Source of the DNA: Candidatus Staskawiczbacteria bacterium
GTDB lineage: Bacteria; Patescibacteriota; Minisyncoccia; Minisyncoccales; Staskawiczbacteraceae
Assembly: GCA_903923535.1 (NCBI GenBank)
Contig: CAIXXY010000046.1
Coordinates: 1-44,340, forward strand
Reading direction: 5' to 3'
DNA length: 44,340 bases
Part shown: piece by piece, positions 1-44,340 of the stretch
Numbering within the stretch: the stretch's first letter is position 1
Layout of the letters: every line of letters begins with the position of its first letter
The notes under the pieces: model-generated
Told to the model about the DNA's origin: nothing
The model's input: the letters and a program-made list of their open reading frames with translations, nothing else
The model's database searches: none
Translations under genes and position numbers: made by a program

Positions 1-702
1 TATAAAAACTCCCTCAACTTGCAAAGTTTTATTTTCTTTTGAAATATTATCCTGATAAATCAAAGAATTGACCAATGTTTCTCCTTTGATTTCTTTTACA
101 GAAGCATTTGTAATAACTTCAATTTTATCAGAATTTTTAACATCTTTCTGGTTTTCTTCATCCGCTTTTATTTCCGGCCCAAATTCCAAAACATAAATTT
201 TATTGGCATAATTTGTCATAAACAAAGCAGCTTCAAGCCCGGCGTTTCCTCCGCCGATTATTACTATTGTTTTATTTTTGAATATAGGCCCGTCGCAGGT
301 AACGCAATAGCTTATTCCTTTGCCAATAAATTCCTTTTCTCCTACAGCTTCTAATGGCCTTGGATCAGCTCCGGTAGCCACAATAACGGTCTTACTCTGA
401 AGCTTTTCATTCTCCGTAGTTGTAACTGTAAAAATATCATTTTCTTTTTCGATTTTCTCTGCCTGTGAAAATTTTATCTCAACAGATTCATGATGCTGTA
501 AATGCTCAACAAATTTATCAATAAGTTCCATCCCGGAAATTCTTTCAAAACCCGGATAATTGCAGACCTCTGTGGCTTTTTTTGCCATCTGCCCGCCAAA
601 TTCTTTTGTAATCAAAAGAGTTTTCATGCGCTGTCTGCCAGCATAAATACCGGCTGTAATACCGGCCGGTCCGCCTCCTATAATGATTAAATCGTATACC
701 AT
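1..702 (-). CDS. trxB: thioredoxin reductase, C-terminal part outside window
   Basis: FAD/NAD(P)H-dependent reductase that keeps thioredoxin reduced in the cytoplasm. Translating from ATG at 702 gives a flavin-binding start MVYDLIIIGGGPAGITAG, a redox-active CVTCDG (family consensus CATCDG, two cysteines kept) around residue 135, and a second nucleotide-binding glycine motif VIIGGGNAGLEAA. About 234 residues are visible of a usual 300-320; the gene runs off the left edge. No Shine-Dalgarno is seen before the ATG. Ferredoxin-NADP reductase-type relatives lack the CxxC, so trxB is well supported. The upstream spacer is a tandem-word hairpin separating it from galU. Confidence 0.93.
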   Translation of the reverse strand, partial: MVYDLIIIGGGPAGITAGIYAGRQRMKTLLITKEFGGQMAKKATEVCNYPGFERISGMELIDKFVEHLQHHESVEIKFSQAEKIEKENDIFTVTTTENEKLQSKTVIVATGADPRPLEAVGEKEFIGKGISYCVTCDGPIFKNKTIVIIGGGNAGLEAALFMTNYANKIYVLEFGPEIKADEENQKDVKNSDKIEVITNASVKEIKGETLVNSLIYQDNISKENKTLQVEGVFI

Positions 703-851
703 AAAAAATTATTCTAATTAACCTAATTATACTAATTATACTAAATAATGCCTAATTTAAAAATGTCTAATTGCCGAAAAAAAAATAAAATTTTGGAATT
801 AGACATTAATATTTGATTAGATCAATTAGAGCAATTAGAATAATTAGAAAT
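703..851. repeat. intergenic imperfect hairpin built from 9-base words
   Basis: Spacer between galU and trxB. The left arm is three or four copies of a CTAATTNNN word, the right arm is the inverse complement (NNNAATTAG) in three or four copies, around an unrelated centre. Closely similar arms recur at 7375-7511 and 21160-21323. No ORF or promoter is evident. Confidence 0.75.
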
Positions 852-1724
852 TTACTTGATAGTTTTTAAATACTGCTTTAATTCATCCTTGAATCTCGGA
901 TCTTTTAAGGCAAAATAGAAGAAAGATTTCAACCATTTTAACTTGTCTCCGCACTCTAGCCATTCCCCTTTTAATTCGCAGCCATAAATAATTTTTCCTT
1001 CAGAAAGCATTTTATCAAAGACTTCAGCTAAAATTATTTCACCTTTTTTAGAAGGAGTTGCTTTCTTAAGATATTGGAAAACTTCAGGGGTTAAAATATA
1101 CTTTCCCACAATCACAAGATTAGACGGAATTTCTGAGGGCTCGGGCTTTTCTATTATTTTCTTGATTTTATACAAATGATTGGCAATTTTTTCAACAGCT
1201 ACAACTCCATAGGCAGGAACTTTTTCTCTGGGCAGCTGTTTTAAAGCCACCACGGGAGAATTGCATGTTTTAAAAACATTTATCAATTGAGATATTGCCG
1301 GTTCCTCTGAATCCACAACATCGTCTCCGAAAGAAACGGCAACGGGCTCTTGTTTTATTTTTCTGGCCGCCTGCAACAGAGCATGTCCGTCGCCAAGAGG
1401 TTTTTTCTGTTCAACATAAGAAAATGAAATTCCCTCAAATACTTCTTCAAAATCTTTCATTTCTTTCAGTATTTTTTCTTTTTTCCTTTTTATCAAAGTT
1501 TTTTCCAATTCCGGAGATTTTTTGAAATAATTAAAAATAGTTTTCTGGCCGGGGCTAGTCACAAAAACTATTTCTTTGATGCCTGCCTTTTTGACCTCTT
1601 CAATTATATATTGAATAACCGGTTTATCCACCAAAGGAAAAAAATCCTTTGATACGGCTCTGGATAATGGTAAAAATCTGGTGCCTAATCCGGCTACAGG
1701 AATAATTGCTTTTTTAATTTCCAT
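852..1724 (-). CDS. galU: UTP-glucose-1-phosphate uridylyltransferase
   Basis: Makes UDP-glucose from UTP and glucose 1-phosphate for surface polysaccharide synthesis. The 290-residue protein matches the family length. The N-terminal nucleotidyltransferase signature is AIIPVAGLGTRFLPLSRAVSKDFFPLVDKP (residues 6 onward; G-x-G-T-R followed by K and a DKP segment), then IQYIIEEVKKAGI, a GDGHALLQA glycine segment, SFGDDVV with the metal-binding aspartates, and IIEKPEPSEIPSNLVIVGKYIL, all typical of bacterial GalU. Start ATG is at 1724; the upstream spacer contains another tandem-word hairpin. Confidence 0.95.
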   Translation of the reverse strand: MEIKKAIIPVAGLGTRFLPLSRAVSKDFFPLVDKPVIQYIIEEVKKAGIKEIVFVTSPGQKTIFNYFKKSPELEKTLIKRKKEKILKEMKDFEEVFEGISFSYVEQKKPLGDGHALLQAARKIKQEPVAVSFGDDVVDSEEPAISQLINVFKTCNSPVVALKQLPREKVPAYGVVAVEKIANHLYKIKKIIEKPEPSEIPSNLVIVGKYILTPEVFQYLKKATPSKKGEIILAEVFDKMLSEGKIIYGCELKGEWLECGDKLKWLKSFFYFALKDPRFKDELKQYLKTIK

Positions 1725-1979
1725 AAAATATAATCCTAATCTACGAATTCATCCTAATGCTACAAATAATTATTCGGAGCATTCGGATAATTCGGATGAC
1801 ATTCGGATTATTTAGTTTTTAAATTTTACTACAGAACCACAATAATTAAAGATTTTTCTACTGCAATTTAATAATTTGTGCTACAAATTTACTATAGCTC
1901 GTCGGCTTGCCGATTGGCAAACCTTCTCGCTCTATTAAATTTTCGCTTGAAAATTATTAAATTTCTTTTACGAAAACCT
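1725..1979. repeat. intergenic hairpin region with TTCGGATNA words
   Basis: The arm at about 1733-1770 uses ATCCTAAT words; the opposite arm at about 1778-1812 is a run of TTCGGATNA 9-base words. The rest (1815-1979) is AT-rich with a small GTCGGCTTGCCGA palindrome near 1899. No gene seen. Confidence 0.6.
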
Positions 1980-4196
1980 TTAATTATTGGGTCTCCTTCT
2001 TAAAAATGTGGGAATTTCCCATTCTTTTTCTTGCGCCATTCTCTTTTTCTCTTGAAGTTCTTCTGCTTTTCTTATTTCTAATCCGCTTCTTCTTATTGTT
2101 TTTTTATTTGATTCAGGAGAAATTTCTATAATTTCCATTCTTCTCTGCTCTATAGCCGGCGCAGTCGGAACCGGAACTTCAAATACCGGAACAAAGGAAA
2201 CCAATTTTTCTTCCTTCGCCACGCCAGAACCTCCGGCGGAGGCGGGCTTCTTGCTTGGTTTTTTAATAGATATATTCTGCTTCTTATTTTTAGGTTTTCT
2301 AAATTTAATTTTTGATTTTTTTTCTTTTTTTACAGCTTTTTTAATCGGGTTTTTAATTTTCTCTATTATAATCGGTTTTACGGATTTTATTTCTTTTATA
2401 GGTTCGTCTTCTTTCGTCTGCCCTCCGGTCATTAAAATTGTAGTTTTTATTTTATTTTTTAACTTGTTATCTTTGGAAATTCCGAATATAATTTTTGCTT
2501 TTGGATTAAGATTGGCTATATGGCTGCTGATTTTTTCTACCTCAAACATCGAAAGATTTTCTCCGCCGGCAATGTTAAATAAGATCTTTTCTGCTTTAAA
2601 ACTGTTATTTTGCAGCAAAGGATTTCTTAAAATCTTCTCGCAAATTTTTTCTACTTTATCCTTGCCTGATTCCTCAATAGTATTTAAAAATGCTGAATTC
2701 CCTCTGCCTTTTAAAATTGTTCTTAGGTCGGCAAAATCAATATTTATAATTCCCGGATTATAAATCAAATCTATCAAGCTTTCTAAAGATTCTATCAAGC
2801 TTTTATTGACAATTGAAAAAGCATTTATGATTGGCGTTGAAGTATCAATAATCTTAAAAATCTTTTCATTGGGAATCACCAAAGAAACATTCAAGGACTG
2901 GCGCAAAGATTTTAATGCATTTTGCGCTATACGCTGTTTATTTTTACCTTCAAACTTAAAGGGCATAGTAAATATGCCGAAAGTAATTCCGCCAAATTCT
3001 CTTGCTGCTTCTGCAAAAACCTGCGTGGCTCCAGACCCCAAACCTCCACCCAATGAAGCTATAAAAATTATAATATCCTGGTCTTGAAATACGCTGCTTA
3101 TTTTTTCTTTAGCTCCCTCAGCAGCTTGTTTTGCCAAATCTACATTAACTCCGGTTCCCAAGCCATGGGTCAGGTCCTCGCCAAACCAAAAATATTTTAT
3201 TCCTGATTTCTTTTTTAAGGCTCTGATATCCGTATCAGCAATGACAAAAGTCGCTTTTTGGAGAGATCTGCCTATTTCAGAAACAATTGACCCCCCGCCT
3301 CCGCCGATTCCAATTACTTTAATCTTTGCTTTAAACAGCATCTCTGCTGAAAATTGTGCAGTTTGAGGCGATATTGAAACTTTTTTTAGCTTAGGCTTTG
3401 CCAAAACTGCAACTTTATGAGACTTAATTGGCCGAATTTTTGGTTTAGTAATTTTTTTTACCCGATTAAATTTTTTCGCTTTTCGCGAAACACCACCTTT
3501 AGTGGATTTAACCTGGTGAATTTTAGCAACCTTAATTTTCTTTACTATATTTTTTTTCGGTTTTATAACTTTCTTTTTTGGTGATTTTTTTGAGATTTTT
3601 TTAATAACGATCTTTCCTCTCCCTCTAGCGAGTTTTGCTTTGCTGCCGGATTTTCTAGGTTTTACTGCAATCTTCTTTTTTGGCTTTATAATCTTCTTAA
3701 TATTTTTTTTTGTCTTATTTTTCTTAATAACTTTTTTTACAATAGATTTTTTACCTTTAATTTTGCTTATGACTTTTTTTGAAGATTTTGTTTTTATGGC
3801 AGGTTTTTTTGTTTTTGCAGCTAAAATCTTTTTCTGTTTTACAGATTTCTTATTCTTATTTACCCGGTTAAATAATTTCGCCTTTCGGGTCGCGAGAGTT
3901 CTCCGCGAAGCGGAAACTCCCGACCTAGGCGAAATTACCGTCTTCTTGCCCGCCCAAGTTTTGCTTCGCAAAATTTTGGCGGGTGAACGGTATTTAACTG
4001 GGTGAATTTTTTTCTTCACCCCCACACCATAACGAGAAATTTTTTTATTACCTTTTTTATTTGCCCCAGCGCCTCGTTTGGTGTGGGGGTAAACTAAAAC
4101 CTTCCTGCCTTTAGCCAACTTTTTCTTTTTAATCGTTATTTTCTTTCCTCGCCTCGCCGAAGCTTTATGCGAAGGCGGGTTCTTTTGCTTTGGCAT
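1980..4196 (-). CDS. divergent FtsZ/tubulin-family GTPase with about 285-residue lysine-rich N-terminal extension
   Basis: 738 residues. Residues 1 to about 285 are low-complexity, basic and KK/IKK-rich, reminiscent of histone H1-like tails. The GTPase domain begins near residue 290 with VIGIGGGGGSIVSEIG (G-box, final N of the family replaced by S). The tubulin signature near residue 384 is GGGLGSG instead of GGGTGTG. The catalytic T7 loop is intact (NIDFADLRTIL, near residue 486). A charged C-terminal linker follows; no conserved FtsZ C-terminal peptide is evident. It is therefore an FtsZ paralogue, likely GTP-binding and polymer-forming, rather than standard FtsZ; a nucleoid-binding role for the basic tail is inference. 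The extension contains several palindromic DNA elements in frame. A TATAAT box at 4211-4216 puts transcription start near 4204, so the mRNA is almost leaderless; no Shine-Dalgarno. Confidence 0.85.
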   Translation of the reverse strand: MPKQKNPPSHKASARRGKKITIKKKKLAKGRKVLVYPHTKRGAGANKKGNKKISRYGVGVKKKIHPVKYRSPAKILRSKTWAGKKTVISPRSGVSASRRTLATRKAKLFNRVNKNKKSVKQKKILAAKTKKPAIKTKSSKKVISKIKGKKSIVKKVIKKNKTKKNIKKIIKPKKKIAVKPRKSGSKAKLARGRGKIVIKKISKKSPKKKVIKPKKNIVKKIKVAKIHQVKSTKGGVSRKAKKFNRVKKITKPKIRPIKSHKVAVLAKPKLKKVSISPQTAQFSAEMLFKAKIKVIGIGGGGGSIVSEIGRSLQKATFVIADTDIRALKKKSGIKYFWFGEDLTHGLGTGVNVDLAKQAAEGAKEKISSVFQDQDIIIFIASLGGGLGSGATQVFAEAAREFGGITFGIFTMPFKFEGKNKQRIAQNALKSLRQSLNVSLVIPNEKIFKIIDTSTPIINAFSIVNKSLIESLESLIDLIYNPGIINIDFADLRTILKGRGNSAFLNTIEESGKDKVEKICEKILRNPLLQNNSFKAEKILFNIAGGENLSMFEVEKISSHIANLNPKAKIIFGISKDNKLKNKIKTTILMTGGQTKEDEPIKEIKSVKPIIIEKIKNPIKKAVKKEKKSKIKFRKPKNKKQNISIKKPSKKPASAGGSGVAKEEKLVSFVPVFEVPVPTAPAIEQRRMEIIEISPESNKKTIRRSGLEIRKAEELQEKKRMAQEKEWEIPTFLRRRPNN
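3460..3517. repeat. three-way-junction palindrome, copy A, inside the FtsZ-like gene
   Basis: Outer arms ACCCGATTAAAT and ATTTAACCTGGT enclose two small hairpins (TTTCGC/GCGAAA and CCACC/GGTGG-like). It is in frame and encodes part of the KKFNRVKK segment. A shorter, more diverged relative of the copies at 3862-4003 and 30056-30113. Confidence 0.7.
3862..4003. repeat. three-way-junction palindrome, copy B, inside the FtsZ-like gene
   Basis: Outer arms ACCCGGTTAAAT and ATTTAACTGGGT. Inside are two long hairpins: one closed by TTTCGCC/GGCGAAA with inner GAGAGTT/AACTC pairing, one closed by ACCGT/ACGGT with inner CCCGCC/GGCGGG and TTTTGC/GCAAAA. The 142 bases stay open in the gene frame and encode a stretch unlike the lysine repeats around it (SPAKIL, KTWAGKKTVISPRSGVSASR). 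Confidence 0.8.
4019..4089. repeat. inverted repeat inside the FtsZ-like coding region
   Basis: CCCCCACACCA at 4019-4029 is complementary to TGGTGTGGGGG at 4079-4089, and ACGAG/CTCGT extends the stem. It lies in frame and encodes YPHTKRGAG and RYGVGVKK. Confidence 0.75.
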
Positions 4197-4267
4197 TATT
4201 TGTTTATTATATTATATGTTACCCCGTTAGAAAATTTTATCAAGTATCTCAACAAAATGCAAATTTA

Positions 4268-4309
4268 TAAAAAAAGAAGGTCCAGTGGCGCGTAGTGCGT
4301 CAAAGGACC
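4268..4309 (-). terminator. Rho-independent terminator of the pyr cassette
   Basis: On the minus strand GGTCC pairs with GGACC with an inner TGACGC/GCGCCA stem, followed by TTCTTTTTTT. It sits 40 bases past the stop of the upstream gene. Confidence 0.8.
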
Positions 4310-4349
4310 CTTGAACTTGTTCCGATCGCCTCGCATAAGGCGAACCTTC

Positions 4350-5219
4350 TCAGTTTCCCTCCCTTCTGTCCTTAGGTTGCTTACTTTCAGTAACAACTGT
4401 GACATTCTCGCCGGATTTCTGGCATGCAGCGGCTTGCATTGCCGCCATGAGGCGATCCCACCCGACTTTGGCGCTCCACACGACATTGTTCTTGGCGACG
4501 TCTTCGGCCACTGCCGGGTCATCCTGGCGCCACTCGTCGATTGGCAGGCGCACCAGAGACACGACGGGAATCTCCAGTTTTTCCGTTTCCATGACCTGTC
4601 CATTGGCCAGCCTGAATTCTCCGGGATTATAGACCGAATCTACGGTCAATGAACGGTTCAGGAAACAGACGATAGCCATAACCTTGGCTTTCGCCAAAAG
4701 GATGTTGCCGACGAGCTCGTGGGTTGTCGAGAAGTTATTGCACACGTCCTCGGCAACAACTACGCGATCGCCTTCTTCGACGTTGTGTCTCGAGAAGCGG
4801 AGCTCCGCCTTCTCTTTCGACGAAGGCGTTTCGGCTTCGGTAACCTTCTTCTCTGCCTTGATGGCATCGACGTCGAAGTGAAAAGCGAGTGTCCTAGCAA
4901 GGTCATAACCGCCGATCGGCGCTCCGCAGAACACGAGGTCCTGCATTTCAAAGCCCGGCAGTTCGGACAACTTTTCGCCCAGACACCTGCCAAAATGCAT
5001 GAGCACGTTGGAATGCGGCTCAGCCTTGACAAAGTTGGCGTAGACGTCGCCTACGTACTGCAGCTTCGTCTTACCATCCGGCCCCACATATTTGCCGGCG
5101 TAGCCGACAAGAGGCCCGATACGATGGCCATCCAGTCCCTTCGGGCAGGTATAGTATCCGTTGCACCGCCGGAGGGTTTCCAAATGGTCACCAGGAGCGA
5201 TTTCAATTCTCTGACGCAT
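4350..5219 (-). CDS. pyrE: orotate phosphoribosyltransferase-like protein
   Basis: 289 residues. The phosphoribosyltransferase PRPP loop is VVVAEDVCNNFSTTHELVG (around residue 155; the usual loop is VVxVEDVxTTGxS), with the two acidic residues kept and the glycine-rich part altered. The segment LVFCGAPIGGYDLARTLAFHF resembles the substrate-binding loop of OPRTases (G-x-P-x-G-G). OPRTase converts orotate and PRPP to OMP. Assignment rests on this motif plus its partner: pyrF, encoding the next enzyme, lies 29 bases upstream in the same operon. Start ATG 5219 follows a purine-rich AGGAAAGGAAAG. It is longer than typical PyrE (about 210) and much more GC-rich than its surroundings, suggesting transfer. 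Another phosphoribosyltransferase specificity cannot be excluded. Confidence 0.7.
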   Translation of the reverse strand: MRQRIEIAPGDHLETLRRCNGYYTCPKGLDGHRIGPLVGYAGKYVGPDGKTKLQYVGDVYANFVKAEPHSNVLMHFGRCLGEKLSELPGFEMQDLVFCGAPIGGYDLARTLAFHFDVDAIKAEKKVTEAETPSSKEKAELRFSRHNVEEGDRVVVAEDVCNNFSTTHELVGNILLAKAKVMAIVCFLNRSLTVDSVYNPGEFRLANGQVMETEKLEIPVVSLVRLPIDEWRQDDPAVAEDVAKNNVVWSAKVGWDRLMAAMQAAACQKSGENVTVVTESKQPKDRREGN

Positions 5220-5248
5220 ACTCTCTCTTTCCTTTCCTTGTTGAATTT

Positions 5249-5965
5249 CTATTCCATCGCGGTCTGGATTTCATCAGCGATGCGCTTGGCAGCGTCTGCG
5301 GGCGTGCCAACTTCTTGCGGGGGTTTGGTGATCGGCCGGCCGATTACCAGGGCCGTAGCCCCGGCTTTGATGGCTTCTGCAGGCGTCATGATGCGCTTCT
5401 GGTCGCCGGCGGACGCCCATTCGGGACGTACGCCCGGCGTGATTTTCATCAGCCCGGCGAGTTCTTTCTGTTTCCCGAGAAGCTCGAGCTCCTGCGGCGA
5501 ACAGATGATACCGTCACAACCGGCCAGTTTGGCGTCGCGCGCTAGTTGCAAGACCTTGGCCTTGCTCGGCCCGCCGAAAATCAGATGCGCATTGTTCTCT
5601 TCCAACGACGTGAGGACGGTCACGGCTAAGACAAGCGACTGCTCCTTGTTGGTGACAGCAGCCATCATTGCCTCGATACCCGCCGAAGCGTGAACATTGA
5701 ACATCTTCACATTCAGACCTGCCACTGCTTTGGCCGCGCCCGCAACCGTGTTAGGAATATCGTCGAACTTGCCGTCGTAGAAAACCTGCCCGCCGGCCGA
5801 GTGGATAAACTCGACGACGTCCGGGCCTCCCACGGCCGTGAGCAGCTCAAGTCCGACTTTGAAACAACCCACGTGCGGAGCAAGGCTTTCCACAAGGGAT
5901 TTGGCCTTGTCCAGATTGTCCACATCCAAAGCGACAATGATTCGCTCCTTCGGTTCAACTTGCAT
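5249..5965 (-). CDS. pyrF: orotidine 5'-phosphate decarboxylase
   Basis: Decarboxylates OMP to UMP, the last step of de novo pyrimidine synthesis. The 238-residue protein has the TIM-barrel start RIIVALDVDN, the catalytic tetrad segment DGKFDDIPNTV (D64, K66, D69; family DxKxxDI), and the phosphate-binding end TPGVRPEW ... ATALVIGRPIT (G-R-P-I). ATG at 5965 was chosen because GGAAGGAG lies seven bases upstream; a GTG two codons earlier lacks spacing. It heads a two-gene operon with the pyrE-like gene, from a promoter at 6052-6080 to a terminator at 4268-4309. Composition is GC-rich, with synonymous choices unlike the ribosomal genes of the window. Other pyr genes are not in the window. Confidence 0.93.
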   Translation of the reverse strand: MQVEPKERIIVALDVDNLDKAKSLVESLAPHVGCFKVGLELLTAVGGPDVVEFIHSAGGQVFYDGKFDDIPNTVAGAAKAVAGLNVKMFNVHASAGIEAMMAAVTNKEQSLVLAVTVLTSLEENNAHLIFGGPSKAKVLQLARDAKLAGCDGIICSPQELELLGKQKELAGLMKITPGVRPEWASAGDQKRIMTPAEAIKAGATALVIGRPITKPPQEVGTPADAAKRIADEIQTAME

Positions 5966-6051
5966 ACACACACTCCTTCCTAATCAAATTGGAAACGAAC
6001 TGCTATGTCAGCGTGTTGGATAGTCCGACACTGAAACCGACACTTTTAATT

Positions 6052-6080
6052 ACACTAACAACAAAACAATAATATGTAAA
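6052..6080 (-). promoter_or_regulatory. promoter of the pyrF-pyrE cassette
   Basis: Minus-strand -35 TTTACA (6075-6080), 17-base spacer, -10 TAGTGT (6052-6057). The -35 directly follows the 3' arm of the long hairpin 6081-6221. The spacer half TTTTGTTGT and the downstream leader resemble those of the tRNA/ncRNA cassette at about 6698-6726. Confidence 0.7.
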
Positions 6081-6221
6081 CCCCGTCACCAATTTCAATG
6101 ATGTTTTGTAAATATTGAAAAAAATACGCGAAGCGGCTTCGGTCTTCACCTTTTTGAAAAAGTGAAGACCTTCGTCTGTCATTATTAAAAATTCGAGCTT
6201 AAAAGTAAAATTGGTGAGGGG
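6081..6221. repeat. long inverted repeat, CCCCGTCACCAATTT family
   Basis: CCCCGTCACCAATTT at the left and AAATTGGTGAGGGG at the right form the outer stem; GGTCTTCACC/GTGAAGACC (6141-6170) forms an inner hairpin. It separates the pyr promoter from the next terminator. Same family as 22729-22921; the inner stem resembles the TCTTCACC family at 6721, 12163, 23511 and 34194. Confidence 0.8.
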
Positions 6222-6258
6222 TTATTTTACTTTTTATATATTTATGATTGAAAGTAAA

Positions 6259-6296
6259 ATAAAAAAAGAAGGCACATTCTCCGAGGAGATTGTGCC
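6259..6296 (-). terminator. Rho-independent terminator after the 6.3 kb RNA gene
   Basis: Minus strand: GGCACAATCTCC pairs with GGAGAATGTGCC, then TTCTTTTTTT. It gives the direction (minus) of the structured RNA upstream. Confidence 0.85.
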
Positions 6297-6541
6297 TATG
6301 AATCGGGGCCCGGCGTCTCTGTATGGTCTGGAATGGCGAAGAGCGTGAAACTCTTATATGCGACCGGAACAGAGACGCCGGAGCGGGTTATATCCTCTCT
6401 TGGAAAAGCAAACACCAGGCTATCTGGCGCGGGGAGTAATGCTAAACCAAGAGAGAAAAAATAGCATCAGCGCAGGTCTAGAACTATGGGTCCTAAAATC
6501 TCTGTAGGTGTAGAGACACCCTGCGCCGAATATATAAACGT
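6297..6541 (-). ncRNA. GC-rich structured non-coding RNA, family not recognised
   Basis: No ORF of credible composition. Minus-strand helices visible by eye: GCGCAGG/CCTGCGC closing a 5' domain; CTCTCTTGG pairing with CCAAGAGAG across about 45 bases; GATGCTA/TAGCATT, which overlaps that helix and would make a pseudoknot; CGCCAG/CTGGTG; and an 11-base helix GGCGTCTCTGT/ACAGAGACGCC around an AAGAG/CTCTT hairpin. It ends at a strong terminator and is preceded immediately by a tRNA-like gene. I looked for conserved cores of RNase P RNA, tmRNA and SRP RNA and did not find them. Confidence 0.55.
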
Positions 6542-6542
6542 A

Positions 6543-6619
6543 ATGGGCTAAGGGACTCGAACCCTTGACCTGAGGGAATGCCCTATCCCTCTGCTCTGAG
6601 CCAACTGAGCTAAACCCAT
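6543..6619 (-). tRNA. tRNA-like gene with oversized anticodon loop (type unassigned)
   Basis: Minus strand: 7-base acceptor stem ATGGGTT/AGCCCAT with U.G allowed, positions 8-9 TA, D-arm GCTC/GAGC with loop AGTTGGCTCA, anticodon stem GAGGG/CCCTC, five-base variable loop AGGTC, and a perfect T-arm AAGGG-TTCGAGT-CCCTT. The anticodon loop is ten bases (ATAGGGCATT), or eight if one more A-T pair forms, instead of seven, and no U33 can be placed, so I cannot give an anticodon. The next base is T, an unusual discriminator. It may be a degenerate or insertion-bearing tRNA. No CCA is encoded. Confidence 0.5.
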
Positions 6620-6697
6620 TACAAAACTATGCCAAATTGTCAACGAACTGCCATCAGTTTATACTCATAGAAGCAGTAAAACTAATACTTTCAATTA

Positions 6698-6726
6698 TCC
6701 TAACAACAAAACGATTTTACGTCAAC
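6698..6726 (-). promoter_or_regulatory. promoter of the tRNA-like/ncRNA cassette
   Basis: Minus strand -35 TTGACG, 17-base spacer ending TTTTGTTGT, -10 TAGGAT. The -35 starts on the last base of the GGTGAAGAGT hairpin arm. The downstream leader shares GCAGTTCGTT and CAATTTG with the pyrF leader. Confidence 0.7.
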
Positions 6727-6810
6727 TCTTCACCTTCGTGCATGAAATAAGACAGATTTACAAAATATTTTTATTGCGCATATTAATTTATCCAAAGGTG
6801 AAGAGTCAAT
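6721..6810. repeat. long inverted repeat, ACTCTTCACC family
   Basis: GTCAACTCTTCACCTT at the left and AAGGTGAAGAGTCAAT at the right enclose about 60 AT-rich bases. Same arms at 12163-12199 and 23511-23613. Confidence 0.85.
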
Positions 6811-6816
6811 TAGCAA

Positions 6817-6853
6817 ACAAAAAGCCCGCAGATTCCATTTGGAACTGCGGACT
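6817..6853 (-). terminator. Rho-independent terminator of the 68-residue gene
   Basis: Minus strand GTCCGCAGTTCC/GGAATCTGCGGGC hairpin followed by TTTTTGTTTG, ten bases past the stop codon. Confidence 0.85.
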
Positions 6854-6862
6854 TGTTTTATT

Positions 6863-7069
6863 TTATGCTTTGACTAGCTGATATTCTGACCCGTGATGAA
6901 TTAATTTATATTTGTATCCCATATGGTCTTCAAATATAGCTGACCCATAATTGAACGCTTCATCAAAAAACACTTTTGACTCTTGCGCATTAATACGATA
7001 CAAATATCTTATTCCTTCACTAACACTCTCATCATGCGATACAGTATGGCCGTTGATTGTTACTTTCAT
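6863..7069 (-). CDS. hypothetical protein, 68 residues
   Basis: Not recognised. MKVTINGHTVSHDESVS then a predicted beta-rich soluble fold (KVFFDEAFNYGSAIFEDHMG, YKYKLIHHGSEYQLVKA). No signal peptide, membrane segment or cysteine. The immediate terminator at 6817-6853 supports it being a real gene. No Shine-Dalgarno; the start codon lies at the end of the hairpin region 7071-7151, as for several other genes here. Confidence 0.6.
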   Translation of the reverse strand: MKVTINGHTVSHDESVSEGIRYLYRINAQESKVFFDEAFNYGSAIFEDHMGYKYKLIHHGSEYQLVKA

Positions 7070-7070
7070 A

Positions 7071-7151
7071 ATTATGAGCGAAGCGAATACCCCGCCCTCT
7101 ATGCTAGTGTAAAATTCAATAGCTTAGAGGGCGAAGTAAGTCTCGCTATCG
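7071..7151. repeat. two-hairpin 5' leader of the 68-residue gene
   Basis: On the minus strand: GAAGTAAG/CTTACTTC hairpin, then GCCCTCTA/TAGAGGGC hairpin, then GGGGTATTCGCTTCGCTC and the start region. The TAGAGGGCGGGG arm and the TTCGCTTCGCTC tail recur at 35545-35652 and in the leaders of other genes. Confidence 0.7.
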
Positions 7152-7370
7152 CTAGCTTACTTCTATAATTTTGTTCCTTGATGAATAGCCGGAAATAATT
7201 TTTATTCTTGAAGAGGCTGTTTTAAAATATACTGCCAAAGCATTCTTAATCGCCTCATTTGCTTTACCTTTAACCGGAGGCTCTTTTACAGAAACAATAT
7301 AATTATTTTCATCTATACGCTCTACGTTTTCTTCTTTAGAATTTGGCTTTGCTTTTACAAAAATCTTCAC
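7152..7370 (-). CDS. DUF167 (YggU-type) family protein
   Basis: 72 residues, the normal size of this small alpha/beta family of unknown function. Family features visible: MKIFVKAKPNSKEENVE (V-K-x-P-x-x), the strand NYIVSVKEPPVKGKANEAIKNALA (the conserved P-P-V-x-G-K-A-N-x-A signature), and RIKIISGYSSRNKIIEV (I-x-x-G-x-x-S-R-x-K). The adjacent spacer 7375-7511 is a CTAATTNNN hairpin. Confidence 0.9.
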   Translation of the reverse strand: MKIFVKAKPNSKEENVERIDENNYIVSVKEPPVKGKANEAIKNALAVYFKTASSRIKIISGYSSRNKIIEVS

Positions 7371-7374
7371 GATA

Positions 7375-7511
7375 AATGTCTAATTAACCTAATTATTCTA
7401 ATTGACCTAATCAAATGCAAAGGTCTAAATTCCAATATCTAAAACGATTTTAGAAATTGAGCATTAGGCATTATTTAGAATAATTAGAGCAATTAGAATA
7501 ATTAGAATAAT
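7375..7511. repeat. intergenic imperfect hairpin of CTAATTNNN words
   Basis: Left arm CTAATTAAC, CTAATTATT, CTAATTGAC; right arm three or four NNNAATTAG words. Closely similar to 703-851 and 21160-21323. Confidence 0.75.
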
Positions 7512-8891
7512 TTATATTATTATGGCTTCTCCTTTGCCGATTAAAGCCACTTCCCTGCCCTGGACTAAAATTGCCTGCTCGTCTGTTAAAATTTTTAATT
7601 TCTTTGCTCTTTTTCTAGGACTTTTAATTTGCTGTCTTATAATTTCTACATCTTCTGGCTGATAATGAACAAAAATATCAAATGGCACAAGATTTAAACC
7701 CTTTAAGTTTCTTAAACCAACCATATTTTTATTTCCATATTCTTCTCGTAGCCAGCCAGCTGTTTTAATAGTGCGGCCGGCCACTATGCTTCCTGCAGAA
7801 GACCCAATATAAACTTTTCCTTCTTTTAATAATTTTCTTATTACTTTTTCAAAATTACATTTTCTCATTGCATTTAATAAATAAAAAGTATTTCCCCCTT
7901 CAACGTAAATAATATCTTTTAATTCCAGCAGTTTCATCAACTCAGATTCTTTTTTGCCTTCAATATCAACTTCTTCAACATTAAAACCCACTTCTTCTTT
8001 CATAGTAATCCAATCTTTTCTGACATATTCTAAATTTTCCTCTGGTTTTGCGGCAGTTGTTATAAAAGCCACTGTTACGTCATATGCCGGTTTTTGCAGC
8101 AATTTTATTATTTCATCTTTCATCTGCATGCCATTTGAAGTCAAAAGCAGGGTTTTTGCCATGTTGTGCCTTATAATATTCCTGATAAGTCCTACTAAAT
8201 AATAAATAAGTGCCAAAAATATCAGCAATCCCCCAACTGCCCCAACCGCGCCTATTCCAAATGGTGTAAGAAAAAATTCCAATACTGATGTTTTAAAAAA
8301 TGTTACTTTTAAATATGGCAGCTGCCAATAAATATTTAAAATAGATTGGATATCAAAAAATTCTTTTTTTCCAACAGCCAAAACATATTTTCCTTTATCC
8401 TCCGAAATTTTGCCTTCGGGCAAAACTTGGGGGGACGAGTTATCTTTGGAGTAAATTTCAATTTTGTATTTTCCGGCAGGAACCTGCTGGTCTAATTCTG
8501 GGCCTTTAAAATAGTAATCCCTGCCGAACGGCTCATAAAAATTATGCCATTCAAATGAAGTGCCATCAAGAGAATATAATTTTTTCCATTGAATGTCTCC
8601 GCCAGAGGCGGATCCGCCTTGGGCGGAAAAAACATCTGCAGAATATCTGCCATCCTTGTTTTCAGGATTTGGGACCAAAAGATTAAGATACAATTCAAAA
8701 TCTTTACTTGAATCAATAAAATAATCGCGGGGCGTTCCTTTTAATTCGTCATAAAATGCCTGAGAAAGCTCTGGATCGCTTATCTGTATATCCCCTGTTT
8801 GCAAATAAATAATTCTTGGCTGATGGGCTGAGGCATTGCCAGCAAATGCCAAAAAAAATATAACAAAAATGGAAAAATATTTTTTATTCAT
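7512..8891 (-). CDS. signal-anchored extracytoplasmic domain fused to a peptidase S51 domain
   Basis: 459 residues. Residues 1-22 are a signal peptide (IFVIFFLAFAGNASA then HQPR). Residues 23 to about 200 form an extracytoplasmic beta-rich domain found in Parcubacteria-type proteins (HQPRIIYLQTGDIQISDPE...). A transmembrane helix lies at about 208-236. The cytoplasmic remainder starts MAKTLLLTSNG and has the S51 dipeptidase E/cyanophycinase fold, with IYVEGGNTFYLL and the nucleophile motif GSSAGS near residue 365. Free-standing S51 peptidases begin just like residue 244 onward, so this looks like a fusion, or an in-frame merger of two genes. Substrate unknown. The extracytoplasmic part carries an SAQGGSASGG insert encoded by a palindrome at 8597-8628. 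Confidence 0.8.
   Translation of the reverse strand: MNKKYFSIFVIFFLAFAGNASAHQPRIIYLQTGDIQISDPELSQAFYDELKGTPRDYFIDSSKDFELYLNLLVPNPENKDGRYSADVFSAQGGSASGGDIQWKKLYSLDGTSFEWHNFYEPFGRDYYFKGPELDQQVPAGKYKIEIYSKDNSSPQVLPEGKISEDKGKYVLAVGKKEFFDIQSILNIYWQLPYLKVTFFKTSVLEFFLTPFGIGAVGAVGGLLIFLALIYYLVGLIRNIIRHNMAKTLLLTSNGMQMKDEIIKLLQKPAYDVTVAFITTAAKPEENLEYVRKDWITMKEEVGFNVEEVDIEGKKESELMKLLELKDIIYVEGGNTFYLLNAMRKCNFEKVIRKLLKEGKVYIGSSAGSIVAGRTIKTAGWLREEYGNKNMVGLRNLKGLNLVPFDIFVHYQPEDVEIIRQQIKSPRKRAKKLKILTDEQAILVQGREVALIGKGEAIII
8597..8628. repeat. TCCGCC/GGCGGA palindrome inside the S51 fusion gene
   Basis: TCCGCCAGAGGCGGA next to TCCGCCTTGGGCGGA, two imperfect palindromes head to tail, in frame, encoding SAQGGSASGG. 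A related CCTCCGGCGGAGG lies in the FtsZ-like gene near 2230-2243. Confidence 0.7.
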
Positions 8892-8907
8892 TTATTTTGA
8901 GTATGGC

Positions 8908-8964
8908 GAGGTCGGACCTCTCCATATTGAATGCGTATTTAAAAGTTTTTAGAGGTCCGACCTC
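8908..8964. repeat. inverted repeat overlapping the stop of the MBL-fold gene
   Basis: GAGGTCGGACCTCT at 8908-8921 is complementary to AGAGGTCCGACCTC at 8951-8964, one mismatch in 14. The right arm contains part of the TGA stop at 8963-8965. Possible terminator without a T-run. Confidence 0.8.
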
Positions 8965-9730
8965 ATCGCTCGTGGCTGCAACTGCAATAATCGCAATCTA
9001 AACCGCATTCACAGCAATTAAAACAAAGATAAGGGCGACATTTGCATTTGTCTTGTTGCCTCATTTGCCTGCCACATTTTTTGCATGTTACAGCAATTTT
9101 TGGTTCTCTTGCTTTTAATATATGGATAGTTTCTTCTTCGGCTGATGCCTCTCTTTTATTTATTTTATACATTCCGCCATGGCCGGGAATTATCCAATCA
9201 GCTATTTTTAAAATCATATGCCTGCTTTCTTTCAATCTCTGAGGATTTGAAGCAAAAGCATCATCATGCGGATCTCGAGGATAATTTTCTTTCCAAAAAA
9301 CATCTCCGCATATTGCAACAACACCATCTCTTGTGGTCACAAAAAGAGTTATGCTTGAATAATCATGCCCCGGAGTATGCAAAACCTGGATGTTCGGAGT
9401 AAAATTCTCAGGCCAAGTTTCAACTGTCTGCTTGTCCCATAAGCCATAATATTCTAAAGTCTTAGCTCGAGGAAACATTCCAACATTTCTATAATGGTCA
9501 ATATGCGAATGAGTAATACAGACAACGTCAACATCTTGGACTGTTAAATTTTCTTTTTCTAAGGCATCAATCAGAACCTGTTGGCTTTCCATAATCCCGG
9601 GATCAACTACCATAACCAAATCTCCATCTCTTACCAAAGTAACAGTCGGCTGGGTCTTTTCTTCCCCTTCTTCAGCCACAGAATCAGCATTTGTATAACC
9701 CTCAACTAAAATTTTAACTTCAGCTGTCAT
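8963..9730 (-). CDS. metallo-beta-lactamase-fold hydrolase with Cys-rich zinc-ribbon-like tail
   Basis: 255 residues. The dinuclear metal site is visible: HSHIDH at 74-79, H122 in HTPGHDYSS, D143 in CGDVFW, H184 in PGHGG. This fold includes glyoxalase II-like and MBLAC1-like hydrolases; the substrate cannot be read from sequence. Residues 215-255 add eleven cysteines (CKKCG ... CKCRPYLCFNCCECGLDCDYC, split here as two pieces) and a final CSH, compatible with two zinc sites. The start ATG 9730 precedes a 51-residue basic ORF; no Shine-Dalgarno. Confidence 0.85.
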   Translation of the reverse strand: MTAEVKILVEGYTNADSVAEEGEEKTQPTVTLVRDGDLVMVVDPGIMESQQVLIDALEKENLTVQDVDVVCITHSHIDHYRNVGMFPRAKTLEYYGLWDKQTVETWPENFTPNIQVLHTPGHDYSSITLFVTTRDGVVAICGDVFWKENYPRDPHDDAFASNPQRLKESRHMILKIADWIIPGHGGMYKINKREASAEEETIHILKAREPKIAVTCKKCGRQMRQQDKCKCRPYLCFNCCECGLDCDYCSCSHER

Positions 9731-9744
9731 AATATTCTTGCCGA

Positions 9745-9900
9745 TTAATCTTTTTTACCTCTCTTGCTTTTGTTTTTATTCCTGTTATTTATGTGCTCTA
9801 ATCTGGTGGCATTGCCCCAAAATCTGTTGACTGATTTGTTTTGCAACGCTTTATATCTTGCCTTGCCTTTTTGTATATTCCTAGAAATATATTTTTGCAT
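9745..9900 (-). CDS. small basic hypothetical protein, 51 residues
   Basis: Too short for most ORF callers. Begins MQKYISRNIQKGKARYKA and ends NKNKSKRGKKD, strongly basic, no cysteine or hydrophobic segment. It lies 14 bases upstream of the MBL-fold gene in the same direction. No close family recognised; a nucleic-acid-binding role would be only a guess from charge. Coding status is uncertain because the ORF is short and lacks a Shine-Dalgarno. Confidence 0.4.
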   Translation of the reverse strand: MQKYISRNIQKGKARYKALQNKSVNRFWGNATRLEHINNRNKNKSKRGKKD

Positions 9901-9915
9901 GCGAGCTTACGAACG

Positions 9916-9953
9916 CCGAGCACTAAATTTTTGAAAAAAAATTTCAATGCTTG
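9916..9953. repeat. spacer hairpin between tspO and the basic ORF
   Basis: CCGAGCA/TGCTTGG arms (one G.T) around an AAATTTTT/AAAAATTT core. Could terminate tspO transcription; no clean T-run. Confidence 0.55.
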
Positions 9954-9970
9954 GTATTCAATTTAATTAT

Positions 9971-10516
9971 TTAATTTAAAATCCAAAGAAAAAGATTCAA
10001 AACTCCTGCAAATGAAACCCATAAAATATATGGAATTAATAATAATGATGCAGTTTTAGAAATTCTATAAAAATTTATGATTGTAAATATTATTGCAAAC
10101 CAAAGCATCAGCAATTCAAAAAAAGCAGCACCAGGAGAGTGCATGCCGAAAAATATTACTGACCATAAAATATTAAGAACAAGCTGTATTGCAAAAATTA
10201 CAATAATATTTGCCTTCTGCCAAGAACCCAATAAAAATTTCTGTGATAATGGATTCCATATATTCGCCTTTTTAGAATCAAATTTGTTTTTTGGCTTCCA
10301 TTTCTTTGACCAAACCAAATATAAAGAAACTCCCATTAGAATAAACAGAGTTGTCCATACTGGGCCAAAAATCCAATTTGGCGGGCTGAAAGCTGGCTTA
10401 TTCAAATTTTTGTACCAGCTATTTATTTCAGGCATCGTAAAAATAGAGCCGACAAATCCAGCTACTTCGCAGATTATTATGCTTATTAAAAGTTTTAATA
10501 GATCATTATACTTCAT
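9971..10516 (-). CDS. tspO: TspO/MBR family membrane protein
   Basis: 181 residues, five predicted membrane helices, the family architecture. Signature residues: WYKNLNKPAFSPPNWIFGPVWT (W-x-x-L-x-K-P-x-x-x-P-P after helix 1) and LNILWSVIFFG in helix 3. TspO proteins bind porphyrins and related ligands; their role in bacteria is regulatory or in tetrapyrrole handling. The loop between helices 2 and 3 is longer than usual (WKPKNKFDSKKANIWNPLSQ). Its ATG overlaps the TGA of a 54-residue upstream ORF (ATGA), suggesting translational coupling. Confidence 0.9.
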   Translation of the reverse strand: MKYNDLLKLLISIIICEVAGFVGSIFTMPEINSWYKNLNKPAFSPPNWIFGPVWTTLFILMGVSLYLVWSKKWKPKNKFDSKKANIWNPLSQKFLLGSWQKANIIVIFAIQLVLNILWSVIFFGMHSPGAAFFELLMLWFAIIFTIINFYRISKTASLLLIPYILWVSFAGVLNLFLWILN

Positions 10517-10677
10517 TGTATTTTTATTTCTGTTTGTGCCCCGCCAATCAAATTTTTTACATTAGATACAGGCCTTGCCATGCATCTATAAAAAATAAAA
10601 CCGACTGATAGAATCACAATCAGTAATATAAATATTATTGTTAAAACTTTTTTATCTATTTTGGAAAATATTGCCAT
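10513..10677 (-). CDS. small single-pass membrane protein coupled to tspO
   Basis: 54 residues: a short basic N-terminus MAIFSKIDKKV, one hydrophobic helix (about residues 11-30, ILLIVILSVGFIFY), then a soluble tail ending TEIKIQ. Not recognised. The four-base ATGA overlap with tspO and shared strand support it as a real gene in a two-gene operon. A partner or assembly role for TspO is inference from position only. Confidence 0.6.
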   Translation of the reverse strand: MAIFSKIDKKVLTIIFILLIVILSVGFIFYRCMARPVSNVKNLIGGAQTEIKIQ

Positions 10678-10762
10678 AGAAGATAAATCTAATGATATTC
10701 TATTTTATCTTTGATAATATACTAAATTATGTAATCTTTTAATCTATTATTGAAGCGGTAAA

Positions 10763-11503
10763 TTATTTTATAACAATTGGAGCTAACATAGTATCCGCTT
10801 TCCAATATTGGCAATCCGGCGGTGGGTTCATAGGAATAACTTCCCCATTGATATTTTCTTTTTTAAATCCAGCATCAATAAGTTTTTGCAGATGAACGGG
10901 ATGATAAGTGTTTATTTCATCGGAATAATAAGTAAAAATACCGCCTGACTTCAGTTTTTTGAATGCAGTTCTAAAAAATCCGAAATGATTTTTATGAATT
11001 TCCAATTCAGATAAAGGATAAGTATCAAAAAGAATTCCGTCAACGCTTTCGTCTGGAACTTGATCAATAACTTCTTCCCACAAACCCTCTAAAACCTCAA
11101 CAGGATATTTAGCGCTTTTTGCGAATTCGCGCGCTTTCTCTGCAACTTCATGATTAGCCTCAACGATAATATGCTTTTGAATATCAGCATTTTGAATAAA
11201 ACTAGCGGAAATTCCCATACCATAACCAAGTTCCAGAATAATGCCGCCTTTAGAAGTTGCTATTTTAGCAAGCTCTTTCATATATGGCGTTTCCCAATCT
11301 TCCATAACTGGATGACCAAAAATTTTCAAAGTATGTTCGTCAAAAATTGCCGGAGCCTGTTTCCATGCCTGTTCGTCTTTAAAACCTATATCAACCCGAG
11401 TTTTGTGGGTTACATCACGAATATCTCCCCATGGCGGTGGCGGTGGATCAAAATCTTCATCTTTTGACAAGTGGTTTTTAGTGTTTGTTTTTATAAAATC
11501 CAT
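10763..11503 (-). CDS. SAM-dependent methyltransferase of the guanidinoacetate N-methyltransferase type
   Basis: 246 residues. The order of motifs follows animal GAMT, the enzyme that makes creatine: AWKQAP (W47) near the N-terminus, PVMEDWETPYM at 66-75 with the acceptor-binding Glu71, the SAM glycine motif ILELGYGMGISAS at 89-101, GLWEEV, then ILFDTYPLSE with Asp160 (the second guanidino-binding acid), LKSGGIFTYYSDE, AGFKKENINGEVI and PPPDCQYW. Both catalytic acids and the WETPYM segment are retained. The related RMT2/arginine delta-methyltransferase group shares part of this pattern, so the acceptor could be another guanidine. An N-terminal FDPPPPPWG stretch is extra. No arginine:glycine amidinotransferase is in the window. 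Confidence 0.8.
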   Translation of the reverse strand: MDFIKTNTKNHLSKDEDFDPPPPPWGDIRDVTHKTRVDIGFKDEQAWKQAPAIFDEHTLKIFGHPVMEDWETPYMKELAKIATSKGGIILELGYGMGISASFIQNADIQKHIIVEANHEVAEKAREFAKSAKYPVEVLEGLWEEVIDQVPDESVDGILFDTYPLSELEIHKNHFGFFRTAFKKLKSGGIFTYYSDEINTYHPVHLQKLIDAGFKKENINGEVIPMNPPPDCQYWKADTMLAPIVIK

Positions 11504-11651
11504 ATATCTTTAATGCTTATTATTAAAAAAAATTTTACAAAAAATGTGGGCGATGAAGGAATCGGACAGTTGCCCGAAGGCATCACCTTCTCGTTTCGCT
11601 CGTCGCGATTCGGGAAGTCTCGCTTCGCGAGACGACCTATTGTCTTACTTG

Positions 11652-11760
11652 CCCCGCACTAAAATTTGGGTGTGGGCGTGGAAGGAATCGGACCTTCGAC
11701 CTCTGTCTTATCAGGACAGCGTTCTACCACTGAACTACACGCCCAAATTTTAGTGCGGGG
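11652..11760. repeat. 19-bp perfect inverted repeat framing tRNA-Ile
   Basis: CCCCGCACTAAAATTTGGG at 11652-11670 is the exact reverse complement of 11742-11760; the tRNA-Ile lies between, sharing the last bases of the right arm. It is most of the insert that splits the outer tRNA copy in its anticodon loop. Confidence 0.85.
11673..11744 (-). tRNA. tRNA-Ile (anticodon GAT)
   Basis: Complete cloverleaf on the minus strand: acceptor GGGCGTG/CACGCCC with discriminator A, D-arm GTTC/GAAC, anticodon stem CTGTC/GACAG with loop CTGATAA (anticodon GAT), variable loop AGGTC, T-arm GAAGG-TCCGATT-CCTTC. CCA is not encoded. Confidence 0.93.
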
Positions 11761-11798
11761 TCAGGACAGCGTTCTGCCACTGAACTAATCGCCCTTTA

Positions 11799-12125
11799 TC
11801 CTCCTAACTTTTTAATTCCTTTTACCCTCCCAAGTTTTTTTCTGGAAAATTTAGGAGGATAAATAATTTTCCAATGTTCTTTTTATCCAATCCTTACCCC
11901 AGCCTGTTTTGAGAAACTTTTCTCTTTTTGCTGCATCATTTCTGTTGCGGTGTGCTTCATAGTATATCAATATAAATGGTTTTAATTTTTTGGTTGATTC
12001 TACTTTTCCTGAATTGTGCTCTTTAAATCTACTTATCAAATCATTAGTCATTCCTACATAAAAACATTTATATTTTTAACTCTTCAAAATGTAAACATAC
12101 CACATAAATTAAAAAGTTAGGAGGA
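11799..12125. repeat. 19-bp perfect inverted repeats bracketing the GIY-YIG pseudogene
   Basis: TCCTCCTAACTTTTTAATT at 11799-11817 is the exact reverse complement of 12107-12125. The pseudogene start codon (12105) is one base inside the right arm. Looks like the ends of a small mobile or formerly mobile unit, directly beside the broken tRNA. Confidence 0.8.
11851..12105 (-). pseudogene. GIY-YIG endonuclease gene with premature stop
   Basis: Reading from ATG 12105 gives MWYVYILKS, a TAA at 12078-12076, then in the same frame KYKCFYVGMTNDLISRFKEHN and on to WGKDWIKRTLENYLSS. This is a typical small UPF0213-type GIY-YIG protein: the GIY part (YVYIL) and YIG part (FYVGMTNDL) are both present but split by the stop at codon 10. 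An internal ATG at 12051 would give only a 66-residue product lacking both motifs. A promoter lies upstream (12139-12167). Nonsense-inactivated, unless UAA is read through. Confidence 0.85.
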
Positions 12126-12138
12126 CAAGTTTAATTTA

Positions 12139-12167
12139 ATTTTAATATTTTTTACTATTTTAGTCAA
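12139..12167 (-). promoter_or_regulatory. promoter before the GIY-YIG pseudogene and tRNA-Ile
   Basis: Minus strand -35 TTGACT (12162-12167), 17-base spacer, -10 TAAAAT (12139-12144). The -35 begins at the end of the GGTGAAGAGT hairpin arm. Confidence 0.65.
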
Positions 12168-12199
12168 CTCTTCACCTTAATTAAGGTGAAGAGTCAATA
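12163..12199. repeat. short-loop ACTCTTCACC inverted repeat
   Basis: GTCAACTCTTCACCTTAATT followed by AAGGTGAAGAGTCAAT: an almost perfect palindrome at a transcription-unit boundary, same arms as 6721-6810 and 23511-23613. Confidence 0.85.
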
Positions 12200-12236
12200 A
12201 AAAATGGCGGGCCTGCTATAGGTCACAGGTCCGCCC
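12198..12236 (-). terminator. Rho-independent terminator of the 12.2-12.8 kb RNA region
   Basis: Minus strand GGCGGACCTG/CAGGCCCGCC hairpin, then ATTTTTTATT. Confidence 0.85.
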
Positions 12237-12239
12237 ATC

Positions 12240-12820
12240 TGTATTTTGCGCTAAAACTACTTCACTTTTTTCTGATTTGGGTTAGCAAAACCCATTTACA
12301 CTGCTGTGGTTTTCTCCTTTCGCAGTTGAAGTTGCGGTCGCCAACTCGCGGACTATTAATCGCCACGAGAGAAAAAAATAGAACAGTTGGCAGAAGAAAG
12401 ACTGCCGGGCGAAGAGGTCTGGTGTAGAAGGAAAGTAGCTGCACAAACCCGATTCAACTTTCTTGGCATCGCCAAGGCTGAATTGTCTTCTGCCAACTGT
12501 AATGCGACTTATGATAATATTGCGTCTGCCATATATGGCAGTATGAAAAAATTGTAAATGAGCGAACGGACAGTTGGCAGAGGAGATTTTACCGGGATTG
12601 GCCGAACTTAAGGCGGAATGCTCATCGCATACGCCAAGCTTGCGTTGAGGACAGGACGGAACTCGTCCAAATGATCGGGCCCAATAAAGCACCCGAAACT
12701 GCGCACCTCAAAACGCCATACTACCAGGCCATAATCTCACATCTCGCAAAGTTGAGCTCTGCACTGTGCAAACGCCACTACTCTGCGTTAGCAAAGAGAA
12801 AGGGCGCACAGTACTCTGCC
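12240..12820 (-). ncRNA. GC-rich non-coding palindrome mosaic, probable structured RNA(s)
   Basis: About 580 bases without a credible gene, clearly richer in GC than flanking genes. Two nested units share the same arms: ACAGTTGGCAGAAGA (12383-12397) with its exact complement at 12486-12500, and CGGACAGTTGGCAGAG (12567-12582) with its exact complement at 12814-12829. A perfect CTGCCATATATGGCAG palindrome (12526-12541) lies between them. The second unit contains further helices, for example CTGTGC/GCACAG with inner AACGC/GCGTT. The minus-strand terminator at 12198-12236 suggests minus-strand transcription, perhaps by readthrough from gatA; I found no clear promoter. ORFs overlapping it on the minus strand have no recognisable protein features. 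Confidence 0.5.
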
Positions 12821-12873
12821 AACTGTCCGGAAAATTGTCCTTAGTTGTGCTTAGGACAATTTTCCGGACAGTT
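12821..12873. repeat. 20-bp perfect hairpin over the gatA stop codon
   Basis: AACTGTCCGGAAAATTGTCC (12821-12840) is the exact complement of 12854-12873, with a 13-base loop. The left arm shares AACTGTCCG with the palindrome unit next to it; the right arm overlaps the gatA stop. Likely slows or ends gatA transcription, though no T-run follows. Confidence 0.85.
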
Positions 12874-14302
12874 AAAATTTTATAGATTTTTCTATTTGTT
12901 CTGCAACTGATAAAATCTTGTTTTCTTGAAAATGATTTCCGATAATCTGCAAACCAACCGGCAAATCGCCTGCTTTTCCTGCAGGCAAAGACAAAGCTGG
13001 CAAACCGGCCAAATTAACAGAAATTGTATAAATATCCATTAAGTACATTGCCAGCGGATCATCGGTTTTTTCTCCCAATTTAACTGGAAGAACAGGCGAA
13101 ACAGGACAGAATATCATATCCACCTTTTCAAAAGCTTTTTCAAAATCTTGCCTTATCAGCTGTCTGACTTCCTGAGCTTTTTTATAATAAGCATCATAGT
13201 ATCCAGACGACAAAGCATACGTTCCAATTAGAATTCTTCTTTTCACTTCGGGGCCTAAACCTTTTCCCCTACTTTTTAGATAAACATCCAGCAAATCTTT
13301 TGCGGGGTACCCTTTGGGTCCTGATAATCCGTACCTAATTCCATCAAATCTTGCCAGATTGGCTGAAGCCTCACAAGGTACGATAATATAATAACAAGCC
13401 AAAGCAAATTCGGCATTCGGCAGGCTTATTTCTATAATTTCAGCTCCTGCATCCTCTGCTTTTTTGATTGCATTTTTAATTATTTTTTCAACTTTAGGAT
13501 CCAAACCTTTTACAAAATATTCTTTTGGAACCCCGATGCGACAACCTTTTAATTCAAAATTCGAAATTCTAAATTCAAAATTCGCGCTGGTGGCATCCAT
13601 CTTATCTTTTCCAGAAAGTGTCTTAAAAACAATTTCTGCATCTTCAATGGTTTTTGCTATAGGACCAATTTGATCTAAAGATGAGGCGTGAGCAATCAGA
13701 CCATATCGAGATACAGCTCCATAGGTCGGTTTTAATCCAACAACTCCGCAATTTGACGAAGGCATCCTAATTGAGCCTCCTGTGTCGGAACCCAAAGCAA
13801 AGCAGGCCAAATTTGCAGCCACAGCAGCTCCAGACCCAGAGGAGCTTCCTCCAGCAACTCTTGTTTTGTCATGCGGATTTTTTGTCGGTCCAAATGCAGA
13901 ATTTTCTCCAGAGCCTCCCATTGTAAATTCATCAGTGTTTGTTTTTCCTAAAATTACCGCGCCTGCTTCTCTTAATTTTTTTACAACCGTAGCATTATAA
14001 GGAGCCACGTAATTTTCTAACATTTTTGAGGCAGCCGTGCATTTTTGGTCTTCAACTAAAATCGCGTCTTTTATAGCGCAAGGAATCCCGCAAAGCATTC
14101 CAAATTCTCCTGTCAATATTTTTCTGTCAGCTTCTTCTGCCTGTGCTAAAGCCAAATCTTCTGTAACCGACAAATAGGCGTTTATTTCTTTATCTAATTT
14201 TTTTATTTTTTCCAAATAGGCCTTAGTCAAATCAACAGAAGTAAATTCCTTGTTTTTTAATCCTTCGTGCGCCTGTTTAATTGTTAGTTCTGTCAGATTC
14301 AT
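12872..14302 (-). CDS. gatA: aspartyl/glutamyl-tRNA amidotransferase subunit A
   Basis: 476 residues, normal family length. GatA is the amidase that releases ammonia from glutamine for conversion of Glu-tRNA(Gln) or Asp-tRNA(Asn). The Ser-cisSer-Lys triad is visible: K78 (GIPCAIKDAI), S153 (GGSSSGSGAA) and S177 (GSDTGGSIR). C-terminal LSLPAGKAGDLPVGLQIIG is canonical apart from GKAG, encoded by a GCCTGC/GCAGGC palindrome. Around residue 248 an insert NFEFRISNFE is encoded by TTCAAAATTC-type intergenic words (about 13549-13583). It follows gatC; gatB is not in the window. Confidence 0.96.
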   Translation of the reverse strand: MNLTELTIKQAHEGLKNKEFTSVDLTKAYLEKIKKLDKEINAYLSVTEDLALAQAEEADRKILTGEFGMLCGIPCAIKDAILVEDQKCTAASKMLENYVAPYNATVVKKLREAGAVILGKTNTDEFTMGGSGENSAFGPTKNPHDKTRVAGGSSSGSGAAVAANLACFALGSDTGGSIRMPSSNCGVVGLKPTYGAVSRYGLIAHASSLDQIGPIAKTIEDAEIVFKTLSGKDKMDATSANFEFRISNFELKGCRIGVPKEYFVKGLDPKVEKIIKNAIKKAEDAGAEIIEISLPNAEFALACYYIIVPCEASANLARFDGIRYGLSGPKGYPAKDLLDVYLKSRGKGLGPEVKRRILIGTYALSSGYYDAYYKKAQEVRQLIRQDFEKAFEKVDMIFCPVSPVLPVKLGEKTDDPLAMYLMDIYTISVNLAGLPALSLPAGKAGDLPVGLQIIGNHFQENKILSVAEQIEKSIKF

Positions 14303-14409
14303 TAAATTATGAATTTTGAATTTTGTATCTTGTGGTTTGAATAGAATTTTGAATACAGAATTCTGAATTCTTTATTCTATTCTAAATTCTAATTTCCAAA
14401 TACTATATT
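14303..14409. repeat. gatC-gatA spacer of AATTTTGAAT/ATTCTAAATT words
   Basis: Imperfect inverted arms of TTTTGAAT-type and ATTCTAAAT-type words. The same kind of word sits inside the gatA coding region. Confidence 0.6.
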
Positions 14410-14691
14410 CTACAATATTGTCTTAACCTTTATATAATCATCTTTTTTATCCGGAGCTGCTGCCATTATTTTTTCTGTTAAACTGGCATTTCTCGGCAAG
14501 ATTTCGTCTTTTCGGGCTTGTCCGCCTAACTTATTTTCTTGCAAAATTTTATCAGGTGAAGGAGCTTTATTAAGCAAATTAAAATAATCTAAAATTGCCG
14601 ACAGATCTTTCTGCATTTTTTCCACTTCATTTTCCGTTAATTCCAGCCTTGCGAGTTTAGCTATATGTTCTACCTCTTCTTTGGAAATCAT
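14410..14691 (-). CDS. gatC: aspartyl/glutamyl-tRNA amidotransferase subunit C
   Basis: 93 residues, usual size. Begins MISKEEVEHIAKLARLELTE with the standard GatC motif (H-I-A-x-L-A-R-L-x-L), then a helix DLSAILDYFNLLN. GatC wraps GatA and GatB and stabilises the amidotransferase. It is upstream of gatA on the same strand. A GGQARKDEILPRN segment occupies the position of the usual R-x-D ... N-x-A region. Confidence 0.93.
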   Translation of the reverse strand: MISKEEVEHIAKLARLELTENEVEKMQKDLSAILDYFNLLNKAPSPDKILQENKLGGQARKDEILPRNASLTEKIMAAAPDKKDDYIKVKTIL

Positions 14692-14728
14692 TTGATTATA
14701 ATAACAGATTTTTTCAGCAATGAAAATA

Positions 14729-14757
14729 TTGACAATAGATTATTATTGTTATATTAT
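14729..14757 (+). promoter_or_regulatory. promoter of the 68-residue membrane protein gene
   Basis: TTGACA (14729-14734), 17-base spacer, TATTAT (14752-14757). The leader then has a TTGGGT/ACCCAA hairpin (about 14799-14817) before the ATG. Confidence 0.75.
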
Positions 14758-14844
14758 TATATATCGTGAAATTTTGAACTGAACCTTCCCAATATATTTG
14801 GGTTACTATTACCCAATTAAAGCTCAAAATAGCAGGAGAATATC

Positions 14845-15051
14845 ATGGCAACTTCAACAATAGTTCTTTTGGCAATTTGTGGTGTTTTTTGTCTAATCGG
14901 CATTATCACCCGACAAGAATGGCTTGTGGCAATGTCTTTGTGTCCAATATGTTTGGTAATATTTCTTGGGATATGGTATTGGATCTGGCCAATTCCAGAA
15001 AATCCTACACCGGCATGCTTTCGTGTGTTTCCAACACATCCTCCATGGTGA
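14845..15051 (+). CDS. small two-helix membrane protein
   Basis: 68 residues, not recognised. Two hydrophobic helices (about 5-21 and 28-48, separated by TRQEW) and a proline-rich tail FPTHPPW. Supported by a strong consensus promoter 100 bases upstream, a good Shine-Dalgarno (AGGAG eight bases before the ATG, rare in this window) and a GTTCTCGC/GCGAGAAC hairpin just after the stop. One of only three plus-strand genes here. No function can be proposed; small size and strong expression signals fit a holin-like or stress membrane peptide, but that is speculation. Confidence 0.7.
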   Translation: MATSTIVLLAICGVFCLIGIITRQEWLVAMSLCPICLVIFLGIWYWIWPIPENPTPACFRVFPTHPPW

Positions 15052-15059
15052 GTCCAAAA

Positions 15060-15148
15060 GTTCTCGCTTCGGCGAGAACAGGCCGTCGCGCGAATTCATT
15101 TTCGCTCGATGGCATTTTTTTTATAAAAATATCCCGCGAAGCGGGATA
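15060..15148. terminator. two hairpins between the plus-strand peptide gene and mreB
   Basis: GTTCTCGC/GCGAGAAC with a TTCG loop (15060-15079) follows the plus-strand gene. TATCCCGC/GCGGGATA (15130-15148), followed on the minus strand by ATTTTTAT, is a terminator for the mreB operon. Confidence 0.7.
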
Positions 15149-15190
15149 CCTTATTATTGAAAATTTAAAATTGGCAATTGAAAATTAATT

Positions 15191-16252
15191 TTAGAATGAT
15201 ACTTCGCCTTCTTCATCTTTTGACATTACTTCAGCTAATGTATCGATATTTTCCAAAGCAATGCCGGCTCCCCTCACAACCGAAGTTAAAGGATCATCAA
15301 CTATTTTGCACGGCATTTTAGTTTCTTTTGAAATTAAAGCATCAAGCCCTTTTAATAAAGAACCTCCGCCAGACAAATAAATTCCATTAGACATTACATC
15401 AGATAATAACTCGGGCGGAGTTTCCTCAATTGTTATTTTTATGGCTGCAATAATTTGTTTTATAGATCGTTCTAATGCCCTTTGAACATCATCATTAAAA
15501 ATCACAACTTCTTCCGGCAGTCCTGTAACTAAATTTCTTCCTCTCATTGGCATTTCTTTTTTTTCTTTTAGAGGCATTGCTGAACCGATATTCATTTTAA
15601 TTAATTCTGCAGTTCTTTCTCCGATCATAAGCTTATATTCTTTTTGAGCAAACTGCACAATATCGTCATTTAATTTATCTCCGGCAATTCTCAAGCTTTT
15701 GAAAGCCACAATTCCCCCCAAAGATATGATTGCCACTTCTGTTGTTCCTCCGCCAATATCAACAATAAAATTTCCTCCGGCTTCCTGAATTGGCAATTTT
15801 GTGCCTATCGCAGAGGCCAAGGGCTCTTCAATTAAAAATACTGTTCTGGCTCCGGCATTTTTTGCCGCATCTCTGACGGCTTTTCTCTCAACTTCAGTAA
15901 CCCCGCAAGGAATGCCGATTATTACTCTGGGCATAAAGCCCAATCCAAAAATTTTTTTGCCGCTGGCAGCCGCTTTTTCAATAAAATATTTCAACATCTG
16001 CTCTGTTACTTCAAAGTCAGAAATAACTCCGTTAACCAAAGGTCTTGTAGCAGAAATATATGCTGGTGTTCGTCCTACCATTTTTTTTGCTTCTTCGCCA
16101 ATAGCTAAAATCTGGCCAGTTTTATTGTTCACAGCCACCACCGACGGCTCATTGATGATTATTCCCCTGTCTTTTACATAAACCAAAGAATTAGCGGTGC
16201 CTAAATCAATCGCCATATCAATCGATAATAATGAGGATAGCTTCTTAAACAT
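15191..16252 (-). CDS. mreB: rod shape-determining protein MreB (copy 1)
   Basis: 353 residues, full length. Actin-fold ATPase that organises cell-wall synthesis at the membrane. Visible motifs: phosphate-1 IDLGTANSLVYVKDRGI, phosphate-2 FIVDIGGGTTEVAIISLGG, adenosine segment GIYLSGGGSLLKGLDALI, and EEPLASAIGT. The start ATG at 16252 directly abuts the proS stop (TAA ATG), so it is last in the murA-mreB-holB-frr-rseP-proS-mreB run. A second paralogue lies at 20150-21157. Confidence 0.97.
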   Translation of the reverse strand: MFKKLSSLLSIDMAIDLGTANSLVYVKDRGIIINEPSVVAVNNKTGQILAIGEEAKKMVGRTPAYISATRPLVNGVISDFEVTEQMLKYFIEKAAASGKKIFGLGFMPRVIIGIPCGVTEVERKAVRDAAKNAGARTVFLIEEPLASAIGTKLPIQEAGGNFIVDIGGGTTEVAIISLGGIVAFKSLRIAGDKLNDDIVQFAQKEYKLMIGERTAELIKMNIGSAMPLKEKKEMPMRGRNLVTGLPEEVVIFNDDVQRALERSIKQIIAAIKITIEETPPELLSDVMSNGIYLSGGGSLLKGLDALISKETKMPCKIVDDPLTSVVRGAGIALENIDTLAEVMSKDEEGEVSF

Positions 16253-17533
16253 TTATTTAAAAAGTTTTGATAATTGTTTTATTTTTACTAACTTCGTGGA
16301 TTTTTTGTTTCTTTCTTTTACTTCAACTGAATTTTTGGCTAATGTTTTTTCTGAAACAACAATTCTATAAGGAATGCCAATCAAGTCAGCTTCTGCAAAT
16401 TTTTCCCCGGCCGACTTATCTTCCCTATCATCGTATAATACTTGAATGCCCTGTTTTTGTAAATCTTGATATATTTTTTCAGCCGTGGCTTTAACTTTTT
16501 TTGCTTGTCCTGAGCCTGTCGAAGGATTTATTTCTATTAAATGAACCAAAAATGGTGCAATTTCTTTCGGCCATATAATTCCCTTTTCATCGTGACTTGC
16601 TTCAACAACAGCTCCTATTGACCTGCCCAATCCAATCCCATAACAGCCCATAATAACCGGTTTTTCCGAGCCATCGCTATCTTTAAATTTTAAATCAAAT
16701 GGCAAAGAATATTTTGTTCCAAGCTTAAAAATATTCCCAACTTCTACTGCCTTTTTTTCTACAAAGCTGTCTGAACTGCAATTCGGACAAGCTGGAGTTT
16801 CATTTTTTATTTCTTTATTAACAGCTGTTTTACATTTATTACATATATAAATTATATCTTCGCCTGCGTCTGTAACCATCTGAAATTCATGAGAATATTT
16901 TGAAAAAGTCCCGCCAGAAGCCAAAGTCAGATAAGTTTGTTTCCCAATCCCCAACTCTTTAAAAATATTGAAATAAACTTTTATCATCTTCTCATAATAT
17001 TTATCCAGATCTTCCTGGTTTGCATGGAAAGAATATAAATCTTTCATCAAAAATTCTCTGGTCCTTAAAAGGCCTGACTTTGCCCTTAGTTCGTCTCTGA
17101 ATTTTGTTTGTATCTGAAAAACAGAAATAGGCAGGTCGCGATATGAAAAAACATTTTTTTTAGCCAAAGGAGAAACAACTTCCTCATGCGTAGGGCCTAA
17201 AGCATATTCTTTGTCTCCTGAACCATTAACCTTGAATAAAACATCCAAATTATTCCATCTCCCGGTTTTTATCCAATTTTCTTTCGGCTGTAAAACCGGC
17301 ATTAAAATTTCCTGGCCTCCAGCGTCTATCATATTTTTCCTGATTATATTCTCAACATTTTTCAATACCGAAAATCCCAAAGGCAAAAAGCTATAAACTC
17401 CGGCCATTAATTGATCGATAAATCCCGCGTTCACAAGTAATTCATTAGAAATTGCCGATTTTTCCTCGCCCGTCCGAAGCTCGGAAGCGAAGGAGGGTTT
17501 ATTTGTTTTATAGAATAATTTTGATTGCAGCAT
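16253..17533 (-). CDS. proS: prolyl-tRNA synthetase (short form)
   Basis: Class II synthetase charging tRNA-Pro. From ATG 17533 it is 426 residues; the bacterial type with editing domain is about 570, so the INS editing insertion between motifs 2 and 3 is missing. Motif 2 region FRDELRAKSGLLRTREFLMKD and motif 3 GCYGIGLGRSIGAVVE are clear; a zinc-ribbon-like CNKC ... CPNC is present in the middle. An upstream in-frame ATG (17596) was rejected because the extra residues are just the translated two-hairpin repeat. Near residue 342 a PSTGSGQ insert is encoded by a TCCTGAGCCTGTCGAAGGA palindrome. Confidence 0.93.
   Translation of the reverse strand: MLQSKLFYKTNKPSFASELRTGEEKSAISNELLVNAGFIDQLMAGVYSFLPLGFSVLKNVENIIRKNMIDAGGQEILMPVLQPKENWIKTGRWNNLDVLFKVNGSGDKEYALGPTHEEVVSPLAKKNVFSYRDLPISVFQIQTKFRDELRAKSGLLRTREFLMKDLYSFHANQEDLDKYYEKMIKVYFNIFKELGIGKQTYLTLASGGTFSKYSHEFQMVTDAGEDIIYICNKCKTAVNKEIKNETPACPNCSSDSFVEKKAVEVGNIFKLGTKYSLPFDLKFKDSDGSEKPVIMGCYGIGLGRSIGAVVEASHDEKGIIWPKEIAPFLVHLIEINPSTGSGQAKKVKATAEKIYQDLQKQGIQVLYDDREDKSAGEKFAEADLIGIPYRIVVSEKTLAKNSVEVKERNKKSTKLVKIKQLSKLFK
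16508..16526. repeat. CCTGAGCCTGTCGAAGG repeat inside proS
   Basis: Imperfect palindrome TCCTGAGCCTGTCGAAGGA, in frame, encoding NPSTGSGQA. Copies at 18236-18254 (rseP), 25736-25754 and 37797-37816 (tpiA). Confidence 0.85.
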
Positions 17534-17589
17534 ATGATTTATGAACGAAGTGAATAAATCATCCCGAGCCCGCAGGCGAGGGAATGCCT
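17531..17589 (-). repeat. two-hairpin 5' leader repeat of proS
   Basis: Minus strand: GGCATTCCCTCGC ... GGGCTCGGGAT, then GATTTAT/ATAAATC closing over TCACTTCGTTC, then ATG of proS. Same family as the leaders of murA, rplO, rpsD, rpsH and the Cas4-like gene. Confidence 0.8.
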
Positions 17590-17599
17590 TATCCATCGT

Positions 17600-18757
17600 T
17601 TATCTTTGCAAACTTGATTTTAAAAAGTCTGTAAAGCGCGGTATGTCAAATTTTATTGTTATAAAAAGAGACAAAGCAATTAATATTATGAAGAATATCA
17701 TCGTAATCCCCTGTTCTACTTTTACTGAAACTGGCTTGCCTTTTATTTTTTCAATTAATAGAAATACCAATTTTCCTCCGTCTAATGCTGGTATGGGAAA
17801 TAAATTAAATATAGCTATAAACACGCAGATCATTCCGATAAAATATAAAAAGAAACCTATTCCATAACTCGCCGCATTAGCTAAAAATACCGTAATTCCT
17901 AAGGGCCCTGCGAAAGAGGCTCCTTCCGGCGTGCCCTTTCCCCCTATTAAATTTATCAAAACAGAATATAATCCTGCCAAAGCATTAACTGTTGTCTGCC
18001 AGGTATAAATTGTTCCTTGAATAGGAGCCATATACCAAGAAGTTTTTTTAATAAGAGTTGCCATTCTTTCCAACCCAACTCCAACTGCGCCTTGGTCAGC
18101 GGGCGGATTAACTCTTGGCGTTAAATTAACGTCAAAAACTTTGCCATTCCTGTCAATCGTTATTGTTATTTCTTTTCCTTTATTATCGCCTGTAATTTTC
18201 TGGAAATCAGCAATTTTATTAATTTTTATAACTTGCCCTGAGCCTGTTGAAGGGTCTAAACTTCCAACTTTAATATCTTTTATCGTGTCTGCAATTTTCA
18301 ATCCTGCCTGGCTTGCCGGAGAATTTTGAGAAATCGCAACCACTTTTACCTGCACATTAGTTAATCCTTGCACATCTTGATCGCCCACCGGTAGATCAGT
18401 TCCCATTGCAAAAACAACAGAAAAAATAATTATGGCAGCTATCCAGAATGCCGCAACTCCGCCTATAACAATTAAAACTCTCTGCCAAATTTTTAAATTC
18501 ATAAAACTTCTGTAATCGTCCACTCCACCTTCTTCTCCATAAATTCTGACAAATGCTCCAAGGGGAAGCCAGTTTATAGAATAAATTGTCTCTCCAATTT
18601 TCTTTCCAAATAATCTTGGTGGATATCCAATGCCAAATTCATCAACCCTTACTCCAAATTTTTTAGCTATTATAAAATGCCCGAATTCATGAATAATCAT
18701 CAAGGCGATTAAGCTTAAAAAGGCAATGGCAAAAATTAAAATTGAAGATATCATCAA
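17600..18757 (-). CDS. rseP: RIP metalloprotease RseP (site-2 protease family)
   Basis: 385 residues. Intramembrane zinc protease that cleaves membrane-bound regulators or signal-peptide remnants. Helix 1 carries the zinc motif HEFGH (23-27), a single PDZ domain spans about 125-205 (NVQVKVVAISQNSPASQAGLKIADTI), and the second motif NLFPIPALDGGK supplies the zinc aspartate near residue 322. Four membrane helices. Within the PDZ domain, DPSTGSGQV is encoded by the CCCTGAGCCTGTTGAAGGG palindrome (18236-18254). Eight bases downstream of frr, ahead of proS. Confidence 0.94.
   Translation of the reverse strand: MMISSILIFAIAFLSLIALMIIHEFGHFIIAKKFGVRVDEFGIGYPPRLFGKKIGETIYSINWLPLGAFVRIYGEEGGVDDYRSFMNLKIWQRVLIVIGGVAAFWIAAIIIFSVVFAMGTDLPVGDQDVQGLTNVQVKVVAISQNSPASQAGLKIADTIKDIKVGSLDPSTGSGQVIKINKIADFQKITGDNKGKEITITIDRNGKVFDVNLTPRVNPPADQGAVGVGLERMATLIKKTSWYMAPIQGTIYTWQTTVNALAGLYSVLINLIGGKGTPEGASFAGPLGITVFLANAASYGIGFFLYFIGMICVFIAIFNLFPIPALDGGKLVFLLIEKIKGKPVSVKVEQGITMIFFIILIALSLFITIKFDIPRFTDFLKSSLQR
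18236..18254. repeat. CCTGAGCCTGTTGAAGG repeat inside rseP
   Basis: In-frame copy of the same palindrome as in proS, giving the same PSTGSGQ heptapeptide in an unrelated protein. Confidence 0.85.
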
Positions 18758-18764
18758 ATTGATT

Positions 18765-19319
18765 TTAAATTAATTCGTTCTTCTTTTTCTCTACTAAATT
18801 TTTTATTTTTTCCTGGTAATCATCAACCACTTTCTGCAATTCATCTTTTCCACGGAATTTGTCATCTTCTGAAATCTGTTTTTCTTTCTGGGCTGTCTGT
18901 ATTTTATTCCATGCATCTTCCCTTTGCCTCCTTATCGTTTGTTTTGCCTGTTCTGCTTTTTCATTTAAAATTTTACCCAAAGATTGCCGATATTCTTCTG
19001 TCAGCATAGGCAGATTTAACCGGATAATATTTTTATCAACAGCGCAAGACATTCCCAACCCTGATTGGGAAATTGCTTTTTCTATCGGTTCTATATATGA
19101 AACATCCCATGGCTGTATGACTAGCTGGTTTGTCTGCGGAGTAGAAATTGCACCCAGTTGTTTTATTGTAAATTTTGAACCGAAAGCATTTACTTCTATG
19201 TCTTCAACTAAAGTTGGAGAAGCGCGTGATGTGCGTATTTTTGCCAGTTCTCCTTCTAAAAATTTGAAAGATTTTTCAATTTCCGGTTTTACTTTGTCTA
19301 TAAATTCTTTATACGACAT
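18765..19319 (-). CDS. frr: ribosome recycling factor
   Basis: 184 residues, standard length. Splits post-termination ribosomes with EF-G. Canonical three-helix bundle sequence: KSFKFLEGELAKIRTSRASP-type start (K-x-R-T-G/S-R-A), QLGAISTPQTNQLVIQPWD, GLGMSCAVDKNIIRLNLPMLTEEYRQSLGKIL, and the C-terminal long helix. In many bacteria frr follows pyrH; here it sits between holB and rseP. Confidence 0.97.
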   Translation of the reverse strand: MSYKEFIDKVKPEIEKSFKFLEGELAKIRTSRASPTLVEDIEVNAFGSKFTIKQLGAISTPQTNQLVIQPWDVSYIEPIEKAISQSGLGMSCAVDKNIIRLNLPMLTEEYRQSLGKILNEKAEQAKQTIRRQREDAWNKIQTAQKEKQISEDDKFRGKDELQKVVDDYQEKIKNLVEKKKNELI

Positions 19320-19321
19320 TG

Positions 19322-19412
19322 TTATAGCTGATCGAAATGTTCTATCGCTCCGCTTGTTCTAAATGAATTATTTTCAATTAGAACAGTTAGAACAATTCGA
19401 ACATTTAGAACA
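19322..19412. repeat. holB-frr spacer hairpin of TTAGAACAN words
   Basis: Right arm is four 9-base words TTAGAACAG, TTAGAACAA, TTCGAACAT, TTAGAACAT; the left arm has GTTCTAAAT and TGTTCTAT. A clear example of a locus-specific tandem-word hairpin. Confidence 0.75.
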
Positions 19413-20150
19413 TTAAATTTCCATTAATAATATTTCTAAAGCCAACTTTGGATTGGCATTCGTAAAAATCAATTTATTGTTTATTTCTTCTGACAATTCC
19501 AAAAATTTATTAGCTTTTTTGTCTGAAAAATCATTTAACAGTTTATTGCGGAAATATTTTTGCATTACTTCTACAATTTCAACTGCATTTTGTTTTTCAA
19601 AATCTATCCCTTTCACATATTTAAATTTGTCAGCTAAATTTGAATTAATTACGGGCAATAAATCTTTTAAAATTTCCTGTTCTTTTCTTAATCTTTCCGG
19701 ATTTTCCGGAAGATCTTTTGGCTTGAAAAATTTAATCTGCTGGCATCTTGAAATAATTGTCGGCAATAGCATATCAGGTTTTGAAGAAATCAAGATAAGC
19801 AGTGTCTTACCTTTGGGCTCTTCCAGCGTTTTTAAAAAACAGCTCTGCGCCTCCTGATTCATTTTCTCGGCCTCGTCAACAATTACCATTTTAATTCCGC
19901 CGTTGTACGACTTGTAAGCCAAAAAATTTTGAACTTCTCTTATTTGTGAAATGTCAATTTCGGTTTTGTCTTCTTTTTTTGTAACTATTTTTAAATCTGG
20001 AAATTTACACCCAATAAATTCTGCGAATTCCAAAGCAAATGTCTTTTTCCCAATTTCGCGCGACCCTGTAAATAAATACGCATGCGAAAGCTGGTTCAAT
20101 TCAAATTTATTCTTTAAAAATTCCCATTGTTTTCTATGGCCTATAATCAT
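19413..20150 (-). CDS. holB: DNA polymerase III delta' subunit-like clamp-loader ATPase
   Basis: 245 residues, AAA+ fold. Begins MIIGHRKQWEFLKNKFELNQLSHAYLFTG-type (split here), with a degenerate P-loop GSREIGKKTFA, Walker-B-like KMVIVDEAEKMNQEAQ, and the sensor-1/SRC motif IISRCQQI, as in delta'. The zinc-binding cysteines of gamma/tau are absent. Shorter than E. coli HolB (334), lacking most of the C-terminal collar. Its ATG overlaps the mreB stop (TAATG), suggesting coupling. Confidence 0.85.
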   Translation of the reverse strand: MIIGHRKQWEFLKNKFELNQLSHAYLFTGSREIGKKTFALEFAEFIGCKFPDLKIVTKKEDKTEIDISQIREVQNFLAYKSYNGGIKMVIVDEAEKMNQEAQSCFLKTLEEPKGKTLLILISSKPDMLLPTIISRCQQIKFFKPKDLPENPERLRKEQEILKDLLPVINSNLADKFKYVKGIDFEKQNAVEIVEVMQKYFRNKLLNDFSDKKANKFLELSEEINNKLIFTNANPKLALEILLMEI

Positions 20151-21157
20151 TACTTTTTTGACATTACAACTTTTTTGTATTCTTCTAAATTTTCAAGAAC
20201 AATTCCAGTTCCTTTCACAACGCAAAAAAGCGGCTCTTCTGCCACAAAGCAAGGAACTCCTGTGCTTTGGGCAACTAATTCATTAATCTTTGGAAGCAAG
20301 GAACCTCCGCCTGCCATAATAATTCCCTTATTCATTATATCAGCAGAAAGCTCCGGAGGAGTTTCTGCCAACACATGCTTTACGGCCTGCATTATTTCAG
20401 CTAAAACATCTGATATAGCTTCGCAGACTTCATTATTGGATATTTTAATGTTTCTCGGCAGGCCCAAAATTAAATCTCTGCCCTGTATTTCTAGAAATCT
20501 CAACTCTTTTTGCGGAAGGGCCGTGCCTACTTTTATTTTTATTTCTTCAGCTGACTGGGTTCCAATTGCCAAATTATATTTTTTCTTTATATACTCTGTT
20601 ATTGCTGCATCAATTTTGTCTCCTGCAACTCTCACAGAATGCCATGTAACAATTCCCCCCAAAGAAATTACCGCAACCTCCGAAGTGCCTCCCCCAATAT
20701 CAACTATCATATGCCCTGAACAGGAATTGATTGGAATACCAGCTCCAATGGCGGCTAAAATCGGCTCTTTGGCAACATAAGCTGATTTTGCTCCTGCTGA
20801 TAAAGCTGCCTCAATTACAGCCCTTCTTTCTGTGCTAGTAATTCCTGCCGGAACAGAAATAACTAATTCTGGCTTGAATATTTTTAATCCTGAACTGGTT
20901 TTATTTATAAAATATTTCATCATCGCCTGCGTGACCTTGTAATCAGCGATTACGCCGTCTTTAAGAGGCCTGTAAACTTTGATATCAGCTGGAGTTCTGC
21001 CAATCATTTCTTTAGCGTGTTCTCCAATTGCTAAAATTTTATTTCCGGTCAAAGAAACAGCCACAACAGACGGCTCATATAAAACAACCCCCTTACCCTG
21101 AATATAGACAAGAGAATTGCATGTGCCTAAATCAATTGCAATTTTATTATTGAACAT
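20150..21157 (-). CDS. mreB: MreB-family actin-like protein (copy 2)
   Basis: 335 residues. MreB fold motifs: IDLGTCNSLVYIQGKGV, MIVDIGGGTSEVAVISLGG, GIIMAGGGSLLPKINEL. Clearly homologous to the copy at 15191-16252 but diverged, so probably a functional paralogue (MreB/Mbl-like) rather than a recent duplicate. It follows murA and overlaps holB by one base. Carrying two MreB-type filaments in one operon with murA points to a walled, possibly elongated cell. Confidence 0.95.
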   Translation of the reverse strand: MFNNKIAIDLGTCNSLVYIQGKGVVLYEPSVVAVSLTGNKILAIGEHAKEMIGRTPADIKVYRPLKDGVIADYKVTQAMMKYFINKTSSGLKIFKPELVISVPAGITSTERRAVIEAALSAGAKSAYVAKEPILAAIGAGIPINSCSGHMIVDIGGGTSEVAVISLGGIVTWHSVRVAGDKIDAAITEYIKKKYNLAIGTQSAEEIKIKVGTALPQKELRFLEIQGRDLILGLPRNIKISNNEVCEAISDVLAEIMQAVKHVLAETPPELSADIMNKGIIMAGGGSLLPKINELVAQSTGVPCFVAEEPLFCVVKGTGIVLENLEEYKKVVMSKK

Positions 21158-21159
21158 GA

Positions 21160-21323
21160 TAAAAAATTATTCTAATTATTCTAATTGCTCTAATTATTCT
21201 ATTTAATTCCGCAGAATTACAGCTATGTAATAAGCGGTTCTAATAATTTCTAATATCTAATTTCTAAAAAACCCTTAGACATTTTGGCATTGATATTTGA
21301 TTAGGTTAATTAGAATAATTAGG
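21160..21323. repeat. murA-mreB spacer hairpin of CTAATTNNN words
   Basis: Left arm CTAATTATT, CTAATTGCT, CTAATTATT; right arm three NNNAATTAG words. Third member of the set with 703-851 and 7375-7511. Confidence 0.75.
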
Positions 21324-22601
21324 TTAATTAGAAATTCGTTTGATATCTGCTCCTAACTTTTGTAAGCGCTCTTCTATTTTTTCATATCCTCTGTCAATCT
21401 GAAAGATATTTTCAATAACTGTTTTCCCTTCTGCAGATAATGCTGCAATTACCAGACAAGCTCCAGCCCTTATATCCCAAGAATCAATAGCAGCTCCTGA
21501 AAGTTTTGTCGGGCCAAATACAAATGTTCTATGAGGATCTACCATTTCAATTTCAGCTCCCATTTTTTTTAATTCCTGAATATAATTGAACCTGTTTTCA
21601 TATAAAGGATCGTGCACCAAGCTTTTTCCTTCTGCCGAAATTAAAAGAGGAACTATTATCGGCAGCAAATCTGTAGGAAAACCGGGATATGGAAGCGCCT
21701 GCACTTTTATTGCCTTGAGTTTTGGAGAATGCGAAACTAAAACATAATCTTCACCTCTTTCAAAATTAACTCCCATCTCCTCTAATTTTGCCAAAAATAA
21801 ATCCAAATGCGATAAATCAACCCCTGTTACTTTAATCTTTCCAGGAATTAGTGCTCCAATAGCTATAAAAGTTCCTGCCTCTATCGGATCTGGAATTACG
21901 CTATGACCGCATCCATGTAAAATTTTTACGCCATCGATTTTAATTGTATGAGTACCGAGCCCTTCAATTTTTGCTCCCATTTTCAAAAGCATTTCCCCTA
22001 AATCCTGAACATGCGGTTCTGCTGCAGCTCCTTTTATAATAGTTTTCCCTTCTGCTAAAACAGCTGCCAATATTACAGCTTCTGTGGCCGTTACTGAAAA
22101 TTCCTCAAGCACAATTTCTTTTCCTTCTAATTTTTTACAGCTGACTTCATAAATATTATCGGGGTACCCTTTGGGTCGTTCAATTTTTGCACCCAATTTT
22201 TCCAATGCATTCAACTGCACAGAAATAGGCCTTAATCCTATCCTGTCTCCGCCAGGCGGAGGCATTTTAAAATTTTTAACTCGAGCCAAAAGAGCGCCGA
22301 AAAATAATACAGAAATTCTCGTTTTTGAAACTTTTTCAAAATCCATTTTTTCTGATTTAACAATCTGCGCTTTTATCTTAACCTTTCTTTCACTAATTTT
22401 TTCAACTTCAATTCCCATGCTTTTTAATATCTCTAAAATATTGGAGATATCCTCTATAAAAGGCAAGTTATCAATAATACATTCATCTTGTGTAAGCAAA
22501 GCAGCCACAAGCGCTGGGCCTGCTGCATTTTTTGAACCCCTAACCTCAATTTCTCCATTCAGCTCTTTTCCGCCTTGAATTATAAATTTATCTGATTTCA
22601 C
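21324..22601 (-). CDS. murA: UDP-N-acetylglucosamine 1-carboxyvinyltransferase, Asp-type active site
   Basis: First committed step of peptidoglycan synthesis (PEP to UDP-GlcNAc). 425 residues from GTG 22601. The inverse-barrel family start DKFIIQGGKELNGEIEVRGSKNAA-type (split here) has the catalytic Lys24. The position of the usual catalytic Cys115 (P-G-G-C-x-I-G-x-R-P) reads PPPGGDRIGLRP, with Asp119. Asp at this site is known in mycobacterial and chlamydial MurA and makes the enzyme insensitive to fosfomycin. GTG was chosen over ATG 22622 because residues MILLALL come from the leader repeat. Promoter at 22680-22708. Confidence 0.94.
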   Translation of the reverse strand: MKSDKFIIQGGKELNGEIEVRGSKNAAGPALVAALLTQDECIIDNLPFIEDISNILEILKSMGIEVEKISERKVKIKAQIVKSEKMDFEKVSKTRISVLFFGALLARVKNFKMPPPGGDRIGLRPISVQLNALEKLGAKIERPKGYPDNIYEVSCKKLEGKEIVLEEFSVTATEAVILAAVLAEGKTIIKGAAAEPHVQDLGEMLLKMGAKIEGLGTHTIKIDGVKILHGCGHSVIPDPIEAGTFIAIGALIPGKIKVTGVDLSHLDLFLAKLEEMGVNFERGEDYVLVSHSPKLKAIKVQALPYPGFPTDLLPIIVPLLISAEGKSLVHDPLYENRFNYIQELKKMGAEIEMVDPHRTFVFGPTKLSGAAIDSWDIRAGACLVIAALSAEGKTVIENIFQIDRGYEKIEERLQKLGADIKRISN

Positions 22602-22648
22602 GAGCAAAGCGAGTAAAATCATCCCGAGCTCTCAAAGAGCGAGGGAAT
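22592..22648 (-). repeat. two-hairpin 5' leader repeat of murA
   Basis: Minus strand GGTATTCCCTCGCTCT/AGAGCTCGGG hairpin, then GATGATTTTACTCGC ... GCTCGTGAAATCA with the GTG start inside the second hairpin. Confidence 0.8.
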
Positions 22649-22679
22649 ACCTTTACTGTTTATATAGTAATTATTCTTT

Positions 22680-22708
22680 ATCCTAATCCAAAAAAATAAT
22701 ATTGTCAA
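22680..22708 (-). promoter_or_regulatory. promoter of the murA operon
   Basis: Minus strand TTGACA (22703-22708), 17-base spacer, TAGGAT (22680-22685). Transcription start near 22673 leaves a leader of about 70 bases filled by the two-hairpin repeat. Confidence 0.8.
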
Positions 22709-22728
22709 AGCCTGAAAAAATGGCCTAA

Positions 22729-22921
22729 CCCCGTCACTATTTGACGCCCGCAGGCGGATTCCCCGTAGGGTTCTTTCATCGATGTTTTGAAACACACAGA
22801 TAATTGTGAGCGAAGCGACTCAGCTAGGTCGGGAAATTCTGCTTCGCAGAAATTTCTCGCGACCCTACGCTCAGTCTATCTTTGGGGCTATACATAAATT
22901 ATTGGTAAAATTAGTGAGGGG
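22729..22921. repeat. long inverted repeat, CCCCGTCAC family
   Basis: CCCCGTCACTA (22729-22739) and TTAGTGAGGGG (22911-22921) form the outer stem. Inside is a GGTCGGGAAATT ... AAATTTCTCGCGACC hairpin (22828-22864) and GC-rich repeat debris. Occupies most of the gap 22622-23042 together with the murA promoter and leader. Confidence 0.8.
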
Positions 22922-22961
22922 TTGTTTGGCTTTTATTATATTGTATTTAGTTGATACCAAA

Positions 22962-23000
22962 CAAAAAAAGAGCCCTTAATAGCTGTTAGACTACCAGGGC
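22962..23000 (-). terminator. Rho-independent terminator of the receiver-like gene
   Basis: Minus strand GCCCT/AGGGC hairpin with an inner TAG/CTA, followed by TCTTTTTTTG. Confidence 0.75.
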
Positions 23001-23042
23001 ACATGAGGCGGGGTGTGACATTATTTGTGTGTTGTGGTTGCA

Positions 23043-23414
23043 TTATTGCATCAAGCCGAGAATCTCGCATACCTTGCGAGACAGGTCTTGCTTCTCGCAC
23101 CAATGATTGCATCCTGCCTCCACAAGCTTCTGGCGAAACGACGGAATGCCAGAAATCGCAATCATCGGGCCCTTGAATTCAGCCCGAATTTTCTCGACCA
23201 AGGGCACCGTGTTCATCTCGTGTTCGTGCGCGCCATCCTTCGCGTCGGACATACAAGCATTCACGACGATGACGGCAAGATCCTCGTTTCTGTCGAACTC
23301 TCCTTCTGCCTGACCGATAGAGTAGGCGGGGATAATTTGTACCCTACCTCTGAGTAGATCTGCCCACATATCCTGTAGGAAGACATTATGCTCGATAATT
23401 AAAACTGTTTGCAT
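23043..23414 (-). CDS. stand-alone receiver-like domain lacking the phosphoacceptor Asp
   Basis: 123 residues from ATG 23414, chosen for the AGGAG five bases upstream. The fold follows CheY-type receivers: MQTVLIIEHNVFLQDMWADLL (the acidic pair is E-H), DLAVIVVNACMSDAKDG where the phosphoacceptor Asp is Asn (N57-like position), MIAISGI (Ser for the conserved Thr/Ser), and CEKQDL with the conserved Lys. So it probably cannot be phosphorylated in the usual way and may act as a constitutive or ligand-driven adaptor. It is a GC-rich single-gene cassette with its own promoter (23486-23514) and terminator, like the pyr cassette. Confidence 0.75.
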   Translation of the reverse strand: MQTVLIIEHNVFLQDMWADLLRGRVQIIPAYSIGQAEGEFDRNEDLAVIVVNACMSDAKDGAHEHEMNTVPLVEKIRAEFKGPMIAISGIPSFRQKLVEAGCNHWCEKQDLSRKVCEILGLMQ

Positions 23415-23485
23415 AGGCTCCTCTCTTTCTATAGCTACAACACAGTTACACACTATGGGTTTTCAAAGGGCGGAACAACATATAT

Positions 23486-23514
23486 AGAATAGCAACTGTG
23501 TTTTCTTTTGTCAA
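23486..23514 (-). promoter_or_regulatory. promoter of the receiver-like gene
   Basis: Minus strand TTGACA (23509-23514), 17-base spacer, TATTCT (23486-23491). The -35 starts at the end of the GGTGAAGAGT arm of 23511-23613. Confidence 0.8.
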
Positions 23515-23613
23515 CTCTTCACCAATTATTATATTTTCATTGTTTTTATTTTTCAGAGATAAAATCCTTTCTTGTGTTTAAAAAAATATACAATATGATT
23601 GGTGAAGAGTCAA
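23511..23613. repeat. long inverted repeat, ACTCTTCACC family
   Basis: GTCAACTCTTCACCAAT and ATTGGTGAAGAGTCAA around about 70 AT-rich bases, between divergent genes. Confidence 0.85.
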
Positions 23614-23650
23614 TCTTTAATTTTACAGGTTTTGTGATAGTATTGTAATA

Positions 23651-24769
23651 ATGACAAAAAGAACTCGGCTAATAATATTGCTTATTTGTGTGGCGGCTTT
23701 TCTTGCAATAGCCCCTGTTTTAGTGCTCTACTCTATGGGAAACAGGTTTGATTTTAAAAAAATGAAAATTACGGCAACCGGAGGCATTTATGTAAGGACA
23801 TTTCCGGCAGCTGAACAAATTACTATTGATTCTAAAATTTTGCAAAAACCCGGCATATTTTCAAATTCAATTTTTGTGCAAAGCTTGCTACCCAACGACC
23901 ATACTGTCTTAGTAGAAAAAAGCGGTTATTATGACTATTCAAAAACCATACCTGTCCTAGAAAAAGAGGTTACAAAATTAGAGAATGTCCTTTTGATTAA
24001 AAAAGATATACAATTTGAAATTATTACGGACAAAACCCAATCTCCTTTCACTAACCAGGAAAAATTTATTATAAAAAATAACAATTTATATTATTCTAAT
24101 ATTAAAGAAAACTCAGAATTGTCTGTTCTTGAAAAATCTACTCCGGTCATAAAAAAAATAGTTGCATTTTCATTGCAGAACAATAACATCATATGGATAA
24201 AAACAGACGGATTCCTTTACAAATCTGACTTGGAAAATTTATCTGCTGACCCTGTAAAAATTGCTTTAACTCCGATAAAAATAAATAAAACTAATTTTTA
24301 TAAAATAATAAATTATAACAAAGATATTTTCGTAAACGATAACGGTAATCTATTTATTTTAAATGCCAAAACAAATAACTTGGATAATTTTTATTCTCCA
24401 GTGGCTGACGAAAAAATTTCTCCGGATGGAAAAAATATAATTTATTATAATGGCAATAATATTTATATTTCTCTTCTATCTGATTTAACTATCCCCAAAA
24501 ACACCTTATATAAATCTTCTGAAAAAATTAACGATTGTTTATGGCTCAATAACAGTTATATTATTTTTACTGCCGGAAACAAAATTACAATTTCTGAAAT
24601 CGATTACCGAGGAAATATTAACTCTATAACTTTGCCTCAAACAATATCAATATCGCCAGACAAAACAATTGAAATTAAAAGCCCTAAAATATTTTTTAAC
24701 CAGCAGGAAGGCAAGCTTTATATTTTAACAAATAATATCTTATTGGTTTCAGAAAAAATCACTCCATAA
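23651..24769 (+). CDS. membrane-anchored PEGA-domain / beta-propeller protein
   Basis: 372 residues. An N-terminal signal anchor (residues 7-29, IILLICVAAFLAIAPVLVLYS) is followed by a PEGA domain (about 45-115: GGIYVRTFPAAEQITIDSKI ... LLPNDHTVLVEKSGYYDYSKTI), a carbohydrate- or surface-associated fold. Residues 130-372 repeat short beta-strand units (NNLYYSN, NNNIIWIKTDGFLYK, DGKNIIYYNGNNIYIS) consistent with a TolB/WD-like propeller. Common in Patescibacteria envelopes; function unknown. It is a single plus-strand gene ended by a perfect palindromic terminator. I could not place a convincing promoter. Confidence 0.8.
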   Translation: MTKRTRLIILLICVAAFLAIAPVLVLYSMGNRFDFKKMKITATGGIYVRTFPAAEQITIDSKILQKPGIFSNSIFVQSLLPNDHTVLVEKSGYYDYSKTIPVLEKEVTKLENVLLIKKDIQFEIITDKTQSPFTNQEKFIIKNNNLYYSNIKENSELSVLEKSTPVIKKIVAFSLQNNNIIWIKTDGFLYKSDLENLSADPVKIALTPIKINKTNFYKIINYNKDIFVNDNGNLFILNAKTNNLDNFYSPVADEKISPDGKNIIYYNGNNIYISLLSDLTIPKNTLYKSSEKINDCLWLNNSYIIFTAGNKITISEIDYRGNINSITLPQTISISPDKTIEIKSPKIFFNQQEGKLYILTNNILLVSEKITP

Positions 24770-24776
24770 TATTAAA

Positions 24777-24821
24777 CAAAAAAACATTCTCATATTCTGC
24801 AGAATATGAGAATGTTTTTTT
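24777..24821. terminator. bidirectional terminator, perfect 30-bp palindrome
   Basis: CATTCTCATATTCT-GC-AGAATATGAGAATG (24785-24814) with A-run before and T-run after, so it works for the converging genes on both strands. Confidence 0.93.
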
Positions 24822-24823
24822 GT

Positions 24824-25480
24824 TTATGAAATCTGATTTTTATAAGTGTCTCCTTCAACCGATTTGCAGGTGTCTTTAAATTGGCAATAACTGCACTGCC
24901 AATTGCGCGGATAGTCATCTAAACGCGCAGGCAATGAATCTTTTTCTATTTGGTCTTTTAGCGCATAAAACTTGTCTAAAAGAGATTTGCATAGCACCTC
25001 ATCATAATCCACAAAAAATTCTTTCATTGACTGCTGGTCTTTGTCTATGTAAAGCAGTATGCCCTTTTTGATATTAAAATAATGAAGGTAAAGCTGTATT
25101 TGGTAAACATTTTCTTCTTTAGGTGCCATTAAATTCCTGAAAATCATGCTGTTCATGCTTTTAATATCCAACACATAATTTTCATTTCCAACGCATAAGA
25201 TGGCGTCAGCCCTGCCGGAAATTATTTCCTGTGAAGGGATTGGAATTTCTGTGACAACGCCTATTTTCAACCGGTATAAAACATTGAAAATAGACCTGTG
25301 GATATTTTCTCCATGCTCGAATATGCGCATAATTCTGGCATCCATCGGGGCTTTGGGAGCATTTTTAAATTTAAAAAAAACAGCGCGAGGACATTTGCCT
25401 GCATCAGTGATATAGAATCTTGTCTGTTCCCTATTTTTCTGGTTATCTAAATAAAACTGGTCTATGAGTTCTTTTAACAT
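24824..25480 (-). CDS. Cas4/RecB-like PD-(D/E)XK nuclease with Fe-S cysteines
   Basis: 218 residues. Four-cysteine pattern of Fe-S nucleases: C30 (GKCPRAVFF), then C196, C199 and C205 (CSYCQFKDTC). Nuclease core: H61, D92 (GRADAIL), D105-x-K107 (VLDIKS), and Q127/Y131 (YQIQLYLHYF), the QhxxY motif. This matches Cas4 and the RecB-family nucleases related to it. There is no CRISPR array or other cas gene in the window, so an orphan repair or defence nuclease is more likely than adaptation. The start codon sits at the end of a two-hairpin leader repeat. Confidence 0.85.
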   Translation of the reverse strand: MLKELIDQFYLDNQKNREQTRFYITDAGKCPRAVFFKFKNAPKAPMDARIMRIFEHGENIHRSIFNVLYRLKIGVVTEIPIPSQEIISGRADAILCVGNENYVLDIKSMNSMIFRNLMAPKEENVYQIQLYLHYFNIKKGILLYIDKDQQSMKEFFVDYDEVLCKSLLDKFYALKDQIEKDSLPARLDDYPRNWQCSYCQFKDTCKSVEGDTYKNQIS

Positions 25481-25556
25481 GTGATTTTGCGAGCGAGGCG
25501 AGTAAAATCACTTCGCAATTTTAAGCCTGATATATTTTTATACATTATGGCTTAAA
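25478..25556 (-). repeat. two-hairpin 5' leader repeat of the Cas4-like gene
   Basis: Minus strand CTTCGCAATTTAAGCC/GGCTTAAAATTGCGAAG, then GTGATTTT/AAAATCAC over ACTCGCCTCGCTCGC, then ATG. The first loop contains ATGTATAA and ATATATCA, as in the rpsH leader. Confidence 0.9.
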
Positions 25557-25638
25557 TTGCGAAGATGCCTTTTTACCATATCATAAATTCTACCAATTTC
25601 AAAAAATATATGCAAGCCAGGTAGCGAAATTTGACTTT

Positions 25639-25689
25639 TGCCATAAGCCCCTAAACGCCTCAACGCGTTGAGGCGTTTAAATAATGGCA
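25639..25689. repeat. nested palindrome with 28-bp perfect core
   Basis: TAAACGCCTCAACG followed at once by its exact complement (25652-25679), flanked by TTGCCAT (25639) and ATGGCAA (25683-25689). Lies just beyond the terminator of the RNA gene 25692-25916. Confidence 0.9.
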
Positions 25690-25691
25690 AC

Positions 25692-25916
25692 AAAAAGCCC
25701 CGCAATGCGGGGCTTTTTGAAATCTTTAACGTTTTCCTTCGACAAAAGCTCAGGACCGTGCTAACGCTTCGCCCACTGAGGTGCTCTGCTTTCCCACCAC
25801 AGACGGAACGATAAGCCCTATTTACCACAGACTTTCGTCCGAAAACCAGGTACAAATAACCGAATATAGAACGATGCTCTATAAACCAGCAATCTATCAA
25901 GGAAGTTTTTAGCTTC
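25692..25916 (-). ncRNA. probable small RNA with strong promoter and terminator
   Basis: A near-consensus promoter (25923-25950) and a near-perfect terminator (AAAAAGCCCCGC/GCGGGGCTTTTT, 25692-25718) bound about 225 transcribed bases. Helices by eye: TATTT-TACC/GGTA-AATA around GGAC-GAAA-GTCT. The overlapping ORF (25538-25924, minus) runs on through the terminator and two palindromes and has no protein signature, so I do not call it coding. The 3' half includes the CCTTCGACAAAAGCTCAGG repeat and, in one frame, RAPQWAKR-stop, the exact C-terminus of this genome's S9. Cores of RNase P RNA, tmRNA and SRP RNA were not found. Confidence 0.6.
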
Positions 25917-25922
25917 AAGCTC

Positions 25923-25950
25923 ATTATACCGCCGTGGTTTACCCAGTCAA
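25923..25950 (-). promoter_or_regulatory. promoter of the 25.7 kb small RNA
   Basis: Minus strand TTGACT (25945-25950), 16-base spacer, TATAAT (25923-25928). Confidence 0.85.
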
Positions 25951-25956
25951 GGCCAA

Positions 25957-26463
25957 TTAGCCCATCTTCATAATTAACCTACACTCCATCAACCTCCACC
26001 ACACCGCTTCCTCGCTCACATTGTATACCCGGCTAAGGTCTTGTGCATTTTTAATTCCATTTTTAAAATCTTTTTTAAACATATCCTCTGGCATTAGCAA
26101 CTCTGCGGCAAACTGATTTGCCTCTGCTTCTTCCGGCTTTTTACTATCTAAATCAAAAACGGAATTTTCTGAAGTATGGCCTAAAAGTAAATGCCCTATT
26201 TCGTGTGCAACTGTAAATCTTTGTCGGTGCGAATGTTGGGATTGATTATATGCTATCGTGGCACAATCTCCTTGTGTTATTTGTATACCGTCCGTATTAT
26301 CACCAAATGCCCAGGGGTAAACAGACAAATCTCTTTCTTTTCTAATATGATCCACAACGTCCTTAATTAAGATAGGTGGGTTTTTTATACCAATAGATTT
26401 TAATAAATCTTTTGCCGTTTTTTTTGCAAAAATAACTCTCGGCTTATTGTTTTTTTCCTCCAT
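25957..26463 (-). CDS. ImmA/IrrE-family metallopeptidase
   Basis: 168 residues. Zinc protease of the COG2856 type, which cleaves or releases a partner XRE repressor. HEIGH at 87-91 supplies two zinc ligands and the catalytic Glu; the downstream EAEANQFAAELLMP gives the third ligand and the family helix. It overlaps the XRE gene upstream by 20 bases, the standard regulator-protease pairing of phages, ICEs and toxin-antitoxin modules. Followed immediately by the small RNA gene on the same strand. Confidence 0.93.
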   Translation of the reverse strand: MEEKNNKPRVIFAKKTAKDLLKSIGIKNPPILIKDVVDHIRKERDLSVYPWAFGDNTDGIQITQGDCATIAYNQSQHSHRQRFTVAHEIGHLLLGHTSENSVFDLDSKKPEEAEANQFAAELLMPEDMFKKDFKNGIKNAQDLSRVYNVSEEAVWWRLMECRLIMKMG

Positions 26464-26788
26464 TTTTTTTATTCTTCACAAAATCTATAAAATTAAGCAC
26501 TTGTTCCTCCTGCTTTTTTGATAAATTTTTATCAGCCCTTAAAGCAAAGCGTATATCAGCTTTTTCCTCTAAACCCAAAAAAAACTTTACATCTCTATGC
26601 AAAAAATCAGCGATTTTTTCCAAGTCCTCAACCTTAATTTTTCTGTCGCCAGATTCAATCAATGAAATAGCAGTGGCCGATTCAAAGCCAAGAAAATCTG
26701 CTAAATCTTTTTGAGATTTTTCAGCGGACTCTCTTGCCTCCTTTATTTTTTGGCCGATAAGTTTGTTTTTGTCTTCTATATTTTTCAT
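26444..26788 (-). CDS. XRE-family transcriptional regulator
   Basis: 114 residues. Helix-turn-helix at about 10-65: IGQKIKEARESAEKSQKDLADFL, SATAISLIESGDRKIKVEDLEKIADFL (split here). The C-terminal charged helix NLSKKQEEQVLNFIDFVKNKK probably dimerises or contacts ImmA. Likely autoregulated: TATCA-N3-TGAT(A) palindromes occur in its own promoter and in the divergent GIY-YIG promoter. Transcription start near 26790 makes its mRNA essentially leaderless. Confidence 0.93.
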   Translation of the reverse strand: MKNIEDKNKLIGQKIKEARESAEKSQKDLADFLGFESATAISLIESGDRKIKVEDLEKIADFLHRDVKFFLGLEEKADIRFALRADKNLSKKQEEQVLNFIDFVKNKKNGGKKQ

Positions 26789-26796
26789 ATTGTCAT

Positions 26797-26825
26797 TGTA
26801 TACCTATCAAAATGATTTGACAAGT
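26797..26825 (-). promoter_or_regulatory. XRE-ImmA promoter
   Basis: Minus strand TTGTCA (26820-26825), 17-base spacer, TACAAT (26797-26802). Start codon ATG at 26788 is about two bases past the expected transcription start. Confidence 0.75.
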
Positions 26826-26863
26826 GCATAACTGATTTGACAGCTATTTATCAAAATGATAAT
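26807..26863. promoter_or_regulatory. two probable XRE operators
   Basis: TATCAAAATGAT at 26807-26818 and TATCAAAATGATA at 26851-26863, palindromes of TATCA-AAA-TGATA form. The first lies inside the XRE promoter spacer, the second overlaps the -10 of the plus-strand GIY-YIG promoter, so one repressor would control both. Confidence 0.7.
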
Positions 26864-26867
26864 ATGG
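26839..26867 (+). promoter_or_regulatory. promoter of the GIY-YIG gene
   Basis: TTGACA (26839-26844), 17-base spacer, TAATAT (26862-26867); overlaps the second operator. Confidence 0.8.
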
Positions 26868-26949
26868 TAGTAGCAAAATGGAAATACGGCATAAAGGTCT
26901 ACGTTATAGAAGTTTTGCTCCGGCAAAATAAACTTTAAGGATTACTTAA

Positions 26950-27261
26950 ATGTTACAATCTTACAAAGGCCATTATCCTTACAACAAGGAAACAGTCAGC
27001 GGTTGGGATTCAAATGCAATAGGCGTTTACTATTGCGGCTATCCTAACGGCGGCGGTCTTGATGTTCTATATGTTGGCAGGGCAACAAATTACGGAGGGA
27101 TCAGAACCCGCTTGCTCCAACATTTAGCCGAGGACCAATGGAGAGATGTTAGTCATTTTGGTTATTGTGTCTGCACAACCTCAGAAGAAGCTGAAAATTT
27201 TGAAGCTTCCGAGATAAGGAGATTACAGCCAAGATACAACAAGCAAGGCAAATTCAATTAA
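26950..27261 (+). CDS. GIY-YIG domain protein
   Basis: 103 residues, a single GIY-YIG nuclease domain: GVYYCGY (GIY part, about residue 24), LYVGRAT (YIG part, about 40), then GIRTRLLQHL with the catalytic Arg, and EASEIRRLQPRYNKQGKFN, where the Glu and Asn positions fit the fold. Leader of about 75 bases with AAGGA nine bases before the ATG. Divergent from and apparently repressed by the XRE protein. Could be a defence or mobile-element nuclease; substrate unknown. Confidence 0.88.
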   Translation: MLQSYKGHYPYNKETVSGWDSNAIGVYYCGYPNGGGLDVLYVGRATNYGGIRTRLLQHLAEDQWRDVSHFGYCVCTTSEEAENFEASEIRRLQPRYNKQGKFN

Positions 27262-27283
27262 CACCTGAAATTTAGCTTTAACG

Positions 27284-27320
27284 AAAGAGGCAGATGGATT
27301 CTGCCTCTTTTTATTTTTTT
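27284..27320 (+). terminator. Rho-independent terminator of the GIY-YIG gene
   Basis: AAAGAGGCAG/CTGCCTCTTT hairpin followed by TTATTTTTTT. Confidence 0.9.
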
Positions 27321-28129
27321 TACCTCAGACTTTCAACAAAATCTTTTAAAAGTAATGCGCTTAACACAATCTCATTATTTTTTAGCTTAATAACCGTCTC
27401 GTACAAACTCAATTTTTTCTTCCCCAATTTAGCTTTTTCTGAAACAATCCAAACAACCCCATCAAATATTGCAATTTTGATTATATCTCTTTTTTTATCT
27501 TTAGCCTTAATAAACGAGACTCCTTCCCTGAAACTTTTATCTTGAGTGCCACCGTTGGTAGTTATTAGTTTAGTTTCGGCCAATATAAATTTGTCTCCCA
27601 CCTTCAAAACGGCGTCTAATCCTTTTTGCCCGCCATACCCCAATTCCTCCCTAGCGAAATTTACCAGTGCAGCATCCCCACCATCCAAAAACGCTACTCC
27701 ATCTATGCTCAAGAATTCACTTTTAGATAAAACAGGATATCCAATTTTATGAATCCACTTTCTAAACATCTGCCCCACCTGACGCGATGGAGATTTCTCT
27801 TTACTGGCTCCCATTATCAAATTTTCTAGCCCCATTCTGTATAATCTATTACTTATGCGCTTAACGGTTTTGGGATTTTTATTTATCGCTCCTTTATCCT
27901 TTCTTAAAAATCCGACATATGGATCATCTATTGGGAACCTATCAAGTTTCAATAGTTCATTTATTAACTCCTTAGCTCGTTTGCGATTAAATAAATCTTT
28001 AATTTTCTCTTGCTCTGCGGGATTAATAGTTCTCGCCAAGGTTAAATTAACTGGATATATGTCCGCCAATTTATCGAGATAACCACTAGAGTTGGCTAAA
28101 TTTATACTTTTTTCAACCCATTTATTCAT
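27320..28129 (-). CDS. type II restriction endonuclease
   Basis: 269 residues, second gene of a methyltransferase-nuclease operon (four bases after it). The PD-(D/E)XK core is visible: D172 in KGLDAVLKVGDK and E185-T-K187 in FILAETKLI, followed by TTNGGTQDKSFREG. The N-terminal helical half resembles recognition/dimer regions of type II enzymes, but I cannot name the family or recognition site. The assignment relies on the core and on the adjacent adenine methyltransferase. Confidence 0.8.
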   Translation of the reverse strand: MNKWVEKSINLANSSGYLDKLADIYPVNLTLARTINPAEQEKIKDLFNRKRAKELINELLKLDRFPIDDPYVGFLRKDKGAINKNPKTVKRISNRLYRMGLENLIMGASKEKSPSRQVGQMFRKWIHKIGYPVLSKSEFLSIDGVAFLDGGDAALVNFAREELGYGGQKGLDAVLKVGDKFILAETKLITTNGGTQDKSFREGVSFIKAKDKKRDIIKIAIFDGVVWIVSEKAKLGKKKLSLYETVIKLKNNEIVLSALLLKDFVESLR

Positions 28130-28133
28130 TTTT

Positions 28134-29285
28134 TTAAGAAAATAATAATTTTTGTTTCCTTTGTTCTCGACCCTTTTTGTTTAAATATAAATAATTCAAA
28201 AACTTGTAGGCCAAATCAAACGATATTCTTTTTCTGTTATTGTCTCTAAAATTGGTTAAAAAATATGAAAAATATTTATCTCTGTTCTGGTTCAGTTCAG
28301 TGTTAAACTCCGTCATTAGCCCTATCTGTTCATCAATGGAAATTTCTTTTTTAAAAATTATGTGTGCCATATTGCGCGACGTATTTTTACCAACAAGCCC
28401 CGCAACTCCGTACTTTCTTATATCCTCAAGTTGAATTTTTTTCCCATTTTTACTGTCTATCGCCCGCAAAAATAAAATATTTTTGCCCAATATCTTTTTC
28501 AACTCCGAACTAATACGAAAGGTTCTTTTATCTTTAAAATTCTGAAGAGCCATTTCTATTTCATATTCGCCAGATTTTAAATAATCCTCGGTTAAACGGA
28601 AAACTCCTAAATCGTTCCTGGTATTTTTGATTCTATTAATAAAATCTCCGCCCAACTGCCAATTAAACTCTTTTTTAATCGTGAACGTAATCTGCTTTTT
28701 TTCTGGAAAAATCGTTGCAGAAATTTCGTTTTCTGAAGAATTGTCTTTTTTCTTCCTAAAATAGAAAGATATTACGTTGTACGTCGTGTCCTCGAAAACT
28801 TGTTCTGAAAAAATATTCAGCTTTACGATTTCAAATTTATCAAAAAATAAATCTCTTATTCTTTGAGAATTTTCTGCACAAAGAAAATTCAAAGGAACGA
28901 TTAAAATCCCCTCTTCACTATTCAAAATTGAAAAAATAGAAACTTGATAAAGGTCCTCAAATTTTGAATGGTTCCCAGAAAAATTTTTATCCTTTGTTTC
29001 CTTATCAGCCTTGTTTTTATGCAAATATGGAGGATTGGTGCAAACAAATCCGTATTTTTGCTTGTGATTTATCGAATCATTATGAAAAACCTCGCTGTTA
29101 TCCACATATTTTTTATCGCAATCAAATCCGGTAATTTTTTTACAACTGTTTTTCTTCGCCCAATTTATTAAGTCTTTATTTCCAGCGAAAGGGTCAACAA
29201 CATATTTATTTTTAACAAAGTTTTCAAAACCCAAAAGAATAAAATCTGCTTTAGTCGTAAAAAATTGTCCAAGTTGTTTTTTCAT
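28134..29285 (-). CDS. DNA adenine N6-methyltransferase of the R-M pair
   Basis: 383 residues from ATG 29285. Motif order of gamma-class N6-adenine methyltransferases: motif X KKQLGQFFT at 2-10, SAM-binding DPFAGNKDL at 31, GFDCD, catalytic TNPPY at 83-87, then a C-terminal target-recognition region. The promoter at 29310-29338 would start transcription near 29303, downstream of the longer in-frame ATG at 29327, so the shorter start is right. It protects host DNA from the nuclease encoded next. Confidence 0.93.
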   Translation of the reverse strand: MKKQLGQFFTTKADFILLGFENFVKNKYVVDPFAGNKDLINWAKKNSCKKITGFDCDKKYVDNSEVFHNDSINHKQKYGFVCTNPPYLHKNKADKETKDKNFSGNHSKFEDLYQVSIFSILNSEEGILIVPLNFLCAENSQRIRDLFFDKFEIVKLNIFSEQVFEDTTYNVISFYFRKKKDNSSENEISATIFPEKKQITFTIKKEFNWQLGGDFINRIKNTRNDLGVFRLTEDYLKSGEYEIEMALQNFKDKRTFRISSELKKILGKNILFLRAIDSKNGKKIQLEDIRKYGVAGLVGKNTSRNMAHIIFKKEISIDEQIGLMTEFNTELNQNRDKYFSYFLTNFRDNNRKRISFDLAYKFLNYLYLNKKGREQRKQKLLFS

Positions 29286-29309
29286 AATTCTTCTGAACCT
29301 TATTAGCTC

Positions 29310-29338
29310 ATCATATAATTTTATCACAAACTAGTCAA
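29310..29338 (-). promoter_or_regulatory. promoter of the R-M operon
   Basis: Minus strand TTGACT (29333-29338), 17-base spacer, TATGAT (29310-29315). Lies directly against the terminator 29342-29369. Confidence 0.8.
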
Positions 29339-29341
29339 AAC

Positions 29342-29369
29342 AAAAACTACTCCGAGTGGAGTAGTTTTT
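29342..29369. terminator. terminator of the rplM-rpsI end
   Basis: AAAAACTACTCC/GGAGTAGTTTTT with a GAGT loop, A and T runs on both sides. Confidence 0.92.
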
Positions 29370-29412
29370 AGAGTCAAAATTAAACTTGACAATCGTTTTC
29401 GGACGGGTTCTA

Positions 29413-30045
29413 TTATCTTTTTGCCCACTGAGGCGCTCTTCTTGCTCTGCGCAATCCGAATTTCTTTCTTTCTCTCATTCTCGGGTCTCTTGTTAAAAAT
29501 CCTGCTTTTCTTAATCGTTTTCTGAAATTTGCGTTGAAATCTACTAATACCCTTGCTGTTCCGTGCCTTATTGCTTCTGCTTGCGCCCTATGCCCTCCGC
29601 CCTTAACTTTTATTGTTATTCTGAATTTATCCAAGCATTTCATTTTTTTCATTGAAGCGACAGCTGATTCCTGGTCTTCTATTGTCTGAAAATATTGCTG
29701 ATAAGGCTTATTATTTACTATAAATTCCTTATCGCCCTTTGTAAAAAGTCGTATGCGGGCAACTGCTGTTTTCCTTCTGCCGATTGCTTCAAAATAACGG
29801 TCTGGCTTGCCAGCTGTTTCTTTTATTGCCTTTGCAATCTCTTTTGAAATCTCGTCTTCTTTAATATCATCCCCGCCTGCATCGGCTATGTCAAAGACAT
29901 TGCGGGCAGGTGATAAATCCTGCATAATTTCAACAACAGGGGTTTTAATCTCTTTTTTTTCTTTTGTTTTAGCAATTGCCCTGACTTCGTCGTGGGTCCT
30001 CGACGGCTTTGCCGTCGGGATTTTTTTTGTAGTAGTTTTTGGCAT
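29413..30045 (-). CDS. rpsI: ribosomal protein S9 with N-terminal extension
   Basis: 210 residues against about 130 in most bacteria. The S9 domain starts near residue 82 (RYFEAIGRRKTAVARIRLF) and ends with the conserved RRAPQWAKR tail that reaches the P site. The first 80 residues are charged and low-complexity, and contain two segments encoded by palindromes: PSRTHDEV (GACGGC/GCCGTC) and DLSPARNVFDIADAGGDD. The extension lies outside the ribosomal core. It follows rplM, separated by palindrome copy C. Confidence 0.96.
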   Translation of the reverse strand: MPKTTTKKIPTAKPSRTHDEVRAIAKTKEKKEIKTPVVEIMQDLSPARNVFDIADAGGDDIKEDEISKEIAKAIKETAGKPDRYFEAIGRRKTAVARIRLFTKGDKEFIVNNKPYQQYFQTIEDQESAVASMKKMKCLDKFRITIKVKGGGHRAQAEAIRHGTARVLVDFNANFRKRLRKAGFLTRDPRMRERKKFGLRRARRAPQWAKR

Positions 30046-30055
30046 TTTTTTATTT

Positions 30056-30113
30056 ACCCGGTTAAATAATTTCGCTTTAGGCGAAATTACCGCTCCGCGG
30101 TATTTAATCTGGT
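30056..30113. repeat. three-way-junction palindrome, copy C, across the rplM stop
   Basis: Outer arms ACCCGGTTAAAT (30056-30067) and ATTTAATCTGGT (30102-30113), inner hairpins TTTCGC/GCGAAA and ACCGC/GCGGT. Supplies the last codons and stop of rplM and fills the gap to rpsI. Same element as copies A and B in the FtsZ-like gene. Confidence 0.85.
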
Positions 30114-30475
30114 GAAAATCTTAATCTTTTAATTTGTCTTGGCCTTAATGTATTTTTTGTGAGCATACCCATTACAGCAGTTCTTAAAACCTCTTTAGGC
30201 CCTCTTTTAATTAAAAATTCTTTCAATGTTGCCTGTTTAAAATTTCCTAAATATCCTGTGAAATGGAAATAATTCTTTTGCTCCAATTTTTTTCCGGTAA
30301 ATTTCATCTTGTCTATGTTTTTAACTAAAACAGTATCCCCCATATCTTTATAAGGAACAAAATTTGGCTTATTTTTACCTCTCAGCAAAACAGCAACCTC
30401 AACAGCCAATCTGCCTAAGGATTTGTTTTCTGCATCTACTGAAATAACTTTTCTTTGTATTTGCTCTTTTTTCAT
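30104..30475 (-). CDS. rplM: ribosomal protein L13
   Basis: 123 residues, shorter than the usual 142. Begins with the strand-helix region KVISVDAENKSLGRLAVEVAVLLRG, followed by FTGYLGNFKQATLKEFLIKRGPKEVLRTAVMGMLTKN, the L13 core motif set (split here). The normal C-terminal YPGPEHPH-type tail is replaced by FSPD-stop, encoded by palindrome copy C, which appears to have truncated the gene. Confidence 0.95.
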   Translation of the reverse strand: MKKEQIQRKVISVDAENKSLGRLAVEVAVLLRGKNKPNFVPYKDMGDTVLVKNIDKMKFTGKKLEQKNYFHFTGYLGNFKQATLKEFLIKRGPKEVLRTAVMGMLTKNTLRPRQIKRLRFSPD

Positions 30476-30566
30476 AATTACAAATGAGGGAGTAGTGTAA
30501 AAATAAATTTTTACACTGCGACCGAATGCAGTAATTATATAAATTACCGCAGTAATTTCTATAATT
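30476..30566. repeat. two-hairpin spacer upstream of rplM
   Basis: Minus strand: TTACTGCGGTAAT-type palindrome, TTCGGTCGC, then AGTGTAAAAA/TTTTTACACT, then ACTCCCTCATTTGTAATT-ATG. The TTCGGTCG-hairpin arrangement recurs at 38379-38470. Confidence 0.75.
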
Positions 30567-30917
30567 TTACTTTAAAAGCTCAATTATTGCCATTTTTGCT
30601 CCGTCTGAATTACGCGGACCTAATTTTATAACCCTAGTATATCCGCCATGTCTTTCTATATATCTTGGAGCGATTTGGTCAATTATTTTTTTTGTCATTT
30701 CTGGAGTCAAATTTTCTGCCAATATCCTGCGGTTTGCCAAATTAACATTTTTGGCTTTTGTAATCATTTTTTCTGCAACAGATCTCAATTCTTTTGCTTT
30801 TGCTTCTGTAGTTTTGATTTTTTCGTGCATGAAAAAATTATTCACTAATACTCTGAATAGCGCTTTTCTTGGCCCAATTTTCCTTGAAAATTTTCTTCCT
30901 TTATTTAACTTTCTCAT
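30567..30917 (-). CDS. rplQ: ribosomal protein L17
   Basis: 116 residues, normal length. Begins MRKLNKGRKFSRKIGPRKAL with the L17 start (R-K-L-x-R-x-x-x-H/R-R), then NNFFMHEKIKTTEAKAKELR, and ends GYTRVIKLGPRNSDGAKMAIIEL, all diagnostic. Four bases downstream of rpoA, as in the bacterial alpha operon. Confidence 0.97.
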   Translation of the reverse strand: MRKLNKGRKFSRKIGPRKALFRVLVNNFFMHEKIKTTEAKAKELRSVAEKMITKAKNVNLANRRILAENLTPEMTKKIIDQIAPRYIERHGGYTRVIKLGPRNSDGAKMAIIELLK

Positions 30918-30921
30918 GCTT

Positions 30922-31860
30922 CTATTCTTCGTTCTTTAATTCTAATCCTAATTTTTTAATTTTTCTTTTTATTTCAGAAATTGCTTTATCTCCCATGCCA
31001 TCTAATTCAGACAAGCCTTTTTCTGATTTTCTGACAATTCCCCCTACGGTTTTAATGCCATTATTTAATAAAGCATTCAATGTTCTTCCAGTTAATTTTA
31101 AATCTTCAACTAATAATTTAGTTGCATCTTCCTCGCCTTCTAAAACTTTTTCTGATGATATTTCTTCTTTTTCTTCGCCGGCTTTTCCCTGAAAAATAAT
31201 ATTAAAATGTTTTATTAAAATATCACAAGCTTCAAAAAAGGCTTCTTCAGGAGTAATAGTGCCGTCAGTTTCAATTTCCAAAGACAACTTATCAAAATCT
31301 GTCCTGTCCCCCACGCGCATATTTTCAACCTGGAAATTTACATTCCTTATAGGAGTAAATATAGCATCAACTGCAATAGCCCCAATTTCTCCTTTCTTTA
31401 TTTTTATCTGGTCTTTTGGCACATATCCAATTCCTTTTTCAACTAAAATCTCAATATCTAATTCTGTTTTTTTATCTGTAATTGTTGCAATATGCAAATC
31501 AGGATTTATTAATTTTATCTGTGAAGGACATTTAAAATCAGATCCGAGCACTTTCTTATCTCCTTTTGCTTTTAATTGGACTTTTTGCGATTCTCCTTCA
31601 AAAATTTTAAATCTTAAATTTTTTATATTCAAAAGTATCATTATAGTATCCTCTAAAATACCAGGAATTGTTGAAAATTCGTGCGGGACTCCTTTTATCT
31701 TAACTTCTGTCACAGCTGCTCCCTGCAGAGATGACAATAAAACTCTTCTCAAAGCATTTCCGATTGTAACGCCGTATCCTGGGTATAATCCTTCTACTTC
31801 AAAAACCGCTTGGTTTTTCTTTTTTTGGATTACTTTTGGAGGCAATGGAAAAGAAATCAT
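30922..31860 (-). CDS. rpoA: RNA polymerase alpha subunit
   Basis: 312 residues. N-terminal dimerisation/assembly domain with LYPGYGVTIGNALRRVLLSS (the conserved G-x-T-x-G-N-A-L-R-R-x-L-L), and a C-terminal domain with two helix-hairpin-helix parts, LKLTGRTLNALLNNGIKTVG and LSELDGMGDKAISEIKRKIK (each split from longer runs). Binds UP elements and activators. Between rpsD and rplQ. Confidence 0.98.
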   Translation of the reverse strand: MISFPLPPKVIQKKKNQAVFEVEGLYPGYGVTIGNALRRVLLSSLQGAAVTEVKIKGVPHEFSTIPGILEDTIMILLNIKNLRFKIFEGESQKVQLKAKGDKKVLGSDFKCPSQIKLINPDLHIATITDKKTELDIEILVEKGIGYVPKDQIKIKKGEIGAIAVDAIFTPIRNVNFQVENMRVGDRTDFDKLSLEIETDGTITPEEAFFEACDILIKHFNIIFQGKAGEEKEEISSEKVLEGEEDATKLLVEDLKLTGRTLNALLNNGIKTVGGIVRKSEKGLSELDGMGDKAISEIKRKIKKLGLELKNEE

Positions 31861-31861
31861 T

Positions 31862-31948
31862 TGATTATAACGCCAATCTACAAATCTTATGCCAATAATG
31901 CTAATATTCGCATTATTGGCGATGTTATTCGTATATTGGCATTATGTT
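31862..31948. repeat. rpsD-rpoA spacer hairpin with GCCAAT/ATTGGC words
   Basis: GCCAATCTAC and TGCCAATAATGC on the left, GCATTATTGGC and ATATTGGCATTA on the right. Confidence 0.65.
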
Positions 31949-31950
31949 AA

Positions 31951-32580
31951 TTAACGTGAATAAAATTCGAATATTAATGAAATTTCTGCCGGAGGCTTAA
32001 CTTCGTCTAAGTTCGGCTCTCCGATAGTTTTTGCTTCTAATTTATCTTTATTTAACTGAAGCCATGCCGGTATTTCTTTTCTCTTTAATTCATTTGCTAG
32101 TTCTTTAAATATGCCCTTTGCTTTTTTATTTTCTTTTATGGCAATTAAATCATCTTTTTTGACTTCATAAGATGCTATATTTACGGGCTTGCCATTTATT
32201 AAAAAATAACTGTGAGAAACAAGCTGTCTTGCGGCAACTCTTGATTTTGCAAATCCTAACCTGAAAATGACATTGTCTAATCTTTTTTCCAGCCTTTTGA
32301 TAAGTTCTTCTGCCACATCGTCAACCTTTCCCATTTTTGCAAGAGTTTCTTTCACATATCTTTTAAACTGTCTTTCAGAAAGTCCATACCACTTTTTTAA
32401 AGTCTGTTTTTCCTCCAATGATTTTTTATATTCTGAAGGAGCGCCTCCTCTTCTCTTTTTTTGAGGGCCTGGGGCATATGCTCTTTTCACCATTGCGCAT
32501 TTTTGCGAAAAACAACGATCACCCTTCAAAAAGAGCTTCTGTCCTAATCTTCTGCAAGTTTTACATTGATCGTATTTCAT
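31951..32580 (-). CDS. rpsD: ribosomal protein S4
   Basis: 209 residues from ATG 32580 (MKYDQCKTCRRLGQKL); an upstream ATG at 32607 lies in the leader repeat. Zinc-type N-terminus with CKTC and CFSQKC. The S4 RNA-binding domain RLDNVIFRLGFAKSRVAARQLVSHSYFLINGKP (split in two: RLDNVIFRLGFAKSR, ARQLVSHSYFLINGKP) is intact. Primary 16S rRNA binder; sits in the alpha operon. Confidence 0.97.
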   Translation of the reverse strand: MKYDQCKTCRRLGQKLFLKGDRCFSQKCAMVKRAYAPGPQKKRRGGAPSEYKKSLEEKQTLKKWYGLSERQFKRYVKETLAKMGKVDDVAEELIKRLEKRLDNVIFRLGFAKSRVAARQLVSHSYFLINGKPVNIASYEVKKDDLIAIKENKKAKGIFKELANELKRKEIPAWLQLNKDKLEAKTIGEPNLDEVKPPAEISLIFEFYSR

Positions 32581-32667
32581 GATTTTCGAGCGAAGCGAGG
32601 AAATCACACTGAGCTTTAGACGGATATATCAGTTTCATTGTCTAAAGCGAAGTGTATGCCTTGCTGT
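32578..32667 (-). repeat. two-hairpin 5' leader repeat of rpsD
   Basis: Minus strand CACTTCGCTTTAGAC/GTCTAAAGCTCAGTG, then GTGATTT/AAAATCAT over CCTCGCTTCGCTCG with the ATG in the right arm. Confidence 0.9.
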
Positions 32668-32670
32668 TAT

Positions 32671-33144
32671 TTACACCCTTCTAACTTTCTTCTGCCTGCA
32701 TCCGTTGTGCGGAATAGGCGTTATGTCTTTTATTGAAACGACATTCAATCCTTGTGATATTAAGGTTCTTACGGCAGATTCTCTGCCAGCTCCAATGCCT
32801 TTGACTAAAACTTCTATTCTATCGACAATGCCCATTTTCTTGCAGATATTCGCTATGGTTTCTGCCACTCTTGAAGCAGCAAAAGAAGTTGATTTTTTAG
32901 TTCCTTTAAAACCTACTGAACCAGCTGATTTCCAAGCTAAAACCTGACCCTTTAAATTCGTAAGAGTTATTATTGTATTATTGTAGGAAGAAGAAATATA
33001 AATTTTTCCTGCCTGGGTTCCCCCATGGGGACTACCGGCTACAGTTGATTTTAATTTGACCTCTTTACCAACTGTTTTATCAATTTTCTCCTGTTCTTTT
33101 ATTGCTTCTTCTTGATTTGTTTCTATAATATGCTTTTTTCCCAT
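32671..33144 (-). CDS. rpsK: ribosomal protein S11
   Basis: 157 residues, about 30 longer than usual at the N-terminus (charged EQEKIDKTVGKEVKLKS). Core motifs GKIYISSSYNNTIITLTNLKG, AWKSAGSVGFKGTKKSTSFAA and the C-terminal IKDITPIPHNGCRQKKVRRV are classical S11. Lies between rpsM and rpsD in the alpha operon order. Confidence 0.97.
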   Translation of the reverse strand: MGKKHIIETNQEEAIKEQEKIDKTVGKEVKLKSTVAGSPHGGTQAGKIYISSSYNNTIITLTNLKGQVLAWKSAGSVGFKGTKKSTSFAASRVAETIANICKKMGIVDRIEVLVKGIGAGRESAVRTLISQGLNVVSIKDITPIPHNGCRQKKVRRV

Positions 33145-33146
33145 GA

Positions 33147-33230
33147 ATATAATGCCAATTTACAAATAATATGCCAATGATGCGAATCCGATTTGCATTA
33201 TTGGCGACGACATTTGCATGACATTTGCAT
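33147..33230. repeat. rpsM-rpsK spacer hairpin with ATGCCAAT and ACATTTGCAT words
   Basis: Left arm ATGCCAAT words and GATGCGAAT; right arm GCATTATTGGC and two ACATTTGCAT words. Confidence 0.6.
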
Positions 33231-33233
33231 TTT

Positions 33234-33623
33234 TTAAGTTGGTGCTGCTGCCGGTTTTCTGCCAGAACCCATTGTTTTCCTGACATTTCCCCTGACTGTC
33301 CTATTATTAGTTTTTGTTCTTTGTCCTCTAACTGGCAATCCTTTAGCATGCCTCATTCCACGCCATGCTCCAATATCTTTCAATCTTTTAATATTTATCA
33401 TGATTTGCCTTCTCAAATCTCCTTCAATCTTATAATTCTTTTCAATAAATGACTTTAGATCGTTTACTTCTTTTGCAGACAAATCAGATGCTTTCTTATT
33501 TGCATCTATTTTCAATTCATCTAGAATTTTCTTACTCAAAGCATTGCCTATCCCGTAAATATAGGTCAATGAAATTTCTATTCTTTTGTTTTCGGGTATG
33601 TTTACCCCTGCTATACGTGGCAT
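33234..33623 (-). CDS. rpsM: ribosomal protein S13
   Basis: 129 residues, normal. Begins MPRIAGVNIPENKRIEISLT, with LTYIYGIGNALSKKIL (helix-two-turn-helix) and the C-terminal RGMRHAKGLPVRGQRTKTNN motif. Contacts 16S head and S19. Follows rpmJ in the order infA-rpmJ-rpsM. Confidence 0.98.
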   Translation of the reverse strand: MPRIAGVNIPENKRIEISLTYIYGIGNALSKKILDELKIDANKKASDLSAKEVNDLKSFIEKNYKIEGDLRRQIMINIKRLKDIGAWRGMRHAKGLPVRGQRTKTNNRTVRGNVRKTMGSGRKPAAAPT

Positions 33624-33705
33624 TTTTGTTCAAATTGTTCAATCACTTCGGCTCGTTCAAACCGTTCGTTTTGAACGTTTTGAACGGTTTCAGCGCGTTG
33701 AACGT
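33624..33705. repeat. rpmJ-rpsM spacer hairpin of GTTCAAANN words
   Basis: 9-base words GTTCAAATT, GTTCAAACC, GTTCGTTTT then GAACGTTTT, GAACGGTTT, GAACGTTT in the other arm. Confidence 0.75.
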
Positions 33706-33822
33706 TTATCCTTGACGCTGCTTATGTTTTGGATTTTTTTTGCAAATAACATAAATCCTGCCCTCTCTTCTGACGATCTTGCAGTCATTGCATATTTTTT
33801 TGATTGAAGCTCGTATCTTCAT
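33706..33822 (-). CDS. rpmJ: ribosomal protein L36
   Basis: 38 residues, below the ORF cutoff. [19 protein letters not shown] then [15 protein letters not shown], the canonical L36 with zinc ligands C11, C14, C27 and H33. Located between infA and rpsM exactly as in other bacteria. Confidence 0.98.
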
Positions 33823-33827
33823 AAAAA

Positions 33828-33917
33828 AACATAATACTAATCTACAAATCTTATACTAATTGCGCGAAAATGCGAATTCGTATTTCCGTAGATTAGGATA
33901 TTTTTCGTAGATTAGTA
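33828..33917. repeat. infA-rpmJ spacer hairpin of ACTAATCTAC / GTAGATTAG words
   Basis: Left ATACTAATCTAC and ATACTAATTG; right CGTAGATTAGGA and CGTAGATTAGTAT. Confidence 0.75.
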
Positions 33918-34151
33918 TTATTTTAGTCGGTACACTATCCTGCCTTTTCCTTCGTCATACGGAGTCATTTCTACAGTAACTCTGTCTCCAGGTAAAATAG
34001 TAATTCTGTTCATTCTCATCTTGCCGGATAAAAATCCCATAATTTCTTTTCCGTCACTTAACACTACCTTAAAAAAGGCATTTGGTAAAGCCTCTGTGAC
34101 TCTTCCTTCTTTTTTTATAATTTGATTGTTTTTTTCTTCGCTTCTGACCAT
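33918..34151 (-). CDS. infA: translation initiation factor IF-1
   Basis: 77 residues from ATG 34151. OB-fold protein that blocks the ribosomal A site. [21 protein letters not shown] and [30 protein letters not shown] (split: [20 protein letters not shown]) are standard. A longer in-frame ATG (34175) lies upstream of the expected transcription start (near 34160), so the short form is correct and the mRNA is nearly leaderless. Heads infA-rpmJ-rpsM-rpsK-rpsD-rpoA-rplQ. Confidence 0.97.
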
Positions 34152-34165
34152 CTGAATATAATAAT

Positions 34166-34194
34166 ATATTAGCAAATTAAGTTTAAAAGGTCAA
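34166..34194 (-). promoter_or_regulatory. promoter of the infA/alpha operon
   Basis: Minus strand TTGACC (34189-34194), 17-base spacer, TAATAT (34166-34171). First base of the -35 is the last base of the hairpin 34194-34222. Confidence 0.85.
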
Positions 34195-34222
34195 GTCTTC
34201 ACCCAATTTTAGGATGAAGACT
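34194..34222. repeat. AGTCTTCACC hairpin between the baseplate-like gene and infA
   Basis: AGTCTTCACCC/GGATGAAGACT with loop AATTTTA. It is both downstream of the gene ending at 34229 and directly upstream of the infA -35. Confidence 0.85.
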
Positions 34223-34228
34223 CAAGTC

Positions 34229-35533
34229 TTATTGGAATTTTAGCTCTATATTAATTGCGCTTTGGTTGTTTGGGGCAGAAGTCACCCAGAATGGCCAGAA
34301 ATTTATTTTGACTTTAGAAATCTGGTCTCCTAAACTGCTATTAATCGTTTGATTTATCTGATTGGCATTTTCGCCAAGCATTGATAAGGCCAGAGAATTT
34401 TTATCAATATTTTGATAAACGCCAGATGAGAAATCCAAATTAAGAGTCGCTTTACCGCCCGAGACATCCACTGTACTGGCCGAATAATCTATTTTGAATG
34501 TATTATCCAGCAAAGTTTTTCCATCCGGCACTTGAGAAATAATATAATTTTTTGCAAATTGATCTATATCTGATTTTTTGAATGCCAAAGCGCTTGCCTG
34601 CACCGTAACTTTATACGTAAAATTATCAGCTATTGCTCCAGACTTTGTTTGGGTTGAAGCTTCAGTAACATCAGATAAAGCTGCGTTATCTAATAATACA
34701 TAATCAGATGGAATCTGGCTTTTTAAAGCAGACATAGCGTCAGACGTGGTTTTATCAGTCAAGACATCTTTAGCTCCCTGTATGTCATCATCTGTTACTT
34801 TTTTTACTTTGCCGGTATAGCCTCCTGTCATCGCGTTGCTGGACGTAGCATAAACGCTATAATAATACGGAGTTCCTTTTAGCCCGGGGATTACAAAATT
34901 AGATGGGGCTATATTATAATCGCTTCCTCCCTCAACAGCCTGAACATTTATTTTAACTGATCCGGGTATAATTTTGCCTCCTGATTTTGTTGCTGCCGGA
35001 ATCACAATTTTTTGCAACGCCACAAAAAGTTTTCCAGAATCAGACATAAAATGCGTACCTGTTTTAAAATTCAAAGATTCTGGCGGATCATATTTATTAT
35101 ATATTGTTATAGTGCCTTGAGCTTCGCCTTCATTCGATGCATTTCCTGTAGCTGGAAAATCCTGAGAATTTGTTTTATTCGCCTCAAAATATTGAACCGG
35201 AATAACAGTATTTTCAATATCAATCGAATCAACTGATTTATCTGCTGTTATGGTTTGTTTAAAACTCAATGTATCTACTTTCGGCCAAATAGTAACATCA
35301 GCTTTTGGTAATTTAAAAAATAAATATACGCCAACTGCAACTACAATCACTAAAATGGCAATTAAAACTAGCCACCAAATAGAACTGCTTTCTTTTTTAT
35401 GACGACCATGGGTTAACTGGGGTACCTCTTGAATCTTTCTCTTCCCTTTTGTGATAACTAAAGATTCTTTCAAATCTTTTTGTGATTTGCGAGCCACTTT
35501 CGGAGGCTTGATATCATAAATTTTTCTTGGCAT
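34229..35533 (-). CDS. membrane-anchored baseplate-J-like protein
   Basis: 434 residues. A basic cytoplasmic N-terminus (about 50 residues), one transmembrane helix (WWLVLIAILVIVVAVGVYLFF, given in part, about 53-73), then a large extracytoplasmic beta-rich domain. The segment GEAQGTITIYNKYDPPESLNF and the downstream GSDYNIAPSNFVIPG resemble the baseplate J/gp47-like proteins that are widespread in Patescibacteria. Function unknown, presumably envelope or appendage structure. It ends at the infA promoter hairpin. Confidence 0.7.
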   Translation of the reverse strand: MPRKIYDIKPPKVARKSQKDLKESLVITKGKRKIQEVPQLTHGRHKKESSSIWWLVLIAILVIVVAVGVYLFFKLPKADVTIWPKVDTLSFKQTITADKSVDSIDIENTVIPVQYFEANKTNSQDFPATGNASNEGEAQGTITIYNKYDPPESLNFKTGTHFMSDSGKLFVALQKIVIPAATKSGGKIIPGSVKINVQAVEGGSDYNIAPSNFVIPGLKGTPYYYSVYATSSNAMTGGYTGKVKKVTDDDIQGAKDVLTDKTTSDAMSALKSQIPSDYVLLDNAALSDVTEASTQTKSGAIADNFTYKVTVQASALAFKKSDIDQFAKNYIISQVPDGKTLLDNTFKIDYSASTVDVSGGKATLNLDFSSGVYQNIDKNSLALSMLGENANQINQTINSSLGDQISKVKINFWPFWVTSAPNNQSAINIELKFQ

Positions 35534-35544
35534 ATGCGAATGAA

Positions 35545-35652
35545 GTGAGCACCCCGCCCTCTAAGCTTACACTTGAAAGTCGGAATGCTACAAAATAAAT
35601 TAATTAATAAAAATATTTTTTGTTACTCCACCCAAAATCATAGAGGGCGGGG
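35545..35652. repeat. CCCCGCCCTCTA inverted repeat upstream of the baseplate-like gene
   Basis: CACCCCGCCCTCTA at the left pairs with TAGAGGGCGGGG at the right; GCTCACTTCATTCGC leads to the start codon. The same TAGAGGGCGGGG arm precedes the gene at 6863-7069. Confidence 0.85.
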
Positions 35653-35661
35653 TTTCGCTCG

Positions 35662-37569
35662 CTATTGCGAGCTCAATATTGCTTTAATTCTTCTGACTCC
35701 AGAAGAAGAACTTTCTTCTTTTTGTATTTTAAAATGACCTAAAATTCCTGTTCTTTCAACATGCGGACCGCCACAAATTTCTTTACTGATATTTTCAATG
35801 CCTTTGCCTATAAAATAAACTTTTACTCTATCGCCGTATTTTGATTCAAAAACCCCCATGGCATTTATTTCTTTTGCCTTTTCTAAGGACATTTCTTCAA
35901 ACCAAACCGGCAGGTCTTTCTTTATTATATCATTTACAAAATTTTCTACATCTTTTAGTTGTTCACTGCTTAACTTTTCTTTATATGAGAAATCAAATCT
36001 TAATCTTTCAGATGTAATATTGCTTCCCTTTTGATAAACATCGCCTCCTAAAACTTTGCGAAGCCCTGCCAGCATCAAATGTGCTGCAGTATGTAATTTT
36101 GTGGTTTCTAAACTCGCATCAGCCAGTCCGCCTTTAAACATTCCCGCCGATGCTGTCCTTGAAAGTTCCTGATGTTTTTTCTGTTCTATCCTAAAATCTT
36201 CATGGGAAACCAGAAATCCTTTTGCCATTGCCAGTTCGTCAATCATTTCCAATGGAAAACCATAGCTTTGAAACAACAAAAAGGCTTCCTGCCCGTTTAT
36301 TTCAGCTCCATCAATTTCTTCTTTCGAAAGCTTAGGATCTTTTAAGGAATAATCTACCCCGTTTCTTTTTTTATCAAAAACCCTGCCGATTAAATCTCCC
36401 TTATTGGGATTAGCCATCAATTCATTAAATTTTCCGGGATTAATTGGTTTTTTACTACTGAATATCTTCTCGGCCTGCTTTAATCCTTGGTCTAGCTTTT
36501 CTAAAAAGGCTTTTTCTTCTTTCTCAAGTTCTGAAATTATTTTAGATTTTTTGTCTTGCAGATCAGGATAATTTTTATAAATATCAAAAATTGGTCCTAT
36601 AATTTGTTTTGTAAAATTTTCTATTTCAATAAAGCGTCCGTATCTCACCGCTCTTCTTATTAATCTTCTCAAAATATATCCTCTTCCCACATTACTTGGA
36701 GTTATACCTTCGGCAATCAGAAAAACAGAAGCCTTTATATGATCGGCTATAATTCTCATCGGTCTTTCATTCGTAATATATTTTTTTCCAGAAATTTTCT
36801 CTATTTCTTCTATTATCGGCGAGAACAAATCTGTTTCGTAAACATTCTCTTTTCCATTCAAAATAGCTATTGTCCTTTCTAACCCCATTCCGGTATCAAC
36901 ATTTTTTTGCTGGGCTAGATTATAATTTCCATTTTCATCTTTAATATACTCCATAAAAACGCCTGCATTCCATATTTCAACCCAATTTTTATCTTTTGCA
37001 TCAAATTTTTCTGGCACTGGCGTATTATTCAATTTCCAATAGAAAACTTCTGTATCCGGACCGCAGGGGCCTGTCTTGCCTGCCGGTCCCCACCAGTTAT
37101 CTTCTTTCGGCAAAAAATCAATTCTTTCTTTTTTAATACCCAACGATTCCCAAATTTTTGCCGATTCCTCATCTTTCGGCGCATCTTTGTCTCCGGCAAA
37201 ACATGATATAGCCAATCTTTCTAATGGAATTTTCAACTCCTTTGTTAAAAATTCAAAGCTCCAGTTTATAGCCTCCTCTTTCCAATAATCGCCCAAAGAC
37301 CAGTTTCCCAACATCTCAAAAAAAGTGTTATGGGTATCGTCTCCTACGTCATCAATATCTACTGTTCTTATACATTTCTGGCAACTAACCAATCTTTTCC
37401 CGGCAGGATGTTTTTCACCCAACAAAAAAGGAACTAACGGATGCATACCGGCAGTTGTAAATAAAACAGTCGGATCATTTTCAGGAACTAAAGAAGCGCT
37501 GGGAATTATCTCATGCCCATTTTTTTTGAAATATTCTAAAAATTTCGTCCTCAGTTCTGAAGATTTCAT
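35662..37569 (-). CDS. alaS: alanyl-tRNA synthetase lacking the C-Ala domain
   Basis: 635 residues against about 870. The catalytic domain (MKSSELRTKFLEYF, CQKCIRTVDIDDVGDDTHNTFFEMLGNWS, given in part), tRNA-recognition region and editing domain are present: LHTAAHLMLAG has the HxxxH zinc/editing motif and CGGPHVERTG the Cys-His partner. The protein ends after ESSSSGVRRIKAILS, so the DHHA1/C-Ala segment is absent. Both charging and Ser/Gly proofreading should remain. Flanked by a terminator upstream (37614-37640). Confidence 0.96.
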   Translation of the reverse strand: MKSSELRTKFLEYFKKNGHEIIPSASLVPENDPTVLFTTAGMHPLVPFLLGEKHPAGKRLVSCQKCIRTVDIDDVGDDTHNTFFEMLGNWSLGDYWKEEAINWSFEFLTKELKIPLERLAISCFAGDKDAPKDEESAKIWESLGIKKERIDFLPKEDNWWGPAGKTGPCGPDTEVFYWKLNNTPVPEKFDAKDKNWVEIWNAGVFMEYIKDENGNYNLAQQKNVDTGMGLERTIAILNGKENVYETDLFSPIIEEIEKISGKKYITNERPMRIIADHIKASVFLIAEGITPSNVGRGYILRRLIRRAVRYGRFIEIENFTKQIIGPIFDIYKNYPDLQDKKSKIISELEKEEKAFLEKLDQGLKQAEKIFSSKKPINPGKFNELMANPNKGDLIGRVFDKKRNGVDYSLKDPKLSKEEIDGAEINGQEAFLLFQSYGFPLEMIDELAMAKGFLVSHEDFRIEQKKHQELSRTASAGMFKGGLADASLETTKLHTAAHLMLAGLRKVLGGDVYQKGSNITSERLRFDFSYKEKLSSEQLKDVENFVNDIIKKDLPVWFEEMSLEKAKEINAMGVFESKYGDRVKVYFIGKGIENISKEICGGPHVERTGILGHFKIQKEESSSSGVRRIKAILSSQ

Positions 37570-37613
37570 ACGTTCTATTATTCTATATCAAAAATAATTT
37601 TTCCGCAACAATT

Positions 37614-37640
37614 AAAAAACATCGTTTTGACGATGTTTTT
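37614..37640 (-). terminator. terminator of the map-tpiA stretch
   Basis: Minus strand AAAAACATCG/CGATGTTTTTT with loop TCAAAA and T-run, 10 bases past the tpiA stop. Confidence 0.9.
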
Positions 37641-37649
37641 ATTAATCCG

Positions 37650-38372
37650 TTATTCTGCTGATTTTATAATTTTCACAAATTCCTCTGCATTTAATGAGGC
37701 TCCGCCAACCAGCAAACCATTCGCCTTGGCATCTTTTATATATTCTCCTGAATTTTCACTTTTTACACTTCCGCCATAAAGTATTCTTGTATCAACCCCT
37801 TCGACGTGGCTCAGGGCGAGAAATTTTTTTATGAAATCAATAGACTCTTTTGTTTCCTCAACCGAGCAATTATTTCCGGTTCCAATTGCCCAGACCGGCT
37901 CATAAGCAACATTTATGTTTTCTAAATTTTCGACACCGGCTAATCCTTTTTTTATCTGTCTTTCCAAAACTTCATTTTTTTTACCGGCGTCTCTTTCCCC
38001 TGATGTTTCGCCGATGCAAAAAATTACTTTCAATCCTGATTCTAATGCCTTCTTCATTTTTTCGTTTATGATTTCATCTGTTTCACTAAAATATTTTCTA
38101 CGCTCTGAATGACCGATTATCACGTATTCAACTCCTAAATTTTTAAGCATCTCTCCTGACACCTCTCCAGTAAACGCCCCTTTTTCTTCATAAAATATAT
38201 CTTGCGCTCCAAGAGTCAATCCTTTTAATTCTGCCAAATACACGAAAGGCGGACAAATAACAACTTCTGCATTTGCGCCTTCTGTCCCGCTTTTAATTTG
38301 TTCAAAAATATTTTTTGCTTCTTCTAAACTAACTGGATTCATCTTCCAGTTTGCAACAATTAAATTCTGCAT
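37650..38372 (-). CDS. tpiA: triosephosphate isomerase
   Basis: 240 residues, slightly short. Interconverts DHAP and glyceraldehyde 3-phosphate. Catalytic residues in VANWKMN (Lys), VIIGHSERR (His) and AYEPVWAIGTG (Glu); phosphate loops LYGGSVK and GLLVGGASL. The loop after KKFLALSHVEGVD is partly encoded by a CCCTTCGACGTGGCTCAGGG palindrome (37797-37816). Between map and alaS, not in a glycolytic cluster. Confidence 0.97.
   Translation of the reverse strand: MQNLIVANWKMNPVSLEEAKNIFEQIKSGTEGANAEVVICPPFVYLAELKGLTLGAQDIFYEEKGAFTGEVSGEMLKNLGVEYVIIGHSERRKYFSETDEIINEKMKKALESGLKVIFCIGETSGERDAGKKNEVLERQIKKGLAGVENLENINVAYEPVWAIGTGNNCSVEETKESIDFIKKFLALSHVEGVDTRILYGGSVKSENSGEYIKDAKANGLLVGGASLNAEEFVKIIKSAE
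37797..37816. repeat. CCTTCGACNNGGCTCAGG repeat inside tpiA
   Basis: Fourth member of the palindrome family of proS, rseP and the 25.7 kb RNA, read in a different frame here (ALSHVEG). Confidence 0.75.
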
Positions 38373-38378
38373 GTTTTA

Positions 38379-38470
38379 TAATTATGAGTGAAGGAGGAAT
38401 GAAAATTTATTTTTCATTCCGACCGAACGATTAAATATATGAATAATCTTAATTATTCATATATTTTACC
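38379..38470. repeat. two-hairpin spacer upstream of tpiA
   Basis: Minus strand ATATATGAATAAT/ATTATTCATATAT, TCGTTCGGTCG, then GGAATGAAAA/TTTTCATTCC and CTCCTTCACTCATAATTAT before the gene. Parallels 30476-30566. Confidence 0.75.
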
Positions 38471-38478
38471 ACAAAAAA

Positions 38479-39222
38479 TTACTCTGTTAAAATTATAGGT
38501 CTTTTAGTTGTAATGGCAATTGTATGTTCAAAATGAGCTGACAAGGAATTGTCTTTTGTGGCATATCCATAGCCGTCAGCAGATTTTTTTAAATTATAAT
38601 CCCCCATTGTTACCATGGGTTCTATGCAAATTACCATTCCCTCAACTAATTTTTCGCCAGCTCCCCTTTTGCCATAATTTGGGATTTTTGGATCTTCATG
38701 CACGCTTTTTCCAATTCCATGTCCGCACAAATCCCGCACAACTGAAAAACCCTGGTCTTCAACAAATCTTTGGATTGTGTTCCCAATATCCCCTATTGTA
38801 TTTCCAATTTTTGCTTTTTTAATTCCCAATCTTAAAGATTTTTTTGTAACATTCATTAATCTTTTTGGCTCAAAAGAAACATTCCCCACAGCGACCGTTA
38901 TTGCCATATCTGTATTAAAACCTTTATATAAAATTCCAAGATCTAATTTTAACAAATCGCCATCTTTTAAAACATAATTTGAAGGAAATCCGTGGACAAT
39001 ATTTTCATTTACCGAGGCGCACAAAGAATAAGGAAAACCTTCATAACCTTTAAAAGCTGGTTTAGCTCCCTTGGACAAAATAAGAGCCTCTGCGGCTCTG
39101 TCTAATTCCAAAGTGGTAATTCCGGGCTTAGCCATTTTTTCCAATTCTTTTACGACTGTAGCTAAGATTTTTCCACCCTCATGTATTATTTTAATTTCGT
39201 TTTCTGTTTTTATACTAACCAT
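38479..39222 (-). CDS. map: methionine aminopeptidase, type I
   Basis: 247 residues. Removes initiator Met from nascent proteins. Metal ligands in order: Asp in DLGILYKGFNTDMAITV (two Asp), His in LCGHGIG, Glu in ICIEPMV and Glu in EHTIAIT. Follows adk, the common secY-adk-map order. Confidence 0.97.
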   Translation of the reverse strand: MVSIKTENEIKIIHEGGKILATVVKELEKMAKPGITTLELDRAAEALILSKGAKPAFKGYEGFPYSLCASVNENIVHGFPSNYVLKDGDLLKLDLGILYKGFNTDMAITVAVGNVSFEPKRLMNVTKKSLRLGIKKAKIGNTIGDIGNTIQRFVEDQGFSVVRDLCGHGIGKSVHEDPKIPNYGKRGAGEKLVEGMVICIEPMVTMGDYNLKKSADGYGYATKDNSLSAHFEHTIAITTKRPIILTE

Positions 39223-39237
39223 TATTTTTATTTTTCA

Positions 39238-39312
39238 CCCCGTAGTGAAATTTGACTTTATTTGTAACATCGAGCTTTATGCTCGATGGCTGTCAAATTT
39301 CTACTACTGGGG
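39238..39312. repeat. adk... map spacer: long nested inverted repeat
   Basis: CCCCGTAGTGAAATTTGAC at the left and GTCAAATTTCTACTACTGGGG-type arm at the right, with an inner CATCGAGC/GCTCGATG hairpin (39268-39288). Confidence 0.85.
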
Positions 39313-39333
39313 CTTCTTGTGTTTTTATCTTAA

Positions 39334-40041
39334 TCATTTAACAAAATTTAAAATATCTTTAAATACATCTGCAATGGGCTGTTCTCCATTAACTTTTTCA
39401 ATTTTAAATCCATTTTTTTCAAAATAATCAAAAATTGGATAAGTTCTTTCAGTATATTCTTTTAATCTGACTTTAATTGTTTCTGGATCATCAAGACCTT
39501 CGCGCTTTACTAATTTTGATCCGTCTAAAGGACATATAGTTAAATTTTCAGTTTCGTCATTAAATAAAATTGAATGGCGCATCAATTCGCAAATTTTTCT
39601 GTGGGAATTTCTGAAAATTGTTTCTTCCGGCTTTATTTCAATTAAAATTATTTTTATATTTTCCTTCCCATAAAGCTCTTCTAATACAGGGGCAATTTTT
39701 TCTACTTCGTAAATAGTTCTTGGAGAACCCGATAAAATCAAATTATTTTCTTCCTTGGAAAGTTTTTTTATTTCATTTATCACAATATAGGCAACATAAG
39801 GAGGGCTGCATAATTTTCCATTCTTCCAGTTTTCTTTCTCATTTAAGATATCGAATTTTTCTCCATCAATTTTAACAAATCTTTCTTCTGAATTTTCAGG
39901 CAGATTTTCCGCCTCCCTAAAATTTTTCTCTAAAATTTTACTGGTTTCAAAATTATATAAACCCATTTTATCTGAAAGAAGTTCAGATTGAGTTCCTTTG
40001 CCAGCTCCCGGAGGGCCGAATAAAATGATGATTTGTTTCAT
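39334..40041 (-). CDS. adk: adenylate kinase
   Basis: 235 residues from ATG 40041 (MKQIIILFGPPGAGKGTQ); the longer in-frame start at 40113 lies in the GGGTGTT repeat. P-loop GPPGAGKGT, the AMP-binding region is diverged (SKILEKNFREAE instead of the usual STGDMLRA), LILSGSPRT replaces the DGFPRT signature, and the LID carries HRKICELMRHS and ICPLDGSKLVKRE. The divergence in DGFPRT (Asp missing) is unusual but still seen in CPR-type kinases. Position after secY supports adk. Confidence 0.88.
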   Translation of the reverse strand: MKQIIILFGPPGAGKGTQSELLSDKMGLYNFETSKILEKNFREAENLPENSEERFVKIDGEKFDILNEKENWKNGKLCSPPYVAYIVINEIKKLSKEENNLILSGSPRTIYEVEKIAPVLEELYGKENIKIILIEIKPEETIFRNSHRKICELMRHSILFNDETENLTICPLDGSKLVKREGLDDPETIKVRLKEYTERTYPIFDYFEKNGFKIEKVNGEQPIADVFKDILNFVK

Positions 40042-40042
40042 A

Positions 40043-40134
40043 GTGGGTGTTGGGTGTTGGGTGCTAGATTTTAGATATATTGAATACAAATTCATATTCG
40101 TATTAACTAACACCTAAAACCTAATACCTAACAC
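40043..40134. repeat. secY-adk spacer hairpin of GGGTGTT / AACACCT words
   Basis: Left arm GGGTGTT three times; right arm CTAACACCT, AACCTAATACC, AACACCT. Same words at 41413-41487. Confidence 0.85.
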
Positions 40135-41412
40135 CTAAAATGTTTCGTATTCGCGCATTTGCAATTGCGCATTAATTTGCCTTACCGTATCTAAAACAAC
40201 GCTCACAACGATCAGAAGCGAAGTGCCTCCGACCAAAAATGCAAATCCGGTAACTCCGGTGACTCCAGCTACAATTGACGGCAATATTGCTATTAATCCT
40301 AAAAATATCGCTCCTGTAAACAACACCCTGTTTAAAATATGCTTTATAAAATCAGCTGTTGATTTTCCAGGCCTTATTCCCGGCACAAATCCGCCCATCT
40401 TCTGCAAGTTTTCAGCGATTGTTTTCGGGTCGAAAGTAACTGCAGTATAAAAATATGTAAAAAGAATAACTAATAAAAAATATAAAACTCCATGTATCCA
40501 GACATTGTTAAAAAACATGCCGACGTTTGTTGCAACACTCCCGACCATGCCAGAATATGTGCCAAAATAGCTGGCTATCATCCCCGGAAATAAAAGTATG
40601 GATAATGCAAAGATAATAGGTATAACTCCTGCTGGATTAACGCTTAAAGGCAGATAAGTTGAAACTCCGCCATACATTTTCATACCCCTGACTCTTTTTG
40701 CATAAGAAACTGGAATATTTCTGCGAGCCTCAGTGATTAAAACAACTCCGGCAACTATAATTACAGCGAGCGCTAAAAATATTAAATAAGAAGGAATTTT
40801 TGACGGGTCAAATGTAACAAACGTCTGAAAAATATTAATTGGCATTCTTGCAACTATTCCGGCAAAAATTAATAAAGAAATACCGTTCCCCATTCCCTGT
40901 TCAGAAATAATTTCTCCAATCCACATTAAAAACATAGCTCCGGCCGTTATTGTTAAAATAGCCGATATCATAACTGGCAATGAAAGTCCTGAAATTATTC
41001 CCTGACGAGCAAAAACAGTCAGCATTCCATAACCTTCAAATGCAGCCAATGGAATAGTAAGTAATCTTGAATATTGATTAAATTTTTGCCTGCCTGATTC
41101 ACCTTCTTCTTTATACATCTTTTCCAAAGCGGGAAAAATCATCGTTAAAAGCTGCAAAATAATGGTGGCTGTGATATATGGCCCAAGTCCCATTAAAACA
41201 ATTGAAAAATTACTTAAAGCTCCTCCTGTAAATAAATTTAAAAGACCAAAAACCTGGTTTTGGTCAAAGAATTTTCTTAAATTTTCAGATCCGATTCCCG
41301 GTATAGGTATATTTGCCGCTACTCTAAAGACGACAAAAAGAAAAATTACAAATAAAAATTTGTTTCTTAACTCTTTATTTTTGAAAAGAAATAATATTTT
41401 TTCGTACCACAC
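40135..41412 (-). CDS. secY: preprotein translocase subunit SecY
   Basis: 425 residues, ten membrane helices. Pore of the Sec translocon. NIPIPGIGSENLRKFFD (plug region), LMGLGPYITATIILQLLT, QYSRLLTIPLAAFEGYG, NGISLLIFAGI, SYAKRVRGMKMYGG (cytoplasmic loop 8), and GGFVPGIRPGKSTADFI are diagnostic. Between rplO and adk in spc-operon order. Confidence 0.98.
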   Translation of the reverse strand: MWYEKILFLFKNKELRNKFLFVIFLFVVFRVAANIPIPGIGSENLRKFFDQNQVFGLLNLFTGGALSNFSIVLMGLGPYITATIILQLLTMIFPALEKMYKEEGESGRQKFNQYSRLLTIPLAAFEGYGMLTVFARQGIISGLSLPVMISAILTITAGAMFLMWIGEIISEQGMGNGISLLIFAGIVARMPINIFQTFVTFDPSKIPSYLIFLALAVIIVAGVVLITEARRNIPVSYAKRVRGMKMYGGVSTYLPLSVNPAGVIPIIFALSILLFPGMIASYFGTYSGMVGSVATNVGMFFNNVWIHGVLYFLLVILFTYFYTAVTFDPKTIAENLQKMGGFVPGIRPGKSTADFIKHILNRVLFTGAIFLGLIAILPSIVAGVTGVTGFAFLVGGTSLLIVVSVVLDTVRQINAQLQMREYETF

Positions 41413-41487
41413 GTTGGGTGTTGGGTGTTGGGTGTTGGGTGTTTGATATATTTATTTCGTTATCTAACACCTAAATCCTAACTCCTA
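41413..41487. repeat. rplO-secY spacer hairpin of GGGTGTT / AACACCT words
   Basis: Left arm GTTGGGTGTTGGGTGTTGGG and more of the same; right arm CTAACACCTAAATCCTAACTCC. As in 40043-40134, the left arm has G where perfect complementarity to the right arm would need A. Confidence 0.85.
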
Positions 41488-41919
41488 TTATCTAATAACT
41501 CCTCCGGCTTTTTTAATTGCCTCTTCTGCCGTTTTCGAAACTTTGCAATTTTCTACAACTAACTTTTTTGTAATCTTTCCTGTGCCTAAAATTTTAACTT
41601 TAGGAGTTTTCCCTTTCATTTTACTAATAATTCCCATTTTAATCAAATTTTCCGGATTTATAATTTCACCATCTTTCGATGTTTTTTCTAAAACATTAAG
41701 ATTAACTATGGCAAAATAATTATCCATCCTAAAACTCCTGTAACCTTTCAGTTTAGGATATCTTTTAATCAATTCTCTTATAATCGGCACCATTTTTCTT
41801 CCGGCTCTTGAAGCTTGCCCTTTCATTCCTTTTCCAGAATAAGTTCCTTTTTTTCCGCCTCTGCCAATTCTTTTTTTATCCCTATTTTTATGTTTTGGTT
41901 TTAATTCGTGAATTTGCAT
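41488..41919 (-). CDS. rplO: ribosomal protein L15
   Basis: 143 residues from ATG 41919 (MQIHELKPKHKNRDKKRIGRG, split as MQIHELKPKHK, RIGRGGKKGTYSGKGMKGQ). The standard N-terminal glycine/lysine-rich extension and VKILGTGKITKKLVVENCKV fit L15. The longer ORF from 41967 only adds translated leader repeat. It directly follows rpsE with no rpmD (L30) between them. Confidence 0.97.
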   Translation of the reverse strand: MQIHELKPKHKNRDKKRIGRGGKKGTYSGKGMKGQASRAGRKMVPIIRELIKRYPKLKGYRSFRMDNYFAIVNLNVLEKTSKDGEIINPENLIKMGIISKMKGKTPKVKILGTGKITKKLVVENCKVSKTAEEAIKKAGGVIR

Positions 41920-41983
41920 GTGATTTATGAGCGTAGCGAATAAATCATCCTGAGCTTTGTCGCACAAAGCGAAGGATATACCT
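41917..41983 (-). repeat. two-hairpin 5' leader repeat of rplO
   Basis: Minus strand CCTTCGCTTTGT/ACAAAGCTCAGG, then GATGATTTAT/ATAAATCAC over TCGCTACGCTC, then ATG. Confidence 0.9.
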
Positions 41984-41984
41984 T

Positions 41985-42599
41985 TTATTTCGAAGCTTTT
42001 AATTTCTTTAGCGCTTCCATTGTAGCTCTGGCATTATTTAATTTATTTTTTGAGCCTGAAAGAATTTTTGAAGAAATATTTTTAATACCTGCTAAATCAC
42101 AGATTGTTCTGACAGCTCCCCCTGCAACTAATCCTCTTCCTTTTTTCTGCGGTTTTAACAAGATTACTGCTGGTCCATATTTTGCCATAACTTCATGAGG
42201 AATAGTTCCGTCCACGATAACAACGCTCATTAATTCTTTCTTTGCTCTTCTTGTTGCTTTTTCAATTGATTGGGATACATCTTTTCCTTTGTCTATACCA
42301 ATGCCAATTTTGCCTTTTTTATCTCCAACAACCACAACAGCTCTGAAACTCATTCTTTTTCCTCCTCCGGTTACCCTGGTTACGCGAGCTAAATCCAAGA
42401 GTTTTGTCTGAAACTCATCTTTTTGCCTGTCTCTACCAACTCCAGCTCTACCAAAACCAGGCCTTCTTTGCCTAAAGCCGTTATTTCTTTGTCCACCAGC
42501 TCCCTCTCTTGCTGGCTGTTCGCCAGTAGGAATAGGAATAAATCCATCATTTGATTTTGGATTCTCTTTAGAAATTTCTTGTTTTATTTCTTCTGCCAT
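41985..42599 (-). CDS. rpsE: ribosomal protein S5 with N-terminal extension
   Basis: 204 residues against about 165. The first 60 residues are charged and glycine/arginine-rich (GAGGQRNNGFRQRRPGFGRA). The S5 core follows: LLDLARVTRVTGGGKRMSFRA, VVVGDKKGKIGIGIDKGKDV, IPHEVMAKYGPAVILLKPQKKG, GLVAGGAVRTICDLAGI (all canonical). Ends in KKLKASK. Between rplR and rplO. Confidence 0.97.
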   Translation of the reverse strand: MAEEIKQEISKENPKSNDGFIPIPTGEQPAREGAGGQRNNGFRQRRPGFGRAGVGRDRQKDEFQTKLLDLARVTRVTGGGKRMSFRAVVVVGDKKGKIGIGIDKGKDVSQSIEKATRRAKKELMSVVIVDGTIPHEVMAKYGPAVILLKPQKKGRGLVAGGAVRTICDLAGIKNISSKILSGSKNKLNNARATMEALKKLKASK

Positions 42600-42623
42600 A
42601 AAATTGATAATTATAAATGAAAA

Positions 42624-42974
42624 TTAAAATTTTAATCCTTCCTCCCTCGCTCCATCAGCCAATGCTTTAATTCTGCCATGAAAAACAATCCCTCCTCTGT
42701 CAAAAACAACTTTCTCTATTTTATTTTCTATGGCTTTTTTGGCTATTAGTTTTCCGACCTGTTTTGCAATATCAGATTTATTTTCGCCTTTTTTTGATTT
42801 TAAATCTTTGTCAGAAGCTGATATTAAAATTTTTGCCTGGTCGTCATCAACCAATTGGGCATAAATATGCTGGTTTGACCTAAAAACAAAAAGTCTTGGC
42901 CTGTCCTTTGTGCCATGCATATTCATTCTTATTTTCTTATGCCTTCTTATTCTTTTGTCTTTTTTAATACTCAT
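42624..42974 (-). CDS. rplR: ribosomal protein L18
   Basis: 116 residues. 5S rRNA-binding protein: RRHKKIRMNMHGTKDRPRLFVF with RSNQHIYAQLVDD and the C-terminal VVFDRGGIVFHGRIKALADGAREEGLKF (split: FDRGGIVFHGRIKALADGAR), all diagnostic of L18. Order L6-L18-S5 as in the spc operon. Confidence 0.97.
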   Translation of the reverse strand: MSIKKDKRIRRHKKIRMNMHGTKDRPRLFVFRSNQHIYAQLVDDDQAKILISASDKDLKSKKGENKSDIAKQVGKLIAKKAIENKIEKVVFDRGGIVFHGRIKALADGAREEGLKF

Positions 42975-43001
42975 ATAATTTATCTCAATGATTTCTAATT
43001 T

Positions 43002-43547
43002 TTACTTAGATGCTACTACTTTTTTACCCTCTTTTCTCCTAATTTTTTCTCCTTGGTATTTAATTCCTTTACCCTTATATGGCTCTGCTTTTTTCTGTTT
43101 TCTTATTAAAGCTGCAATATGACCGACCCTTTCTTTATCAGCTCCAGAAACCGTAATTACATTTTTTTCCACCAAAAAATTAACGCCATCTATTTTTTTA
43201 ATCTTAACAGGATTTGTAAATCCTAAGTTCATAGTCAAACCGTCTGCATCTACTGCCGCCTTAAAGCCGACTCCTTCAATTTCTAATTTTTTTTCAAAAC
43301 CTTTGCTAACACCTTCAACCATGTTTGATATTAAAGCCCTGTATAATCCCCACAATCCCCTTCCTTTCTTTGAAGGTTCTACTCTTTGAGAAACCAAAAT
43401 CTTGCCATCTTTAGATTCAACTTTAATTTCGCGATGCAAGGCTTGCTTTAATTCCCCTTTGAGACCCGAAACTTTTATTTCTTTCTCTGAAATTTCTACA
43501 TTTACACCCTGCGGTATTTCGATTAGTTTTTTTCCAATTCTGCTCAT
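43002..43547 (-). CDS. rplF: ribosomal protein L6
   Basis: 181 residues, normal. MSRIGKKLIEIPQGVNVEI start, GLYRALISNMVEGVSKGFEKKLEIEGVGFKA (split: ISNMVEGVSKGFEK, LEIEGVGFKA), and the C-terminal EPYKGKGIKYQGEKIRRKEGK, the universal L6 signature. Binds 23S rRNA near the sarcin-ricin loop. Confidence 0.98.
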   Translation of the reverse strand: MSRIGKKLIEIPQGVNVEISEKEIKVSGLKGELKQALHREIKVESKDGKILVSQRVEPSKKGRGLWGLYRALISNMVEGVSKGFEKKLEIEGVGFKAAVDADGLTMNLGFTNPVKIKKIDGVNFLVEKNVITVSGADKERVGHIAALIRKQKKAEPYKGKGIKYQGEKIRRKEGKKVVASK

Positions 43548-43657
43548 AATTTTGAAATTATTTTCTGATTAAATATTGCATTCACAATCCCTCGCAAGCT
43601 CGGGCCATTCGGCTCTGAAAGCCTCAAGCTCGAAGAGATAAGTGTCGCTTCGCTCCC
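43548..43657. other. rpsH-rplF spacer with AAGCTCG direct repeats
   Basis: Contains CCCTCGCAAGCTCGGG, then AAGCTCG again and GTGTCGCTTCGCTCCC; fragments of the leader-repeat vocabulary but no clear complete element. Confidence 0.45.
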
Positions 43658-44047
43658 TTACCAAATTTGGCAGATTATTTCTCCGCCTATTTTTTTATAT
43701 CTGGCTTCTTTATTCGTCATAAGACCTTTTGATGTTGAAACTATTGATATTCCATATCCTCCATGAACTTTTTTGATTTCAGAAAATCCTTGATAAATTC
43801 TTTGTCCTGGTTTTGAAACTCTTTTAAATCCTGCAATTGTTGGGATTCCATTATCATATTTTAAAGAAATTTTTAAAACCTTAATCTTTCCCTTTACTGC
43901 TTTTTTTACTTCCCCTATAAAACCTTCCTTAGATAAAATTGCAGCAATTTCGTTCTTTATTTTTGATAAAGGAATTAAAACCTCTATCTTGCCGACAGCT
44001 TCTGCATTTTTTATTTGATTTAACATATCTGTAATTGGATCTGTCAT
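43658..44047 (-). CDS. rpsH: ribosomal protein S8
   Basis: 129 residues from ATG 44047 (MTDPITDMLNQIKNA), the universal S8 start; the upstream in-frame ATG 44092 only adds translated leader repeat. C-terminal GYGISIVSTSKGLMTNKEARYKKIGGEIICQIW (split: GISIVSTSKGLMTNKEAR) is canonical. Binds the central domain of 16S rRNA. Between rpsN and rplF. Confidence 0.98.
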   Translation of the reverse strand: MTDPITDMLNQIKNAEAVGKIEVLIPLSKIKNEIAAILSKEGFIGEVKKAVKGKIKVLKISLKYDNGIPTIAGFKRVSKPGQRIYQGFSEIKKVHGGYGISIVSTSKGLMTNKEARYKKIGGEIICQIW

Positions 44048-44135
44048 GAATTTGCGAGCGAGGCGAGCGAATTCACTTCGTAATTTTAGCATGATATATC
44101 TTATACATTGATGCTAAAATTGCGTTGCGACACCT
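44045..44135 (-). repeat. two-hairpin 5' leader repeat of rpsH
   Basis: Minus strand AACGCAATTTTAGCAT/ATGCTAAAATTACGAAG, then GTGAATT/AAATTCAT over CGCTCGCCTCGCTCGC, with the ATG in the right arm. Confidence 0.9.
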
Positions 44136-44155
44136 CTTTTGTTATTTTAATTATT

Positions 44156-44340
44156 TTACCAGCTTGATTTTTTAATTCCTGGAATTTCTCCTTTATTTGC
44201 TAATTCCCTAAAACATATTCTGCAAAGACCGAATTTCCTCATAAAACCATGCCTTCTCCCGCACTTAAAACAGCGCCTGATTTTTCTTGAAGGATATTTC
44301 GGTTTCATTTTTGCTTTTGCTTCTTGTGATGTTTTTGCCA
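44156..44340 (-). CDS. rpsN: ribosomal protein S14, zinc-binding type (first base of start codon outside window)
   Basis: 61 residues: [20 protein letters not shown] then CFKCG and CRIC zinc ligands and GIKKSSW end, the short type Z S14. The window ends one base inside the ATG (only TG remains), so the protein is complete. It continues the spc operon order S14-S8-L6-L18-S5. Confidence 0.96.

Follow-up and report, generated by a model that had tools for sequence, protein, structure and literature searches.

We describe here a gene whose product is, with good confidence, a SAM-dependent guanidine N-methyltransferase, and which belongs to a separate, sporadically distributed prokaryotic subfamily related to guanidinoacetate methyltransferase (GAMT). 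This subfamily, marked by the acceptor motif FTY(Y/F)SDE, is apparently undescribed, and we found no account of it in the literature searched. The gene very probably does not serve creatine synthesis. As the substrate we tentatively favour agmatine or a polyamine derived from it, a proposal in which we hold slightly more doubt than belief and which is made specifically for the SpeD-linked genomes and for those that produce agmatine.

Homology, predicted fold and acceptor site

Within the 44,340-nt stretch of DNA analysed (hereafter, the window), the reading frame runs intact from ATG to stop over 246 codons, from 11503 to 10763 on the minus strand, and the plus strand carries five stops across 10763-11503 (Table 1). 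The gene is present in a single copy in its genome, which measures about 0.75 Mb at a completeness of 97%. The GAMT homology claimed in the original prediction is solid and far beyond chance: among PDB sequences, phmmer found human GAMT (3ORH, E=1.1e-50) and rat GAMT (E=2.3e-50), and all non-GAMT matches had E >= 0.036. Pfam gave generic methyltransferase domains alone, below or at their cut-offs, and NCBIfam gave nothing specific. The predicted structure led to the same enzyme, in that an AlphaFold2 model built on an alignment of 43 relatives (pLDDT 92, pTM 0.86) had human and rat GAMT as its closest PDB folds, with 3ORH the best Foldseek match (TM 0.80/0.86, rmsd 1.9, 42% identity) and spermidine synthases the second structural neighbours (TM 0.52-0.59).

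All of the motifs that had been read from the sequence (W47, PVMEDWETPYM, ELGYGMGISAS, FDTYPLSE and PPPDCQYW) are there, and both acids that hold the guanidinium group are kept, Glu71 in all but one of the 30 core relatives and in 61/61 phage homologues, and Asp160 in 30/30 core relatives; among the viral relatives examined, the Glu and Asp occur together in 61/61. In GAMT, Asp134 is the proton acceptor (PMC12471008). By analogy, Glu71 and Asp160 would hold the guanidinium of the substrate, a nitrogen of which would attack the methyl group of SAM, and Asp160 would accept the proton.

The motif reading overlooked the loss of one segment. The rat/human sequence CNLTSWGELMKSK, which follows strand 5, is missing from the protein, and YYSDE stands in its place; 13 GAMT residues are thus lacking; another alignment might shift the gap slightly, but the segment would be missing either way. 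Komoto is said to have reported in 2004 that the backbone amides of Leu170 and Thr171, within this segment of rat GAMT, hold the carboxylate of guanidinoacetate. The S-D-E turn found instead is invariant in the 30 core relatives, and His204 and Trp234 are also conserved across this core set; at the positions aligned with Glu196, His204 and Trp234, the human enzyme has Ile, Gln and Tyr. Because the element that grips the carboxylate has been lost and a conserved acidic turn is present, what remains of the substrate probably carries either no charge or a positive one.

Table 1. Features of the GAMT-like gene and its surroundings in the window
Feature	Position	Strand	Remarks
Peptidase S51 protein	7512-8891	minus	in the row downstream of the GAMT-like gene
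MBL-fold hydrolase with Cys-rich tail	8963-9730	minus	same downstream row
TspO	9971-10516	minus	same downstream row; adjoins the GAMT-like gene
GAMT-like SAM-dependent N-methyltransferase CDS (likely), 246 aa	10763..11503	minus	ORF; phmmer to GAMT 1.1e-50; AlphaFold2 and Foldseek
Ser194-Asp195-Glu196 short turn	10916..10924	minus	in place of a GAMT segment 13 residues longer
Asp160 codon	11024..11026	minus	counterpart of rat GAMT Asp134, which binds guanidinium and serves as base
SAM-binding motif LELGYGMGISA, residues 90-100	11204..11236	minus	
Glu71 codon	11291..11293	minus	rat GAMT Glu45, guanidinium ligand
Trp47 codon	11363..11365	minus	aligns with a Trp of GAMT; W/Y/F in all 30 core relatives
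tRNA-Ile(GAT)	11672..11744	minus	about 170 nt upstream of the GAMT-like gene

Creatine synthesis, phylogeny and the genomic site

Could this gene nevertheless take part in creatine synthesis, as had been suggested? The creatine role is unsupported because the carboxylate segment is deleted, no AGAT is found and the neighbours of the relatives are polyamine decarboxylases and two-component genes. The search for AGAT recommended earlier, carried out with an AGAT profile that matched two control genomes at 1e-150 or better, detected no homologue in this genome or in the genomes of 25 S-D-E-type relatives. Pfam family PF02274 had been tried as the AGAT test and was negative everywhere, but it misses or barely scores true amidinotransferases and was replaced by the profile. 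Two of the three prokaryotic GAMTs that retain the canonical segment, L053 (Okeania sp.) and L055, have an amidinotransferase nearby, which in L055 has L-arginine:glycine amidinotransferase as its best PDB match (3.4e-84). To judge from these AGAT neighbours, the canonical-segment GAMTs appear to act as expected for creatine synthesis. We also observed that L053 (1-7000) and L055 (cyanobacterium SBLK, 6950-9780) each combine the canonical GAMT and the AGAT-type amidinotransferase with an EamA-type transporter, a set that looks like a bacterial pathway of the creatine type and clusters with animal GAMT.

In the tree, human GAMT, Okeania, another cyanobacterium and a Pelagibacter bin form a clade without our sequence (support 99; 99.7 in a smaller tree), which is nested among prokaryotic sequences and whose members all carry the canonical segment. 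Our sequence falls with Kaiserbacteria, Nomurabacteria, Magasanikbacteria and several bins under other labels in a group of eight (support 97, and just 33 in the smaller tree). We had considered excluding it from canonical GAMT by the AU test, but its union with that clade was not rejected (p-AU 0.166, not significant), and membership was therefore judged by site features and context, not by the tree. It is improbable, in our view, that the protein is a true GAMT that makes creatine from imported guanidinoacetate, whether for its own cell or for a host: the strong homology, the two acids and a sister relation that the AU test leaves standing would suit this role, whereas the missing 13-residue segment, the divergence from the human residues at Glu196, His204 and Trp234, the AGAT results and the clustering of the segment-bearing GAMTs apart from our sequence all argue against it.

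The subfamily was defined by W47, E71, D160, the invariant S194-D195-E196, H204 and W234 in a core of 30 sequences, and our protein has all of these residues. A locus search with the single sequence returned no relatives; an alignment query then gave 115 in contigs from one genome per species and 443 in viral contigs, 80 of each being retained. They range over CPR, DPANN archaea, cyanobacteria, Nitrospira, actinobacteria, proteobacteria and marine viral contigs, and since the genome is about 0.75 Mb in size and the named relatives are mostly CPR, the earlier assignment of the DNA to a CPR genome is very likely right. Near our genome the distribution is sporadic, with the gene in 0/11 other genomes of the genus, a strong match in 2/98 related genomes and two more among 335 genomes of the class. 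In the Nitrospira loci (L070-L078 and L081, including L072), ORFs about 1,900 residues long end in the GAMT-like domain.

The gene is probably a horizontally acquired, stand-alone copy beside tRNA-Ile(GAT), a plausible insertion site for such a gene. Its neighbours (TspO, the MBL-fold protein and the tRNA) are uninformative on the substrate, and neither a kinase nor a SpeD gene adjoins it. The tRNA-Ile gene is bordered by 23-nt inverted repeats and looks as if it lay inside a second, interrupted tRNA (11545-11800, minus): on its two sides are a 34-nt piece resembling its own 5′ half (91%) and a 23-nt piece resembling its own 3′ end (91%). Elsewhere in the window (1980-4196, minus), an FtsZ-type protein of 738 aa has its GTPase domain starting only at residue 291, the long N-terminal part being unusual. 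Might the gene be a passenger that arrived recently beside tRNA-Ile and has no role in its host? Its sporadic distribution, the tRNA-flanking site and the lack of a cognate kinase or SpeD are what one would expect of such a gene, but the intact frame with its family-invariant residues is not, and we regard this as very unlikely.

Gene neighbourhoods and candidate substrates

What, then, might the substrate of this guanidine N-methyltransferase be? We considered the neighbourhoods of 36 cellular loci of the S-D-E type, which are not all independent of one another. Within 1.5 kb of the GAMT-like gene, two-component genes occur in 20/36 loci, a SpeD homologue in 11/36 and an ODC-type decarboxylase in 3/36, and the two-component share of ORFs falls from 14.4% at 0-1.5 kb to 0.9% at 4.5-7.5 kb. 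Because SpeD was found in just 28/96 related genomes, mostly in one or two copies, its adjacency at so many loci is not background. One recurring cassette of five genes (L024, L025, L028, L029 and L030) consists of a response regulator, the GAMT-like gene, SpeD, an acetyltransferase-like or unknown protein and a histidine kinase, which is of the HisKA_7TM type in the one scanned. A second cassette, which occurs with variations (L063, L064 and L067), combines SpeD, the GAMT-like gene and a membrane protein, with a kinase in L063 and L064 and EamA-type transporters in L063 and L067. In the group to which our gene belongs, a kinase starts 1-20 bp downstream in L020, L022, L023 and L026 and 500 bp downstream in L019, and a membrane sensor domain is common to these five kinases. 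The closest sequence relative, L019, also has SpeD, transporter-like and deoxyhypusine-synthase-like genes within 5 kb upstream. A remnant of PvlArgDC (PF01862 1.4e-9, truncated) lies directly upstream of the GAMT-like gene in L011 (7266-7451, minus; genome G342). SpeD of phage loci had been entertained as evidence for a link to agmatine and was dropped, as none of the viral loci fetched has SpeD.

The SpeD neighbours may be either AdoMetDC or arginine decarboxylase. Their scores of 72-78 bits straddle the AdoMetDC cut-off of 75.65, so that they may act as AdoMetDC. Most of those in the five-gene cassette are without the Pro that follows the catalytic HT(W/Y/F) in T. maritima AdoMetDC, and ADCs lose a conserved Pro, according to one report (PMC10407285). 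These neighbours, together with the ODC-type genes and the spermidine synthases among the structural neighbours, could also indicate an amine-N-methyltransferase of diamines or polyamines, or an aminopropyltransferase for which the adjoining SpeD supplies decarboxylated SAM. We consider this unlikely. No SpeD was found in our genome, and therefore no decarboxylated SAM would be supplied through it; the protein has no Pfam match to the spermidine synthase family above cut-off and a weak NCBIfam aminopropyltransferase match (15.2 bits vs a cut-off of 304); its SAM motif LELGYGMG is GAMT-like; and the guanidinium-holding acids are kept, with amidinotransferases adjoining other clades of the family.

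The last point extends beyond the cellular loci. AGAT-type amidinotransferases, which are also makers of guanidines, adjoin genes elsewhere in the family. In the marine viral contigs L118 and L143, a GAMT-like gene and an amidinotransferase (4986-5537 and 6686-7702) lie about 1.1 kb apart, and the best PDB match of the latter is inosamine-phosphate amidinotransferase (7e-110). Amidinotransferases are also found near L034 and L039, two relatives of the S-(D/N)-E type, which suggests that guanidine compounds are a general theme of the family and that the S-(D/N)-E motif alone does not specify a cationic substrate.

Our genome itself encodes a source of such compounds. On contig C29, apart from the contig of the GAMT-like gene, one operon-like run contains a pyruvoyl arginine decarboxylase (217 bits vs a cut-off of 207), a 1,9-bis(guanidino)-5-aza-nonane synthase (NF002699, 588.9 vs 500) and an agmatinase (219.6 vs 174.3), and contig C40 carries ODC and homospermidine synthase. 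Caldomycin is 1,9-bis(guanidino)-5-azanonane. In Thermus, an agmatine-coupling enzyme turns two agmatines into caldomycin (PMC10981699). Because family models identify the arginine decarboxylase, the caldomycin-type synthase and the agmatinase, agmatine is very probably a native guanidine of this cell, and caldomycin is probably another. The original suggestion that the enzyme methylates host-derived guanidines is better supported than creatine synthesis as to guanidines, but the guanidine probably comes from the cell itself, since it encodes these enzymes. The candidate substrate would thus be agmatine, or a guanidino-polyamine derived from it such as caldomycin, and the product an N-methylated agmatine or guanidopolyamine; the ODC-type decarboxylase at three loci, with the SpeD scores near the AdoMetDC cut-off, suggests putrescine as an alternative to agmatine.

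The kinases admit two further readings. The guanidine chemistry common to GAMT and arginine methyltransferases, together with the kinase genes 1-20 bp downstream in four loci, might point to an arginine or protein-arginine methyltransferase (RMT2-like) that modifies, for example, the adjacent histidine kinase, and methylation of arginine residues had indeed been proposed. We think this quite unlikely, because the protein is far from PRMTs (best phmmer match E=0.31 among PDB sequences), a domain scan found no ankyrin or other protein-binding domain, the decarboxylase neighbours indicate a small molecule, and that type of kinase, with the sensor domain of the sister loci, is missing from our genome, whose two kinases differ in appearance from it on reading. 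Alternatively, the arrangement of the gene with SpeD or ODC-type genes and a histidine kinase suggests that, in the relatives, the membrane kinase would sense the product of guanidine methylation or its precursor. It is doubtful, if conceivable, that enzymes of the subfamily produce an agmatine-type signal, methylated and in some loci also acylated, which is sensed by the co-arranged kinase and regulator, and equally doubtful that this constitutes an arginine-derived cell-cell or host-symbiont system in CPR bacteria, with conserved cassettes such as the five-gene one; for our stand-alone gene, a signalling role is less likely still.

If the agmatine proposal is true, a guanidine-methylation branch would be added to the polyamine metabolism of CPR bacteria. 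The chemistry of these bacteria is almost unexplored, and the gene would offer a cloneable enzyme with defined candidate substrates. The link with histidine kinases in turn makes small-molecule signalling in CPR bacteria testable.

Comparison with known systems

The Thermus caldomycin and agmatine pathway resembles the one encoded in our genome, and hence yields the candidate substrates; guanidine methylation is not described in the abstract of that source (PMC10981699). BlsL (PMC5572114), which N-methylates a guanidine in the biosynthesis of blasticidin S, is alike, by its description, in bacterial guanidine N-methylation and in a distant similarity to GAMT, but is a natural-product enzyme. 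Viral GAMT (K00542) has been reported as an auxiliary metabolic gene of Arctic phages (PMC11360552) and probably shares its superfamily with the 443 viral relatives, which differ from our protein in being shorter, with other acceptor loops and on distant branches.

With GAMT itself (EC 2.1.1.2; human 3ORH, rat 1XCJ), our protein shares the fold, the SAM motif, Trp47, Glu71, Asp160 and the C-terminal PP-x-x-C-x-Y, and it differs in lacking CNLTSWGELMKSK, in the invariant S-D-E, His204 and Trp234, and in a genome with no AGAT detected. The GAMTs of L053 (Okeania), L055 and L057 (from a Pelagibacter bin and cyanobacteria) are of the same family, at about 45% identity to our protein, but they keep the GAMT segment, stand beside an AGAT-type amidinotransferase in two of three cases and form a clade with human GAMT. 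The position of animal GAMT among prokaryotic sequences, beside these cyanobacterial AGAT-linked enzymes, bears on the origin of the animal creatine pathway.
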